A DNA stretch of 64,000 nucleotides from Candidatus Eisenbacteria bacterium (GCA_018831195.1 JAHJDP010000056.1:1-64000); one strand, 5' to 3'. Counted from the stretch's first letter, positions 1 through 64,000 are shown. The notes: a model not told the origin generated them from the sequence alone. Translations and numbers: made by a program.

Positions 1-452
<452 letters not shown>

Positions 453-660
453 TATCAACGTCGCGTACGCTTGAAGCGCACGCGGCAATGAGAGGTCAAC
501 TGTCCCGACCTTTAAAAGTCGGGATGGGGTCGCCTCGGGTAACCGAGGTGGTTTGCAAGGTGAACAGGAGCTTTGAAGCAAGTCACACCTCTTCCGGTTC
601 GAAAAAGGCTGGGTGCGCAGATTGCTGTTGAATGGCGGCGACCGGGGCGTCAACATTGAT

Positions 661-728
661 GATTTGTGATTACTGATTGCTGATTTTATCAATCAAGATG
701 GTAAATCAGAAATCAGAAATTAAAAATC
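661..728 (+). repeat. AT-rich imperfect hairpin in the 16S-tRNA spacer
   Basis: Arms of 26 nt at 661-686 and 703-728 match at about 22 of 26 positions as an inverted repeat around a 16-nt centre. The right arm is built from the short motif AAATCAG repeated with variation. The spacer from 446 to 740 otherwise shows only GC-rich unpaired-looking sequence and no gene. Similar low-complexity AATCAGAAATC-type sequence recurs after both tRNAs, so this is one member of a local family. Confidence 0.7.
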
Positions 729-740
729 AAAAATGGGGCC

Positions 741-816
741 GGGGGCATAGCTCAGTTGGCAGAGCACGAGCTTTGCAAGCTCGGGGTCGCCGGTTCAAAC
801 CCGGTTGCCTCCACCA
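741..816 (+). tRNA. tRNA-Ala (anticodon TGC)
   Basis: Complete cloverleaf. The acceptor arm GGGGGCA (741-747) pairs with TGCCTCC (806-812) and includes the G3:U70 wobble at 743/810 that is the alanine identity element. The anticodon TGC lies at 774-776 in the loop CTTTGCAAG, the T-arm is GGTTCAAACC-like, the discriminator is A813, and the 3' CCA is encoded at 814-816. Its position in the 16S-23S spacer is standard. Confidence 0.97.
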
Positions 817-837
817 CCAATTCGCGGAGCGAATTGG
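817..837 (+). repeat. Perfect 9-bp hairpin directly abutting the tRNA-Ala CCA
   Basis: CCAATTCGC (817-825), loop GGA, GCGAATTGG (829-837). It begins at the very next base after the encoded CCA of tRNA-Ala. It could assist 3' processing of the tRNA precursor, which is inference only. Confidence 0.75.
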
Positions 838-900
838 AAATTAGAAATACGAATGTCGAAATTCGAAAAGTAATCGTATTCGTAGTTTCGGATTTCGGGT
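838..900 (+). repeat. AT-rich imperfect inverted repeat between the two tRNAs
   Basis: The TACGAAT-containing left part (about 838-854) is complementary to the ATTCGTA-containing right part (about 878-897), with the flanking GAAA/TTTC tracts also pairing. Its composition matches the hairpins at 661-728 and about 1015-1110. I see no gene in it. Confidence 0.55.
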
Positions 901-926
901 TTGGTGCTTCGGATTTTTATGATTGG

Positions 927-1003
927 GGGCGTGTAGCTCAGTTGGTTAGAGCGCGTCCCTGATAAGGACGAGGTCCCTGGTTCGACTCCAGGCACGCCCA
1001 CCA
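927..1003 (+). tRNA. tRNA-Ile (anticodon GAT)
   Basis: The acceptor arm GGGCGTG (927-933) pairs perfectly with CACGCCC (993-999), the discriminator is A1000, and CCA is encoded at 1001-1003. The anticodon GAT is at 961-963 inside CTGATAAG, the D-arm is AGCTCAGTTGGTTAGAGC, and the T-loop is GGTTCGACTCC. The Ala then Ile order in the spacer is common in bacterial rrn operons. Confidence 0.97.
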
Positions 1004-1134
1004 CAAGAATTTGTGATTTTGGATTTTTGATTGCGGATTTCAGAATGTTTCTTGATTTCGAATGACTGGTTGGCCAAGGTTAATCGGCCGTTCAAAATCA
1101 AAAATTTATTGTTTTTTGCGCAGGCAAAAGACAT
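1004..1134 (+). repeat. AT-rich hairpin-forming spacer sequence before 23S
   Basis: Third spacer segment rich in GATTT/AAATC tracts. TTGATTTCGAA (around 1052) pairs with TTCAAAATCAA (around 1091). It resembles the two hairpins upstream and contains no gene. The family looks like interspersed low-complexity DNA that has colonised every spacer of this operon. Confidence 0.5.
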
Positions 1135-1146
1135 TGTTCTTTGACA
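1135..1146 (+). promoter_or_regulatory. boxA-like antitermination element
   Basis: TGTTCTTTGACA closely resembles the boxA consensus TGCTCTTTAACA that recruits NusB-S10 in rRNA leaders and 16S-23S spacers. It lies about 70 nt before the 23S gene, which is a usual place. Identification rests on sequence similarity and position only. Confidence 0.55.
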
Positions 1147-1213
1147 ATTGCATAGAGGGTAAAACAAGTACAATCTACTTGTGCTCGGGTAGGCGAGACC
1201 AGGCAAATGTATT

Positions 1214-4187
<2,974 letters not shown>

Positions 4188-4293
4188 CAATAGTTGCATG
4201 GTGGTCAAGACCACAGACGATTTAATGACGATTGCAGTTGTCGAGATTTTTTGGGAAAGGATCCTCGTTGTGGGGATCAAACCCAACCAAGAT
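4188..4293 (+). other. 23S-5S spacer with 3' half of a likely 23S processing stem
   Basis: TGCAGTTGTC (4233-4242) is complementary over 10 positions (one G-U) to GACAATTGCA (1143-1152) upstream of 23S, so the two sequences flank the whole 23S gene and could form the base of an RNase III processing stalk. A short hairpin GTGGT-CAAG-ACCAC lies at 4201-4214. No gene here. Confidence 0.5.
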
Positions 4294-4411
4294 TTCCGGC
4301 GGCGATGGCGGAGGGGTAACACCCGTTCTCATTCCGAACACGGCAGTTAAGCCCTCCAGCGCCGATGGTACTGCATGGGAGACTGTGTGGGAGAGTAGGA
4401 CGTCGCCGGGT
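4294..4411 (+). rRNA. rrf: 5S ribosomal RNA
   Basis: About 117 nt. Helix I pairs CCGGCGGCG (from 4296) with CGTCGCCGG (to 4409). Internal sequences match 5S: GGAGGGGTAACACCCGTTCTCATTCCGAACACGG and the loop region AGTTAAGCCCTCCAGCGCCGATGGTACTGC, then TGGGAGAGTAGG. Last rRNA of the operon, followed at once by a terminator. Confidence 0.95.
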
Positions 4412-4420
4412 TTTTATTCG

Positions 4421-4457
4421 AGAGCGTCGGAGAAATTCGACGCTCTTTTACTTTTTT
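4421..4457 (+). terminator. Rho-independent terminator of the rrn operon
   Basis: A perfect 9-bp stem, AGAGCGTCG (4421-4429) and CGACGCTCT (4438-4446), with an 8-nt loop, is followed by TTTTACTTTTTT. It sits 10 nt after 5S, so it ends rRNA transcription. A convergent MFS gene ends 70 nt further on. Confidence 0.92.
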
Positions 4458-4527
4458 GAAACTTGCAAGCCGCTTCATTGGACCTTTCCAGCTATTCACC
4501 ATGGCGCAAGATGGGCAGCAAGACGGC

Positions 4528-5835
4528 TTAACTGCCTGACCAGATATCTCCAAATCGCGATCTAAATTTCATGTAGAAACCGGATGCGATGATTCCGAGA
4601 ACGGCCACAGTGCCCCAGAGGGCGTATGGGCGGCCGGGGAAGAAATCGAGGAGGAGGCCTCCGATGAATGGGCCGAATGACCACGCGGCGCTGCTAAAGA
4701 GGCCAAAGACCCCCATATAATTCCCCATGCTCTTTGCAGGTGCCATTTGCGAGACGACGGTGACTGTTCCGGGAGTGACAGACATCTCCGCCAGAGTTAT
4801 TCCCACAATGAGTACAAGGAGAGCCGGGAAGGCATCAGCACCAGCCATGAGAAAGTAAAACAGGGCATAGGCCAGGCTGCCGAAAACTTGTACCCGAAGA
4901 ATTGAGAAGCGTTTCAGATAGCGGATAACGGAGGTCTGTAGAAAAACAACAAGCAGCCCATTCAGGGCGAAAAGATGACCGAGTTGCACCTTGCTTATCT
5001 GGACCCATTCCACAGCATAGACGGGCAGGGTCGCGACAAGCTGGGCCATGAGAAGATAGAGAAATAACGTCGCGACGGCATAGTGGACAAAGGGTTTGTC
5101 CCGCAGTGGAACAAGAAATGAATCTCCAGGGGGGCGAAGATTCCCCATGGGCCGGATTGTCTCCCTCTTTTCCTCCGGCATATCCTTCTCGATCCCCTTT
5201 TCGGGAAAGCTTCCGGTTTTAATTGGCGCCGTTTCGGGAACTCCCATAAAGACAAGGAGTGCGGCGCCAAGACCCAGAATGCCGCCAATAACGAATAGAA
5301 ATGTGTACGAGAACTGGGAGATATATCCTCCCATGGCCGGACCCAGCGCCCACCCCAAATTCATGGCAACACGGGTCCAAGCGTAGGCTTGGAGTCGCCT
5401 ATTTTTCTCCACGGCGTCGGCAACCACCGCCTGAGCAACCGGCTGATAGGCTGCGGCCATTAGAAATGTCACCGCAATCACAAAGGCTGTCGGGAAAAAG
5501 GGGGCGCGGTGGTGAACCAGAAATGCGACAACAAAAAAAGTGATCCCGCGTCCTGCGGGAGCCAGGATAAGGAGGGGGCGCCGGCCGATACGATCCGAGA
5601 GCCTCCCAGAAACCATTCCTGAAATGGCCCGCACAATAGCTGTAGCCAGGAATAGGAGGCCGATAAATTTCATCGGGATACCTAAGACCTGGTGAAAATA
5701 GAGACTCATGAAGGGAACGATCATGCCGAAACCGGTGGAATTGATGACCCATCCGAGTAGGATGACCCAAACGGGCCGGGGCCAAGTGCTCAAAAATTTC
5801 TGGATCCGTGCTCTCACCTTATCCCTGGCCCCCAT
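4528..5835 (-). CDS. Major facilitator superfamily transporter
   Basis: A 435-residue polytopic membrane protein with about 12 hydrophobic helices and a hydrophilic central loop near residues 205-235, the usual 6+6 MFS arrangement. The signature motif A appears after helix 2 as GRLSDRIGRRPLL (about residues 77-89), the cytoplasmic loop conserved in drug:H+ antiporters. It most resembles the drug-efflux (MdtH/tetracycline-type) MFS group, exporting small molecules by proton antiport; the substrate cannot be told from sequence. It stands alone, convergent with the rrn operon and divergent from fusA2. The ATG start has only a weak upstream purine tract, so the N-terminus may be slightly different. 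Confidence 0.85.
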   Translation of the reverse strand: MGARDKVRARIQKFLSTWPRPVWVILLGWVINSTGFGMIVPFMSLYFHQVLGIPMKFIGLLFLATAIVRAISGMVSGRLSDRIGRRPLLILAPAGRGITFFVVAFLVHHRAPFFPTAFVIAVTFLMAAAYQPVAQAVVADAVEKNRRLQAYAWTRVAMNLGWALGPAMGGYISQFSYTFLFVIGGILGLGAALLVFMGVPETAPIKTGSFPEKGIEKDMPEEKRETIRPMGNLRPPGDSFLVPLRDKPFVHYAVATLFLYLLMAQLVATLPVYAVEWVQISKVQLGHLFALNGLLVVFLQTSVIRYLKRFSILRVQVFGSLAYALFYFLMAGADAFPALLVLIVGITLAEMSVTPGTVTVVSQMAPAKSMGNYMGVFGLFSSAAWSFGPFIGGLLLDFFPGRPYALWGTVAVLGIIASGFYMKFRSRFGDIWSGS

Positions 5836-6200
5836 CTGTGATGGGTTCCCGTATATCTCCGCAATGGGGCATTTCTCCTCGACCTCCGTCTCGCGAAAAT
5901 CAATCCTCTATCGCCAGAGAAACCTTGAATCCCAGGAGGGAAAATGGAATCAATTGAGTCCCATCATAAGAGAGGGGATCGAAGGGAGACAAGCCCAGGG
6001 GGGCATTGCCGGGCGGTCGATTGAGAGGATCACGATCCTGAAAAGCAGATCGTCATCTTGATCCACCCGGCATCGGCATGATAGCCTGCGAGAGGTTCTA
6101 CTCTGTATCCCTCTGCGTCGGGGAGGGAGACCAGAGTCTCGTTTTCCATAGGTAACCAGGCACTCTCCGGACCTGGAAGAGAGGAGAAGGGGTAACTCAA
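5836..6200. other. 365-nt divergent intergenic region
   Basis: Lies between the divergently read MFS gene and the EF-G-like gene, so it should hold promoters for both. I see no convincing sigma70 hexamers, RNA gene or conserved small ORF in it. The only clear signal is the strong ribosome binding site GGAGAAGGGG at 6183-6192 for the next gene. Confidence 0.5.
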
Positions 6201-8273
6201 TTGGACGCATCCAAATTCAGAAATATAGCTCTCGTCGGACATAGCGGATCCGGAAAAACAAGTGTTGGGGAAGCCATCCTATACTGCGCCGGCGTGACGA
6301 CACGGCTTGGAAAGGTGGCGGAGGGAACGTCCCATCTTGATGCCAGTGCCGAGGAGATTAAGCGAAAAACGACAATCAATATGGCTCTCTCCACTGTGGA
6401 TTGGAGAGGTTATAAGTATAACATACTGGACGCCCCCGGTTATGCCGATTTTGTGGGGGAGGTCCTCTATGCGATGACAGCCGCCGATGCTGTTGTGCTC
6501 ATGGTTAATGCGCAGGCGGGTGTCGAGCCGGAGACGGAGAAGCTCTTTGAGATGGCTCAGGAGAGGAAGAAACCGGTGGTTTTTCTTGTCAATCATATGG
6601 ACAAGGATCAGGCGAATCCCGAAAAGGTTTTATCTGAAATCCGAGATCGTCTTACCGACCGCGTCATGGCTCTTCAAATCCCCGTGGGTGTCGGACCCAA
6701 TTTCAAAGGTGTTGTTGATGTCATTACAGGCAAAGCCTATCTGAATCTGAAGGATGACAAGATCACACAGGATGGCGATGTTCCTGCCGATATTCAATCA
6801 ATGTTGGATGAGATCCGAAGCGGGTTAACTGATATGGCGGCGGAAAGCGATGATGCACTGCTGGAAAAATTTCTGGAAGGGAATGAGCTGACGAACGAGG
6901 AACTTTATTCCGGTTTACGTAAGGGGATCGCATCGGGAACGATATTCCCGCTCTTCTATACCTCCGCTGAAACCCTGATTGGCGTTTCGACCTTCATGGA
7001 CGCAATGTTTAACTATTTTCCCAGCCCGATCGATGTGCCTGGGCCCCTGGCGATTATGAATGATAGTGGTGAAGAGATCTCTGTTGAAGCAAAAACGGAC
7101 GGATCGACATCAACCTTCATTTTTAAAACACTGCCGCAGGATAAGGCTCAGGAAATCTCACTTTTCAGGGTCTACTCAGGGAAGCTCGCAGCCGGGATGG
7201 AAGTCGTGAATCCGGGACGCCGCTCTACCGAACGGCTGGGGCAGCTCTATGAGTTGAGGGGCAAGGACCGTGTCGATGTCGATGAAGTGACGGCGGGAGG
7301 AATGGGTGCCATATCGAAATTCAAGAACAGTAAGACGGGTGACACCCTTTGCTCTAAAGACAATCAAATCATTTTCAACGGCGCAAAACTCCCCGAGCCC
7401 GTCTTTGCGGTTGCCCTGGCTCCCAAATCAAAGGGTGATGAGGATAAGCTTGGGAATGCCCTTAGCCGCCTTCAAGAAATCGATCCCTCTATGCAGGTTG
7501 AGGTGAATGCCGAATTGCATCAGACCATTCTGCGCGCCATGGGGGATCAACAGGTGGATGTTATCCTGACCCGCCTGCGAGAACGGTTCAATGTCGATGT
7601 CGAAACCGGCAAGGTTCGCATCCCCTACAGGGAGACAATTAGGGGGAAGGTGGAGGATTCCTATTATCGGCATAAAAAGCAGACCGGTGGCCGCGGCCAG
7701 TTCGGTGATGTCCATCTGAAGATAGAGCCGCTTCCCAGTGGATCGGGGTTTGAATTTGAGAACAAGGTTGTTGGTGGAAATATTCCCTCCAAGTTCATCC
7801 CAGCGATCGAGAAGGGTGTTCGTGAAGTGTTGCCTGAAGGCGCGTTGGCGGGCTATCCCGTTGTTGATATCCGCGTAACCGTCTTTGATGGATCTTACCA
7901 TGATGTCGATTCATCGGAGATGGCGTTTAAAATCGCCAGTTCGCAGGCCTTCAAGAAGGGTTTCATGGAGGCAAAACCTATCCTACTCGAGCCGATTGTA
8001 CAGGTAGAGGTTGTGGCGCCGAAAGATTACATGGGCGATATCATGGGTGATCTCTCCGGTAAACGAGGCCGGATCTCTGGGAATGAAGTACAGGGTCGGA
8101 AGGTGGTAATCTCGGCCCAGGTCCCGCTTTCCGAAATGTCCAACTATTCCACGCAACTCAGATCGATGACTCAAGCCAGGGCCTGGTTCAAGCTGCAATT
8201 GTCACATTACGAAGAGGTTCCCAGAGAACTTGTGGAACGCTTGCTGGATCAACTTAGAGCGGAACAGGAATAG
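6201..8273 (+). CDS. fusA2: EF-G-like translational GTPase (FusA2 type)
   Basis: A 690-residue member of the EF-G family with the full five-domain length. G1 is GHSGSGKT (13-20) and G4 is NHMD (131-134, canonical NKxD). G3 reads DAPGY (77-81) instead of DTPGH, so the histidine that activates GTP hydrolysis in canonical EF-G is a tyrosine; this is typical of the EF-G-2/FusA2 paralogue group rather than of the main elongation factor. The start is TTG at 6201, chosen for the strong Shine-Dalgarno sequence 8 nt upstream. It is the first gene of a co-directional group with yebC and ruvCA. No rpsL/rpsG/tuf neighbours are present, which also argues for the paralogue. Its exact role in translation is not known from sequence. 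Confidence 0.9.
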   Translation: MDASKFRNIALVGHSGSGKTSVGEAILYCAGVTTRLGKVAEGTSHLDASAEEIKRKTTINMALSTVDWRGYKYNILDAPGYADFVGEVLYAMTAADAVVLMVNAQAGVEPETEKLFEMAQERKKPVVFLVNHMDKDQANPEKVLSEIRDRLTDRVMALQIPVGVGPNFKGVVDVITGKAYLNLKDDKITQDGDVPADIQSMLDEIRSGLTDMAAESDDALLEKFLEGNELTNEELYSGLRKGIASGTIFPLFYTSAETLIGVSTFMDAMFNYFPSPIDVPGPLAIMNDSGEEISVEAKTDGSTSTFIFKTLPQDKAQEISLFRVYSGKLAAGMEVVNPGRRSTERLGQLYELRGKDRVDVDEVTAGGMGAISKFKNSKTGDTLCSKDNQIIFNGAKLPEPVFAVALAPKSKGDEDKLGNALSRLQEIDPSMQVEVNAELHQTILRAMGDQQVDVILTRLRERFNVDVETGKVRIPYRETIRGKVEDSYYRHKKQTGGRGQFGDVHLKIEPLPSGSGFEFENKVVGGNIPSKFIPAIEKGVREVLPEGALAGYPVVDIRVTVFDGSYHDVDSSEMAFKIASSQAFKKGFMEAKPILLEPIVQVEVVAPKDYMGDIMGDLSGKRGRISGNEVQGRKVVISAQVPLSEMSNYSTQLRSMTQARAWFKLQLSHYEEVPRELVERLLDQLRAEQE

Positions 8274-8300
8274 CAGACATTTTGAATATATGAGGGTGCT

Positions 8301-9050
8301 ATGAGTGGACATTCCAAGTGGAGTACTATTAAGCGGAAGAAAGGTAAGGCGGATGCCGAACGCGGCCGGATTTTCACGCGCTTGATCCGGGAGATCGTGA
8401 TTGCGGCCCGCGCCGGTGGCGGCGACATCGATGCCAATCCCCGCCTGCGGACAGCGGTTGATAGCGCAAAGGCCGCGAATATGCCGCAGAACAACATTGA
8501 TCGGGCGGTTCAGAGAGGCACGGGCGAGCTTCCCGGCGTTAACTATGAAGAAGCTACTTATGAGGGCTATGCACCGGGCGGTGTCGCGATTTTAATCGAA
8601 GTGTTGACTGACAACCGAAATCGGACGACCGCGGAATTGCGGCATCTTCTCACAAAAAACAATGGCAATATGGGCGAGGCCGGGTGTGTTTCCTGGATGT
8701 TTGAGTCAAAAGGCCTCATTGTGGTTGAGAAAAGCGCCAGTGACGAAGAGCGTCTGTTGGAAGTCGCTCTCGATGCCGGTGCCGAGGATGTCGATCTCGA
8801 TCAGGAATCCGTCTATGAGATCACAACGGCACCATCCGATCTCAATGCGGTTGCCGATGTCCTTCGCAGCCGGGATATCCCTATGACATCCGCTGAAGTG
8901 ATTAAAATTCCCACAACACAAACAACACCATCCGAGAAGGAACTGGAACAATGTGTTCGGCTTCGGCAGGCCCTTGAAGATCACGATGATGTCCAGGCGA
9001 TTCATGACAATTTGGATGTCACTGACGAGATGCTGGAAAAGTTTTTGTAG
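8301..9050 (+). CDS. yebC: YebC/PmpR family protein
   Basis: 249 residues, the usual length of the family. The invariant N-terminus MSGHSKWSTIKRKKG is present, followed by the GRIFTRLIREI helix and the central NNGNMGEAGCVSWMFE region (about 121-136). YebC proteins have been described as DNA-binding transcriptional regulators (PmpR) and, more recently, as ribosome-associated factors helping translation of difficult motifs; either role is possible here. The gene lies 27 nt after fusA2 and 30 nt before ruvC. The yebC-ruvC-ruvA order is widely conserved in bacteria. Confidence 0.95.
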   Translation: MSGHSKWSTIKRKKGKADAERGRIFTRLIREIVIAARAGGGDIDANPRLRTAVDSAKAANMPQNNIDRAVQRGTGELPGVNYEEATYEGYAPGGVAILIEVLTDNRNRTTAELRHLLTKNNGNMGEAGCVSWMFESKGLIVVEKSASDEERLLEVALDAGAEDVDLDQESVYEITTAPSDLNAVADVLRSRDIPMTSAEVIKIPTTQTTPSEKELEQCVRLRQALEDHDDVQAIHDNLDVTDEMLEKFL

Positions 9051-9080
9051 CGAATGTAAAAGTCCGCTTGACGGGGGAAA

Positions 9081-9674
9081 ATGATGGGTCGCGCAAAAAG
9101 AAAGTGCCCGCCCCCAGTGGAGGATGAACCGGGAATCGTTGTTCCGCCGAATTTGGATACCGGCCGCATTCTCGGTATCGATCCGGGTAGTCTGAAAACC
9201 GGGTTTGGCGTGCTACAACATATAAAATCTGAAGTCTTTTGGATTCGTAGCGGCATCATGCAACCGCCGAAGGGACAGCATCTGCTGGTCCGTCTTGGAT
9301 GGTTGAACAAAACCTTTGGCGAGATTCTTGACGAGATCCAACCGGCGGTTGTGGCGCTAGAAACAAGTTTTGTCGGCCGCAATATGAAGACGGCCCTCAT
9401 ACTGGGCCAGGCCCGCGGGGCATTGATAACCGCGGCGACCATCCGGAATCTTCCCGTTCTCGAATTCAGCCCGGCCGAGGTAAAATTATCAATTGTGGGC
9501 CATGGTTCGGCTTCAAAGCAGCAAATGCAGGGCATGATTCCGCAACTGATCCATGGGTTGAAACATGATCCCTCAGAGGATGAGGCGGACGCCCTTGGGG
9601 TGGCCCTTTGCTGTCTTCACCGGAAGATTCGGGAGGAATGGCGTGATTTCGCATCTTCGCGGGAAAATGATTGA
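9081..9674 (+). CDS. ruvC: Holliday junction resolvase RuvC
   Basis: 197 residues. RuvC cuts Holliday junctions symmetrically in the RuvABC complex. The RNase H-like fold and its acidic residues are visible: D34 in LGIDPG, E94 in ALETSFVGRN, and D167/D170 in SEDEADALGVAL. Compared with typical RuvC (about 165-175 aa) it has an N-terminal extension of about 28 polar residues before GRILGIDPG. No better internal start is seen, so the extension is probably real, although ATG at 9081 is directly followed by a second ATG. It overlaps ruvA by 32 bp, indicating coupled translation. Confidence 0.95.
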   Translation: MMGRAKRKCPPPVEDEPGIVVPPNLDTGRILGIDPGSLKTGFGVLQHIKSEVFWIRSGIMQPPKGQHLLVRLGWLNKTFGEILDEIQPAVVALETSFVGRNMKTALILGQARGALITAATIRNLPVLEFSPAEVKLSIVGHGSASKQQMQGMIPQLIHGLKHDPSEDEADALGVALCCLHRKIREEWRDFASSREND

Positions 9675-10248
9675 GAAATCCCCGACTCGAATTGTCATAG
9701 AGGTCGGTGGTTTGGGTTTGAGCGTAGAAGTTCCCCTTTCCGCCGGGCATCAATTGGGAGCGGTGGGCGGGGAAGTGCATCTCCATACCTGGCTGCAGGT
9801 TCGTGAAGATGACCTGCGCCTCTATGGGTTTCTGACGCAGAAGGAGCGTTCAGCCTTCACCGCTCTAATGGGAATCCGGGGCGTTGGGGGTCGGTTGGCA
9901 TTGAATATACTCAGTCACATGGAGATCGATGATTTGACACGGGCCGTCGAATCAGGAGATCTTCAGACCCTTCAAGCCGTACCCGGTGTTGGGAAAAAGA
10001 CCGCGCAACGGCTTTTACTGGAGCTTGGGGGATATTTTTCAAAACATGGGGCCGAAGGGGGAATCGATGGGCATCGGCTCCCCTGGATGCCAGGAGATGC
10101 CAGACGTGACGCGGCGGAAGCCCTTGTGCAGCTGGGCTATCCACCGGCCCATGCGAGGGAGGCGATTGAAAGATTGGGAGAGGTCCCGGATAGGACTGCG
10201 GATGAATTGATTCGAACCGTTCTGTCCGGAATCGGGCCGACATCTTAA
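9643..10248 (+). CDS. ruvA: Holliday junction branch-migration protein RuvA
   Basis: 201 residues, normal for RuvA, the tetrameric junction-binding subunit that loads RuvB. I chose the GTG at 9643 because GGGAGG (9631-9636) lies 6 nt upstream and the product then begins VISHLRGKMIEKSPT, matching the family N-terminus. The first helix-hairpin-helix is in GIRGVGGRLALNIL and the second in AVPGVGKKTAQRLLLEL. The C-terminal RuvB-binding domain (about 150-201) contains AAEALVQLGYPPAHAREAI. It overlaps the end of ruvC. The partner ruvB is not adjacent but 12 kb away. Confidence 0.96.
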   Translation: MISHLRGKMIEKSPTRIVIEVGGLGLSVEVPLSAGHQLGAVGGEVHLHTWLQVREDDLRLYGFLTQKERSAFTALMGIRGVGGRLALNILSHMEIDDLTRAVESGDLQTLQAVPGVGKKTAQRLLLELGGYFSKHGAEGGIDGHRLPWMPGDARRDAAEALVQLGYPPAHAREAIERLGEVPDRTADELIRTVLSGIGPTS

Positions 10249-10362
10249 TTTACAAGCAATCACGCTCGTTTGTATCATTTACGGTTCTGATGTGCCTGTA
10301 ATTTCAGTAGTGGGTCTTATGGCCCAAAGTGTCTGAAATGCTTTTAACAGAATGATTCCGGG

Positions 10363-10391
10363 TGGTCATCCGGCTCTTTCTGTGTTATAAT
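10363..10391 (+). promoter_or_regulatory. Candidate sigma70-type promoter for the S8 protease
   Basis: TATAAT at 10386-10391 with TGGTCA (4 of 6 matches to TTGACA) at 10363-10368, spacing 17 nt. It lies 59 nt before the protease start codon, in a 201-nt gap after ruvA. The perfect -10 hexamer supports it; sigma factor preference of this organism is unknown. Confidence 0.45.
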
Positions 10392-10449
10392 TCCCTTACC
10401 TTTAGATTGGATTTAAGGCCACGGTTGACATCCTAGCTAGGAGTTCTAC

Positions 10450-13437
10450 ATGCGTCGCGCATTCCCTCTTCTGGTTCTTATCCTCATTGTGACCTGTACC
10501 TGGTCTCAGAGCGCGCCTGCGGGAAGATTCTCACCGGAATTGGAGGCCAATCTTCTTCAGGCTTCCGACCACGAGAAAATCCCGATTTTGATTATCCTCG
10601 AGCGGCAGGCGGATCCGATTCTGCTTCGTATGCAAACTGATGGGCTGGCTCCTACCGAGCGCCGCGCCATAGCCGCGCGCCATATCAAGAGATTGGCGAA
10701 AAATTCGCAGGTGGAGATTGTCGATATAATTGATCAGGCGGTCTCGATCGGGAAGGCGACACCACCACATTCCTTCTGGATTCTCAATGGCGTGAGGACG
10801 ACCGCCACGAAGGAAATCATTTCTGATTTAATCCTCCTGCCCGAGGTGAACCGCATCATCTGGGATCCTCCCATTCCCGTTGAGCAACAGATTGATGATG
10901 GAAGACCAGAACGCGGGCTCCCGCCTTTTGTAAAAGGGTCCTTTATGCGAGATTCATTCTCGCAAGGTGACGGTCTCGATCGTGGCATCGCTTGGCAACT
11001 CGATATGGTGAATGCTCCTGAGGCATGGGGAACCGGCTACACCGGCGCCGGCGTCATCGTCGGGGTTGTCGACACGGGTGTCGATTATACACATCCAGAC
11101 CTGGCGGGTCACATCTGGGTCAATGTAGATGAGATCCAGGGTAATGAGATCGATGATGATGAAAACGGCTATGTCGATGACACCATTGGATGGGATTTTG
11201 TGGCAGATGATAACAATCCCAATGGGACCGGGGCGGGTGATCATGGGACGCGGGTGGCCGGGCTTATTGTTGGCGACGGGACGACCGGAACACAAACCGG
11301 TGTCGCCCCCGGCTGTACGATCATGCTCCTCCGGGGTTCGGGGGGAACATGGTCTGATCTTGTTGAGGCGATGGAATACGCGGTCGATAACGGCGCACAT
11401 GTGATTTCCATGAGTGTGACTCAAAAGTGGCGCTACCTGCCAAAACCCGATTTCTCAAGCTGGCGGACCATCACCGACAACGAGTTGGCCATGGGGATAT
11501 TTCACGCCAACTCCGTGGGGAATGAGGGTGATAATATCAACACCGATCCCATTCCGTTTAACATTTCCGCTCCTGGGAACTGCCCTGCACCCTGGGTGCA
11601 TTCAGGACAATCCATCGTTGGGGGCGTCAGCGCTGTGGTCGGTTGCGGCTCTATCACCTATGAAGGGTATCTCGGTGATTTCTCCAGCCGCGGTCCCTCG
11701 ATCTGGGAAGATATTGCTGCAAATTGGCCGGAATATCCCTACACAATGCTTCCGGAGTACCAGGACTATCCATATACAACGGGCGAAGGCGGTCTCATTA
11801 AGCCCGATATCTGCGCCCCCAGTCCCAATACAATAACCACGGAGTTCGGCGGCGGCTACTCGACCCTCGACGGGACCTCGGCCTCAACGCCTCAGGTTGC
11901 CGGTGCGATGGCGATTCTTATCCAGGCGAAGCCGGGTATCACACCAGAGGAGATGACGCAGATCCTCCTGACTTCGGCGACGAAAATCGACGATCGTCGA
12001 GGGATTGACAATAATTATGGGGCCGGTCTTTTGGATGTTCAAGCGGCTCTGCAGCTGACTTTGGATTGGAACAATTACTCGATTTTATCTGGAGTTGTTT
12101 TCGATGCCTCTTCCTTGAATCCGGTTCCAAATGCGGATGTCACTCTTTTTCATACCGGATCCTTCATTTCATACAAAGAGACAAAATCCCGCTCGGATGG
12201 TTCCTTCGTCTTTGTTATCCCTTCTGACTCCTATAACATCGTAACGGATGAGTTCTATTATCTGGCGGACACGACGATGGTAACGGCTCCTCCCGGGCCG
12301 CATCGCATGGACGATATCCTTATTGAGCCCAGGGCTCTCTCAGTCCTGACCGGGATTGTCAGAGATTCAGAAACATCGGATTCTCTGGAAGCAGTTACCC
12401 TGCGCATTTCCGATGCACCCGTTGAATCGGTGGTGACCGATACGGCGGGCGTCTATGTCTTTAATAATGTTCCCATCGGGCGTGATGTATTGGTGGTGGC
12501 CGTTCGTTTCGGCCATCTGCCGCAATCCGATCAAATAACCTGCCTTGCCGATACCACGACCTTGGATTTTTATATGCCTTTTGGTGTCATGGATGATTTC
12601 GAAATGGATCAGGGCTGGACGGTCGGTGCCCCGGGTGATGATGCCTATTTTGGACTCTGGGAGCGGATTGATCCCGCGGCGACTTATGATCTGGGAGTTG
12701 TCGTGCAGCCTGAGGATGATTTTACCGTCGATCCGGGTGTTACCGCATTTATCACCGGCGGTAATCTCCCTGGGGCGGGTTCAGTGTGGAATGATGTCGA
12801 TGGCGGGACCACAACCCTTCTCTCTCCCATTTTCGATCTCACGAGATCGCCGAATCCATTGATGCGGCTTTCCACATGGTATTCCAATCATACGGGCGCC
12901 TACACCGACGATGCTTTTACTGTCGATATCTCAGCTGACAGCGGTCAGGTCTGGACGACGCTGGATCTGTTCTCTGAATCTCACAACGAGTGGGAGATGA
13001 GCCAGTGGATCCTCAGTGATTTTGTAGACATTACAAATGCGATGCAAATTCGTATTGTCGCATGGGATGGCGGTGAGAATTCAACAGTTGAAGTGGGAAT
13101 CGATGAACTTTTAATCTTTAATGTGGCTTCGTCAGTTGATGATCACAATTCGCTTAATATTGTTCCATTGTCATTGTCGGCAATGCCGAATCCTTTCACC
13201 CAGCATTCTGTTCTCTCCTGTGCGCTTCCAAGATCCGGTCGGACGCGATTGGACATCATAAATGTAGAAGGAAGACGCGTTCGTAATCTATATGATGGGA
13301 TGATGAAGGCCGGGCTGTATCAATTTCAATGGGATGGGCGGACAGACAATGGTTTGCCCGTAGCAAGCGGCTGCTATTTTGCGCAGCTGATTCAGGATGG
13401 GACACGGAAAAATCAAAGGTTATTGCTCATTCGGTAG
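10450..13437 (+). CDS. Secreted subtilisin-like (S8) serine protease with C-terminal FlgD-like domain
   Basis: 995 residues. A signal peptide (1 to about 20) is followed by a propeptide-like region to about 175 and the peptidase S8 domain (about 180-535). The catalytic triad is complete: D208 in VVDTGVDYTHPDL, H265 in DHGTRVAGL and S477 in GTSASTPQVAG, with N358 (GNEG) as the oxyanion residue. Two carboxypeptidase-regulatory-like beta domains follow (about 548-640 and 640-720), then a jelly-roll-like region, and finally a FlgD-like tail (about 915-995) with AMPNPF and QFQWDGRTDNG. That tail recurs in two other proteins here and probably serves in cell-surface sorting or anchoring. Likely an extracellular degradative enzyme. 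Start ATG preceded by AGGAG (10439-10443). Confidence 0.93.
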   Translation: MRRAFPLLVLILIVTCTWSQSAPAGRFSPELEANLLQASDHEKIPILIILERQADPILLRMQTDGLAPTERRAIAARHIKRLAKNSQVEIVDIIDQAVSIGKATPPHSFWILNGVRTTATKEIISDLILLPEVNRIIWDPPIPVEQQIDDGRPERGLPPFVKGSFMRDSFSQGDGLDRGIAWQLDMVNAPEAWGTGYTGAGVIVGVVDTGVDYTHPDLAGHIWVNVDEIQGNEIDDDENGYVDDTIGWDFVADDNNPNGTGAGDHGTRVAGLIVGDGTTGTQTGVAPGCTIMLLRGSGGTWSDLVEAMEYAVDNGAHVISMSVTQKWRYLPKPDFSSWRTITDNELAMGIFHANSVGNEGDNINTDPIPFNISAPGNCPAPWVHSGQSIVGGVSAVVGCGSITYEGYLGDFSSRGPSIWEDIAANWPEYPYTMLPEYQDYPYTTGEGGLIKPDICAPSPNTITTEFGGGYSTLDGTSASTPQVAGAMAILIQAKPGITPEEMTQILLTSATKIDDRRGIDNNYGAGLLDVQAALQLTLDWNNYSILSGVVFDASSLNPVPNADVTLFHTGSFISYKETKSRSDGSFVFVIPSDSYNIVTDEFYYLADTTMVTAPPGPHRMDDILIEPRALSVLTGIVRDSETSDSLEAVTLRISDAPVESVVTDTAGVYVFNNVPIGRDVLVVAVRFGHLPQSDQITCLADTTTLDFYMPFGVMDDFEMDQGWTVGAPGDDAYFGLWERIDPAATYDLGVVVQPEDDFTVDPGVTAFITGGNLPGAGSVWNDVDGGTTTLLSPIFDLTRSPNPLMRLSTWYSNHTGAYTDDAFTVDISADSGQVWTTLDLFSESHNEWEMSQWILSDFVDITNAMQIRIVAWDGGENSTVEVGIDELLIFNVASSVDDHNSLNIVPLSLSAMPNPFTQHSVLSCALPRSGRTRLDIINVEGRRVRNLYDGMMKAGLYQFQWDGRTDNGLPVASGCYFAQLIQDGTRKNQRLLLIR

Positions 13438-13439
13438 AT

Positions 13440-15230
13440 CTACACGGATTCCTGAATCTGAAGTTCATACAGCGTCTTGTAAATCGAACAGCGTTGCACA
13501 AGCTCCTCATGAGGCCCCTGGTCAATCAGACGCCCTTTATTCAATACGATGATCTTTCCAGCGTCTCGAATAGTCGATAGACGATGGGCGATCAAAATGG
13601 ATGTTCGATCCGAAGCCAATCGTCTGAGTGCCAGTTGAATCCTCGCCTCTGTTTCGGAATCAATGCTCGATGTCGCCTCATCCAAAACAAGGAGTGGCGG
13701 GTCAAAGACCAAGGCCCGAGCAAAGGCAAGAAGCTGGCGCTCACCAACCGATAGCCGTGCGCCCCGTTCTCCGATAGGAGTGTCATATCCCTTTGGCAAT
13801 CTCTGAATCAATTCATGCGCCTGAACTTGTCGCGCGGCCCATTCCATGCGGGAGTAGGGTATGGATGAATCCCGCAGGCGAATATTTTCCGCCACGGTTC
13901 CAGAGAATAGAAAAGCATCTTGTAGCACAATTCCGACGCTGTGCCGCAAGGCCACCAAATCCCACTTTCGAATATCGATGCCGTCCAAAAGAATGGCGCC
14001 GGTCTGGATCTCATAGAATCGGGTAAGCAGTGACGAAATCGTTGTCTTCCCGGCGCCGGTTGGCCCCACAATGGCGATGGTTTCTCCCGGGTTGACGTTG
14101 AAGCTGACATCTTCAAGGACCGGCTGATCCGCCCGATAGGCGAAGGAGACATTTCTAAACTCAACACCACCCAGAACATTTACAGGCAGATAGGGTTTGG
14201 AATCGGATTGGATTCGGCCCTCAGTATCGAGAAGCGCAAAAATCCGTTCAGCGGCGGCCATGGCACTCTGCAAAGTATTATATCTTTCTGTGAGATCTCT
14301 TATGGGTCTGAAGAACCTTTGGCTGTATTGAATAAAGGCCACCAATGCCCCGAAGGTCAGAATACCGCCAATGATCTTCGCTCCACCGTAGCCGAGCACC
14401 AGGGCCACGGCCAATTCCTCCAATCCATCGACCAGAGGGAAGAAGACAGCGTAGTAGAAGATGGACCGGACATAAGCATCCCGGTACTCGCCGTTAATGG
14501 TTTTAAACTGGCCGTATCGATGACGTTCCCGTCTCATAACCTGAATGAGCGCAATTCCCTGAGTCGATTCCTGGATGAATGAGTTGAGCGCCGCCGTTTT
14601 AACCCGGATCACAACAAAGGCTTTTCGGACTTTGCTGCGGAAAAGGTGGGTTGCGATAAAAAGCAGGGGGACAACAATCAGTGAAACTGTTGCAAGTTCT
14701 ACATTAAGGAGGAAGAGAATGATAACGATTCCCAAGAGTGTGATCAGATCACCGGCGATATTAACGAGTCCTGTCGTAAAAAGCTGATTGAGAACCTCCA
14801 CATCATTTGTAACCCGGGTCATGAGTCGACCGACCGGCTGCCGGTCGAATGTTTCCATGTCCAGATCATGAATGTGCTGAAGGATCCGGCGTCTCAGGTC
14901 AAATATAATCCGCTGGCCCAGCGATTGGGCGGTGTATATCTGAGCGAAGCGGAGGAAGAATGCCACCAGTTGAAGCGCGAGAAAGATAATCGAGATTCGC
15001 ATAAGGCCGCGCCAATCCGAGTTGGCGAAAGGTCCATCGATGGCTGTTTTGGTGAGGTAGGGAAAGGACAATTCGACCAGCGATAAAAGCAGAAGCAGAA
15101 CGATCCCCGCCGCCATGAGAGCTCGATAGGGAGCGATATATTCAAAAAGACGCCCCATGAGGATCCGGTCATAAACCTTACCAAGGGATTCCTCTTCCGA
15201 GTGGCTTTTTTGCGTGGACCGTTGAGACAT
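13440..15230 (-). CDS. ABC exporter half-transporter, catalytic-site subunit (YheH/BmrD-like)
   Basis: 596 residues: six transmembrane helices (about 30-310), then an ATPase domain. Walker A is GPTGAGKTT, Walker B LLVLDEATSSID with the catalytic glutamate present, and the H-loop IAHRLST. Its own signature is degenerate, LSVGERQ instead of LSGGQ. It follows its partner with 1 nt between them, and the pair forms an asymmetric heterodimer of the BmrCD/TM287-288 type. The start MSQRSTQ at 15230 is preferred over farther upstream codons because those would overlap the partner by about 100 nt. Substrate unknown; relatives export drugs or lipids. It is convergent with the S8 protease gene, 2 nt apart. 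Confidence 0.9.
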   Translation of the reverse strand: MSQRSTQKSHSEEESLGKVYDRILMGRLFEYIAPYRALMAAGIVLLLLLSLVELSFPYLTKTAIDGPFANSDWRGLMRISIIFLALQLVAFFLRFAQIYTAQSLGQRIIFDLRRRILQHIHDLDMETFDRQPVGRLMTRVTNDVEVLNQLFTTGLVNIAGDLITLLGIVIILFLLNVELATVSLIVVPLLFIATHLFRSKVRKAFVVIRVKTAALNSFIQESTQGIALIQVMRRERHRYGQFKTINGEYRDAYVRSIFYYAVFFPLVDGLEELAVALVLGYGGAKIIGGILTFGALVAFIQYSQRFFRPIRDLTERYNTLQSAMAAAERIFALLDTEGRIQSDSKPYLPVNVLGGVEFRNVSFAYRADQPVLEDVSFNVNPGETIAIVGPTGAGKTTISSLLTRFYEIQTGAILLDGIDIRKWDLVALRHSVGIVLQDAFLFSGTVAENIRLRDSSIPYSRMEWAARQVQAHELIQRLPKGYDTPIGERGARLSVGERQLLAFARALVFDPPLLVLDEATSSIDSETEARIQLALRRLASDRTSILIAHRLSTIRDAGKIIVLNKGRLIDQGPHEELVQRCSIYKTLYELQIQESV

Positions 15231-15231
15231 C

Positions 15232-17022
15232 TCAAGAAGCCTCTTCGGGGAAGGCATCGGCTTCCAATTGTTGGAGGAGCGTTTGCCTTCGAATGAGCTG
15301 TGAGTAAGTGCCGCCGCGGTCCGACAGTTCCTCATGCGAGCCTGATTCCACCAAACGGCCTCGATCCATGACGAAGATCGTTTCCGCGCGGCGGATGAGC
15401 GAGATGCGGTGGGAGATCAGCACCAATGTCTGATTCCCCTTGATCGGGTCCAGGTTTGAGAGAATTTCAGCCTGTGTAATGTTGTCCAAGCTTGAGAGAG
15501 TGTCATCGAGTATCAAAATGGGGGGTGGTTTCATTAAGGCCCTGGCCAGAGCCACACGCTGGCGCTGCCCGCCGGAGAGGGTGACACCGCGTTCTCCCAC
15601 GCGTGTTTCCCATCCCTCTGGGAATTGATTCATATCCTTATCCAAACGGGCGAGTGCGGAAACGCGATCGAGATCCTCCTCGGCAGCTTCAGGATCCGCA
15701 AAACGAAGATTCCCGGCCAAGGTGTCGCTCCAAAGAAAGCTCTCTTGAAGAACTACACCGATTTTCTTCCGCAAAGAAGCCAAATCCCATTCCTTGAGGT
15801 CGATGCCGTCGAGGAGGATTCGCCCCTTCGTCGGATCGAAGAGCCGCACCGCCAGGCGGATCAGTGAGGATTTGCCGGAACCGGTTCGACCGACAATGGC
15901 GACTGTTGCACCGGTTGGTATTGTGAAACTGACATCCTCAAGTGAAGGATGAGTGGCGCCGGGGTAGACCAATGAGACATTTTCAAATACCAGTTCGCCG
16001 TGAGTCGTCCTGGAATGGTGGGCGGATGGGGGGGAGATGATTGTCGGGGTGGCGTTGATAATTTCGGCCAGCCGGGCCATCGAGGCTTCGCCGCGTTGGA
16101 CCATGGCCATAACCCAACCGAGGGCGATGAAGGGCCAGGTCATGAGAGCCAGATAGCCGTTGAAGGCGACGAAACCGCCCAGACTGATTTGCCCCCCCAT
16201 GATGCGGATACCTCCCAGCCAGAGGAGGATCAATTGCCCCACACCCACAAGGAGAGCCATCGTCGCAAAAAAGAGAGCCCGGGCGCGGATGAGCGAAAGG
16301 TTCTTGTCTCTATAATCCTCATTCAGGCGGGCGAAGAGCTCCTGCTCCTGCGATTCCTTGACATAGGATTTTATGACCCGGATACCTGAAAGGTCCTCTT
16401 GGAGCATATTGTTCATGACGCCGAACTGATCTTGGACATCGCGGGAGCGGATGTGCAGTGTGACAGCAAAGCGTTGGACGGCAAAAGCCAGGATGGGGAA
16501 GGGCAGAACGGCCACTGCTGTCAGCATGGGATCAATACGAAACATCAGAACGAGGGCCATGGAGACGGAAGCGATTGTATTCAGAAAATACATGATACCG
16601 GGGCCCAGAACATCTCTCACCGCGCTCAGGTCATTGGTGGCTCTGGCCATGAGATCACCTGTCGGATGCCGCAGGAAAAAATCTTGTGAGAGTGTTTGAA
16701 GATGGGAAAAGAAGCGGTTGCGCAGGTCGAATTCCATTTCCCGGCTGGCGCCGATCAGCCACCTCCGCATCAAGAAGAGAAAATAGCCCCCGATCACCGC
16801 GGCGAGGATAATTGCTCCGGCATGCAGCAGGACGATCCTTTGGCTGGGTTCGGTCTTGAGAGAATCAACACCGGATTTGAGGATCCAGGGGATGCCGCTG
16901 GCCGTAAGATTGGTCAAGAGCAGCCAAAGGCACCCGATGAGGAGCCGCCTCCGGTAACGGCCCAGCAGTGGAATGAGCTCAGAGAGCGCGGGGCTCAGAC
17001 GCTTTATAATCCTCATTAGCAT
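15232..17022 (-). CDS. ABC exporter half-transporter, degenerate-site subunit (YheI/BmrC-like)
   Basis: 596 residues with an N-terminal six-helix transmembrane domain and a C-terminal ATPase. Walker A is GRTGSGKSS and the signature is canonical LSGGQRQ, but Walker B reads ILILDDTLSSLD, so the catalytic glutamate is replaced by aspartate. In a heterodimer this subunit's ATP site combines with the partner's degenerate LSVGE signature, leaving one inactive and one active site, exactly as in known heterodimeric exporters. It is the first gene of the pair. No strong ribosome binding site is visible before the ATG at 17022; ATG at 17016 is an alternative. Confidence 0.9.
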   Translation of the reverse strand: MLMRIIKRLSPALSELIPLLGRYRRRLLIGCLWLLLTNLTASGIPWILKSGVDSLKTEPSQRIVLLHAGAIILAAVIGGYFLFLMRRWLIGASREMEFDLRNRFFSHLQTLSQDFFLRHPTGDLMARATNDLSAVRDVLGPGIMYFLNTIASVSMALVLMFRIDPMLTAVAVLPFPILAFAVQRFAVTLHIRSRDVQDQFGVMNNMLQEDLSGIRVIKSYVKESQEQELFARLNEDYRDKNLSLIRARALFFATMALLVGVGQLILLWLGGIRIMGGQISLGGFVAFNGYLALMTWPFIALGWVMAMVQRGEASMARLAEIINATPTIISPPSAHHSRTTHGELVFENVSLVYPGATHPSLEDVSFTIPTGATVAIVGRTGSGKSSLIRLAVRLFDPTKGRILLDGIDLKEWDLASLRKKIGVVLQESFLWSDTLAGNLRFADPEAAEEDLDRVSALARLDKDMNQFPEGWETRVGERGVTLSGGQRQRVALARALMKPPPILILDDTLSSLDNITQAEILSNLDPIKGNQTLVLISHRISLIRRAETIFVMDRGRLVESGSHEELSDRGGTYSQLIRRQTLLQQLEADAFPEEAS

Positions 17023-17094
17023 TATCTGAAGTATGCCAAAGGTCGAGGTGGGGTTCCAGCGCCGGGAAAGGATACCGCCAATTCATGTGGATTT

Positions 17095-18573
17095 TCAGGT
17101 CTTGATATCCTCTTCAGAGAATGTTTCCCCGTCGTGTGAATAGATTTTCGATTTGTCCTTCAGCCGGGTCGTCACATGAACCGGCCGGCCCCAAACCCGG
17201 GAGAGATTGCGCAGGGTATCGCAGGCATAATTGCGGTCCAGATCCACACCCTGATGTTCGTGGAAGAGGAGGAGTTCGCCTCGATTCTTGTAGTTGCCGT
17301 TCTCAATGAGAATGATCGGATTTCCAGCATTGGTGAGACTGAAGAGCAATTTCTCCTTAATTTTTTTAAAATCCCGGCTTTGTATTTCATAACGATTCGT
17401 ATTTTCATTCCATTCAAATGTAAACAGCTGGTGTTCGATGCAAAATTCACGGGTCAAGAACTCATCAATAAAGGTGATATCATTATATATTCGCCGGGCT
17501 TCAAAGATCTTTTGTTCGCCCAGTCGCGGATTTTTGTCCCAGTTGCTTTTCTCGGCGAGATTGTCGCATTCTTCCCATTCTTTGCCAAAGCGGCCCTTGT
17601 CCCACCTTTCCTTTATGTCCCGCCAAAGTTGGACACCGATCTTATAGGGGTTCACACTCCCGTGAGGCATGGCCAGGATTCCGGCGCACCGATCCGCGTA
17701 GTCGATAACCTCACTCGGATCCAAAACTTTCTCTGTCATGATCCGGGAATGCCAATAGGTCGCCCAGCCCTCATTCATAATCTTCGTCTGCATTTGGGGG
17801 ATGAAGTAATAGGCCTCACGCCGGATGATTTCGAGCATCTGCCTTTGCCATCGCTCTAGCGGGGCATGCTGGATAAGAAACCAGAGGATATCCCTCTCTG
17901 GTTTCTGAGGGAACTTACGATTCCGCTCCCGTTCTTCCATTATTTTCCTTCTCTGCTCCTCGAGGAATTTCTGCGGATTGATAAACTCATCCATATACTC
18001 TTTGCTGCGGAGTTTCTGGATCGAAGGGATCTTCTCTCGATCGACATCACCACTGATCAAAGCAGGTCGATCCGGAGGTGAGTGGATATCTATGAGATTT
18101 TCCAGCGACAAGGCCACATCGATGAATTGCTCCACGGCATCCACACCGAACGTCTCCATCCATCGGCGGACACTGGATGAGTGATGTGCCATTTGGTTAA
18201 TCATTTTTCGATCAGTGTCATCAAAAAAGCGGTTGTTTTTGAAGAAATCGCAATGGGCATAAACGTGAGCCATCACCAGTTTCTGATCCAGATCTTCATT
18301 GGCTTCGAGAAGATAGGCGTAACAGGGGTTGTGGTTGATCACCAGTTCATAGATTCGGCTCAGCCCGTAGATATGACCCTTCATCAGCCGTTCATATTCC
18401 ATGCCGAAGCGCCAGTGAGGGTATCGAATCGGGAAACCGCAGTATGAGGCGACCTCGGTCAGCTCTTCCCATGTGACAACCTCGAATATAGTCGGATAGA
18501 AATCTAAACCATAGCTGTGAGCGATATCGGCAATTCTCGCGGCCTGCTCTCTGAGATGTGGCGGGAGGGACAT
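17095..18573 (-). CDS. spoVR: SpoVR family protein
   Basis: 492 residues, the usual SpoVR length. Family landmarks are visible, such as PHWRFGMEYERLMKGHIYGLSRIYELVINHNPCYAYLLE (given here as positions about 53-91), a following HVYAHCDFFKNN segment, and MNEGWATYWHSRIM (about 264-277). SpoVR was named for spore cortex formation in Bacillus but is widespread in non-sporulating bacteria beside yeaG (prkA) and yeaH, where it belongs to a stress and stationary-phase module. The biochemical activity is unknown. The ATG is preceded by GAGGAGAAG. It is the last gene of the prkA-DUF444-spoVR operon. Confidence 0.94.
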   Translation of the reverse strand: MSLPPHLREQAARIADIAHSYGLDFYPTIFEVVTWEELTEVASYCGFPIRYPHWRFGMEYERLMKGHIYGLSRIYELVINHNPCYAYLLEANEDLDQKLVMAHVYAHCDFFKNNRFFDDTDRKMINQMAHHSSSVRRWMETFGVDAVEQFIDVALSLENLIDIHSPPDRPALISGDVDREKIPSIQKLRSKEYMDEFINPQKFLEEQRRKIMEERERNRKFPQKPERDILWFLIQHAPLERWQRQMLEIIRREAYYFIPQMQTKIMNEGWATYWHSRIMTEKVLDPSEVIDYADRCAGILAMPHGSVNPYKIGVQLWRDIKERWDKGRFGKEWEECDNLAEKSNWDKNPRLGEQKIFEARRIYNDITFIDEFLTREFCIEHQLFTFEWNENTNRYEIQSRDFKKIKEKLLFSLTNAGNPIILIENGNYKNRGELLLFHEHQGVDLDRNYACDTLRNLSRVWGRPVHVTTRLKDKSKIYSHDGETFSEEDIKT

Positions 18574-18586
18574 GGGATTCTTCTCC

Positions 18587-19684
18587 TCAGCGCCCGGTGC
18601 CCAGGAAGGTGCGGATGGTCTCGTAAATCATCTCCTTCGATGGGATATTGGCGGAAATAAGGTTTCCACATTCTTTGAAATGGGATGTCAAATCCTTAAG
18701 GAATTGGCCGCTGCCGTAAGGCGATTCCACTTGCCCATAGGCATAGAGGTTTGAAATCGGAAGAATTTTTTCCTCGAGAAGCTTCAGACAGTTTTCGGTG
18801 TCTCCAGTGCCCCAATTGTCCCCATCTGAAAATTGGAATGTATAGATATTCCATTCTTCGGGATTGTATTCCTCATCGAGAATCTTCTGCAGCATATTAT
18901 AGGCGCTCGATATTTTCGTCCCGCCGCTCTCCTTCAGATGATAAAAGGTGTGCTGATCAACCTCGCGGGCGGCGGCATCGTGGACGATGTAGCGTATGGC
19001 GACATCCTGATATTGATAGCGGAGCCAAGTGTCGATCCAGAAGGATGTTATCCTCACGATTTCCTTTTGGTCGTCGCCCATGGAACCGCTGACATCCATA
19101 ATGTAGAAAACAATCGCATTGGCGCGGGGAGCGGGGACTGATTTCCAAGAGCGATAGACCTTATCTTCTTTGATAGGAATGATGATGGGGCGCTTGAAGT
19201 CATAGGTGCCTGATGCAATTTGCCGTTTGAGGCTCTTTTTGTAGGTTCGTTTAACATGGCGAAGACTCTCGGGACCCGAGGCGCGGATGCCGCTGTACCG
19301 ATCTCTCCGCTCAATGATATGTTTGGAGCCCTTCGGTTTGATCCTCGGCAATTCCAGTTCCTCGCCCATCATCTCGGCGAGTTCTTCCAGAGTAATATCA
19401 ACTTCCAGGATGTGCGCACCGGGCTGATCTCCCGCAGTGCCGGCGCCTTCTTGCCCGCTCTGTGATGGATCGCCCGCAGCTCCCTTGCCCTGCCCGATGC
19501 CCCCTTCGTTGGAGCCATAGCGGAATTTCGGTATGTCGATCCGGGGAACGGGAATCGAAATGATATTCCGGCCCTTTCGGCCGATCATTTCTCCTTTGGT
19601 GATATATTTCCGGAAATCTTCACGGATGCGACCCTTAACAATTTCGCGGAAGCGACTATGGTCTCTGTTGATTCGCAATATCAT
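18587..19684 (-). CDS. yeaH: YeaH/YhbH family protein (DUF444) with VWA-like domain
   Basis: 365 residues. The N-terminal half is basic and glycine-rich (about 30-95). The C-terminal half is a von Willebrand A-like domain with a metal-ion-dependent adhesion motif DVSGSMGD (197-204). VWA/MoxR-style pairs generally use such a domain with a P-loop partner; here the partner is the adjacent PrkA kinase. It lies between prkA (52 nt upstream) and spoVR (13 nt downstream), the conserved three-gene arrangement in proteobacteria and many other phyla. Function is inferred from that conserved context only: stress and nutrient-limitation response. Confidence 0.93.
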   Translation of the reverse strand: MILRINRDHSRFREIVKGRIREDFRKYITKGEMIGRKGRNIISIPVPRIDIPKFRYGSNEGGIGQGKGAAGDPSQSGQEGAGTAGDQPGAHILEVDITLEELAEMMGEELELPRIKPKGSKHIIERRDRYSGIRASGPESLRHVKRTYKKSLKRQIASGTYDFKRPIIIPIKEDKVYRSWKSVPAPRANAIVFYIMDVSGSMGDDQKEIVRITSFWIDTWLRYQYQDVAIRYIVHDAAAREVDQHTFYHLKESGGTKISSAYNMLQKILDEEYNPEEWNIYTFQFSDGDNWGTGDTENCLKLLEEKILPISNLYAYGQVESPYGSGQFLKDLTSHFKECGNLISANIPSKEMIYETIRTFLGTGR

Positions 19685-19735
19685 GAGTCCGTCACCACCC
19701 CCGCGGAAAATGTTGGATATCGATCGTCCGTTTTA

Positions 19736-21787
19736 TCAGTCCCCATTGTTGGATTCACTTCGGGCGAAAATGCTGGCGACGTAGCTCAAGACATCCACCG
19801 CACAGATTTCACAATATCCGTACTCTTTCATTAAACGGGTTTTGACGACGTCAATCTTCTCCTGGGTTGAGGCATCAACCACGCTTGAAACCAAACTTGT
19901 CAATTTAATCGAATCCTTCTGGTCCTCAAAGAGTTTTAACTCAAGCGCTTTCTGCAATCTCGAATTGTCTTTGTAGCTGAAACTCTTTCCTTCCAATGAC
20001 AAAGCCCCAATGTAGTTCATGATTTCCTTGCGGAAGTCATCCTTGCGGCTGTCTGGGATGTCGATCTTTTCCTCGACGGATCGCATAAGGCGTTCGTCAG
20101 GATCCTCGTCTTGTCCCGTATAAGGATTCTTTACCCTTTCCTTCTGTGTATAGGCTTTTACATGATCGACATAATTCGCGAAAAGCTTGTTGACCGCCTC
20201 TTCATCCGCGCTGATCGCCCGCTGTACTTCGTTTTTCGCAATCTGTTCAAACTCCTCCTTTACGACATTCAGCAGCTCACGGTATCGGCGCCGGAGATCT
20301 TCACTTGTTATGAGACTGTGATGTTTGAGGCCGGATTCAAGCTCGTTGAGAACCATGAAAGGATTGATGCAATTACCGGCGCGATCTGATACCAGGGCGT
20401 TTGAAACCTTGTCCTGGACATAGCGCGGGCTGATTCCTTCCATGCCCTCGCGTTCCGCCTCCTTGCGCAATTCCTTGATGTTATCCGTCGTATAACCGGG
20501 AAGGCTTCTCCCATTATACAATTTTAGTTTTTGTATTAATGACAAATCGGCCTTTTTGGGCTGTTCAAGACGTGTCAGCACGGCCCACATACTAGCCATC
20601 TCAAGAGTGTGGGGGGCCACATGTTTGCCATGGATCATATCCTGGCTGTAATCCTTCATATAGATCTTTATTTCCTGATCGAGCTTTGTGATATATGGAA
20701 TATCGATTTTGACCGTTCGATCCCGCAACGCTTCCATGAATTCATTTTTTTGCAATTTACGGTATTCGGGTTCATTTGTATGGCCGATGATGACTTCGTC
20801 GATATCCGTTTGCTGGAACTTCTTTGGTTTGATTTTGTGTTCCTGGCTGGCGCCCAAGAGGTCATACAAGAAGGCGACATCAAGCTTCAGAACCTCAATG
20901 AATTCAATTATGCCGCGATTGGCGACATTGAACTCACCGTCAAAATTAAAGGCGCGGGGATCAGAGTCACTTCCATACATGGCGATTTTCCGATAGTTGA
21001 TATCGCCGGTCAGCTCGGTCGAGTCCTGATTCTTCTCGTCTTTGGGCTGGAAGGTTCCGATACCGATGCGGTTTTTTTCAGACATGATGATCCGATGAAC
21101 AACGATATGATTCAGAATTTGAGACCAGTCGCCATTGTATTGGTGAAGCAAATCATCAAAATTGCGCCGGCAAGCAGGACATAGATCTCCCTCGACAAAT
21201 ACTTTATAATCCTTGTCCAGACGTTGATTCAATTCGCGGATGATCCCGCCACGTATTTCCATCGGTATGAGGTGAAGAGGTTCCTCATGCATCGGGCAGG
21301 GTTCGCTGGCCGGATTCTGGAGATCCATTTTCCACCCGAACGAGAAGAGCCGTCCCTCCGGCGATTTTGAATAATCCTCAAGCCCCCGCTTCAGGAGTCG
21401 GGCAATGGTCGATTTTGCCGATCCCACCGGTCCGTGAAGGAGCAACACTCTCTTTTCCGGTCCGTAACGGCATGCAGCCGCCTTAAAAATGTTCACAAGT
21501 TTCATCAAAGGAATCTCGAGGCCGAAGATAGCATCAGCTCCATCATTCGCCAGATCGTCGAAGAACTTGTACCGTGTGATCGTTTTCTTGAACTCGATAT
21601 ATTCCTCAGTGCCGTGAGAGAGGATCATGTCATAGACGCGCTGGAAAGCCGTCCGTGTCACTCTTGGGTCATGCAGCACGATTTGCATATAGTCATTAAA
21701 GGTCCCGGTCCAGTGGTGATCCCGAAAAACATCGGGTCGTAGACGGGCTTTGACTAATTCCATAAAATCATTGGTGGTCAATGGCAT
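19736..21787 (-). CDS. prkA: PrkA family serine protein kinase (YeaG)
   Basis: 683 residues from the chosen ATG at 21787, which has GGAGGG 6 nt upstream; codons further upstream would bury that site. The N-terminal half is an AAA+ ATPase with Walker [10 protein letters not shown] (about 119-127). The C-terminal half (about 400-683) carries the kinase-like region that is distantly related to eukaryotic-type kinases. PrkA/YeaG phosphorylates proteins and is linked to nitrogen starvation, stationary phase and sporulation in characterised bacteria; an ATP-dependent protease-like activity has also been reported for a homologue. First gene of the operon, transcribed away from ruvB. Confidence 0.94.
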
Positions 21788-22145
21788 CGCCATCCCTCCA
21801 TTCCGGGCCAAAATCCAACCCACATTTCATTTCGGGAACTCAACCGCCGACACCCGCTTGCCAGAGTATTGGCTCCTTCACGGAGGGATCAAGGAGAGAG
21901 TCAAGAAGGTGAACCGTTGTCTCGCGGTCCCTTGGGGTTCTTCCTTGAATCCCTGTTTGGAACGCTATCCAACACCCTCTCAATTTTCAAACCCTTCCAT
22001 AAAGGGCCCGGTTCCTTCGGTGGTCCAGGCTCCTCTAGGATTATCGGATCCTCAAGAAGGTCCCTTGACCTGCATCCCTTGGTCATTGTGAGTGACAACA
22101 TGTTGTGATAACCTTCGTTCCGTGATCGAAAAGGAATCCGACAGA
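21788..22145. other. 358-nt divergent region between prkA and ruvB
   Basis: No gene with support here. It should contain the promoters of the prkA operon (minus) and of the ruvB-queA-tgt group (plus). Apart from the palindrome at 22095-22106, I see only short imperfect inverted repeats, such as AGGAT and ATCCT around 22035-22050. Confidence 0.5.
22095..22106. promoter_or_regulatory. 12-bp perfect palindrome upstream of ruvB (operator candidate)
   Basis: ACAACATGTTGT is a perfect dyad, in the context GTGACAACATGTTGTGATAA, ending 39 nt before the chosen ruvB start. The length and symmetry suit a dimeric repressor. An SOS (LexA) role is attractive because ruvB is a repair gene, but the sequence does not match the LexA boxes I know from Gram-positive bacteria or proteobacteria. 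Confidence 0.35.
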
Positions 22146-23177
22146 ATGGCGCAGACGCCAAGGGTCACAGACCCGATCCTTCAGGATGGAGATCGGAGTC
22201 TTGAAGGGGGACTTCGTCCGAAGTCGCTGAATGAATTCGTTGGGCAGGACGGACTTCGGGAGAATCTGCGGATTCTCGTTGAGGCGGCCACGGCCCGGGA
22301 TGAGCCCCTTGAGCATATCCTCCTTTCCGGTCCCCCCGGTCTGGGGAAAACGACCCTCGCGACCCTTCTTGCCGGAGAAATGGGCACCCGGCTTGTCGTC
22401 ACCAGCGGTCCGGCCCTCGAACGGGCCGCCGATCTCGTTGGCATTCTGACCGGCCTGCCACCGAAGGGAATTCTTTTTGTGGATGAGATCCATCGCCTGA
22501 GCCGGACCATTGAAGAATATCTTTACCCGGCGATGGAGGATCAAAGGCTGGATATCCTTCTTGACCGGGGGCCCTCGGCCCGAAGCGTTCGATTGAAGCT
22601 TCATCCTTTCACCCTTGTCGGCGCAACGACGCGCTCGGGGCGCCTCAGCGCGCCGCTGCGATCCCGGTTCGGCTTTGTGGGAAGGGTCGATTTTTACAAT
22701 ATTGTAGAACTTATGAAGATCGTCGAGAGGTCGGCAAGGATTTTACAATGTCCTCTCGAGGGGGAAGTCGCCGAGGAATTGGCCAAGCGCGGGAGGGGAA
22801 CACCGCGGATCGTCAACCGGCTCTTGAGACGGGTGCGGGATTACGCCCAGGTTCGGGGCACGGGAGACGTCGACAAACACACCGTACTGCAGGCTTGCGA
22901 ACTCCTGCAGGTCGGTGAAGACGGGCTCCATGAAATGGATCGAAAAATTTTAGAAACGATTATTGTTAAATTCAGCGGCGGCCCGGTCGGCCTCAACACG
23001 TTGGCGGCCTGTCTCGGAGAGGAGCCCGATACGATTGAAGAGGTCCATGAACCTTTTCTTTTGCAGGAAGGATATATCGAACGCACACCGCGAGGCCGGG
23101 AAGCCGCGGTGCGGGCCTATCAAGCGCTGGGGATCGATGCCAAACTCAAGCCCAAGCCTCCCGGTCTCTTCACATAA
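22146..23177 (+). CDS. ruvB: Holliday junction helicase RuvB
   Basis: 343 residues from ATG 22146, normal for RuvB, the hexameric AAA+ motor that drives branch migration with RuvA. Walker A is GPPGLGKTT (62-70), Walker B FVDEIHRL, sensor 1 is in VGATTRSGRLSAPLRSRFG with the arginine finger region, and the C-terminal winged helix includes GPVGLNTLAA. AAGGA lies 10 nt upstream. A GTG at 22092 would extend the protein by 18 residues but has no good ribosome site and lies in the operator-like sequence. It heads a group with queA, tgt and yajC, separated from ruvCA by 12 kb. Confidence 0.96.
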   Translation: MAQTPRVTDPILQDGDRSLEGGLRPKSLNEFVGQDGLRENLRILVEAATARDEPLEHILLSGPPGLGKTTLATLLAGEMGTRLVVTSGPALERAADLVGILTGLPPKGILFVDEIHRLSRTIEEYLYPAMEDQRLDILLDRGPSARSVRLKLHPFTLVGATTRSGRLSAPLRSRFGFVGRVDFYNIVELMKIVERSARILQCPLEGEVAEELAKRGRGTPRIVNRLLRRVRDYAQVRGTGDVDKHTVLQACELLQVGEDGLHEMDRKILETIIVKFSGGPVGLNTLAACLGEEPDTIEEVHEPFLLQEGYIERTPRGREAAVRAYQALGIDAKLKPKPPGLFT

Positions 23178-23188
23178 AGGATCCACCG

Positions 23189-25391
<2,203 letters not shown>

Positions 25392-25429
25392 CTTCGGCAT
25401 TCAGTACTACCGAATTCAAGGAGGTCCAA

Positions 25430-25756
25430 ATGGTGTTGGGGATTGCAATGATGTTCATGGCGGGTGGGGGCGGACAGGCCGGGGAGGCTCAGGGAGGCGG
25501 GATGATCCAGATGCTGTTCCTCTTCGTCTCCTTCATCGCCATCTTTTACTTTCTCATTCTTCGGCCGCAACAGAAGCGTCAAAAGGAGCACCAGAAACTT
25601 CTCGAATCCCTGACGAAGGGAGACCGGGTCCTGACAAGCGGCGGGATGTACGGAACCGTCATCGGGATCAAAGATGATATCGTGGTGCTCAAGGTCGGTG
25701 AGGATGTGAAAATCGAGTTCTCGCGCGCCAGCATCCAAGCCGTCATCAAGGGCTAG
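25430..25756 (+). CDS. yajC: Preprotein translocase subunit YajC
   Basis: 108 residues from ATG 25430, chosen because AAGGAGG (25418-25424) is 5 nt upstream. A short Gly-rich N-terminus is followed by one membrane helix (about 26-45) ending in FLILRPQQKRQKEHQ, then a cytoplasmic domain with LTKGDRVLTSGGMYGTV. This is the standard YajC form, an accessory of SecDF-YidC at the Sec translocon. SecD and secF, which often follow, are not present here; fmt follows after 56 nt. Confidence 0.95.
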   Translation: MVLGIAMMFMAGGGGQAGEAQGGGMIQMLFLFVSFIAIFYFLILRPQQKRQKEHQKLLESLTKGDRVLTSGGMYGTVIGIKDDIVVLKVGEDVKIEFSRASIQAVIKG

Positions 25757-25812
25757 GTGATCACGGGAGCAAGACCAGATCCCCCCGTCGGAGGCGGCGG
25801 AATGAACTGAGC

Positions 25813-26766
25813 ATGGGAAAGCCCGTTCTGATCTACATGGGAACGCCGGAATTCGCGGTTCCCCCATTGGAAGCCCTCTGTGAAGCGGGGTTGCCGCCCG
25901 CGGTTGTCTATTCCCAGCCGGACCGGCCGCGTGGGAGGGGCCGCAAGGTCTTCCCCACCCCGGTGGCGGAGGCGGCCCGGCGGCTGGGGTTGGAGATCCG
26001 GCAACCTGAGGTTTTACAAACCCGAGACGAAAGGGAGCAGCTTGAAGCGCTGCAGCCCGACCTGATCCTGACGGTGGCCTACGGAAAGATTCTGCGCCGG
26101 CGATGGCTGAAGCTGCCGCGGGTTGGGGCGGTGAATCTGCATCCCTCGCCGCTTCCACGGTACCGTGGGATGAACCCCATGGGGCGAACCCTGATGCGGG
26201 GTGATGCGTGGACCGGCGTGAGCGGATTCTTGATGGATGAGGGGACCGATACGGGACCTATCCTGAAACAGATCCTGACACCGGTGGATCCGATGGAGAC
26301 TTTGGGGGATCTGAGCCGGCGATTAGCCCGGCTCGGCGGCGGACTTCTCATTGATATTGTTAAAGAAGCCATGGAGGGATCGCTGCAGCCGGTAGCTCAG
26401 GATGAGGATCTGGCCACCATCGCCGCGCCCTTTGATACCGAGGAGTCGCATCTTTCCTGGCGGCAGCCGGCGATACACATCCATAACAGAATCCGGGCGA
26501 TGAGCCCCGATCCGGGGGTGATCGTTCGATGGCGGGACCGGTGCTGCAAAATCCTCCGCAGCCGCCCGCTGGATGAAATTCAGCATCCCGAGCCGCCGGG
26601 TCAGATGCTGCCCGGACTGAAAGGCCATCCGCCACGGGTTGTCTGCCGGCCCGGTCTGATTGAGCTCTTGGAAATTCAACCGGAAGGGAAGGCGGTGATT
26701 CCCGGTGAGGCCTGGTACCGGGGTTGCCGGGCTCTGGATGGTCCTGTCTTCCTGGAGGAGATATGA
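25813..26766 (+). CDS. fmt: Methionyl-tRNA formyltransferase
   Basis: 317 residues. Formylates initiator Met-tRNA with 10-formyl-THF. The catalytic N108, H110 and D146 are present in VNLHPSPLPRYRG and MDEGTDTG, at the same spacing as E. coli N106/H108/D144. The tRNA-binding loop RGRGRKVFPTPVAEAA is recognisable. The segment after the active-site loop reads GMNPMGRTL where most bacteria have GAAPIQRA, a modest divergence near the substrate pocket. The C-terminal OB-like domain is present (about 215-317). It overlaps rsmB by 4 bp (ATGA), the frequent fmt-rsmB pairing. Confidence 0.94.
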   Translation: MGKPVLIYMGTPEFAVPPLEALCEAGLPPAVVYSQPDRPRGRGRKVFPTPVAEAARRLGLEIRQPEVLQTRDEREQLEALQPDLILTVAYGKILRRRWLKLPRVGAVNLHPSPLPRYRGMNPMGRTLMRGDAWTGVSGFLMDEGTDTGPILKQILTPVDPMETLGDLSRRLARLGGGLLIDIVKEAMEGSLQPVAQDEDLATIAAPFDTEESHLSWRQPAIHIHNRIRAMSPDPGVIVRWRDRCCKILRSRPLDEIQHPEPPGQMLPGLKGHPPRVVCRPGLIELLEIQPEGKAVIPGEAWYRGCRALDGPVFLEEI

Positions 26767-28103
26767 GGGATTCACCCCCGGGCCTGCCGGTTCGGGAGGC
26801 GGCCGTCACCCTCCTCAATTCCTGGGATCAAAAGCCGTCTCCGATAAGCCACAGCCTTGATGCGGCGCGCCGTCAGCTTGAAGACCCCCGCGATCGCGCC
26901 TTTCTGACCAACCTGATCTTCACGACCTTCCGCTGGCTCGGCTGGGCCGATGCGGTACTCGATGCGCGGCTTCGACAGGGCCTGGCGTCGCTGACGCCGC
27001 CGCTCAGAAACATTCTGCGGATTGGAATTGTACAACTCTATCGGATGAAGGGGCGTGAGCCCCATGCCGTCGTTCACACGAGTGTCGCCTTGGCGAAAAG
27101 AATGACCGGCGACCGGCGGCATAACCTTGTGAACGCGGTGCTGCGGGGTCTCCTGAGAGAGCCGCCGGGGGAGAGAGAGATCCGCACGGGGGATGAGATG
27201 GAGGACCTGGCCCGCATCTATTCCCATCCGTCTTGGATCCTCAAACGCTGGGATGCCCAATATGGGAGGGAGAGGCTCCTTGAAATCTGCCGGTGGAACA
27301 ATGCATCCCCCCAGCTCTCCTTCCGCATCCGCGGGGGGGGAGCGGTGCGGGAGGTCTTACTATCGGAGTTGAGGGCGGAAGGCCTGTCCCCTGAACCCGG
27401 AGCCCTGCTCCCGGACCATTACCGGCTGGAGGCGGGGTATATCCCGGAGGAGAGCCGCTGGGTGAAGGAGGGGCGGATTGTCATTCAGGATGAGAGTGAG
27501 GCCCTGGTGCCTCTCCTCTGGGATCCACGGCCGCCCATTCTCGACACCTGTGCGGGACCGGGCACCAAGTTGGGGCGGCTGGCCGAGATGTCAGCAGACG
27601 CCGGGGTCGTGTTAGGATGGGATCTGACCTGGGAGAGGATCCGGCTGGTGGCTGAGACGGCCTCCCGCCTGGAGTTGCCCAATATCCGATGTGTCGTTGC
27701 GGACGCAACAAGGCCCCCGATCCGGGGACCCGTCGGCGCGATACTGGTCGATGCGCCCTGCTCGAATCTCGGGGTCCTTTGCCGGCGTCCCGACGCTCGC
27801 TGGCTCCGCCGTCCGAGAGAAATCGAAGAGCGGGCGGCGCTCCAAAAGGAGTTGGTCGGAGAAGCGCTGAAGCTGCTGGGTCCGGGCGGATTGCTGCTCT
27901 ACTCGGTCTGCAGTCTCGAACCGGAAGAGACCGATGGCGTTTTGGCGCCGTTCACCCTCGAGGAGGGAGGGCCTCTGGAGTGGGTTGAGCCGGCGATCTC
28001 CCTTCCCGAAGATATCCGCGGCGGGCGGGGGCGTCTTCGGATCCGGCCGGGTCAACGCGGGATGGAAGGGGTTTACGCCGCCCTGGGGCGGAAGGCGGCT
28101 TGA
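26763..28103 (+). CDS. rsmB: 16S rRNA (cytosine-967-C5)-methyltransferase RsmB
   Basis: 446 residues. A NusB-like N-terminal domain (about 5-140) is followed by a linker and a Rossmann methyltransferase domain. SAM-binding motif I is DTCAGPGTKLGRLAE, motif IV holds the VDAPCSNLGVL cysteine, and motif VI has the second cysteine in LLYSVCSLEPEE, the nucleophile pair of m5C enzymes. ATG 26763 overlaps the fmt stop; GGAGGAG lies just upstream. The stop codon TGA at 28101-28103 is the first three bases of a 15-bp tandem repeat, so the 3' end of the gene borders directly on repetitive DNA. Confidence 0.93.
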   Translation: MRDSPPGLPVREAAVTLLNSWDQKPSPISHSLDAARRQLEDPRDRAFLTNLIFTTFRWLGWADAVLDARLRQGLASLTPPLRNILRIGIVQLYRMKGREPHAVVHTSVALAKRMTGDRRHNLVNAVLRGLLREPPGEREIRTGDEMEDLARIYSHPSWILKRWDAQYGRERLLEICRWNNASPQLSFRIRGGGAVREVLLSELRAEGLSPEPGALLPDHYRLEAGYIPEESRWVKEGRIVIQDESEALVPLLWDPRPPILDTCAGPGTKLGRLAEMSADAGVVLGWDLTWERIRLVAETASRLELPNIRCVVADATRPPIRGPVGAILVDAPCSNLGVLCRRPDARWLRRPREIEERAALQKELVGEALKLLGPGGLLLYSVCSLEPEETDGVLAPFTLEEGGPLEWVEPAISLPEDIRGGRGRLRIRPGQRGMEGVYAALGRKAA

Positions 28104-28190
28104 ACAATATCAAGCTGAACAATATCAAGCTGAACAATATCAAGCTGAACAATATCAAGCTGAACAATATCAGGTTTAACAAAATCAATT
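28101..28190 (+). repeat. 15-bp tandem repeat, six units
   Basis: Unit TGAACAATATCAAGC, four exact copies at 28101-28160, a fifth with two changes (28161-28175) and a sixth decayed copy (28176-28190). The first TGA is the rsmB stop and the array ends at the ribosome binding site GAGGAGG (28191-28197) of the next gene. The unit is AT-rich in a GC-rich region. At the first copy, GCTTGA and TCAAGC can form a 6-bp stem around ACAATA. No spacers, so not a CRISPR. Confidence 0.95.
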
Positions 28191-28196
28191 GAGGAG

Positions 28197-29009
28197 GTGT
28201 GGGTTCTGAAGACGTCGACGGAAGCGGGTCAGGAACAGGACAAAGCCGGAAGGACGGGATGGGTTTCGCATCCGAAGTGGCGCCGTACCGCATCGATTCT
28301 CCGCCGCCTCATTTTCATCGGGCTTGGGATGGTGGTCGGGTTGATCCTATTCGATCGATTCCTGATGCCGTATGTTGTCCGGCTGGGGGATGAGGTGGAT
28401 ACCCCCAATGTCGTGCTTCTCTCGGAAGAGGAGGCTGATTCTCTCCTGGCTCAAACCGGTTTGAAGTGTCAGGTCTTGGCCCGCCGGTATGACAACCAGG
28501 TGCCGCCCGGCCGGATCATGGATCAAGAGCCCGGACCCGGCATGAGGGTCAAGAGGGGCCGGATTTTAAGATTGCTGGTCAGTCTCGGATCGTTGGGGCG
28601 ATCGGTGCCGGAGATTCGTGGCCACCCCGTTTCTCACGCCCAGCTCCTTCTCGGTAGGGAAGGGATGGCGATGGGTCGTGTCACCTATGTCACGAGCCGC
28701 GAGGTGCCCGAGCAGACGGTGGTCGCAGCCAGCCCCGCCCCGGGAGCTCCCTTCCCGGCGGGGGGTGAGGTCAATCTGCTTGTCAGCGAGGGGTATCCAA
28801 AGCGGGCCTTTCTGATGCGGGATTTTCGCGGAGAATCAGCTGAACGAATTCGCTCCCTATTGAAAGCCGCCGGTCTGCAGGTCGAGGTCAGAGCCTGGCC
28901 CGGACAACCGCTGGATGCCGACGAGATCGTTGAACAGACACCGCCCTCCGGACACAGGATTGAAGAAGGGGGGATGGTCGAGTTGCTGACGGGGAGGAGA
29001 AAGGGATGA
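28197..29009 (+). CDS. Membrane-anchored triple PASTA-domain protein, no kinase domain
   Basis: 270 residues. A basic cytoplasmic N-terminus of about 32 residues, one transmembrane helix (about 34-57) and three extracytoplasmic PASTA repeats (about 65-132, 133-200 and 201-267) with the typical EEADSLLAQTGL, QEPGPGMRVKRG, VSEGYPKRA and EQTPPSGHRIEEGG features. PASTA domains bind muropeptides or beta-lactams in Stk1/PrkC kinases and PBP2x. Here no kinase or penicillin-binding domain is attached. In Firmicutes the gene order fmt-rsmB-prpC-prkC-rsgA-rpe is conserved; this gene fills the prkC place between rsmB and rpe. GTG 28197 overlaps the Shine-Dalgarno sequence, so the true start is uncertain (CTG at 28206 has better spacing). 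It overlaps rpe by 4 bp. Confidence 0.88.
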   Translation: MWVLKTSTEAGQEQDKAGRTGWVSHPKWRRTASILRRLIFIGLGMVVGLILFDRFLMPYVVRLGDEVDTPNVVLLSEEEADSLLAQTGLKCQVLARRYDNQVPPGRIMDQEPGPGMRVKRGRILRLLVSLGSLGRSVPEIRGHPVSHAQLLLGREGMAMGRVTYVTSREVPEQTVVAASPAPGAPFPAGGEVNLLVSEGYPKRAFLMRDFRGESAERIRSLLKAAGLQVEVRAWPGQPLDADEIVEQTPPSGHRIEEGGMVELLTGRRKG

Positions 29010-29701
29010 ACCGTTCCGCCGATGCCATGCGGCGGGTGCCGGATGGGATCCAGGTTGTGCCGAGTCTGCTCTCCGCCGATTTCGCCGACCTGCGCCGGGA
29101 TATCCGCAGCGTCGAAGAAGCCGGCGCCCGGTGGCTGCACCTGGATGTGATGGATGGACACTTTGTTCCCAATATCACCTTTGGACCGGCCTGGGCCGGG
29201 GCTGTCCGCAAAGTCTCTGGTCTTTATCTCGATGCGCATTTGATGATCACCAGCCCCATCGCATATATTGACCGTTATGCGAAAGCCGGGGTCAATCTCG
29301 TCACCGTCCACGCGGAGACGGATGAATCGCTGGAAGAGATCAGCGGCCGCTGCAGGGAAGCGGGAATCGGCTTTGGATTGGCTTTCCGGCCCGGGACCGA
29401 TCCGGTTCCCTATCTCGACCGGTACGGAGCGGCGCTGGATCTTGTTTTGGTGATGACGGTCGAGCCCGGTTTCGGCGGGCAATCCTTTATGAAGGATATG
29501 CTGGGTAAAATTGAGACAGTTCGGGATTGGCGGAAGGATCGGCGGGCCTCATTCCGGTTGCAGGTCGATGGTGGAATCAACCACGACACCCTTACCTTGG
29601 CGGTTGCAGCGGGAGCGGAGGGCCTTGTCGCCGGTAACGCCGTCTTCGCCGGTGGTGATCCCGGCGGGAATTTTCGGACTTTAACAAAATTGATCATGTG
29701 A
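29006..29701 (+). CDS. rpe: Ribulose-phosphate 3-epimerase
   Basis: 231 residues, TIM barrel. Interconverts ribulose-5-phosphate and xylulose-5-phosphate. Motifs: PSLLSADFADL (about 14-24), the metal-binding WLHLDVMDGHFVPNITFGP (about 43-61), the MTVEPGFGGQSFM block and the phosphate-binding VDGGIN and AGNAVF segments. The start ATG at 29006 overlaps the preceding stop (ATGA) with GGAGGAG six nt upstream, so it is translationally coupled to the PASTA gene. Confidence 0.96.
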   Translation: MNRSADAMRRVPDGIQVVPSLLSADFADLRRDIRSVEEAGARWLHLDVMDGHFVPNITFGPAWAGAVRKVSGLYLDAHLMITSPIAYIDRYAKAGVNLVTVHAETDESLEEISGRCREAGIGFGLAFRPGTDPVPYLDRYGAALDLVLVMTVEPGFGGQSFMKDMLGKIETVRDWRKDRRASFRLQVDGGINHDTLTLAVAAGAEGLVAGNAVFAGGDPGGNFRTLTKLIM

Positions 29702-29784
29702 TTTGATAAATATGAACAGGACATGAGGTGAACAAAAACCGAGAAAAACGAGCAGGAAAAGAATGAGAAAGGATCGAGTGCTGC

Positions 29785-31119
29785 ATGTTTGAGCAACTGA
29801 GTGAGCGACTGGATGGGATTTTCGCTCGCCTGAAAGGTCACGGCAAACTAACACCAGACAATGTCCGCGACAGCCTGCGCGATGTTCGCCGGGCTCTGCT
29901 GGAAGCCGATGTTAATTTTAAAGTCGCCAAAGAATTGATCGCCCGCGTCGAGACAGTGGCCGCCGGACAGGAGGTTCTGAAGAGCCTCACGCCGGGGGCC
30001 CAAGTCGTCAAAGTCGTTCACGACACTCTCATCGGCATTCTTGGTTCCTCCACCGCCGGGCTGCCGGATGCCAAATTCCCGCCCCGCCGTATCCTCATGG
30101 TGGGGTTGCAGGGCTCCGGTAAGACCACGACAACAGCGAAACTCAGCGCGTGGCTGCGCCGCCAGAAGCGCATCCCCGCCATGGCGGCCTGTGATTTGCA
30201 GCGGCCCGCCGCCATTGATCAATTGGAGATCTTAGGCAAGGAATTGGATCTCCGTGTTTATGTCGATCGGAATTCCAAGGACCCGGTCAAAGTCGCCCGG
30301 GATGCGGTGACATGGGCCCGTCAAGAAGGGGTCGACGATCTTTTGATCGACACCGCCGGGCGGTTGCAGGTTGACGAAGAGCTTATGGAGCAGCTGGTCT
30401 CCGTGCGGGATGCCGTATCCCCCGATTCGATTCTTCTCGTCGTGGATGGGATGACAGGGCAGGAAGCCGTCTCGGTCGCCCAGTCCTTTCATCAGAAGTT
30501 GACGCTTCAGGGAACGATCCTCACGAAAATGGATGGAGACGCCCGCGGCGGCGCCGCCTTGAGCATCCGTCATGTGACCGGTGTTCCCATCCTCTATATG
30601 GGGGTTGGTGAAAAGACCTCGGCCCTCGAGGTTTTCCATCCCGACCGGATGGCCTCCCGGATTTTGGGGATGGGTGATGTTTTAACCCTTGTTGAGCGGG
30701 CTCAATCGGTTGTGGATCAGGACCAGGCATTGAAGCTTCAGGAGAAGCTGAAGCACCAGGCCTTCACCCTGGAGGATTTTATGGATCAGATCCGCCAGGT
30801 TCGCAAGATGGGTCCCCTCGAGGATATCATGAAGATGATCCCCGGAATGGGGGGGAAGGCTCTTAAGGGGGTTCAGATCGATCCCAAGGAGCTGGGCCGC
30901 GTGGAGGCGATGATTCGATCGATGACACCGGCGGAGCGCCGGCGGCCGGAAATTATCAATGGAAGCCGTCGAAAGCGAATCGCCAAGGGGAGCGGCACGA
31001 CGGTTCAGATGCTCAACAGGCTCCTCAAGGATTTTGACCAGATGCGTAAGATGATGGGGCAGATGGCGAAAGGAAAGGGCTTCGGGGGTTTCAATATGAT
31101 GAGGGCCCGCCGGAGATAA
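29785..31119 (+). CDS. ffh: Signal recognition particle protein Ffh
   Basis: 444 residues. SRP54-type GTPase that binds signal sequences and 4.5S RNA and targets membrane proteins to FtsY. The N domain (1 to about 85) is followed by the G domain with G1 GLQGSGKTT (108-116), DTAGRL and TKMDGDARGG. The methionine-rich M domain (about 310-444) includes the RNA-binding helix-turn SRRKRIAKGSGTTVQ. The ffh-rpsP-khpA-rimM-trmD-rplS order downstream is one of the most conserved bacterial clusters. It starts 83 nt after rpe. Confidence 0.97.
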   Translation: MFEQLSERLDGIFARLKGHGKLTPDNVRDSLRDVRRALLEADVNFKVAKELIARVETVAAGQEVLKSLTPGAQVVKVVHDTLIGILGSSTAGLPDAKFPPRRILMVGLQGSGKTTTTAKLSAWLRRQKRIPAMAACDLQRPAAIDQLEILGKELDLRVYVDRNSKDPVKVARDAVTWARQEGVDDLLIDTAGRLQVDEELMEQLVSVRDAVSPDSILLVVDGMTGQEAVSVAQSFHQKLTLQGTILTKMDGDARGGAALSIRHVTGVPILYMGVGEKTSALEVFHPDRMASRILGMGDVLTLVERAQSVVDQDQALKLQEKLKHQAFTLEDFMDQIRQVRKMGPLEDIMKMIPGMGGKALKGVQIDPKELGRVEAMIRSMTPAERRRPEIINGSRRKRIAKGSGTTVQMLNRLLKDFDQMRKMMGQMAKGKGFGGFNMMRARRR

Positions 31120-31308
31120 TCCTTGCAACGGGATGCGCCACGCCATTCAATAGCGGAAATTCCCGCCAACTCCGTTTTTATTTGAGATAGAAACGGTCTT
31201 CCCTTTGGAAGATGGTTGTCGTATCCTGCTATTTTGTATCTGTTTCACAGAAATTTGGTGAGAGGGGAAAAAACCCCCGACCAGGTTATGTAATAAGGAG
31301 GACCAGTA

Positions 31309-31716
31309 GTGGCGGTCGTTATTCGAATGCAGCGGGTCGGCACCCGCAATCGTCCCTTTTGGCATATTGTTGCGGCAGATTCCCGCATGAAACGTGATGG
31401 TCGATTCCTTGAAAAGTTGGGCCACTACGATCCGGTTCCCAATCCTCAGGTCATTCAACTCGATTTGGAGAAAGTGGATTCCTGGGTCAAGAAAGGCGCC
31501 AAGCCATCGGTCAAGGTTGCGAGCCTGATGAGGCTGGTGGCGCGGGGCGGCCCGATCGCGACCGTCACGGAACCAAAGGTGGCGCCGGTTGTAGAGGCAA
31601 AGATTCCAGAGGCCGAAGCACCCATCGAAGCCAAGACTCAGGCAGAGGTCACAGAGCCGACACCCGAGGCCGCGGAGGTGACGCCGGCGGTTGAAGAAGA
31701 GAAGCCAGCGGAATAA
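31309..31716 (+). CDS. rpsP: Ribosomal protein bS16 with acidic C-terminal extension
   Basis: 135 residues, against about 80-90 for most bS16. Residues 1 to about 83 are a normal S16 (VVIRMQRVGTRNRPFWHIV, KRDGRFLEKLGHYDP). The remaining 50 residues are almost only Ala, Pro, Glu, Val and Thr and strongly acidic, so probably disordered; such tails occur in S16 of several phyla. The GTG start has AAGGAGG 7 nt upstream. A 189-nt gap before it contains a 6-bp hairpin (31197-31212) and no gene. Confidence 0.96.
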   Translation: MAVVIRMQRVGTRNRPFWHIVAADSRMKRDGRFLEKLGHYDPVPNPQVIQLDLEKVDSWVKKGAKPSVKVASLMRLVARGGPIATVTEPKVAPVVEAKIPEAEAPIEAKTQAEVTEPTPEAAEVTPAVEEEKPAE

Positions 31717-31825
31717 CCCGACGAGTGAACAAACAGGCGACGTTTCGGGGAGGCTCTAAAGAGAGGCTCTCTGACAACCCGCGACGCGAGGGCTTCGCCG
31801 AGCCCAGCAGGAGGTGAAAACGAAA

Positions 31826-32056
31826 ATGAAAGCTCTTATCGAATATATTACCAAGGCTTTGGTTGATAAACCTGATGAAGTGGAAGTTCGCGAAGTCGTT
31901 GGCGAAAAGACAACGGTTTATGAGCTACGTGTCGGTGATGGCGATCTTGGAAAGGTCATCGGCAAGCACGGAAGGACGATCCGGGCTATCCGTACTCTGC
32001 TGAGTGCTTCCGCCACAAAGGCGAACAAGCGAGCTGTTCTGGAGATTCTCGAGTAG
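31826..32056 (+). CDS. khpA: KH-domain RNA-binding protein KhpA
   Basis: 76 residues from ATG 31826. A GTG at 31814 is in frame, but it lies inside the Shine-Dalgarno sequence AGGAGGTGA (31809-31817), which has the right 8-nt spacing for 31826. A single KH domain with the GKHGRT (GxxG) loop near residues 46-51, formerly YlqC/UPF0109. KhpA works with KhpB/Jag in RNA binding and cell-division control in Gram-positive bacteria. Its place between rpsP and rimM is the conserved one. Confidence 0.94.
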
Positions 32057-32091
32057 GTCGAGACGCCGTCTCTTCCCTATAAGATCCGCCG

Positions 32092-32616
32092 ATGATGCAA
32101 AAGGATTCTTCATGGGTCGCCGTGGGCAGAATCCGCAAGCCTTTTGGCTTGAAAGGTGAAGTCGCGGTGGAGGCTTTGGGGGAAACGGTTGAACATTTGC
32201 AGCCCGGCCAGGAACTCTTCCTTCGTCAGCATAATGGTGAACGATTGCGCCTGGTCGTAGCCGGTCTCAAGATTCTCACAAGGAAAATCGTTCTTTCTTT
32301 TGAGGGTATTGAGAATGTCGACGATGTAGAAAAGTGGCGCGGGTGCCCTCTTGAGATGTCCCCGGCCGAATTGCCGGAGCTGGAACCGGATCAATTCTAC
32401 TTCTATCAGTTGCTCGGTCTGGATGTCACGGATGCTTCCGGCCGGCCGGTTGGGATTGTTAAAGATGTCATGGAGGGACCGGCCCAACCCCTCCTCGTTA
32501 TCAAGAGCGCCGGTAAAGAGATTTTGATCCCCTTCGTGGGGGATTTCATCCAACAAGTGGATCTTGAAGATGGCGTCATCCATTTGGGGGATGTGCAGGG
32601 TTTGCTGGAGTTATGA
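32092..32616 (+). CDS. rimM: Ribosome maturation factor RimM
   Basis: 174 residues. Assists maturation of the 30S head by binding uS19. N-terminal RimM barrel with VAVGRIRKPFGLKGEVAVE (about 9-27) and C-terminal PRC-barrel starting near FYFYQLLGLDV (about 102-112) through ILIPFVGDFIQQVD. The first two codons are both ATG and the ribosome binding site is weak, so either could be used. It overlaps trmD by 4 bp. Confidence 0.95.
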   Translation: MMQKDSSWVAVGRIRKPFGLKGEVAVEALGETVEHLQPGQELFLRQHNGERLRLVVAGLKILTRKIVLSFEGIENVDDVEKWRGCPLEMSPAELPELEPDQFYFYQLLGLDVTDASGRPVGIVKDVMEGPAQPLLVIKSAGKEILIPFVGDFIQQVDLEDGVIHLGDVQGLLEL

Positions 32617-33374
32617 GCCGGGATCCTTACCGCATCTGGATCCTGTCCGGTTTGCCCGGTGTTCTGACGGGGGCAATGGAGGAGGGGATCCTCCGGATTG
32701 CCCAGGAAAAGGGACTGGCTCGGGTCCAGGTGATCAATCTTCGGGATCATACCGATGATCGGCACCGGACCATTGATGATGCGCCCTACGGGGGCGGCCC
32801 GGGAATGATCCTGATGGTGGAGCCGGTGATTCGGGCGTTACGCGCCCTGCCGGAGGCCGATGGGAACCGGGAAGTGTTTCTCCTTTCGCCGCGTGGGGAG
32901 ACGCTTGTACAGAAAAGAGTTGAAGAGCTTTCCAAGCTCGACGAACTCGTACTGATTTGTGGTCGATATAAAGGAGTGGATGAGCGGATCCGCACCTACA
33001 TCACCGGTGAGTTGAGTCTCGGTGACTATGTTTTGTCCGGGGGAGAACTTGCAGCGGCCGTCATCGCCGATGCGATTGTAAGGTTGTTGCCTGATGTTTT
33101 GGGGTGTTACGACTCTGCCTTGGGCGATTCTTTTACATCCGGGCTGTTGGATAGCAGTTATTATACACGCCCGGAAGTATTCGATGGTTTGAGTGTCCCG
33201 CCGGTTCTTCTCTCCGGCCATCACGGCAAGGTTGAGAAGTGGCGGCGAATGGATTCTCTGCAAAGGACTCTGATCCATCGTCCCGATCTGTTGGAAGGGA
33301 GCGAATTGACACCTGAGGATCAGGCCCATCTCCGCAAACTGGGATGGGAACCGATTGAACGGTGTGATACTTGA
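32613..33374 (+). CDS. trmD: tRNA (guanine-37-N1)-methyltransferase TrmD
   Basis: 253 residues, SPOUT-class knotted enzyme making m1G37. The RHRTIDDAPYGGGPGM-type segment (51-65), GRYKGVDERI (117-126) and the knot motif SLGDYVLSGGE (135-145) are present. The very N-terminus is divergent: it reads WILSGLPGVLTGAMEEG where most TrmD have a TLFPEMF-like sequence. The start ATG overlaps the rimM stop (ATGA), showing tight coupling. Confidence 0.96.
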   Translation: MSRDPYRIWILSGLPGVLTGAMEEGILRIAQEKGLARVQVINLRDHTDDRHRTIDDAPYGGGPGMILMVEPVIRALRALPEADGNREVFLLSPRGETLVQKRVEELSKLDELVLICGRYKGVDERIRTYITGELSLGDYVLSGGELAAAVIADAIVRLLPDVLGCYDSALGDSFTSGLLDSSYYTRPEVFDGLSVPPVLLSGHHGKVEKWRRMDSLQRTLIHRPDLLEGSELTPEDQAHLRKLGWEPIERCDT

Positions 33375-33444
33375 GAGCGAGGAAACGATGTACCGGCCTC
33401 CGAAAACTGATATTGAGCGCCGGACGCTAGGGAGGAGATGAAGT

Positions 33445-33786
33445 ATGGACGTCATCCGGCAGATTGAGGCCAAACAGATTCGGGAAGATGTCCCCGAATT
33501 TATTCCCGGGGATACGGTTCGTGTTCATGTTAAAGTCGTTGAAGGCGACAAGGAGCGCGTTCAGATCTTCCAGGGTGTCGTAATCGCCAAGCAGGGACCC
33601 GGCTCCCGTGAAACCTTTACCGTTCGTAAGATCAGCGGCGGTATCGGTGTCGAGCGCGTCTTCCCGATTCATTCGCCGAATTTGGCAAAGATCGAGGTGA
33701 CGCGGCGCGGACGTGTCCGCCGGGCGAAATTGTATTACCTCCGCCACAAGTCAGGGAAACAGGCCAGGATCCGCGAGAAGCGGTAG
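33445..33786 (+). CDS. rplS: Ribosomal protein bL19
   Basis: 113 residues, normal length. Typical N-terminal [16 protein letters not shown]-like sequence (here residues 15-30), [20 protein letters not shown], and the C-terminal [31 protein letters not shown] (33431-33437) is 7 nt before the ATG. Last ribosomal gene of the ffh-trmD group, followed by rnhB after 5 nt. Confidence 0.97.
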
Positions 33787-33791
33787 ACCTC

Positions 33792-34454
33792 ATGGCCCGT
33801 TCCGGTGGGTCCGCGCTTCCGGACAGCCGTTGGGAGACCAAGCTGCGGCGGGCGGGCCTCAACCCCGTCGCTGGAGTTGATGAAGCCGGCAGGGGATGCT
33901 TGGCCGGTCCGGTTGTTGCAGCGGCTGTCATTCTGTCGCCCGGAACAAGGCTTCCCGGTTTGAATGATTCGAAAAAGCTGTCTCTTACGCAGCGCGAGCA
34001 AATGTTCGCGCTGTTGTCTTCCCGGGCCGAATATTTGACATGGGCTTGGTCCGGTCCCCGTGAGATCGATCGATTCAATATTCTTCAAGCGACTTTCATG
34101 GCGATGCGCCGGGCCCTTTCCCGGCTGCCTGTGCTTCCCGCGATGGTTCTGGTGGATGGATCGATGACGATCCCGGGATGGTCTGGACCTCAGGAGGCGC
34201 TGATTCGAGGCGACGGCCGATGCCGATCGATTGCGGCGGCGGGGGTCGTCGCCAAGGTTGTGCGGGACCGGCTTATGGAGCGCTGTCACAATCTCTACCC
34301 CCAATTCGGATTTAATAACAATCGCGGCTATGGAACGCCTGATCATCTCCTTGCCCTGATGTTGAAGGGGCCATGCCCGCTGCATCGCCGCTCCTTTGCG
34401 CCGGTGGCCATGACCCGGCAGGGCTTTTTTCTCCAAACGCCGCCATCCGCCTAG
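33792..34454 (+). CDS. rnhB: Ribonuclease HII
   Basis: 220 residues. Removes ribonucleotides from DNA and RNA-DNA hybrids. The catalytic acidic residues are visible: D and E of GVDEAGRGCLAGP (about 28-40), D of VLVDGS (about 119-124) and D in AKVVRDRL. The GRG motif for ribonucleotide recognition is intact. The motif usually written AAASVVAKV reads AAAGVVAKV here. The rplS-rnhB-yraN order is common. Confidence 0.95.
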   Translation: MARSGGSALPDSRWETKLRRAGLNPVAGVDEAGRGCLAGPVVAAAVILSPGTRLPGLNDSKKLSLTQREQMFALLSSRAEYLTWAWSGPREIDRFNILQATFMAMRRALSRLPVLPAMVLVDGSMTIPGWSGPQEALIRGDGRCRSIAAAGVVAKVVRDRLMERCHNLYPQFGFNNNRGYGTPDHLLALMLKGPCPLHRRSFAPVAMTRQGFFLQTPPSA

Positions 34455-34515
34455 AACACCTCTGGCACACTCCTTGTATATTCTCTTTCTCAGGAAAATG
34501 TCGAGGAGAGAACAT

Positions 34516-34899
34516 ATGACTGGCAGTGACCGCCTGAGCTTGGGACATTGGGGGGAGGATCTGGCCGCCTGTTTTCTCAAGGGATTGGGTTGCGAGATAC
34601 TCGAACGGAACCTTCGATTTGGACCGCTGGAGGTCGATCTCGTGATCCGCGAAGGAAAGACGATCGCCATGGTGGAGGTAAGGCTCCGCTCTGATCATTC
34701 GCATGGCCGGCCGGAGGAGACGGTTGGTTTCAGAAAACGGCGGACTCTTGATCGGGCATGGAGAGAGATCGCCAAGAGGTATCCTGAGGTGAGTTGGATC
34801 CGGATCGATATTCTCGCCATCAGCCGATTGGGGAAGCGCCAGGTTCAGATCCGTCACTTCCCCAATGCCTGGAAACCGCTCGGGACTCAGATATTTTAA
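34516..34899 (+). CDS. yraN: YraN/UPF0102 family nuclease-fold protein
   Basis: 127 residues from ATG 34516, which has GAGGAGAG 5 nt upstream. The family pattern is visible: LGHWGEDLAACFLKGLGCEILERNLR then a GxxExDLV and VEVR core (positions about 8-57), matching the restriction-endonuclease-like fold with E, D and ExK-type residues; the last is VEVR instead of VEVK. Function is unknown, although the fold suggests a nucleic-acid enzyme. It ends 17 nt before a convergent gene. Confidence 0.88.
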   Translation: MTGSDRLSLGHWGEDLAACFLKGLGCEILERNLRFGPLEVDLVIREGKTIAMVEVRLRSDHSHGRPEETVGFRKRRTLDRAWREIAKRYPEVSWIRIDILAISRLGKRQVQIRHFPNAWKPLGTQIF

Positions 34900-34916
34900 A
34901 TCCGCCCGCGAATCTC

Positions 34917-36173
34917 TTACTCAGGGAGCCGGTAACAGATAACCTGCTGGGGCGAGGCCTCCTCATCATCTTCCGCTGTCAGGGTGCCGGACCCGAATTG
35001 AGCGGCCAAGGCATCGATGAAACCGGTAACCAATACAACTCTTCTGTTTCCGAGGAAGAAAAGAGTATCGCTCAATCCATTCCCCTCACCGGCGAAAGAG
35101 ACCTGTTCAATGAAATGTCCGCCGGCGTCAAAGTGATCATAGGTCGCTATGATTCCTTGCGGCTGATGACGGCAGCCGCGGCTGGTGAGGACCCAAAGCT
35201 GGCCGTCGGGGGTGACCTGAAGCCCCCGTTGGAAGTGGGCGATAGCGGGCTCGGTTTCTTCGAGATCAAAGGAGACCTGGAGGTTAGGATTGGCGACGGC
35301 GCTCTCATAGAGCCGCCGCAGCCGGTCGGTATCCGCTTGTTCACGCTTCAGTGGTTCGTAAGCGCGTTCAATGATCCGCTCGACCTTCCCATCCGGAGAG
35401 AAGACGGTGATGGCATATTGATCGCGATCAGCATAAACATAAGTGCGCCCATTGGCGTCGACGCCGAAGCCCCACCAGAAAGAGGGCGTATGCTCTTTTT
35501 CGATGAATGTGAAATTGTTAAAATCAAACATTGAGTTCAACGTCATGTAGTTGGCCGTCTCTTCTCCGCTCATCTTGAAACCAGACAGGAAATAGATTCG
35601 TTTTTGGGTGCCCGGTGTGTCTCCGGGTTTCGATATTTCCCCGGAGATCACGATATGATCCCCTCCGCCGGCGGCGGCGGTCAGGCCTGTGAACCCTCCC
35701 TCCGTCGGCTTTTCGCTGCCGGGGATGAGTGAGCCCTTTGGGTTGTTTTCCATGTCGACCATCGTGATCTTGCCCGGAAACTCCTCGACGCAGGCGACGC
35801 TGCCATCGGGCATTAGAAGCATATCGCGGGGGCCTTGAACCTCCCCTGGTCCCTCACCTTGCCGGAAGAGGGTTTTTAAAAGTTCGCCGGTGGGGGAGTA
35901 GATATGAACATGGCAAAGCTGCGCATCGAGAACATAAACATTTCCATCGCTATCGCCGCAAATCTTGCTGATGAGACCGAAGAGGATCTCCTCGTCCTCA
36001 CCCCCGATCCGCCAGACCTCTTCCAGGTTGACCGTCTTAACTCCCTGGCTCGGTGAAGCGCTGTTTTGTATATGGAGTACGCCGTCGATGGTTGTTTCCT
36101 TGCCGGCAAAGGCTGGACCGGCCAGAATCACGAAAATTCCCAACATCAGAAAATTCACTCGTCTTTTTAGCAT
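34917..36173 (-). CDS. Secreted six-bladed beta-propeller-like protein
   Basis: 418 residues with a signal peptide (about 1-23, ending AGPAFA). Repeating blade-like units such as DSDGNVYVLDAQLCHVHIYSP, MLLMPDGSVACVEE, DANGRTYVYADRDQYAITVFSP and VTPDGQLWVLTSRGC are typical of NHL/TolB-like six-bladed propellers. Such periplasmic proteins are abundant in FCB bacteria, often as ligand-binding or carbohydrate-related proteins; no catalytic residues can be named. GGGAGGGG directly upstream supports the ATG. It is divergent from the RyR/AAA+ gene, with 222 nt between them. Confidence 0.8.
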   Translation of the reverse strand: MLKRRVNFLMLGIFVILAGPAFAGKETTIDGVLHIQNSASPSQGVKTVNLEEVWRIGGEDEEILFGLISKICGDSDGNVYVLDAQLCHVHIYSPTGELLKTLFRQGEGPGEVQGPRDMLLMPDGSVACVEEFPGKITMVDMENNPKGSLIPGSEKPTEGGFTGLTAAAGGGDHIVISGEISKPGDTPGTQKRIYFLSGFKMSGEETANYMTLNSMFDFNNFTFIEKEHTPSFWWGFGVDANGRTYVYADRDQYAITVFSPDGKVERIIERAYEPLKREQADTDRLRRLYESAVANPNLQVSFDLEETEPAIAHFQRGLQVTPDGQLWVLTSRGCRHQPQGIIATYDHFDAGGHFIEQVSFAGEGNGLSDTLFFLGNRRVVLVTGFIDALAAQFGSGTLTAEDDEEASPQQVICYRLPE

Positions 36174-36321
36174 ATCCCCTCCCCCAAATCATTCCCCGGC
36201 CTCATGCGGAAAATCCCCATGAGTGACCCATTATATCCACACCCTTAATAATCACGATAGTTTACGCCGTAAGGTTCCCTTTTGGGCGGGATTTCTCTCA
36301 ATCTGGGATGTAGTCTCTATC

Positions 36322-36338
36322 CCGAAGGTAACTTTCGG
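36322..36338 (+). other. Small hairpin in the 5' leader of the RyR/AAA+ gene
   Basis: CCGAAGG-TAA-CTTTCGG forms a 7-bp stem with one G-U pair, 58 nt before the start codon. No T tract follows, so it is not a terminator. The rest of the 36174-36395 gap shows a TATAAT on the minus strand (36230-36235) that could serve the propeller gene, without a clear -35. Confidence 0.3.
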
Positions 36339-36395
36339 CCGGGCGAGAATCCATAGAGAGTTTGAAGGCTCCACATCGGAGAACAAGGAGATGGG

Positions 36396-39110
36396 ATGGA
36401 CAGCAAGAAGCGAGTTTTTGTGACGGGTGATTTTGTCTTGGACCACCACATATACGAAGGTGTACGGCATCATTATGCTGATTCAGGCGACGGCGTTCGT
36501 CATATTAGGGAGCTCGGCGGAGCGGCGTTGATTGAGAAGATACTTCGTTTCTTATTGGATGCAAAGGACGGCGACGATTCGCTTGTGCTGGGGACTGATT
36601 TCAAGATCGGTGATGCTTTGGACAGCAAGAAAATAACCCCTGATAACGATCAAGCCTATGCCATTTGGGGGCCGACGCTGAAGAATCCTGATAAGGAACC
36701 CAAGGTGTGGCGTGTCTCCTTTGAGATGGGATTTGGTGGCAATCGCTCGCAGCTGAAGAGAGTTGAATGGCCCAGTTCCAAAGAACCGCAAGGCCGGTTT
36801 GATGTGGTTGTCATCTCCGATGGTGGTCTTGGCTTTCGTGATAGCTCGAAGGAGTGGCTGGCGGACGCATTGAAGGAGGACGGGTGGATTGTCCTGAAGA
36901 CCGCGGCTCCCCTCCAGGAGGGGGCCCTTTGGTCGCAATTGTTAAAAGACCATTCGGATAGGCTGGTGGTCATTCTGTCCGCATCTGAGCTCCGGAAATC
37001 CAACGCGCAGATCAGTTCAGGGCTCTCTTGGGAAGAAAGTCTTGAAACGTTGGGAAGAGAGATCGTGAAAGATGGCGCGTTGGATCAACTTCCGAAATGC
37101 CGTCATCTGATTGTTGCTTTTGAATCCGAAGGCGCGCTTTGGATTGATTTGAATGAGCGCCCTAAGCTTGAAAAGGGAATGTTGGAAAAGGTCGTTTGCC
37201 ATTTTATATATCAGGCATCCGGGATTGAAGGAGATCATCAGCGAAGGTCCAAGGGACGTGCTTTCGGATTTCTGTCGTGTCTGACAGCCGCGATTGTTAA
37301 GCCTCTGGTGCGCGGCGGTGCTGTCGATTTTAGTGCCGCACTTGAAGGCGGACTTTCGGCCATGCATGACCTGCTCGAAAATGGACACGGTCCCTCTGAC
37401 TATGAAGCGAGCGGTTTTCCGGCGGAACGATTGGCCGGAGTGATCAATGAGGCAACATGCCGCTACTCCCGTGCCGTGCTGCCCTTGTCGTCACTTTGTG
37501 AGAAGCCGACTTGCCCGGATAGTGTCACCGGTGTTTCTTCTGAATCCGGGGGGTGTTGGAGTTTACTGCGTGAGGTTCTCAAGTCCAAGGACTGTGAATG
37601 TATAGATCCGGCCTATGATCTGGCGAAACTGGTCATCCGTCATGGTCCGATTGCGCTGGAGAGTCTTCCTCACCTGCGCATGAAAGCCCTCATGAGTGTC
37701 GATCGCCGGGAAATTGAGGCTTTGCGCGGTTTGGAGCGTATTGTTCAGGAATACGCTGATAGAAAAAAGGCGAAAAAACCCCTTTCGATCGGTGTTTTCG
37801 GCCCTCCGGGTTCGGGAAAGTCCTTCACGGTGAAGCAGTTCGCCCAATCTCTCCTTGGCAAGGATGGCTGGATGGAGTTCAACCTCTCGCAGTTTTCCGG
37901 TCCAGAGGATCTGAATGGAGCGTTCCATCAAATTCGCGATGCGGTCCTGAGGGGCCTTGTGCCCGTCGCTTTTTTCGATGAATTCGATGCTCAGGAATAC
38001 AGATGGCTGCAATACCTGCTGGCCCCCATGCAGGATGGATATTTCCAGGATGGGCAGATTACACATCCAATAGGGAAGTGCATCTTCATCTTTGCGGGCG
38101 GAACGAGCCGCTCTTTTGAAACTTTTGGACCTGTGAAGCCCGGCAATAGCCATAATCCGGGAAAGACCTCCTTCCAAATAGAAAGGGAAGAGATCGAGTA
38201 CCGAGTTTTCAAGTTCGCCAAAGGGCCTGATTTTAAAAGCCGGCTTGATGGGTTCCTGAATATAAATGGTCCCAACCGGCGTTGTCTCCCCGCTGAAGAA
38301 GTTGATTCTCCAGATATCTGCGACATCTTCTTCCCGATCAGGCGGGCTTTCATTACGCGAGGGGAATTCAATTGTGAAGCTCATACCCGGCTGAATATCG
38401 ATGAAGGCCTATTGAATGCCATCGTGGAAGTCGAGAGCTATAAACATGGGTCGCGTTCTCTCGGCAAGGTTCTCGATCCGTTGAAAGCCGCCCTTCCCGG
38501 CGCCCTCTATCGGTCCCTGATTCCCCCCCGGGGACAATTGGCGTTGCACACCGATGCCGACGCATTTCTTGAAAAATGTCGTCTGGCGGAACCGACTGCT
38601 CCCATCGCCACTTTCAAGGATGACGCTGATCGGCTTAGGGCCGCCAAGGCCATTCATGACACATGGCAAACACTCGGTGTGGTTCAGGGCTGGAAAACCA
38701 AGGATTCAGTCGTTCCATTCGAAGAATTGGCAAAGTTCTGGAAGAATTCAAATCTGGCCGCGGCCGATCGCATGGCGGAAATCCTGAGTCTTGTGGATCT
38801 CAAGCTTGAGGAAGGCGGGATAACGGACGACCAGCGAAAGTTTGTCCTCAACAAGATTGAGTATCATCTCGAGCTGATGGCCGAGGTGGAGCATGCCGGC
38901 TGGATGGATTGGCACCTGGAACAGGGGTGGATATTGGGTCCTAAAAAAGACAAGGATCTGAGGGTGGCGCCAACGGCGAAAAGTCATCCTTGTCTCCGCC
39001 CGTACACCAAACTCTCAGATCTCGAGCGAAACAAGGACCGCAACTCCATCCGGCATTTCCTTGACTTCGCGGAAGCCGGAGGTATGAGGATTGTGCCGGT
39101 ACGGAGATAG
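36396..39110 (+). CDS. Multidomain protein: PfkB-like domain, AAA+ ATPase, C-terminal RyR domain
   Basis: 904 residues, no signal peptide. The N-terminal part (about 5-290) looks like a divergent PfkB/ribokinase or HldE-type fold: VFVTGDFVLDHHIY, ELGGAALIEKIL, DVVVISDGGLGF and HLIVAFESEGALW are the corresponding landmarks. A poorly recognised linker (about 290-455) leads to an AAA+-type P-loop domain with Walker A GPPGSGKS (469-476) and Walker B AFFDEFDA (525-532). The C-terminus (about 825-895) is a ryanodine-receptor repeat: EHAGWMDWHLEQGWILGP, KSHPCLRPYTKL and ERNKDRNSIRHFLDF match the family closely. RyR repeats in prokaryotes occur with NTPases in conflict or signalling proteins; a ligand-gated ATPase sensing a sugar or nucleotide is my inference. 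Ribosome site AAGGAG is 5 nt before ATG. Monocistronic, no partner gene next to it. Confidence 0.8.
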   Translation: MDSKKRVFVTGDFVLDHHIYEGVRHHYADSGDGVRHIRELGGAALIEKILRFLLDAKDGDDSLVLGTDFKIGDALDSKKITPDNDQAYAIWGPTLKNPDKEPKVWRVSFEMGFGGNRSQLKRVEWPSSKEPQGRFDVVVISDGGLGFRDSSKEWLADALKEDGWIVLKTAAPLQEGALWSQLLKDHSDRLVVILSASELRKSNAQISSGLSWEESLETLGREIVKDGALDQLPKCRHLIVAFESEGALWIDLNERPKLEKGMLEKVVCHFIYQASGIEGDHQRRSKGRAFGFLSCLTAAIVKPLVRGGAVDFSAALEGGLSAMHDLLENGHGPSDYEASGFPAERLAGVINEATCRYSRAVLPLSSLCEKPTCPDSVTGVSSESGGCWSLLREVLKSKDCECIDPAYDLAKLVIRHGPIALESLPHLRMKALMSVDRREIEALRGLERIVQEYADRKKAKKPLSIGVFGPPGSGKSFTVKQFAQSLLGKDGWMEFNLSQFSGPEDLNGAFHQIRDAVLRGLVPVAFFDEFDAQEYRWLQYLLAPMQDGYFQDGQITHPIGKCIFIFAGGTSRSFETFGPVKPGNSHNPGKTSFQIEREEIEYRVFKFAKGPDFKSRLDGFLNINGPNRRCLPAEEVDSPDICDIFFPIRRAFITRGEFNCEAHTRLNIDEGLLNAIVEVESYKHGSRSLGKVLDPLKAALPGALYRSLIPPRGQLALHTDADAFLEKCRLAEPTAPIATFKDDADRLRAAKAIHDTWQTLGVVQGWKTKDSVVPFEELAKFWKNSNLAAADRMAEILSLVDLKLEEGGITDDQRKFVLNKIEYHLELMAEVEHAGWMDWHLEQGWILGPKKDKDLRVAPTAKSHPCLRPYTKLSDLERNKDRNSIRHFLDFAEAGGMRIVPVRR

Positions 39111-39319
39111 GGAAGAAGATCAAGGGACAGAGAGAAATAGAGTCTCCGATCAGGGTGAGCAGCCATGGAACTAACACCCGGTTTGGTGGTGTCACACTCC
39201 CGGAGGGCGGTCCGGGGTTGAGATTCTGATGCGAGGCGGGGGCCGATTCCATGAAAAAAACCCTTGCCAAATGACGAGTTGGATCGATCTTTTAATTAGG
39301 GAGTGATAAGGTTCAGCCT

Positions 39320-41329
39320 ATGAAAGACAGCAGATATCTCCTCTGGCTTCTGATCCCCCTCATGCTTGCCGGGTGTTCGCACGCCCCGAAATCTCCCTCT
39401 TCGCTGCCTGCATCCCCGGCCAAGGTCGCCGATACCCTCGTTCAGAGTCCATACCTCACCGATGAGGATCCGGAGGAGAGCCCCCAGGCCGAGATCGATC
39501 CGCTCCATAGAGAGTCAGAACGCCTCCTTGACAGCCTGGCGGTGACCATCGGCGAGCCGGAGTCCGCCCCGGATATTTCAGACAGTCTGGCCGCCCTGAC
39601 CGAGGCGAGGATGCCCTCGGTTGATGAGATCTTTGATTACCCGGTGGTCGTCAATCGCCGGGTTCTGGCTTGGATTGATTTTTATCTCGGAAAGGGCAAG
39701 AACTCCTTCGATAGGTCGCTCCAACGTTCCGGACGATACATCGCGATGGCCAGAAAGGTCTTTGCTGAAGAAGGAATACCCCAGGATTTGGTCTTCCTCG
39801 GTCATGTTGAAAGTGCCTTTCAGCATAAGGCCCGTTCGCGTGCCAAGGCTCTCGGTCTCTGGCAGTTTATGAGGGGGACGGCGCAGCTGTACGAACTTCG
39901 TTGCGATGGCTATGTCGATGAGCGGCTCGATCCCGAGAAAGAGACCCGGGCCGCTGCGCGGTATCTGAAAGATCTTTATGCTATTTATGGGGATTGGTAC
40001 CTGTCCCTTGCCGCCTACAATGCCGGCGCCGGCAAGGTCGACCGGGCCATTAAACAATCCGGATCCAGAGATTTCTGGCAAATCGCCCGGTCACGGTATC
40101 TCGTAAATGAGACACGGAATTTTGTGCCCGCGATTCTCGCGGCGACGATTCTGGCGAAATCTCCAGGGGCCTTTGGTTTCACGGAAGAAACCGATCCGCC
40201 GTTGTGCTATGACACCGTGACGGTCGATTCGCCCACGGATCTCAGAGTGGTGGCTCAATGTACGGATGTTTCTCTAGGCGATCTCCAAGAACTCAATCCC
40301 TGCCTACTCCATCTGCAGACCCCGCCGGAGACAAAGAAGTTCACAGTGAATGTCCCTCTGGGTGGATCGAAAGGTTTTGCCGAAGCCTATGCAAAAATCC
40401 CCGTGGAGAACCGGCTTGTCTTCCAACGCCACAAAGTGCGGTCCGGGGAAACGCTGGGGGGGATCGCGAAGAACTACAGAACGACGGTCAGCGCCATTCA
40501 GGGCGCCAACGGGTTAGGCCGCCGAACGACGATCTATGTGAATCAGACCTTGAAAATTCCCGCCGGGAATTCCGGCGCCATCCCGGTCGGCGTCGATCGG
40601 ACGGAGGCAGTGCATCACACGGTCCGGCGTGGCGAGTCATTGAGCAAAATCGCCGAGCAGTATGGGGTGAGTATCCAGGGGATTCAGACGGTCAATAGGA
40701 TCTCGGATCCCAGCCGTATCCTTCCAGGCGCGGTGCTCATCATTCCACCATCCCCCAAAGCCCGCAAGGATCCTGACCCGTCATCTCCTTCAGGCGGGAA
40801 AGCGCTGGTTGCGGATTCGCGGCACAAATCCCTCCCATCCATAAAATCGACGGGGAAAGAAGGAGATGAAGAGCCGGTAACTCAACATGGCATGCCGATG
40901 ATCAATACCGCCGATGCGCTGGGCCGGGTGCCTTCGACAATCCATATTGTCGAGGATGCGCGCGAGGCGATAAAGAGCGAGCCGGAGGAAAAGGACCCCC
41001 CTTCCACAAAATCCCGGATCCATGTCGTGCGGAGAGGGGAAACATTATCGGGAATTGCTTCCCGGTATGGTGTGACACTGTCGAGTTTGCGGAGCTGGAA
41101 CGATCTGAATCGACAGAGTAAAATATACCCGGGTCAAAGGATTGTTCTTGGAAATCCAGGGACAACCGACCCATCCTCCGCCGGATTGAAATGGCATGTT
41201 GTCCACAGTGGTGAATCGCTCTGGAAGATTGCGAAAAAATATGGTGTGCGTGTCGGCGATCTGATAGCGTGGAACAGCCTGCGGCAAAGTTCGGTCCTAC
41301 ACCCCGGGCAAAAACTCAAAATCAATTGA
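39320..41329 (+). CDS. mltD: Lytic transglycosylase lipoprotein with LysM repeats (MltD-like)
   Basis: 669 residues. A lipoprotein signal peptide ends in LAGC with the modified cysteine at 19. A flexible acidic region precedes an SLT (goose-lysozyme-like) domain (about 150-280), whose catalytic glutamate is E164 in GHVESAFQ, with GLWQFMRGTA and SLAAYNAGAGKV as further motifs. Four clear LysM domains follow (370-414, 431-477, 567-611, 625-668), plus a degenerate LysM-like region near 296-345, as in MltD. It cleaves peptidoglycan to 1,6-anhydro products at the cell envelope. The linker at 480-565 is long and polar. Convergent with the M1 peptidase gene. Confidence 0.93.
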   Translation: MKDSRYLLWLLIPLMLAGCSHAPKSPSSLPASPAKVADTLVQSPYLTDEDPEESPQAEIDPLHRESERLLDSLAVTIGEPESAPDISDSLAALTEARMPSVDEIFDYPVVVNRRVLAWIDFYLGKGKNSFDRSLQRSGRYIAMARKVFAEEGIPQDLVFLGHVESAFQHKARSRAKALGLWQFMRGTAQLYELRCDGYVDERLDPEKETRAAARYLKDLYAIYGDWYLSLAAYNAGAGKVDRAIKQSGSRDFWQIARSRYLVNETRNFVPAILAATILAKSPGAFGFTEETDPPLCYDTVTVDSPTDLRVVAQCTDVSLGDLQELNPCLLHLQTPPETKKFTVNVPLGGSKGFAEAYAKIPVENRLVFQRHKVRSGETLGGIAKNYRTTVSAIQGANGLGRRTTIYVNQTLKIPAGNSGAIPVGVDRTEAVHHTVRRGESLSKIAEQYGVSIQGIQTVNRISDPSRILPGAVLIIPPSPKARKDPDPSSPSGGKALVADSRHKSLPSIKSTGKEGDEEPVTQHGMPMINTADALGRVPSTIHIVEDAREAIKSEPEEKDPPSTKSRIHVVRRGETLSGIASRYGVTLSSLRSWNDLNRQSKIYPGQRIVLGNPGTTDPSSAGLKWHVVHSGESLWKIAKKYGVRVGDLIAWNSLRQSSVLHPGQKLKIN

Positions 41330-41394
41330 TCGAGGATTCTTCCGGGCCACCATCGCCGGATCACCGATGCTCAATCACACCTGATGGATCACCA

Positions 41395-43416
41395 CTATCG
41401 GATCACCACCAGCGATCGGCTGGTTTTCTCTGCGCCCGCCCGTAATTTTGTATAATATATCCCTGACGAAACCTCGCGGCCCGCGGCGTCGGTCCCATTC
41501 CAGCGGATCCGCCCCTGGCCGGCGGGTTGCCGATCATCCATCAATCGATTGATCCACCGTCCCCTTGAATCGTAGATATCGAGGATCACTTGGGCCGGAT
41601 GCTCCAGTTGGAAACCGATCCAGGTCGTTTCCCCGAAGGGATTGGGCTGATTTGGGATGAGTCGAAGTGCGGGAAAAGACACTATCTCCGGGACATCAGA
41701 GGTCAAGGTGATTTGACGGAGTACCCAATCCTCCGGGTCGAATTGCACGCGGGTCGGTTGTTCATTTACATGAAGTGTGAAAGACTGAACCTGCAGCGAA
41801 TCCCAAACGACAAAGGTTTCTGAACCCAGATCGGTCGTGACCACAATATCGACCGGCATCTTAAAAATCGGACCCGTGGTTTGAGTTTGTGTGACATCGA
41901 GTATGACATCCCAGCCATCCCGCGCCTCTGTCATCGTCCAGAAAGCATCATATTCCGGATAGCCGGGATTGTAGATCCACTGATCGAAGTACCATTCAAG
42001 ATCCATGCCGGAAGCGGCTTCAAAAACCCCGCGCAGATCATCGGTGTCGGCGACATCATATCTAAAATCAGCATTGTTTGTATAAGCATAGACGGCGTCG
42101 AAAAAAGCCGTGTCCCCGATGATATGCCGGAGCATATGCAGAACCCAAGCCCCCTTGTAGTAAATGGCTCCATGCAGTGGCGGGGTGATATTGTAGAGCT
42201 GGTATCCCGCATAGTTGAAGACATCCATATTTTCCATATAAAAGTGATAGTATTCCACACCGTATAATGCCTCGAAATAAAGGGCTTCACAGTAGGTGGC
42301 GAACCCCTCCTTGCACCAGGCATGGCTCCATTCGGTCATCGTAATCATATCCCCAACCCATGAGTGGGATAATTCGTGAGCGACGACGAAATCATTGTTG
42401 TGGTATCCGTTGACCCAGTAGGCGCCCATACTTGTGCATGTTTGATGTTCCATCGCCCCCGGATGCGAGAATTCGGCAATACCATACTTTTCGCTCAAGA
42501 AGGGATATTCGCCGAAAAGGCCGGCGTAAAATTCCATCATTTCAATATTTTTATTCCAACTTTCCATGGCTTTGGCGAGGTCGGAAGGGAAGGCATAATA
42601 GTCGACATCCATTGTCGTCACGCCATCAAGCGCTGTGTAGGTCTCCGTCCAGCTTTCAAAATTCGTGACGGCGATGGAGAACAGGTAGGTCGGCATCGGA
42701 TAATCAGTATTCCAATGGAATGTGATAGTTCCATCGCCATTATCATCTGTGGATGTTAGCAGTCCGTTGCTGACGGCGGTCAATGTGTCAGGTACTGTGA
42801 GATCGATGGTGAAAGTCGCCTTGTCTTTTGGGTCGTCCTTGCACATCCACCAGGCCGGGGCGCCATAGGGCTCCGAATAGGAGAGAATCATCGGGACGTT
42901 ATATTGATACAGCCAACGGAAGGGCAGGGCGTTCCCCGGAAAGAGAGGTGTGCCATGATATGTACAAGAAATGTAAAAGGACTCTTCAGGTTGGTACATT
43001 CCGTCCAATGTGATTGTCAGGAGATTGTTGGTATGTGTGAAGAGCGCAGGGCTTCCACCAGCGGTGACAGCGTCAACAGTCATGCAATCGAACAGATCGA
43101 TCTCTATTTGCGATAAATCGTCTATTTCCGCAACGGCCTCAACACCAACGGTGCCGGTGAGAATATGGTTTGGGATATCCAGGCCCAGAGAGATGTCGTA
43201 ATGCAGAACATTGTACTCATCATGAATGGTCCGTGGAAAGATGAGCTCCGGATTGAAAAGAGCCGCTTGCTGCTCCGCAGCAATGAAACGGGCCCTGGCT
43301 TCCGGTGTCGGTAGGGGTGGGGGAGTCTGGTTCGATTCGGCCGGGGCCAAGGATGGAAGTAACAGGAAAATGGCGATCATGGGGGATAGACAAAGTCGAG
43401 ATACGAGATTCTTCAT
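41395..43416 (-). CDS. Secreted M1-family metallopeptidase with FlgD-like C-terminal domain
   Basis: 673 residues from ATG 43416, chosen because GAGGAGAG lies 5 nt upstream and the product then starts with a clean signal peptide (ends SLAPAES). M1 aminopeptidase features: the exopeptidase motif reads GAMEH (320-324) where classical enzymes have GAMEN, and the zinc site is HELSH (347-351) with the third ligand E370 in KEGFA. The C-terminal about 80 residues carry NQPNPFGETT and RIRWNGTDAAGREV, the same FlgD-like sorting-type module found in the S8 protease. Probably digests extracellular peptides. Downstream of preA by 85 nt on the same strand. Confidence 0.92.
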   Translation of the reverse strand: MKNLVSRLCLSPMIAIFLLLPSLAPAESNQTPPPLPTPEARARFIAAEQQAALFNPELIFPRTIHDEYNVLHYDISLGLDIPNHILTGTVGVEAVAEIDDLSQIEIDLFDCMTVDAVTAGGSPALFTHTNNLLTITLDGMYQPEESFYISCTYHGTPLFPGNALPFRWLYQYNVPMILSYSEPYGAPAWWMCKDDPKDKATFTIDLTVPDTLTAVSNGLLTSTDDNGDGTITFHWNTDYPMPTYLFSIAVTNFESWTETYTALDGVTTMDVDYYAFPSDLAKAMESWNKNIEMMEFYAGLFGEYPFLSEKYGIAEFSHPGAMEHQTCTSMGAYWVNGYHNNDFVVAHELSHSWVGDMITMTEWSHAWCKEGFATYCEALYFEALYGVEYYHFYMENMDVFNYAGYQLYNITPPLHGAIYYKGAWVLHMLRHIIGDTAFFDAVYAYTNNADFRYDVADTDDLRGVFEAASGMDLEWYFDQWIYNPGYPEYDAFWTMTEARDGWDVILDVTQTQTTGPIFKMPVDIVVTTDLGSETFVVWDSLQVQSFTLHVNEQPTRVQFDPEDWVLRQITLTSDVPEIVSFPALRLIPNQPNPFGETTWIGFQLEHPAQVILDIYDSRGRWINRLMDDRQPAGQGRIRWNGTDAAGREVSSGIYYTKLRAGAEKTSRSLVVIR

Positions 43417-43501
43417 GGGTGCTCTCCTCTTGCGGATCATTTTCGCCACACCTCGCGTCTTCGGCATTATTTTAACACGATCGGTGAGCCTTGGGGATGG
43501 C

Positions 43502-44890
43502 CTATTCGCTTCTGTGGGGACGGATGGGATCAATCTCTTTCTTGGATAGTTTTTCCTGATATTGACTCCATGTCATCGACGGGAGATTTGACGCCCGCTC
43601 CATCATGGTGATGCACCCCTCTACCGGGCAGGCGAGCGCGCAGAGATTGCACCCAACACAGGTTTCCTGATGAATTTTGAAGAGATTCAGATACCCGTCC
43701 CCTGCGCCGGCCATGGTGCGCCGGCCCCCGCTGATTTCAACCCTATCGGGTATGCCAGCTCTGGCTCCGATAAAATCCTCCACGGAAACTCTTTCCCGAA
43801 GAATGGATTGATGAGCGCCATCTTCGCAGGCAACATAACAAAGACCGCAATGAATACACTGATTCTGATCAATCTCCGCCGTTACTTTGTACCCTAAATC
43901 CAGGTCTCCCCAGCCGCCGATATGTGGCACAGACCTGCCGATGAAATCATCGAGTTTTGTAAATCCCTTTTCCATCATCCACATTTCCAATCCGGAGATC
44001 ATATGCTCGACCAACCGGAAACCGTAATGCATGACCGCCGTACAAATTTGGACGCCGCTGCAACCCAGAAGCAGGAATTCCACCGCATCATGCCAGGCCT
44101 GGATGCCTCCGATACCGGATACGGGGAGATTGATCTCGGCGTCCGAAGCAAGGGCATGAACCATCTGCAAGGCAATAGGCTTTACCGCCGGTCCGCAATA
44201 ACCGCCGTGAGAACCCCGTCCAGCGACATGGGGCTTGGGTCTCAGGGTGTCGAGATCGATTCCCATGATCGAGTTGATGGTATTGATCAATGAGATTCCG
44301 TCCGCGCCACCTCTCTTGGCGGCACGGCCGATGGGGCGGATGTCGGTGACATTGGGAGTCAGTTTAACAATAACAGGTGTCTTAGCGACTTCCTTAACCC
44401 AGGAGGTGATCATTTCGGTATACTCCGGCACCTGCCCGACAGCGGAGCCCATGCCGCGCTCGCTCATTCCATGAGGGCAACCGAAATTCAACTCCAACCC
44501 ATCACAACCGGTTTCTTCAACGCGTTGAACCATTTCATGCCAACGCTCCCGCCGGCTCTCAACCATAAGGGAGACGACAACCGCATGATCAGGGAATTCG
44601 GTTTTGATCTCTTTGATTTCACGGAGATTATCTTCAAGTGTTCGATCCGATATAAGTTCAATATTGTTAAAACCCATAATCTTTCGGCCGTCATAATCCA
44701 CGGCGCCATACCGTGAAGAGACATTCACGATCGGTTCGAAATCGAAGGTTTTCCAAACCGCGCCGCCCCAGCCGGCCTTAAAAGCGCGTCGGATCTGATC
44801 GCCCGTGTTTGTCGGGGGCGCGCTGGCCAGCCAAAAAGGATTTGGCGACCTGATGCCGCCGACAGTGGTGGCAAGACTCGGTTTCTTCAT
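43502..44890 (-). CDS. preA: NAD-dependent dihydropyrimidine dehydrogenase subunit PreA
   Basis: 462 residues. Reduces uracil and thymine to the 5,6-dihydro forms with PreT. The FMN-binding TIM barrel, homologous to dihydroorotate dehydrogenase, spans about 1-320 (LELNFGCPHGMSERGMG, VIVKLTPNVTDI, SGIGGIQAWHDA). Two 4Fe-4S clusters follow: CIHCGLCYVAC (about 345-355) and CVGCNLCALACPVEGC (about 411-426). It is the last gene of the pyrimidine operon, 64 nt after preT; ATG is preceded by GGAGAGAACG. Confidence 0.95.
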   Translation of the reverse strand: MKKPSLATTVGGIRSPNPFWLASAPPTNTGDQIRRAFKAGWGGAVWKTFDFEPIVNVSSRYGAVDYDGRKIMGFNNIELISDRTLEDNLREIKEIKTEFPDHAVVVSLMVESRRERWHEMVQRVEETGCDGLELNFGCPHGMSERGMGSAVGQVPEYTEMITSWVKEVAKTPVIVKLTPNVTDIRPIGRAAKRGGADGISLINTINSIMGIDLDTLRPKPHVAGRGSHGGYCGPAVKPIALQMVHALASDAEINLPVSGIGGIQAWHDAVEFLLLGCSGVQICTAVMHYGFRLVEHMISGLEMWMMEKGFTKLDDFIGRSVPHIGGWGDLDLGYKVTAEIDQNQCIHCGLCYVACEDGAHQSILRERVSVEDFIGARAGIPDRVEISGGRRTMAGAGDGYLNLFKIHQETCVGCNLCALACPVEGCITMMERASNLPSMTWSQYQEKLSKKEIDPIRPHRSE

Positions 44891-44954
44891 CGTTCTCTCC
44901 GGTTTTCAATAGGAAATCCTGCAAACGTGGATCCGGAAATATCTATTCCACAGA

Positions 44955-46277
44955 TCAAAGGGAAGTATGAATGGCTCTCGCCGCGATCTTTCCCTCTTGT
45001 ACCGCATGAACGACCTCGCCGCCCCCGGAAACGCAATCACCGCCGGCGTAGAGGCGGGGCACACTGGTCTCATAGGTTTCCGGATTTACAATGATCCGGT
45101 TTCCTTCCGTCTTAAGACCATCAATCGCCTTTAGAAGACCCCTCAAAGGTTCCTGCCCCAGCGCTTTGACGGCCATGTCGCAGGGTATAGTGAATTCGCC
45201 GCCCTCGATGGGAACGACGCGGGCTTTTCGGCCGGTTCCTTCAAGACGAACGCGCCGGCATTTCACACCCCTGAGCCCGCCGCCGTCGCTTAGAAACTCC
45301 ACCGGCGTCGTGAGCCACTCAAAGACAGCCCCATCATTTTTGGCCAATTCATATTCCTTTATATATGCCGGCATTTCCTGGGATGTTCGTCGATAAACGA
45401 TGACGACCCGTTCAGCGCCCAAACGGAGGGCCTTACAGGCGGCATCCATCGCCGTATTACCGCCGCCAAGAACAGCAACGACTTGGCCTACTTTGCAGTC
45501 GGTGAAGGGGCTCAGATGAGCCTGGAAAATAAAATCCAGACCTTCCCACACGTCGGGGTGGTTCTCACCGGGGAGTTGGAGATCGGCTGTTTTCCCAAGT
45601 CCGACGCCGAGAAAAACGGCGTCGTTCCGCGATAGGAGCTCTGTGACTCCGGCACCGTCAATGGTTGCATGCTTCCGAATCTCAAGACCCGTCCCCAAAA
45701 TTCTTTCAACCTCGGCAAGAGCATCGGAGGTGCGAATTTTATAGGGAGCGATACCGAGCGTGTTCAAGCCACCGAGTCTGTCGCGGGCTTCGAACAGGGT
45801 CACTTGATGTCCAAAAGCTCTCAATTCCGCTGCGCAACTGAGCCCCGCGGGACCTGAACCGACGACGGCGATCTTTTTCCCTGACTCCGGTTTGAATTCA
45901 AAGAAGTTGATACCCCGCCGGTCCGCTTCGTCCACAGCGAATCGCTGGAGACGGCCAATGAGCACCGGTTCTCCCCGCAGAATGCGGTCGACACAAGCCC
46001 CTTCGCAGAGAACTTCGGTTGGACAAACCCTGGCGCAGGAACCTCCCAGAGCATTATCCCGCAAGATAGTCTCTGCGGCGCCGAGTGGGTTGTTGTGAAG
46101 GATCTGCCGGATAAAGCGAGGGACATCGATTCCGGTTGGACAGGCCCTTGTACATGGCGCGTCATAACAAAATAGACAGCGTGAGGCGGCCGCCCGAGCT
46201 TCATCTTTTGTCAAAGGTGGATTTAACTCTGCAAAATTTCTCTCGAGTTCTTCAGCCGTCAACCTGGTCTTGGACAT
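44955..46277 (-). CDS. preT: Dihydropyrimidine dehydrogenase subunit PreT (flavin/Fe-S electron-transfer subunit)
   Basis: 440 residues from ATG 46277, with GTGGAGGGG directly upstream. Homologous to the small subunit of glutamate synthase and to the N-terminal half of mammalian DPD. N-terminal cysteine clusters [16 protein letters not shown] and [15 protein letters not shown] bind 4Fe-4S centres. The FAD site is [12 protein letters not shown] and the NADH site [14 protein letters not shown]. It passes electrons between NAD(P)H and PreA. It lies between mmsA (35 nt) and preA (64 nt). Confidence 0.95.
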
Positions 46278-46312
46278 GGGACCCCTCCACGTCTTGCCCG
46301 CACCACATTCTC

Positions 46313-47788
46313 TTAACTCATCCAATTGCTCTTGGACTGCGCCGACCACTTTGTCGTGATTTTCTTGGATTTAGTCCAAAAATCAATGGCGCCGAATCCG
46401 GTCAAATCGCCTTCGCCGAACCGGCTGTCATTCCAACCACCGAAAGCAAACGGCTCGCGCGGTACCGGCACGCCGATATTGATACCAAGCATCCCCGAAT
46501 CGGCATGCTCGACAAAATACTGCGCCACCTTTCCTGAGGAGGTATAAACAGCGGCGGCGTTTCCATACGGACTGGAATTCTCTACGGCAAGGGCCTCATC
46601 CAGCGTTTTGCAACGTATAATTGTCAAGACGGGGCCAAAAATCTCATCACGGGACGCCTCGTGTTCCGGGGAGGCATGATCGATGATACTGGGGCCGATG
46701 AAGTAACCTCCGGACGGGGCGCTTTCGGCGATAAAATCCCGGCCATCCAAAAGCAGAATGGCCTCACCGTCTTCAGCTCTATTGATATATCCCGAGACCC
46801 GCTCTTTTGCGGCCTGACTAATCATGGGGCCCATATTTCCCCCGGCAACGATGCCGGCCATCTTTTCCCGGATACGATTGATAATCGGATCCACCGCTCC
46901 CACAGCGAGCAGCACGGCGGCAGCCATGCAGCGTTGACCGGCGCACCCCGTGACTGAGGCGACGACGTTCGTTGCCGTCATCTCGTGGTCGGCATCGGGT
47001 ACGACGATGAGATGGTTTTTTGCGCCTCCGAGAGCCCGAACGCGTTTTCCATGGCGTGTGCCTCTGAGGTGCACTGCTTTGGCCACCGGTGTTGATCCAA
47101 CGAAACCGATGGCTGCAATGCCAGGGTGATCACAGATCGCTTCTACAATTTCCTTGTCGCCGTGTACAACAGAGAAAACTCCCGGCGGAAGTCCCGCTTC
47201 GCTGAAGAGATCGGCCAGTTCCATGGCGCTGAGGGGTGTTTGCTCTGATGGTTTTAAAATGACGGCGTTTCCACAGGCCAGCGCCAGCGGCGACATCCAG
47301 AGAGGGACCATCAATGGAAAGTTAAAGGGTGTGATACAGGCGGTGATGCCGATGGGATACCGGATGGTTCTGCATTCCACACCCCGGCCGACCTCCAGAC
47401 CACCACCGGGGATTAATTGAGGGAGGCTTGCGGCAAATTCCAGGCACTCGACAGCCCTGAGAATGGAGCCCAGGGACTCTTCGTGGGTTTTGCCGTTTTC
47501 CTCTGTAATCCTTTTGGCCAGCCTCTCCTTTTGCTTTTCCATGAGGGTTTTCATGCGGAAGAGATACTGAACCCGGTCTTTGACCGGTGTTTCACCCCAG
47601 TCGGATTGGGCTTCAGCCGCACATTGTACCGCATCCTCCAAGTCGGCCGCCAGGGACATCGGTACTTGAGTGATGACCTCACCCGTCGTTGGATTTGTTA
47701 CGGGCAGATGCCGTTTTGATCGGCTCGCTTTTCGTTTTCCCCCGATGTAGTTCGGCAATAATGCAGGCAAGGCACGGTTCTCACTCAT
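46313..47788 (-). CDS. mmsA: CoA-acylating methylmalonate-semialdehyde dehydrogenase
   Basis: 491 residues from ATG 47788 with GGGGGGAT upstream. Aldehyde dehydrogenase superfamily, with the MMSDH-specific [12 protein letters not shown] segment and the nucleophilic cysteine in [12 protein letters not shown]. It converts malonate semialdehyde to acetyl-CoA and methylmalonate semialdehyde to propionyl-CoA, with release of CO2. In this operon it completes degradation of beta-alanine and beta-aminoisobutyrate formed from uracil and thymine. It overlaps the dihydropyrimidinase gene by 8 bp. Confidence 0.93.
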
Positions 47789-49190
47789 GATATCCCCCCT
47801 TGATCTCAATCGACTTGCGCGGCAGGAATTGCCCACGGCCCTCTTGACCGACAACCTTGTAGTTATCTACGATCATTTCTCCACGAGAAAAGGTTGTCCG
47901 GGAGAACCCGGCCAAATCCCATCCTTCATAGGGAGACCAATCAGTATTTGTTTCCATTGTCCCGGGATCGACGGTCATCTTCTTGTCCGGATGGATAATG
48001 GCGAGATCGGCGTCTGAACCGACCTGGATGATCCCCTTCCGGGGATAGAGTCCCATGATTTTTGCGGGATTGGTTGAGAGTTTTTGACTCATCTCGACGA
48101 TCGACAGATGGTCATCGAGAACGCCATGTGTATAGGTGATGGGCAGTAGTGTTTCTAGCCCGGGTAATCCGTTGGGGATTTTTGTCCAATCGCCGTTCCA
48201 CATAGCCTTTTGCTTTTTGGTAAAGCTGCAGGTGTCGGTGGCGATGACAGAGACTTCTCCATCACGGAGCCCTTCCCAGAGGCGTTCACTGTCTTCAGGT
48301 GTCTTGATCTGCGGACTGCAGGCATAGAGGTGTCCGTTCTCCCTTGAGAAGACCGACTCGTCGAGGACAAGATATTGTGGGCAAGTCTCGGCAAGAACTG
48401 GGACTCCATAAAGCTGTGCTTCTTTGACGAGATCAGCGCCATCGCCCGTCGACATATGGACGATATAGAGTGGTCCCCCGGTAACCTCACACCATTTAAT
48501 CGCCCGCTGAATCGCTTCCGCTTCAATAAATGGGGGGCGGGTCATGGCATGAAGTCTAGCCCCGTATTTCTTCATCATCTCGGGTGTGTGGTATCTCTCG
48601 GTAAGTTCGTCCAGGACCCGGGAAGATTCGGCGTGCACCATGAGCATTCCGCCCATCTCTTTGAATTGTTCAAGGGTCCAGAAGATCGCCCGATCATCCG
48701 ATTGCCATCCCTCTGACTCATAGATCATAAATTCTTTGAACGTCGGGATACCTCTATCGATCATTCCTTTCAGCTGATTCTTATGCTCATGCCATCGGGT
48801 TATGCACACATGAAAACCGTAATCAATTAGGGCTTTCCCCTCGGCGCGCTTATGCCAGTTGTCTACAGCCTCGCTTAGGGACTCCCCGGCATAAGGAATA
48901 GCGAAATCGATCAAACTCGTGACACCGCCTCGCGCGGCGGCGCGGGTGCCGGAGCGATAATCATCCGATGAGACTGTTCCGCAGAAGGGAAGCTCCAAAT
49001 GAACATGAACATCCACAACGCCGGGAAGAACATAATGATTCTCAGCATCGACAATCTGGGCGCCTTCCGCTTCTGTGGCCAGATCCAATCCTATGGCGGC
49101 GATTTTCTCACCACGAATACCGAGATCCGCCGTAACAACACCGGCGGGACTAACGATCCGGCCCCCTTGTATAATAGTATCAAATTTCAT
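47781..49190 (-). CDS. hydA: Dihydropyrimidinase (D-hydantoinase family)
   Basis: 469 residues from ATG 49190, with GGGAGAT 7 nt upstream. Amidohydrolase fold with a binuclear metal site: HVH in VDVHVHLELP (about 60-69), the carbamylated lysine in TFKEFMIYES, histidines in MLMVHAES and YIVHMST, and the aspartate in ATDTCSF (most relatives have TDHCPF). It opens the ring of dihydrouracil/dihydrothymine to N-carbamoyl-beta-amino acids. Context between the aminotransferase and mmsA in a pyrimidine operon supports this over allantoinase. Confidence 0.9.
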   Translation of the reverse strand: MKFDTIIQGGRIVSPAGVVTADLGIRGEKIAAIGLDLATEAEGAQIVDAENHYVLPGVVDVHVHLELPFCGTVSSDDYRSGTRAAARGGVTSLIDFAIPYAGESLSEAVDNWHKRAEGKALIDYGFHVCITRWHEHKNQLKGMIDRGIPTFKEFMIYESEGWQSDDRAIFWTLEQFKEMGGMLMVHAESSRVLDELTERYHTPEMMKKYGARLHAMTRPPFIEAEAIQRAIKWCEVTGGPLYIVHMSTGDGADLVKEAQLYGVPVLAETCPQYLVLDESVFSRENGHLYACSPQIKTPEDSERLWEGLRDGEVSVIATDTCSFTKKQKAMWNGDWTKIPNGLPGLETLLPITYTHGVLDDHLSIVEMSQKLSTNPAKIMGLYPRKGIIQVGSDADLAIIHPDKKMTVDPGTMETNTDWSPYEGWDLAGFSRTTFSRGEMIVDNYKVVGQEGRGQFLPRKSIEIKGGYHE

Positions 49191-49230
49191 TGAATTATCT
49201 CCCAATTCACATCGGCCTCACCGGCGGCCT

Positions 49231-50601
49231 TTACACGCATCCATTCTCGGCGTCTTGAAGCGCTATATCCAGGACGCTGATGGCAAAATCCGCATCCTCC
49301 TTCGTAAGACACATAGGAGGCTTTATCCGGAGGACATTACCGTAGAGACCTCCCTTGCCGGCAAGAAGTCCCATCTCCCTCGTTCTTTCCAAGATCTGCA
49401 GAGTCTCCGCCGGGGCGGGCTCTTTGGTGCTCCGGTCGCGCACCAGCTCCATCCCCAGCATGAGTCCCATACCCCGGACATCCCCGACCAAGGGATGCCG
49501 GCTCATCAAATCTTTGAGGCCTTGCTTGAGGTGATTGCCGACAATCCGCGAGTTCTCTTGAAGACCGTCTTCCTCGATAACCTCGAGAACGGCCAGTCCC
49601 GCCGCCATCGAGACGGGATTTCCGCCAAAAGTGTTAAAGTGGATCCGCTGGGTCAGGGCGTTGGCGATTTCTCTGCGTGTGGTGACGGCCGCCAAGGGAA
49701 TGCCGTTCCCGATTCCCTTTGCCATTGTGATGATGTCTGGGACGACACCGGAGTTTTCAATTCCCCAATAGGAATCGCCGGTCCGGCCGAATCCTGTTTG
49801 GACCTCGTCGGCGATGCAAAGACCCCCGTATTGCCGCGTATTCGCATAGGCCTCTTTAAAATAATTCGGCGCCCCGTGGGTTGCGCCCCCGACACCCTGA
49901 ATCGGTTCAGCGATGAATGCAGCGACCTTGCCCGGCGTGCCAAAACGGACAATGTCATGAATCTCCTCCGCGCTTTTATGGGCGATCTCTTCAGGCGTTC
50001 CGCTGTAGGAACTGCGGAAGGGATCCGGGCAGGGGATGTGGTGGACACCGAGGCCCTGGGGCATGGGGTATTTCCAGGTATGGTGGCTGGTCAGACCCAT
50101 CGCATTGGGTGAGGCGCCGTGGTAAGCGTTTCTAAGGGCCAAAACGTCATAGTGGCCCGTATAGAGGCGGGCCATCTGAATCGCAAGATCATTGGCCTCA
50201 CTGCCGCTGTTGACAAAGTAGGTCACATCCAAGCCTTTGGGCATTTTTGATGCGAGGCGCCGGGCGTACTCCCCGATCGTCGGATGAAGATATATAGTGG
50301 TCGTATGCTGAATTCTATCAACTTGATCTTTGATGGCTTTAACAATTTTCGGATGGCAATGACCGCATGAAACGGTAACGATGCCGGCGAAAAGATCGAG
50401 ATAACGCCGGCCGGTTTCATCGAAGAGATATTGCATATGCCCATCGACAATCATCAATGGTTCCTTATAGAGATGGAATAGTGCGGGATTGGCGTATTGG
50501 GCCCGCAGGGCTTTGGCTTCCGCCTTCGAGGGGCCTGAATAAGGCGCTGGTGTGAAATGACATTGAGGCAGTTGCGGCTTGGTTCCATTATTGTTCGACA
50601 T
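49231..50601 (-). CDS. Class III aminotransferase, AGXT2-like (beta-alanine / beta-aminoisobutyrate transaminase)
   Basis: 456 residues from ATG 50601, supported by GAGGGAGA 8 nt upstream; a second upstream ATG lies next to that site. PLP-dependent fold type I with VTYFVNSGSEAND, the aspartate in CIADEVQTGFGRTG and the PLP lysine in ITMAKGIGNGIPLAA. It is closest to mammalian AGXT2 (alanine-glyoxylate / 3-aminoisobutyrate-pyruvate aminotransferase). In this operon it would convert beta-alanine and beta-aminoisobutyrate to the semialdehydes used by MmsA. Substrate is inferred from context. Confidence 0.9.
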   Translation of the reverse strand: MSNNNGTKPQLPQCHFTPAPYSGPSKAEAKALRAQYANPALFHLYKEPLMIVDGHMQYLFDETGRRYLDLFAGIVTVSCGHCHPKIVKAIKDQVDRIQHTTTIYLHPTIGEYARRLASKMPKGLDVTYFVNSGSEANDLAIQMARLYTGHYDVLALRNAYHGASPNAMGLTSHHTWKYPMPQGLGVHHIPCPDPFRSSYSGTPEEIAHKSAEEIHDIVRFGTPGKVAAFIAEPIQGVGGATHGAPNYFKEAYANTRQYGGLCIADEVQTGFGRTGDSYWGIENSGVVPDIITMAKGIGNGIPLAAVTTRREIANALTQRIHFNTFGGNPVSMAAGLAVLEVIEEDGLQENSRIVGNHLKQGLKDLMSRHPLVGDVRGMGLMLGMELVRDRSTKEPAPAETLQILERTREMGLLAGKGGLYGNVLRIKPPMCLTKEDADFAISVLDIALQDAENGCV

Positions 50602-50673
50602 ATAGATTTTCTCCCTCATGCGATACCCATGCGGCGGCAAGGCGCCTAAAGATGGGATTACGTCTTGATCTCT

Positions 50674-51543
50674 CTACGGGGCGACGATGCCATTGTATGT
50701 GTCGGGCCGTCTGTCCCTGTAAAACTGCCAGACATTACGGACCTCACGGATAAGATCCAAATCCAGATCGGCGATGACAACCGCATCACCCTCTGAGGGA
50801 CCTTGCTCGATGATTTGTCCGCGTGGATTGGCAAAATAGGACGAACCGTAAAACTTCCCGATATTCCATGGCGCTTCTATTCCCGGCCGATTAATAGCGC
50901 CGACATAAAACATATTAGCGCATGCGGCTGCTGGTTGTTCCAACCTCCACAGATATTCACTCAAACCCTCAACAGTGGCCGAGGGATTAAAAACGATTTC
51001 CGCACCGTTTAGGCCGAGTGCCCGCCAGCCTTCCGGAAAGTGACGATCGTAGCAAATATAAACCCCGACATTGCCGACGGCGGTTTTAAAAACTGGATAA
51101 CCCAAGTTGCCGGGGCGAAAGTAGAATTTCTCCCAAAATCCGGGGTGGCAGTGGGGAATATGATTCTTGCGGTATTTTCCAAGATAGGTTCCATCGGAAT
51201 CGATGACGGATGCTGTATTATAATAGATGCCGGTCCCGTCAACTTCGTAGATGGGTACGACCAGAACCATTTTATGTTTCTTCGCTAATTGCCGCATAAG
51301 GCGGGTCGTTGGTCCATCGGGGATAGGCTCCGTGAGGTCATACCATTTGATTTCCTGCTCAGCCGCAAAATAGGGGCCGTAGAATAATTCCTGAAGACAA
51401 AGGAGCTGGGCGCCTTCACCGGCCGCTTGCTCGATGAGCGCGACATGCTTTTCGATCATCGCTTTTCTAATCTTTTCCACCGGCGCCGAGGCATTCTCAC
51501 AAAGCGTGGCTTGTATCAATGCCGCTCGAACCATTCGTTTCAT
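50674..51543 (-). CDS. Beta-ureidopropionase-like nitrilase superfamily amidohydrolase
   Basis: 289 residues. The nitrilase triad is complete: E52 in CLQELFYGPYF, K126 in KYRKNHIP and C164 in VYICYDRHFPEGW. It resembles N-carbamoylputrescine amidase and beta-ureidopropionase. As the first gene of the pyrimidine operon, it most likely hydrolyses N-carbamoyl-beta-alanine and N-carbamoyl-beta-aminoisobutyrate to the free beta-amino acid, CO2 and ammonia. Start ATG preceded by GGAGGGT. Divergent from the glycosyltransferase gene with 60 nt between, so the operon promoter lies in or near that gap. Confidence 0.92.
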   Translation of the reverse strand: MKRMVRAALIQATLCENASAPVEKIRKAMIEKHVALIEQAAGEGAQLLCLQELFYGPYFAAEQEIKWYDLTEPIPDGPTTRLMRQLAKKHKMVLVVPIYEVDGTGIYYNTASVIDSDGTYLGKYRKNHIPHCHPGFWEKFYFRPGNLGYPVFKTAVGNVGVYICYDRHFPEGWRALGLNGAEIVFNPSATVEGLSEYLWRLEQPAAACANMFYVGAINRPGIEAPWNIGKFYGSSYFANPRGQIIEQGPSEGDAVVIADLDLDLIREVRNVWQFYRDRRPDTYNGIVAP

Positions 51544-51603
51544 GAATCGACCCTCCGTATTTTAGGCATCTAACCTTTTGAAAGAGAGTAGGTTTTCGTC
51601 TCG

Positions 51604-53886
51604 ATGGATGTCAAGCTCAAAGAGATGGAAGTCATGGGCTTGCCCATTGTATTCTCGCGGGAGACCGGCTGGACAATCGATAAACAGGGGGGACGTGAGG
51701 GGATGACTTCGGAGACTTCAATTCTGCAGGATAAGCGTGCGGCTCAGCGCCGTCTTTGGCTCCTAGGACTCTTAATCGTGATAGGCCTGGTCGCGGCGGC
51801 GTATTATCCCGCCTACCGGGCCGGCTATATTTGGGATGACGGTGATTACATCACACAGAATAGATTCGTCCAGTCCTGGGATGGATTGCGGGAGATTTGG
51901 TTTTCGACAAAAACGCCTCAATACTACCCTGCTGTCTTTACGAGTTTCTGGGTTGAACATAAAATATGGGGTCTTCACCCTGCCGGGTATCATATTGTTA
52001 ATGTCCTTCTGCATCTCCTCAATGCACTCCTTGTCTGGAGAATCGGCCGGCGATTGAAAATCCCGGGGGCCTGGTTTGTCGCCGCGGTTTTTGCTTTGCA
52101 TCCCGTGCATGTTGAATCAGTCGCATGGATCACGGAGCGCAAGAATGTTCTCTCCGGCCTCTTTTTTCTATTGAGTCTGAGGACCTACCTGATATTCGAC
52201 GATAGCGGCCGATGGAGGGATTATGCCGCCGCTTTGATGCTCTTTGTCGCGGCGCTTCTCAGTAAATCGGTGACGTCGCTGTTGCCGGTTGTATTGCCTC
52301 TAATTCTTTATTATAAGAATAACAGTCTTGGCGGCAGACAAGCCGCTCTTTTGGCCCCCTTTCTAGTGATTGGCGCCGCAGCCGGTCTTCATACCGCCTA
52401 TCTGGAGCAGACAAAGGTCGGCGCGCACGGCATAGTTTTCAACAATACTATTCTTCAGCGTCTCTTGATCATTGCTCCGAGCGCCTTCTGTTTCTATGCC
52501 CTGAAAATTCTTTGGCCGCACCCCTTGATGTTCAACTATCCTCGGTGGGATGTGACGTCGGGCGAGATCATGCTGTATATTCCGTTCTTCATACTCGTGC
52601 TTGCCCTTGCCGTTCTACTCTTGGGGGGGCGGCGTTTCAGGCATGCTCCGCTGTTTCTCCTGCTGTATAGCGCCATAACGCTCTTCCCGGCGCTTGGATT
52701 CATTAATGTTTTTCCTCATCGCTATTCCTATGTCGCTGATCACTTTCAATATCTTGGAAGCTTGGGCTTCATCATACTTTTTGTGATTGCTGGTATAAAA
52801 ATCGGGAAAACGGCGATTCCGCGTAATCTTCGTGGAATCATCGGGCGCTCCGTCGCGGGTTTTCTATTGATTCTGCTATCCGCCTTGACATTCAGTCATG
52901 CGCGATCCTACGAAAATGAAGAGCGGCTGTGGCTGGATACAGTGCAGAGAAATCCGGACTCCTGGTTCGCCATGGCGAATCTAGGCGCTGAATTGAGTTC
53001 TCAGGGACGCTACGAAGAGGCGGCCGGCTGGTTTCAAAAGGCCGCGGACTACGAGAACGCGCGGCCGGAGGCTCTTCATTTCTGGGGAAGAGCTCTGCAG
53101 GCTCAAGGGCGGGTAGAGGAAGCTATAAACAAGTTTCAAGAGGCGATTCAAGTAGATCCCGATTACTTCCGGCCTTTCATGGCGCTCGGAGGGATATTTG
53201 TAGAACTTGGCCGATGGGACGAAGCTGAAAAGATACTTGAAGAGGCTCTTGAGCGGTGGCCTGATTTAACGGGGGAGTTCTGGTATCAGCTCGCCGCCGT
53301 CCGGGAGCATCAGGGCCGTATGGAGGATGTCTCCACCTGTCTGCAGCGGGCGGTTGAAATCGAGCCGCGGAATATCTTGTATCAATTCGCCTACGGACGC
53401 CGGCTGGGGATGGAAGGGCAGTTTTGCGAAGCCGCAGAGCACCTCCGAATGGCCTACCAGGCGAATCTGGAAGATGCTTCCGCACGCTTGCTCCTGGTGC
53501 AGGCCGATATCGAGTGCGGCGATTATCTGGAAGCTGTGGATATCTGCCGCCGCCGCGTGAAGAGTCCCAGTGCCAGCGCCTATTTGATAGAGCGGGCCGC
53601 GTGGCTCTTTGCCGCCTGCCCTGTGGATTCACTCCGGGATCCGGTCTTGGCCGGGCAACTTCTTGAGCGCCTGCAATTGAGCTTTGGCGCCTCTCCATCG
53701 TCGGAGATCCTGCAAACCTATGCCGCTGTCGCCGCGGCGAACGGAGACTTTCAGAGCGCTATCCGGTGGACTCAGATCATCATTGAGCGGGCGGAAGAGA
53801 GTGGTGATGAGACTCAACTCCTTGTAAGCAAGGAAAGATTGGAGTCTTATCAAAACAGAAAACTCTGGCTGCTTCGCAGCCACTAG
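51604..53886 (+). CDS. TMTC-like membrane glycosyltransferase with C-terminal TPRs
   Basis: 760 residues. About ten membrane helices (50 to about 435) are followed by soluble tetratricopeptide repeats (about 450-640) and a helical tail. The first periplasmic loop has YIWDDGDYITQN (75-86), the acidic pair expected in GT-C enzymes, and then HPAGYHIVNVLLHLLNALLVW and HPVHVESVAWITERKN, the hallmarks of the eukaryotic TMTC1-4 O-mannosyltransferases and their bacterial relatives. It probably transfers a sugar from a lipid carrier to exported proteins. Start uncertain: ATG 51604 gives a 50-residue polar leader; ATG 51703, with purine-rich upstream sequence, would shorten it by 33 residues. Confidence 0.82.
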   Translation: MDVKLKEMEVMGLPIVFSRETGWTIDKQGGREGMTSETSILQDKRAAQRRLWLLGLLIVIGLVAAAYYPAYRAGYIWDDGDYITQNRFVQSWDGLREIWFSTKTPQYYPAVFTSFWVEHKIWGLHPAGYHIVNVLLHLLNALLVWRIGRRLKIPGAWFVAAVFALHPVHVESVAWITERKNVLSGLFFLLSLRTYLIFDDSGRWRDYAAALMLFVAALLSKSVTSLLPVVLPLILYYKNNSLGGRQAALLAPFLVIGAAAGLHTAYLEQTKVGAHGIVFNNTILQRLLIIAPSAFCFYALKILWPHPLMFNYPRWDVTSGEIMLYIPFFILVLALAVLLLGGRRFRHAPLFLLLYSAITLFPALGFINVFPHRYSYVADHFQYLGSLGFIILFVIAGIKIGKTAIPRNLRGIIGRSVAGFLLILLSALTFSHARSYENEERLWLDTVQRNPDSWFAMANLGAELSSQGRYEEAAGWFQKAADYENARPEALHFWGRALQAQGRVEEAINKFQEAIQVDPDYFRPFMALGGIFVELGRWDEAEKILEEALERWPDLTGEFWYQLAAVREHQGRMEDVSTCLQRAVEIEPRNILYQFAYGRRLGMEGQFCEAAEHLRMAYQANLEDASARLLLVQADIECGDYLEAVDICRRRVKSPSASAYLIERAAWLFAACPVDSLRDPVLAGQLLERLQLSFGASPSSEILQTYAAVAAANGDFQSAIRWTQIIIERAEESGDETQLLVSKERLESYQNRKLWLLRSH

Positions 53887-53991
53887 ATATTTCTGGCATG
53901 GCCCGTATCGACGGCGATTCCTCTGTGATTGTGGAACCCGCCGCAGGCCGCCGTATTATTTATGCGCATCCATCGGCGAAAGGTGGCGTTT

Positions 53992-56190
53992 ATGGCGATG
54001 GCACGCGTCAATGCCGGGCTATGTTTGAATCCGCCATGCATCATCTGTGTCGTTGCTCTATGGGGCATGTTTTTCGGATCCTGCTCCTCTTCGCATGCAG
54101 ATATTCTATACCAGCAGGATTTTAGCGAAGTTAATCCTGGAACCGGATTGCCGACCGGCTGGTCACTTGGCCCGCCGATTCATGCGGACTACTTTAGCGC
54201 CGCTCAGGATTTTAATGTCTATGCAGCGGCGGCCCCATCCATACGAGTCGATGTTCCACTCCGGACCATGCAGTATAGAATTGAGTCGCCCTGGGTATTT
54301 CTGCCGAGCATGAATCAAGATTATACGGTTGAATTCTCCCTGAAGATTCTGCAACCCGATTCACCGTTCAAGGTCATGATTGTCTACCGGGATGCCGAGG
54401 GACAATGGATCGATTGGGACACCCTCGTTTCATGTGTGGGCGAACAAATGGAGTCCTTTAGGAGATTTCGCGTCTCGTTCAACCCTCACGCGGGACCCGA
54501 TCGTGGCCGGTGCTGGATTGCCTTCGGCCTACCTTATACAAAAGTTCTTCGGGAGGGATGTTTTTATTTAGACGATTTCATCGTGTATGAAGGATCCGGC
54601 GGAGAAGAGGTGGAGTTTTATCTTGTACCAAACACTGTGCAAGCTGGAGAAAATGTTGACATACATATTTCTTCGGCCCTTGAAGAAGCCACCATTGAGG
54701 TGTGGCGGGAAGAAGAGTTTCCTGTTCGGGTTATCAGCCCGCGGGTCGTCAACCATATTGCGAAAGAGGTCGTCCCGGATGAAGTATGGCGCAATGGATG
54801 CGATTGGCCCGTTTCTACGACGATATCCATTGAGAGCGAATGGCCATCTGGGATTTACACCGTGAAAATCAATAATCGGGATGGCACGGCGTGGGATAAC
54901 TTTGTCGTCAGAGGCAAGGGGGGTGAGGGGAAAGTGCTTGTCATTCTGCCGACAGACACGGGGCATGCCTATAACAGCTGGGGAGGGGGCAGTTTCTATT
55001 CGACCCCCCAGCGTCCGGAGATTTCCTTCGAAAGACCCCAGGGACATGGGTACGTGGGAGTGTACCATGTGCCGATCCATCTCATCCGGTGGCTGCATCG
55101 AAATGGGATAGGATATGCCGTTGCAAATGACTCGGACCTTCATTTTCATCCGGAGTTGTTGTATGAGTACCCCGGCATTATTTTTTCCTGGCATAGTGAA
55201 TACTGGACCGGCGAGATGCGGAGGAATGTGCAAGCGTATATCGGGGCGGGCGGGTCGGTGCTGAACTTCAGCGGAAATACCTGCTGGTGGCAAACCCGTT
55301 TGGTGGAATCTGATGACCCGGTGGAACCCGGCCCCTGCCGCAGACTGATCTGTTACAAATACACGGCGGCGGAAGATCCCTATCAACAGATCAATCCGAG
55401 CCGCGTCACCACCCATTGGGATGAGCCACCGCTCAATAATCCGCCAACCCGTCTTCTAGGCCTATCCTGGCGATATGGCGGATTGGTCAACTCATCGACA
55501 GGCTCCGTTTGTCCCTGTGATTATGATTGGCTGGATGGATATGGAGGTTATCAAGCCTTCAACACGGATCATTGGGTTTTTGAAGGCACCGGGGTGTCCG
55601 ATGAAGAGACGATTGGACGGGAATACGCCATTGTCGGCTACGAGGTGGATGGCGCACCGATCGAGTGGGTGGATGGGCGGCCCTTTGTGCTGCCGGAGGG
55701 TGGTACCCCATCCGGATTCAAGGTGTTGGGACATTCTCCCTGCCTGAATCAGTATCATCCGGATGAGCCCGGTGTCGCCCTCATGGGTATCCTCGATGAG
55801 GGCACATCCTTTATCTTCAATGGTGGGACGACCGGGTGGTGTTGGGGATTACAGAACGACGCGGTCATTCAGAAAATCACGCTGAATCTCATCGGCCATC
55901 TGGGAGCGCGCATCCAGACCCCATCCCCATCAGAGATTCTTGTCTATCCGAATCCTTCCACCCATAACTTCTATATAAAACTCTTCGGCCGATCCGTTCC
56001 TTCCCGGCTTCACATTTATACCGTCGAGGGGCGGCGCATCCGCTCCATGGCCGTTCCTGAGGGAGAATGCCGGCCGGGGGCCACTCTCTGGTGGGATGGC
56101 TGCAATGATGCGGGGTACCGTCTTCCCTCTGGAACCTACTACCTTCGAGGGGAAAGGGGCGGGGCGATTCCCCTTGTCAATTTACGATAG
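53992..56190 (+). CDS. Secreted protein with N,N-dimethylformamidase large-subunit-like domain and FlgD-like tail
   Basis: 732 residues from ATG 53992 (AAAGGTGG 5 nt upstream). Signal sequence of about 37 residues ending near SCSSSHA. The first region (to about 200) is a beta-sandwich, possibly carbohydrate-binding; next comes an immunoglobulin-like segment (EWPSGIYTVKINNRDGTAW). The central region (about 310-630), beginning VLVILPTDTGHAYNSWGGG and including NGIGYAVANDSDLHFHPEL, resembles the C-terminal domain of the dimethylformamidase beta subunit, a class I glutamine-amidotransferase-like fold. The last about 80 residues (VYPNPSTHNFYIKLFG, LWWDGCNDAGYRL) form the same sorting-type domain as the S8 and M1 proteins. 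Enzymatic activity is unproven; substrate unknown. Confidence 0.75.
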   Translation: MAMARVNAGLCLNPPCIICVVALWGMFFGSCSSSHADILYQQDFSEVNPGTGLPTGWSLGPPIHADYFSAAQDFNVYAAAAPSIRVDVPLRTMQYRIESPWVFLPSMNQDYTVEFSLKILQPDSPFKVMIVYRDAEGQWIDWDTLVSCVGEQMESFRRFRVSFNPHAGPDRGRCWIAFGLPYTKVLREGCFYLDDFIVYEGSGGEEVEFYLVPNTVQAGENVDIHISSALEEATIEVWREEEFPVRVISPRVVNHIAKEVVPDEVWRNGCDWPVSTTISIESEWPSGIYTVKINNRDGTAWDNFVVRGKGGEGKVLVILPTDTGHAYNSWGGGSFYSTPQRPEISFERPQGHGYVGVYHVPIHLIRWLHRNGIGYAVANDSDLHFHPELLYEYPGIIFSWHSEYWTGEMRRNVQAYIGAGGSVLNFSGNTCWWQTRLVESDDPVEPGPCRRLICYKYTAAEDPYQQINPSRVTTHWDEPPLNNPPTRLLGLSWRYGGLVNSSTGSVCPCDYDWLDGYGGYQAFNTDHWVFEGTGVSDEETIGREYAIVGYEVDGAPIEWVDGRPFVLPEGGTPSGFKVLGHSPCLNQYHPDEPGVALMGILDEGTSFIFNGGTTGWCWGLQNDAVIQKITLNLIGHLGARIQTPSPSEILVYPNPSTHNFYIKLFGRSVPSRLHIYTVEGRRIRSMAVPEGECRPGATLWWDGCNDAGYRLPSGTYYLRGERGGAIPLVNLR

Positions 56191-56477
56191 TCCGGCACGC
56201 CGCCTCCCGAACCTTAACCATTCCGGATCTTTTTATCAAACAAGGTAATACTCTGTTGCTTAATCGCTTATACTCGCGATCCGGGAAGCCCTTATCTCCC
56301 GGGTTGCGGATCATGAACGTCCCGGAATCCCTTTCATCACGGTTTTCTGAAGTTCGCCACGCCTTGACTCCCAACCCTCGCCCTGTTAGTAATATATTGA
56401 GGTCGTAACTTTGCCCCGGGTGGTTCTATGGGTGGGGATTCCCTCCGATTTGTTCCAAATCTGACAAGGAGGCCTTT
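56191..56477 (+). other. 287-nt intergenic region before the HMG-CoA synthase operon
   Basis: No gene seen. A TTGACT at 56364-56369 and a TAATAT at 56390-56395 are present but 20 nt apart, longer than the usual 17, so a promoter is only possible. AAGGAGG at 56466-56472 is the ribosome binding site for the next gene. Confidence 0.35.
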
Positions 56478-57530
56478 ATGGCAGGGATTGTAGGATACGG
56501 CGCCTATGCGCCCAAAAACAGGATCCGGGCCGAGGAGATAGCTGAGGTCTGGGGCGCCAATGCAGAGAGTTACAAAAAGGGTTTGCTTCTTAAAGAGAAG
56601 TCGGTTCCCGCGCCTGATACCGATGTGATAACGATGTCTGTTGAGGCATCCCGGCGAGCTCTTAAGAGAGCGGGTATTGAGGGGCGTGAGATCGGCGCTA
56701 TCTATATCGGGTCGGAATCCCATCCCTATGCCGTGAAACCCAGTGGTACCACTGTGGCTGAGGCGATCGGCGCCACACCCGAGGTTCATTGCGCGGATCT
56801 CGAATTCGCCTGTAAGGCCGGGACTGAAGGCATGTACATAGCCTACAACCTGGTTAAGAGCGGCGGCCAGAAATATGCGATGGGCATCGGGGCTGATACA
56901 AGCCAGGGCGCTCCCGGCGATGCCTTGGAGTATTCCGCGGCGGCCGGCGCGGCTGCCTTTATCTTTGGGGCCGAGAATGTTCTTGCTTCAGTTGATTATA
57001 CATACGCCTTCATGACCGACACTCCTGATTTCTGGCGCAGGGAGTATCAGCACTATCCCCGTCATGCCGGCCGTTACACGGGGGAGCCGGCCTACTTCAA
57101 ACATACTCTTGGAGCGGCCCAGGGTATTTTGGAAATGTCGGGCATGAAGCCCTCCGACTTTGCCTATGCTGTGTTCCATCAGCCCAACGGCAAATTCCCT
57201 CTCAGGGCCGGCAAGATGCTCGGTTTCACCGGTGATCAGCTGAAACAAGGTCTCCTGGCGCCTGCATTGGGCAATACCTACTCCGGCGCATCCCCGATGG
57301 GATTGACGGCTGTGCTGGATGTTGCCAAAGCGGGCGATCGGATCCTAATGGTCTCTTTCGGCTCCGGAGCCGGGAGCGACGCCTTTATCTATACGGTTCA
57401 AAAGGGAATCGAAAAGGTTCAGGGTTTGGCGCCGAAGACTTGGGACATTCTCAATCATGGAAAGAGATACCTGAACTACGGCCAGTATGCCAAGTACCGT
57501 GGCAAGATCCGGAAATTGGAAGAGGTATAA
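56478..57530 (+). CDS. mvaS: Hydroxymethylglutaryl-CoA synthase, archaeal type
   Basis: 350 residues, as in archaeal HMG-CoA synthases and shorter than the about 385-residue Firmicute MvaS. Thiolase fold with the Glu-Cys-His triad: E80 in YIGSESHPYAV, C112 in LEFACKAGTEG and H234 in AVFHQPNGKFP. It condenses acetyl-CoA and acetoacetyl-CoA to HMG-CoA. Followed by an acetoacetyl-CoA thiolase and a DUF35 protein, the three partners of the archaeal complex that channels acetoacetyl-CoA. AAGGAGG is 5 nt before the ATG. Confidence 0.92.
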   Translation: MAGIVGYGAYAPKNRIRAEEIAEVWGANAESYKKGLLLKEKSVPAPDTDVITMSVEASRRALKRAGIEGREIGAIYIGSESHPYAVKPSGTTVAEAIGATPEVHCADLEFACKAGTEGMYIAYNLVKSGGQKYAMGIGADTSQGAPGDALEYSAAAGAAAFIFGAENVLASVDYTYAFMTDTPDFWRREYQHYPRHAGRYTGEPAYFKHTLGAAQGILEMSGMKPSDFAYAVFHQPNGKFPLRAGKMLGFTGDQLKQGLLAPALGNTYSGASPMGLTAVLDVAKAGDRILMVSFGSGAGSDAFIYTVQKGIEKVQGLAPKTWDILNHGKRYLNYGQYAKYRGKIRKLEEV

Positions 57531-57632
57531 TCTTTTCCAACTGCTCTCAATGAGGATGGACCGGATCCTAATACCGAACCGGTTCACAATTAAACGAATG
57601 AGGCTATTAATAGAAAGACGGAGGTCATCGGC

Positions 57633-58790
57633 ATGAGGGATGTAGCCGTCATTGGCGTTGGAATGAATAAGTGGGGCGAGCTTTGGGAAAAGTCGATTCG
57701 CACCATTTTTGTGGAGAGTGCTTTGGAAGCACTGGATAGCGCGGGTGTCGATCACATTGATTCGATGTTTATCGGATGCATGTCCAGCGGTTTGTTCACT
57801 GACCAGGAGCATCTGGCTTCGTTGCTATCCGATTATCTCGGAATGAATCCGGTCGGCGCAACCCGTGTCGAGTCGGCCTGTTCATCCGGCGGCGCGGCGT
57901 TTCGTTTGGGGTATATCGAGGTCGCAGCCGGCGTGAGTGACATCGTGCTCGTCGGAGGCGTCGAAAAGATGACGGATGTAGACGGCGGCGGCGCGACCTT
58001 TGCCTTGGGCACTGCCGCGGATGCGGAATATGAAAGCTACCACGGTGCGACATTCCCGGGGCTCTACGCTCTAATAGCCCGCGCTCATATGGAACGTTAC
58101 GGAACGACTCGCGAACAGCTGGCTTCCGTCGCCGTGAAGAATCACGCGAATGGTTTCCTTAATCCACGGGCGCAGTTCCGCAGCAAGATTACGGTGGACC
58201 AGGTTCTCAATTCATCCGAGGTCGCCGATCCATTACGCTTACTCGATTGCTCCCCGATTACGGATGGCGCCGCGGCGGTCATCCTGGCCCCGGTCGAAAT
58301 GGCAAAAAAACTGGGTCAACCGATCATCAAGATCCTGGGATCCGGTCAGGCGACCGATACGATCGGTCTCTCTTCCCGTGCGGACCTGACCTACCTCAAA
58401 GCGACCGAGGTTGCGGCGGAAAAGGCTTACAAACAGGCCGGTATCGGACCGAACGATATCGATTTCGCTGAAGTCCATGATTGTTTCACAATCGCCGAGA
58501 TTTGCGTCACCGAAGCTCTCGGATTCTTCGAGAAAGGACAGGCAGCGAAGGCGGCCGAGGCCGGCGTGACGGCGAGAGATGGCTCCAAGCCGATCAATCC
58601 CAGTGGCGGATTGAAGTCGAAAGGGCATCCCGTTGGAGCAACCGGCGTCGCTCAGATCGTTGAAATAGTTGAGCAGCTCCGTGGCGAGTCCGGTGATAGA
58701 CAGATCAAGAATGCCCGCAGAGCCCTTGCTCAAAATATGGGAGGAACGGGAGGATCGACGTTGGTCCACATTCTGGAGGTGATCTCATGA
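57633..58790 (+). CDS. Acetoacetyl-CoA thiolase, archaeal/SCP2-like type
   Basis: 385 residues. Lacks the length and loop pattern of biosynthetic PhaA-type thiolases and matches the archaeal group. Active-site C83 in [11 protein letters not shown], the histidine in [10 protein letters not shown] and the second histidine in [13 protein letters not shown] are present. It would make acetoacetyl-CoA from two acetyl-CoA for the neighbouring HMG-CoA synthase. GGAGGTC lies before the ATG. The stop overlaps the DUF35 start by 4 bp (ATGA), implying equimolar synthesis of the two proteins. Confidence 0.92.
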
Positions 58791-59179
58791 ACACATCCGC
58801 ACGCTACTGGAGAGAGATTCCCCAGCGTTACCGGCTAGAAGCCGGAAAGTGCAGGAAATGCGGCAAGATCTTGTACCCTCCGCGTCTTGTCTGTCCGGAT
58901 TGCAAGGGGAGGGATTTTGAGACGGTCATTCTTCCCGACGAGGGCAAGGTTGTTTCCTATACGATAATTGCTGTCGGTCCCACCGGTTTTACCGATGAGA
59001 CACCCTATGCCTTGGGGATTATTGAACTGCCAAACGGCGTTCGTCTCATGAGCCAGATCGTCGATGTGGATCTGGATAAGCTGAGTGTGGGTATGCCGGT
59101 TCGGCTGGAGTTCCGCCGATTGCAGGAGGCGGGCAAATCAGGAATCTTACAATACGGGCACAAATGTGTACCAGCCTAG
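58787..59179 (+). CDS. DUF35 OB-fold/zinc-ribbon acyl-CoA-binding scaffold protein
   Basis: 130 residues. The N-terminal helix is followed by a rubredoxin-like zinc ribbon [18 protein letters not shown] (about 22-39) and an OB-fold (about 45-128) with [13 protein letters not shown]. In the methanogen complex that has been solved, this protein bridges thiolase and HMG-CoA synthase and contributes the shared CoA site. Being translationally coupled to the thiolase here supports the same role. No enzymatic residue is expected. Confidence 0.92.
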
Positions 59180-59212
59180 AATCCAATCTGCACAATGAAG
59201 TTCATGAGTTAA

Positions 59213-59248
59213 GCCCCCGGTTCTTGCTGGTCCTACCGGGGGCCTTTT
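59213..59248 (+). terminator. Rho-independent terminator after the HMG-CoA synthase operon
   Basis: Perfect 9-bp GC-rich stem, GCCCCCGGT (59213-59221) with ACCGGGGGC (59235-59243), 13-nt loop, followed by CTTTTCT. It separates the mvaS-thiolase-DUF35 unit from the carboxylase cluster that starts at 59287. Confidence 0.88.
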
Positions 59249-59286
59249 CTCGTGTCGACAATTGTAGAACCCGATAGGACGCAACC

Positions 59287-60894
59287 ATGTTTCGAATCCA
59301 ATCCAAGATCAACAAGAACAGCCCCGAGTTTCGAGAAAACTATGATTATCAAAAGGCGAAAGGGGACGAGTTTCGGGAGATCCTCAATGAAACCCGGAAG
59401 GGCGGGCCGCCCAGGGCCATCGAGCGCCACACCTCCCGCGGCAAGCTGGTTGCTCGCGAACGGATAGCCAAACTGTGCGATCCCGGATCTCCCTTTCTCG
59501 AGATTTGCCCGCTGGCGGCTCACGGGGTCTATGATAATGAAGCCCCCTCAGCGGGAATCGTCTGCGGCATCGGACGGGCGCACGGCCGTGAAATCATGAT
59601 TGTGGCGAATGATGCCACGGTGAAGGCGGGGACCTATTTTCCGATAACCGTTCGCAAGCATGTTCGTGCGCAGGAAATCGCCATGGATAATAGGCTGCCT
59701 TGCGTCTATTTGGTGGATTCAGGTGGTATCTTTCTGCCACTTCAAGAAGATGTCTTCCCCGACAAGGATCACTTCGGCAGGATCTTTTATAATCAAGCCC
59801 GATTCTCGGCGATGGGGATACCGCAAATTTCCGCCGTCATGGGGTCTTGCACCGCCGGCGGCGCTTATGTTCCCGCGATGAGTGATGAAACGGTGATTGT
59901 GAAAGAGCAGGGGACGATCTTTATCGGCGGCCCGCCGCTGGTCAAGGCGGCGACCGGTGTGGATGTGAGTCCCGAGGATTTGGGCGGGGCCGATGTTCAT
60001 ACGCGGATCTCGGGTGTTAGTGATCATTATGCGCGTGATGACGAACATGCCCTGCAAATCCTTCGAAACATTTTGGAGAATGTCCCGAAGGCGATGAAAT
60101 ATCCGATAGACCGCGAGGAACCGGTAGACCCCTATTACGATCCTGATGAGATTCATGGGATTATTCCACGCGACCTCATGAAACCTTTTGACGCCCGTGA
60201 GGTCATCGCCCGTCTTGTTGATGGATCGCTTTTCCATGAATTTAAGGAGCGATGGGGTCAGACCATTGTTACAGGCTTTGCGCGACTCATGGGCTATCCG
60301 GTGGGGATCGTCGCCAACAATGGGGTTCTTTTTAGAGAAAGCGCGTCCAAAGCCGCCCACTTTGTTTCTCTCTGCGCACAGCGAAAAATCCCTCTCATCT
60401 TTCTTCAAAACATCACCGGATTCATTGTCGGCAAAGAGTATGAGCATGGCGGCATCGCCAAAGATGGGGCCAAGATGGTGCATGCGGTCGCCAACGCCCG
60501 CGTTCCCCGTTTTACCCTGGTCATCGGCGGGTCGCACGGGGCCGGAAACTACGCAATGTGCGGCCGTGGGTACTTCCCGCGCCTCATGTGGATGTGGCCC
60601 GGATCAAAAATCTCGGTTATGGGCGGGCAGCAGGCGGCGGATGTTCTCTTGCAGGTTCGTCTCGATACCTTGGAGCGGGAAGGAAAGACAATGACCGAGG
60701 AGGAGAAGAGAGAGTTTCAGAAACCGATTCTAAAACGTTATGAGGAGGAAGGCAGCGCCTACTACGCAACGGCCCGTCTATGGGATGACGGTATCATCGA
60801 CATCATGGATACTCGGACTGTGCTGGGTCTCTCTCTCAGTATGTCGATGAACGCCCCGATTCCCGATACGCCGTTCGGCGTCTTCCGAATGTAG
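59287..60894 (+). CDS. liuB: Methylcrotonyl-CoA carboxylase beta (carboxyltransferase) subunit
   Basis: 535 residues, the MCC-beta length. Carboxyltransferase fold of two crotonase-like domains. Methylcrotonyl-CoA-specific landmarks include [15 protein letters not shown] near residue 48, [36 protein letters not shown] and [18 protein letters not shown], ending in FGVFRM. Transfers CO2 from carboxybiotin to 3-methylcrotonyl-CoA in leucine breakdown. Ribosome site is weak. First gene of a five-gene unit with the hydratase, biotin carboxylase, biotin carrier and meaB. A geranyl-CoA or other branched substrate cannot be excluded. Confidence 0.92.
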
Positions 60895-60898
60895 CCCG

Positions 60899-61693
60899 AT
60901 GAGCGAGCCAACGACGATCCGAAAAGAGCGGGACGGATCTGTGGCAAGGATTATTCTTGCCAGAGAGGACGTCCGCAATGCCTTCGATGAGACGATGATC
61001 GCCGAGCTTCATGCCGCTTTTAGGGAACTTCATTCGATGCGCGATGCGGTACGCGTTGTCATTGTTGAAGCGGATGGACCTGTCTTCTGCGCCGGCGCCG
61101 ATCTCAATTGGATGAAACGGTGCGCCGCGTTCACACCTGAAGAGAATCTTGCCGACTCGCTTGAATTGGCGAATCTTATACAAACATTGAATGAACTGCC
61201 GCAACCGACAATCTGTCGCGTTCAGGGTCCCGCATTAGGAGGGGGCGTCGGTGTCATTTCGGCCTGTGATATCGTCGTCGCCGCCCAGACGGCCTACTTC
61301 GCACTGAGCGAAGTCCGTCTCGGCTTGGCTCCCGCGGTGATCAGCCCCTATGTGATCCAGCGGATCGGTCCAGCGGCGGCGCGTGAGTATTTTTTAACGG
61401 GGGAGCGTTTCTCGGCCTCCCGGGCGCATGAACTCGGCCTGGTGAATCGCCTGGTCCCGCCTGAACTGTTGGATGGCGCTGTTCAAGATATTGTTAAATC
61501 CCTTCTGCAGTGCGGTCCCCGGGCGCAGGAGGCTGTCAAAGATCTCATCCGCACGGCACCCGGTCTTAAGAATGATGAATTGAAGGGTTATACAGCAAAA
61601 GTCATCGCCGATCTCCGCGCCGGTGATGAGGGGAAGGAAGGCGTCGGCGCATTTCTCGAGCGCCGGGCGCCTTCGTGGAAGGAGGAAGTGTGA
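60899..61693 (+). CDS. liuC: Enoyl-CoA hydratase family protein, probable methylglutaconyl-CoA hydratase
   Basis: 264 residues, crotonase fold. The oxyanion-hole segment is FCAGADLNWMKR (about 62-73), in which the DLNWM sequence is typical of methylglutaconyl-CoA hydratases. ALGGGVGVISACDI follows, and the acidic residue sits in FALSEVRLGLAPAVISPYV. It would hydrate 3-methylglutaconyl-CoA, the product of the adjacent carboxylase, to HMG-CoA. It starts 4 nt after the carboxylase gene and overlaps the biotin carboxylase by 4 bp. Confidence 0.88.
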   Translation: MSEPTTIRKERDGSVARIILAREDVRNAFDETMIAELHAAFRELHSMRDAVRVVIVEADGPVFCAGADLNWMKRCAAFTPEENLADSLELANLIQTLNELPQPTICRVQGPALGGGVGVISACDIVVAAQTAYFALSEVRLGLAPAVISPYVIQRIGPAAAREYFLTGERFSASRAHELGLVNRLVPPELLDGAVQDIVKSLLQCGPRAQEAVKDLIRTAPGLKNDELKGYTAKVIADLRAGDEGKEGVGAFLERRAPSWKEEV

Positions 61694-63183
61694 GGAAACT
61701 TCTTGTCGCCAATAGAGGAGAGATTGCGGTCCGGATCCTTCGCGGCGCACGGGAAATGGGATGGGGCACCGTCGCCGTCTATTCAGAGGCCGACTCATCG
61801 TCCCTGCATGTGCAGGTCGCGGATGAAGCTGTTTGCATCGGCGCGCCGGAACCGGCGGCGAGTTATCTCAATATGGATGCGATCCTCCAGGCGGCCAAAG
61901 AGACCGGGGCCGGCGCCTTGCACCCCGGTTACGGTTTTCTTGCAGAAAACGCCCAGCTGGCGTCCCGGTGCCTCGATGCGGGGATCACCTTTGTTGGACC
62001 GTCACCCAGCGCCATTTCGACGATGGGGAATAAGGTTGCGGCCCGCGACATTATGGGCCGCGCCGGTGTGCCGATTGTTCCCGGGACGCAGGGGAAAGAC
62101 CAATCGGTGGCGGCTCTCGTCGCGGAAGCGCAATCGATCAAACCGCCCTTGCTGGTTAAGGCCGCGGGCGGCGGTGGCGGCAAAGGGATGCGAGTTGTCA
62201 AGGATCATGCCGGTTTGGCGGCGGCCATCCGCGAGGCCCAACAAGAGAGCGGATCGGCTTTTGGAGACAGCACGGTCTACGTCGAGAAGTTCTTGGAAGA
62301 ACCCCGGCATATCGAGTTCCAAATTCTTGCTGATCAGGCGGGAAAGACGGTTCATCTTTTTGAACGGGAATGTTCGATTCAGCGGCGCCATCAGAAGATT
62401 ATCGAAGAAACTCCATCGACGGCGGTTTCCCCGCAACTCAGGGCACGCATGGGGGAGGCGGCCGTGGCCGCCGCGAAGGCGGTGGGTTATATCAATGCCG
62501 GAACGGTCGAGTTTCTTCTCGATCGCGACGGGTCCTTTTACTTCCTGGAAATGAACACCCGGCTGCAAGTAGAACATCCCGTTACTGAATTGATCGCCGG
62601 CCTTGATCTTGTTCATTGGCAGCTTCGTATCGCCAATGGTGAAGGTCTTTCATTTGATCAAAAGGATCTTGTACAAAAAGGCCACTCGATCGAAGCCAGA
62701 ATTTACGCCGAAGACCCCGCGCATGGCTTCCGGCCCTCGATGGGAAAGATCCTCCTGCTTCGGGAACCGGATGGTCCCGGAATCCGAGTGGACAGCGGTA
62801 TCTATGAAGGTTATGAAGTATCTCCTTATTACGATCCTATTCTTGCGAAGCTCATCGTCTGGGGGGAAAACCGTGAAACGGCGAGCCGCCGAATAATCCA
62901 GGCGTTGGACCAATACATCATCCTCGGCATCCGGCCGAATATTCCCTTCCTGAGAGATGTTGTGGCGCACCCCGCCTTTGCGGCCGGAGAGACGACGACG
63001 GATTTCCTCCCCCTGCATTTCCCGGATTGGGGTCGGGAGGCAAAAAAGACACCACCTGAAGCCTTTCTGGCCGCTGCGCTGGGGGAGGCCTTGGGCCGGG
63101 TCAATATCGGTTCCCTTTCAGCGACTGAAGCACCGAATCCTTGGGATACAGTGGGATCATGGGAAATCGGTTCGGGATTGTAG
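61690..63183 (+). CDS. Biotin carboxylase subunit of an acyl-CoA carboxylase
   Basis: 497 residues from GTG 61690, which overlaps the preceding stop (GTGA) and has AAGGAGG 4 nt upstream. Complete biotin carboxylase: KLLVANRGEIAVRILR at the N-terminus, the ATP-grasp glycine loop GGGGGKGMRV (about 160-169), HIEFQILAD, ERECSIQRRHQKIIEE and FYFLEMNTRLQVEHPVTE. It carboxylates biotin with bicarbonate and ATP. Unlike the usual about 660-residue MccA, it stops after the BC domain and has no C-terminal biotinyl domain; the carrier is the next, separate gene. Confidence 0.93.
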   Translation: MRKLLVANRGEIAVRILRGAREMGWGTVAVYSEADSSSLHVQVADEAVCIGAPEPAASYLNMDAILQAAKETGAGALHPGYGFLAENAQLASRCLDAGITFVGPSPSAISTMGNKVAARDIMGRAGVPIVPGTQGKDQSVAALVAEAQSIKPPLLVKAAGGGGGKGMRVVKDHAGLAAAIREAQQESGSAFGDSTVYVEKFLEEPRHIEFQILADQAGKTVHLFERECSIQRRHQKIIEETPSTAVSPQLRARMGEAAVAAAKAVGYINAGTVEFLLDRDGSFYFLEMNTRLQVEHPVTELIAGLDLVHWQLRIANGEGLSFDQKDLVQKGHSIEARIYAEDPAHGFRPSMGKILLLREPDGPGIRVDSGIYEGYEVSPYYDPILAKLIVWGENRETASRRIIQALDQYIILGIRPNIPFLRDVVAHPAFAAGETTTDFLPLHFPDWGREAKKTPPEAFLAAALGEALGRVNIGSLSATEAPNPWDTVGSWEIGSGL

Positions 63184-63204
63184 AAGAGCCTTTGGGAGGT
63201 TTGT

Positions 63205-63726
63205 GTGAATTACGAGTTCCAGGTTGGAGAGGAAACGACCACTGTTCATCTCGAACGCACCGGTGATGGTTTCAAAATCGGTGTCGGTGATGCGACCTTT
63301 TCCCTGAAGGCTGAACAAATTCATCCGGGAACTTTTGTTCTCTTGGCGGGACATCGTTCCATAATGGCGCATGCGGTCAAAGGTGACGGTGTCTGGCATG
63401 TCTCTGTTGACGGGCGGGCCTACGATCTGAGACTCCCGGGTACGGAGGATCATGGCGGCGACAGCGGGGATGACGGACCGAGGCTTGTGGATGGCGTGCT
63501 TCAGACACCGATGCCCGGCCGTGTCGTAGCGGTTGAAGTGAAGGAAAATGATCGCGTTGAAGCGGGACAAGTCCTGATCATTATCGAGTCGATGAAAATG
63601 CAGAACAGCATTGTGTCGCCGGTTAGCGGTCGAATTGTAAAAGTTCATAAAGAAACCGGGGAATTGGCGAGTTTTGGCGATCCACTGGTCGAATTGGAGG
63701 AAGAGGATCCAGCGGGCGATGCGTGA
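63205..63726 (+). CDS. Biotin carboxyl carrier protein of the acyl-CoA carboxylase
   Basis: 173 residues from GTG 63205 (GGGAGG 5 nt upstream). An N-terminal beta-rich BT-like region (1-75) and an acidic linker (about 80-92) lead to a biotinyl domain (about 97-168). The biotin lysine is K131 in ESMKMQ, where most carriers have AMKM. PMPGRVVAV is the hallmark loop. It equals the C-terminal third of MccA/PccA made as an independent protein. Overlaps meaB by 8 bp. Confidence 0.9.
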   Translation: MNYEFQVGEETTTVHLERTGDGFKIGVGDATFSLKAEQIHPGTFVLLAGHRSIMAHAVKGDGVWHVSVDGRAYDLRLPGTEDHGGDSGDDGPRLVDGVLQTPMPGRVVAVEVKENDRVEAGQVLIIIESMKMQNSIVSPVSGRIVKVHKETGELASFGDPLVELEEEDPAGDA

Positions 63727-64000
63727 TCAATCCAAAATCGAACCCAAAACCCTCGGCCGTCGCATCATCGAGGGCGATCGTCTGGCTCTGGCGCGGGGAC
63801 TCACCCGCGTTGAGAACCGGACGCCGGAAGGCCGGGAGCTCCTCGACTTTCTATTTCATCAAACCGGATCAGCCGTTCGGATCGGTCTGACAGGCCCACC
63901 CGGTTCGGGGAAAAGTACCCTCGTATCATGGCTCGCTCGCAAATTCCGGGAGCGGGGCCATCAAGTAGGGATTCTTGCCATTGATCCAACCAGTCCCTTC
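63719..64000 (+). CDS. meaB: MeaB/ArgK family G-protein chaperone, N-terminal part (runs off window)
   Basis: The first 94 residues are visible; the gene continues beyond 64000. They begin MRDQSKIEPKTLGRR, then GDRLALARGLTRVENR (20-35) and Walker A GLTGPPGSGKSTLVSW (56-71), followed by LAIDPTSPF, all matching MeaB/MMAA. MeaB protects and reactivates adenosylcobalamin-dependent methylmalonyl-CoA mutase. Its presence implies the mutase is encoded nearby and links this cluster to propionyl-CoA, also the end product of thymine breakdown. Confidence 0.92.
   Translation, partial: MRDQSKIEPKTLGRRIIEGDRLALARGLTRVENRTPEGRELLDFLFHQTGSAVRIGLTGPPGSGKSTLVSWLARKFRERGHQVGILAIDPTSPF

What the first reader, a model, noticed from the sequence alone, without database searches (positions are those of the whole stretch)
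36396..39110. Kinase-like / AAA+ / RyR-repeat protein: possible ligand-gated ATPase
Seen: one 904-residue chain with PfkB-like landmarks at the N-terminus, Walker A (469-476) and Walker B (525-532) in the middle, and a close match to the ryanodine-receptor repeat at the C-terminus. Known: RyR repeats are best known in animal calcium channels; their bacterial homologues are sparse and have been placed by comparative genomics among nucleotide-signalling and conflict systems. Inference: the RyR repeat or the kinase-like domain senses a small ligand and switches the ATPase. I know no characterised protein with this exact order. The missing effector could be in trans.
Basis: partly seen in the sequence, partly recalled or inferred. 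Interest (0 to 1): 0.85.

Follow-up and report, generated by a model that had tools for sequence, protein, structure and literature searches.

The report
RyR-sensor AAA+ protein with dead-kinase head
A bacterial protein joins a sugar-kinase fold that has lost its catalytic residue, a Clp-like ATP motor and a tandem copy of the ligand-binding repeat of animal calcium channels; its relatives in about 20 phyla sit beside TIR immune-signal enzymes about 40 times more often than expected, so it is probably a motor switched by an NAD-derived alarm signal.

Summary
One 904-aa ORF (36396-39110) carries three folded domains, confirmed by AlphaFold2 (pLDDT 90, pTM 0.90) and Foldseek: ribokinase fold, Clp/FtsH-type AAA+, and RyR. 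Three corrections. (1) The N-domain looks like a pseudokinase: the GAGD catalytic Asp maps to Ser294 and is Asp in only 2 of 83 rows, while ribose-pocket positions (D16, GG41-42) are kept. (2) The C-terminus is a tandem RyR module like animal R12, not one 75-residue repeat. (3) The four residues with which phage RyDEP binds cADPR isomers (2026 preprint PMC13232231) are H833/W836/H864/D881 here, intact in 55 of 67 members with a complete repeat. The family has no Pfam, NCBIfam or PADLOC model, spans 20 named phyla including one archaeon, and is patchy. Its loci are enriched for TIR domains (29 seen, 0.72 expected in 40 loci), SLOG proteins (one fused), 2-TM/TrkA-RyR, RelA-TPR-SLOG-RyR and DUF4062-NACHT proteins. 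Best reading: an ADP-ribose-type signal made by TIR proteins binds the RyR module and switches the AAA+ motor, effector in trans. Here the gene is an orphan (one RyR; eight TIR_2 matches in the genome). Architecture and conservation are shown; ligand, oligomer and output are inferred.

The parts
36396..39110 (+). Whole gene: 904-aa pseudo-ribokinase / AAA+ / tandem RyR protein
   Evidence: full-length AlphaFold2 pLDDT 90.1, pTM 0.90; one copy in the genome
36396..37511 (+). N-terminal ribokinase(PfkB)-fold domain, residues 1-372
   Evidence: model pLDDT 91.6; Foldseek hits shown are all ribokinase family
36441..36443 (+). Asp16, in the sugar-binding GD..LD motif position of ribokinases (74 of 83 rows)
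36993..36995 (+). Arg200, conserved in 82 of 83, in a DDLR/SELR motif near where PfkB kinases have NxxE (correspondence inferred)
37275..37277 (+). Ser294, aligned with the catalytic Asp of the PfkB GAGD motif; Asp in only 2 of 83
37704..38585 (+). AAA+ module (about residues 437-730), Clp/FtsH-like
   Evidence: Foldseek ClpC, ClpA, ClpB NBD2, FtsH; Pfam AAA 23.7 bits against cut-off 21.2
37800..37823 (+). Walker A GPPGSGKS 469-476
   Evidence: G469, G474, K475 83/83; S476 82/83
37965..37988 (+). Walker B VAFFDEFD 524-531
   Evidence: DEFD 83/83
38241..38243 (+). Arg616, invariant; candidate arginine finger (assignment inferred)
   Evidence: 83/83
38448..38459 (+). G-S-R-S 685-688, sensor-2-like motif
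   Evidence: R687 and S688 82/83
38601..38819 (+). Degenerate first RyR repeat, residues 736-808 (keeps H754; lacks the W and the H..P loop)
   Evidence: hhalign against repeat 2 P 99.1, E 7.7e-19; many relatives score two PF02026 hits in one ORF
38826..39107 (+). Canonical RyR repeat, residues 811-904
   Evidence: PF02026 E 2.4e-12; family profile against animal RyRs E about 5e-51
38892..38903 (+). H833 and W836 = RyDEP H75 and W78
   Evidence: H 69/69, W 65/67 of rows that have the repeat
38985..38987 (+). H864 = RyDEP H100 (after a 6-residue loop insertion)
   Evidence: 58/67
39036..39038 (+). D881 = RyDEP D117
   Evidence: 66/69

Best explanation
This is a member of an unnamed, horizontally scattered family: pseudo-ribokinase head, Clp-type AAA+ motor, tandem RyR tail. 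Most likely it is a signal-gated ATPase in a TIR/NAD-type conflict (immune) network. A TIR (or TIR-like) protein that senses infection makes an ADP-ribose-derived nucleotide such as 2'- or 3'cADPR. The signal binds the canonical RyR repeat (H833, W836, H864, D881), changes the R12-like tandem, and switches the AAA+ ring, which remodels a partner protein; the effector is in trans. In sister loci candidate partners are SLOG proteins and membrane TrkA-RyR proteins. The ribokinase head keeps a ribose-type pocket but not the catalytic base, so it probably binds a second ribosyl ligand or a partner rather than phosphorylating anything. Shown: predicted domain folds, residue conservation, neighbourhood enrichment. 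Inferred: ligand identity, ring assembly, switching, output.
For: RyR ligand residues identical to the cADPR-binding phage enzyme RyDEP: in a direct alignment H75, W78, H100 and D117 are invariant (function from PMC13232231); 55 of 67 rows with a complete repeat keep all four. TIR domains: 29 in 40 family loci against 0.72 expected from each genome's own TIR count; TIR_2 is the commonest Pfam domain among nearest neighbours (10 of 104); the TIR catalytic Glu column is Glu in 37 of 39. Other RyR and nucleotide-sensor genes recur beside it: SLOG in 23 of 82 loci, 13 same-strand with gap of 250 bp or less, one fused (L058 residues 1001-1168); TrkA-RyR in 14; RelA-TPR-SLOG-RyR in 9. The order [this protein]-SLOG-[2TM TrkA-RyR] recurs in L056, L068 and L079. 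AAA+ catalytic motifs essentially invariant. Patchy, multi-phylum spread.
Against: No ligand, ATPase or defence activity has been measured for any member. In this genome no TIR, SLOG or second RyR was found beside the gene; the listed TIR_2 matches lie on other contigs. About 14 of 83 rows lack an alignable RyR repeat, some because the contig ends; three records with core homologues have no RyR at all (L077 and L086 genomes and the L011 plasmid). Six of eight phage homologues tested bound cADPR isomers but did not cleave them, so the residues do not fix the function. TIR-rich islands may simply collect unrelated systems.
Confidence: 0.5

Rival explanations
1. It ends the signal instead of reading it: the RyR module hydrolyses or soaks up a cADPR-type signal (as RyDEP and sponge homologues do) to damp or reset TIR signalling, and the AAA+ part couples this to ATP.
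For: RyDEP's catalytic dyad H75/D117 is H833/D881 here; Nudix hydrolases, possible ADPR-clearing enzymes, lie in 11 of 82 loci.
Against: Other tested RyDEP homologues bound but did not cleave despite high conservation (PMC13232231); a 900-residue motor is an odd sponge; RyR is also fused to TM/TrkA and RelA-like proteins, where sensing is the simpler reading.
Confidence: 0.18
2. The RyR tandem senses common adenine nucleotides (ATP/ADP/AMP), making the motor an energy-charge sensor not tied to TIR immunity.
For: RyR3 R12 structures hold ATP and AMP-PCP (6uhh, 9l90).
Against: Does not explain the 40-fold TIR enrichment or the SLOG linkage.
Confidence: 0.15
3. It hitchhikes in defence islands, or serves a housekeeping chaperone role, and the neighbours are not functional partners.
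For: Some loci, this one included, have no partner; 19 of 82 loci show none of the partner families, several on short contigs.
Against: 30 of 82 loci have a partner on the same strand with gap of 250 bp or less; the SLOG fusion in L058; the recurring three-gene order in three phyla.
Confidence: 0.12
4. It is a sugar or nucleoside kinase of the PfkB family with regulatory additions (a metabolic enzyme).
For: Fold and kept substrate-side motifs.
Against: Catalytic Asp of GAGD replaced in 81 of 83 rows.
Confidence: 0.04

Closest known systems
RyDEP (mycobacteriophage DyoEdafos gp78) and other phage RyR-domain anti-Thoeris proteins (PMC13232231)
   Same: Same R12/PF02026 fold; all four ligand residues identical in direct alignment (hhalign P 97.6)
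   Different: RyDEP is a small stand-alone phage protein that forms a homodimer; here two repeats are in one cellular chain behind an AAA+ motor and a pseudo-ribokinase
Animal ryanodine receptor R12 domain (PF02026)
   Same: Tandem of two RyR repeats; family profile E about 5e-51 to RyRs; full-length model hits 6uhh and 6uhi
   Different: No channel; first repeat degenerate; soluble fusion partners
Thoeris (TIR ThsB plus SIR2-SLOG ThsA)
   Same: In relatives, TIR genes lie beside a protein with a predicted receptor for ADPR-type nucleotides
   Different: Receptor module is RyR instead of SLOG, output is AAA+ instead of NADase; no TIR found beside this copy; not shown to be defensive
Ribokinase/PfkB family
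   Same: Fold and substrate-side motifs
   Different: Catalytic GAGD Asp lost; fused to AAA+
Clp/FtsH-type AAA+ unfoldases
   Same: Walker A/B, sensor 2, invariant Arg, Foldseek match to ClpC, ClpA, ClpB NBD2 and FtsH
   Different: RyR and ribokinase partners instead of Clp N-domains or proteases
Proteins annotated 'RyR domain-containing protein' (e.g. WP_264051538.1, Methylobacterium plasmid)
   Same: Full-length relative, 34% identity over 98%
   Different: Annotated by one domain only; no function or family model

Membership tests
RyR / R12 domain (PF02026) | Score over the family cut-off | tested here: met
   47.4 bits against 27.4
RyR / R12 domain (PF02026) | Ligand residues H75, W78, H100, D117 (RyDEP numbering) | tested here: met
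   H833, W836, H864, D881
RyR / R12 domain (PF02026) | Tandem two-repeat arrangement as in R12 | tested here: met
RyR / R12 domain (PF02026) | Binding of adenine or ADPR ligands | not testable with these tools
   needs protein
PfkB/ribokinase kinases | Ribokinase fold | tested here: met
   (TM up to 0.57)
PfkB/ribokinase kinases | Catalytic Asp of GAGD | tested here: not met
   S294; Asp in 2 of 83
PfkB/ribokinase kinases | NxxE metal motif | tested here: inconclusive
   region reads SASELR with Arg200 in 82/83, but hhalign did not cover this stretch
AAA+ (Clp/FtsH-like) | Walker A, Walker B, sensor 2, candidate Arg finger | tested here: met
AAA+ (Clp/FtsH-like) | Hexameric ring and ATPase activity | not testable with these tools
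   only a monomer was modelled
Thoeris defence system | TIR gene adjacent to the nucleotide-sensing effector | tested here: not met
   the listed TIR_2 matches of this genome lie on contigs other than C56; met in many relatives
Thoeris defence system | ThsA or another described Thoeris effector | tested here: not met
   no Thoeris model matched this protein in PADLOC
MoxR-vWA ternary conflict systems | bpMoxR over cut-off plus vWA partner | tested here: not met
   bpMoxR 24 bits against cut-off 27; vWA not among the top neighbour families
RyDEP anti-defence enzymes | Stand-alone phage-encoded RyR protein that cleaves or binds cADPR | tested here: not met
   cellular multidomain chain; no relative in viral contigs and only RyR-domain matches in phage records

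The most novel reading that the evidence does not exclude
Prokaryotes use the ryanodine-receptor repeat as a cellular receptor for TIR-made cADPR-type signals across a set of proteins (AAA+ motor, 2TM/TrkA membrane protein, RelA-TPR-SLOG protein), a further receptor class beside SLOG and macro domains; this AAA+ family is one multidomain form of it and hints that animal RyR repeats descend from an ADPR-signal sensor.
Probability: 0.4. Interest if true: 0.9.

Novelty: new variant of a known kind. Interest (0 to 1): 0.74.

Why it matters
Whether cADPR-type signals act on animal ryanodine receptors through the R12 repeats is unsettled; PMC13232231 raises it after showing that phage RyR domains bind and cleave 2'/3'cADPR. 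This family supplies a candidate for the missing cellular side: bacterial proteins with the same ligand residues, genetically tied to TIR enzymes, and fused to a motor whose ATPase is an easy read-out. It would also widen the list of receptors used in TIR immunity and give a first role to a large unnamed gene family.

Tried and rejected
Close-relative scan of genome contigs with the single protein found nothing; the three-row alignment found 100 relatives. Viral-contig scan found none. An active PfkB kinase was rejected on the GAGD position. MoxR-vWA (bpMoxR) and mad8 were weak hits to the P-loop region only and were rejected. Weak TIR_2 and methyltransferase hits in the N-domain (E 0.22, 0.08) were rejected after the fold search. 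GC content gives no sign of recent import: gene 0.526, window 0.543. Promoter and terminator scans were at chance level. A 2015 comparative-genomics paper on nucleotide-centric conflict systems (known to me from memory) could not be opened, so whether it drew this architecture is unchecked; a paper search for RyR with PfkB and TIR gave nothing.

Full report
WHAT IS THERE. The ORF at 36396-39110 encodes 904 residues. Pfam finds RyR at 819-899 (E 2.4e-12) and AAA at 467-532 (23.7 bits, over its cut-off), but no PfkB; NCBIfam and PADLOC give only weak P-loop matches. AlphaFold2 with 60 rows gives pLDDT 90.1 and pTM 0.90. One Foldseek search of the full model returns all three folds: ribokinases (7c1x and others), Clp/FtsH AAA+ proteins and the human RyR3 R12 domain (6uhh, 6uhi). 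The N-domain alone (pLDDT 91.6) hits ribokinase-family kinases in all 50 matches shown, with TM about 0.32-0.57, so the fold is right but divergent. A profile of the N-domain against PDB sequences finds only 1-phosphofructokinase, weakly (E 0.18).

THE HEAD LOOKS LIKE A PSEUDOKINASE. hhalign places GFLSC (291-295) on GAGDT of PfkB enzymes, so the catalytic Asp corresponds to Ser294. In 83 rows this column is Ser 46, Thr 20, Ala 7, Asp 2. By contrast the substrate-side motifs G11-D12, D16 and G41-G42 are kept in 74 to 81 of 83 and align with the same motifs of a PfkB protein from this genome (weak score of 9 bits). That these residues hold the sugar in ribokinases is established knowledge from memory, not tested here. 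New family-specific positions such as R200 (82/83) and W212 (82/83) suggest a re-purposed pocket (inference).

THE TAIL IS A TANDEM RyR MODULE. Residues 736-808, just before the Pfam hit, are a degenerate RyR repeat: profile comparison with the canonical repeat gives P 99.1, E 7.7e-19. In many relatives PF02026 itself scores twice in one ORF. The family profile of the second repeat matches animal ryanodine receptors at about 5e-51. PF02026 is absent from 14 well-known control genomes.

LIGAND RESIDUES. A May 2026 preprint (PMC13232231) reports that phage DyoEdafos gp78, RyDEP, cleaves 2'/3'cADPR through H75 and D117, with W78 stacking on adenine and H100 on phosphates, and that other phage RyR proteins bind without cleaving. 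I fetched gp78 and aligned it with the present family: H75, W78, H100 and D117 are invariant columns and correspond to H833, W836, H864 and D881. Among 69 rows with the second repeat, two show no residue at the later three positions (truncated); of the remaining 67, 55 have all four residues and most others differ only at H100. The query and its nearest relatives have a six-to-seven-residue insertion before H864.

FAMILY AND SPREAD. Using an alignment of three members, a scan of 84,980 species genomes found 100 relatives; 80 were kept. They fall in 20 named phyla, including one archaeon, and the tree needs 41 changes of phylum label against a least possible 19; this fits horizontal transfer but does not prove it. 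In the query's own phylum only one other of 47 genomes has a relative that includes much of the AAA part (a fragment at a contig end, G009), and there a TrkA-RyR gene lies directly beside it. The query branches with L012 (68%) and Oligosphaera L013 (54%).

NEIGHBOURHOODS. Across 82 family loci I found TIR domains in 27, GVTGHR-type SLOG-like proteins in 23, DUF4062 proteins in 17, two-TM/TrkA_N/RyR proteins in 14, sigma-54/RtcR-like regulators in 13, Nudix in 11 and RelA_SpoT-TPR-LSDAT(SLOG)-RyR in 9. The SLOG label of the GVTGHR proteins rests on their motif, since Pfam gave no match. Control for TIR: 40 genomes hold 181 TIR_2 domains in 203.5 Mb; given each genome's density, 0.72 are expected in the 0.76 Mb of loci, and 29 were seen, in 20 of 40 loci. 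Counting instead by hand the Pfam TIR_2 places printed that fall inside the locus ranges gives about 28, so the result does not depend on my own profile. An unbiased Pfam scan of nearest neighbours puts TIR_2 first (10 of 104), then STAND-type ATPases (AAA_16, NPHP3_N), sigma-54, TrkA_N, DUF4062 and RelA_SpoT. The TIR catalytic Glu column is Glu in 37 of 39. Thirty loci have a partner on the same strand with a gap of 250 bp or less; SLOG is the tightest (13 loci) and is fused to the C-terminus in L058 (residues 1001-1168 of 1185). The order this protein, SLOG, TrkA-RyR recurs in Ignavibacteriota, Bacteroidota and Chloroflexota (L056, L068, L079).

IN THIS GENOME. The gene stands alone: RNase HII, UPF0102 and an unassigned gene upstream, a LysM/SLT transglycosylase downstream; one RyR in the genome, eight TIR_2 matches, those listed being on other contigs, and five DUF4062 matches on other contigs. 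Partners, if any, act in trans.

MECHANISM AND CONFIDENCE. Architecture: near certain. Pseudokinase: about 0.85. RyR repeat 2 binds an adenine/ADPR-type nucleotide: about 0.7. That the ligand is a TIR-made cADPR-type signal: about 0.5. That binding switches the AAA+ motor: about 0.55. The main alternative is that it removes the signal. I found no experiment on any member.

NOVELTY. No family model covers the protein, and my paper searches found no description; one relevant paper could not be opened. RyR domains in bacteria, TIR signalling and AAA+ motors are each known; the combination, the tandem, the loss of kinase chemistry and the measured TIR link are what is new. I therefore call it a new variant of a known kind.

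Noticed in passing
L056:2716-4509, L068:8228-10018, L071:2885-4732, L088:4565-6415 and others: A second RyR family: two hydrophobic segments without a TVGYG-type filter, TrkA_N (RCK-like) domain, RyR tail; looks like a nucleotide-gated membrane effector.
   Followed up: partly
L025:8703-11291, L018:4951-7521, L029, L032, L069, L075, L088: RelA_SpoT-TPR-LSDAT/SLOG-RyR proteins, 8 of 9 such loci also with a Nudix gene; the one tested matches PADLOC candidate PDC-S33.
   Followed up: partly
L058:9812-13366: Natural fusion of this protein to a SLOG-like domain at its C-terminus.
   Followed up: partly
L038:2603-4261, L070:5848-7572, L056:2068-2682: GVTGHR-motif SLOG-like proteins with no Pfam match (two also without PADLOC match), often directly beside this gene.
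   Followed up: partly
L017:8131-9864, L055:12740-14452, L083:9209-10939: Sigma-54 activators related to RtcR (PADLOC CARF_AAA_HTH models) recur in 13 loci.
   Followed up: no
L010:2314-8568 and L036:2314-8568: A 2,085-residue SIR2-family ORF lies at the same place beside the gene on a Methylobacterium plasmid and in another Methylobacterium genome.
   Followed up: no
L011:9677-11803; genomes of L077 and L086: Core pseudo-ribokinase/AAA+ relatives in records without any RyR domain; what replaces it is unknown.
   Followed up: partly
window 34917-36173 (-): Secreted-looking 418-aa protein upstream with no Pfam match.
   Followed up: no
phage records, e.g. NC_031045.1, NC_073674.1, NC_014636.1: 253 phage records show weak to clear RyR-repeat matches (E up to 1), many annotated hypothetical.
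   Followed up: no
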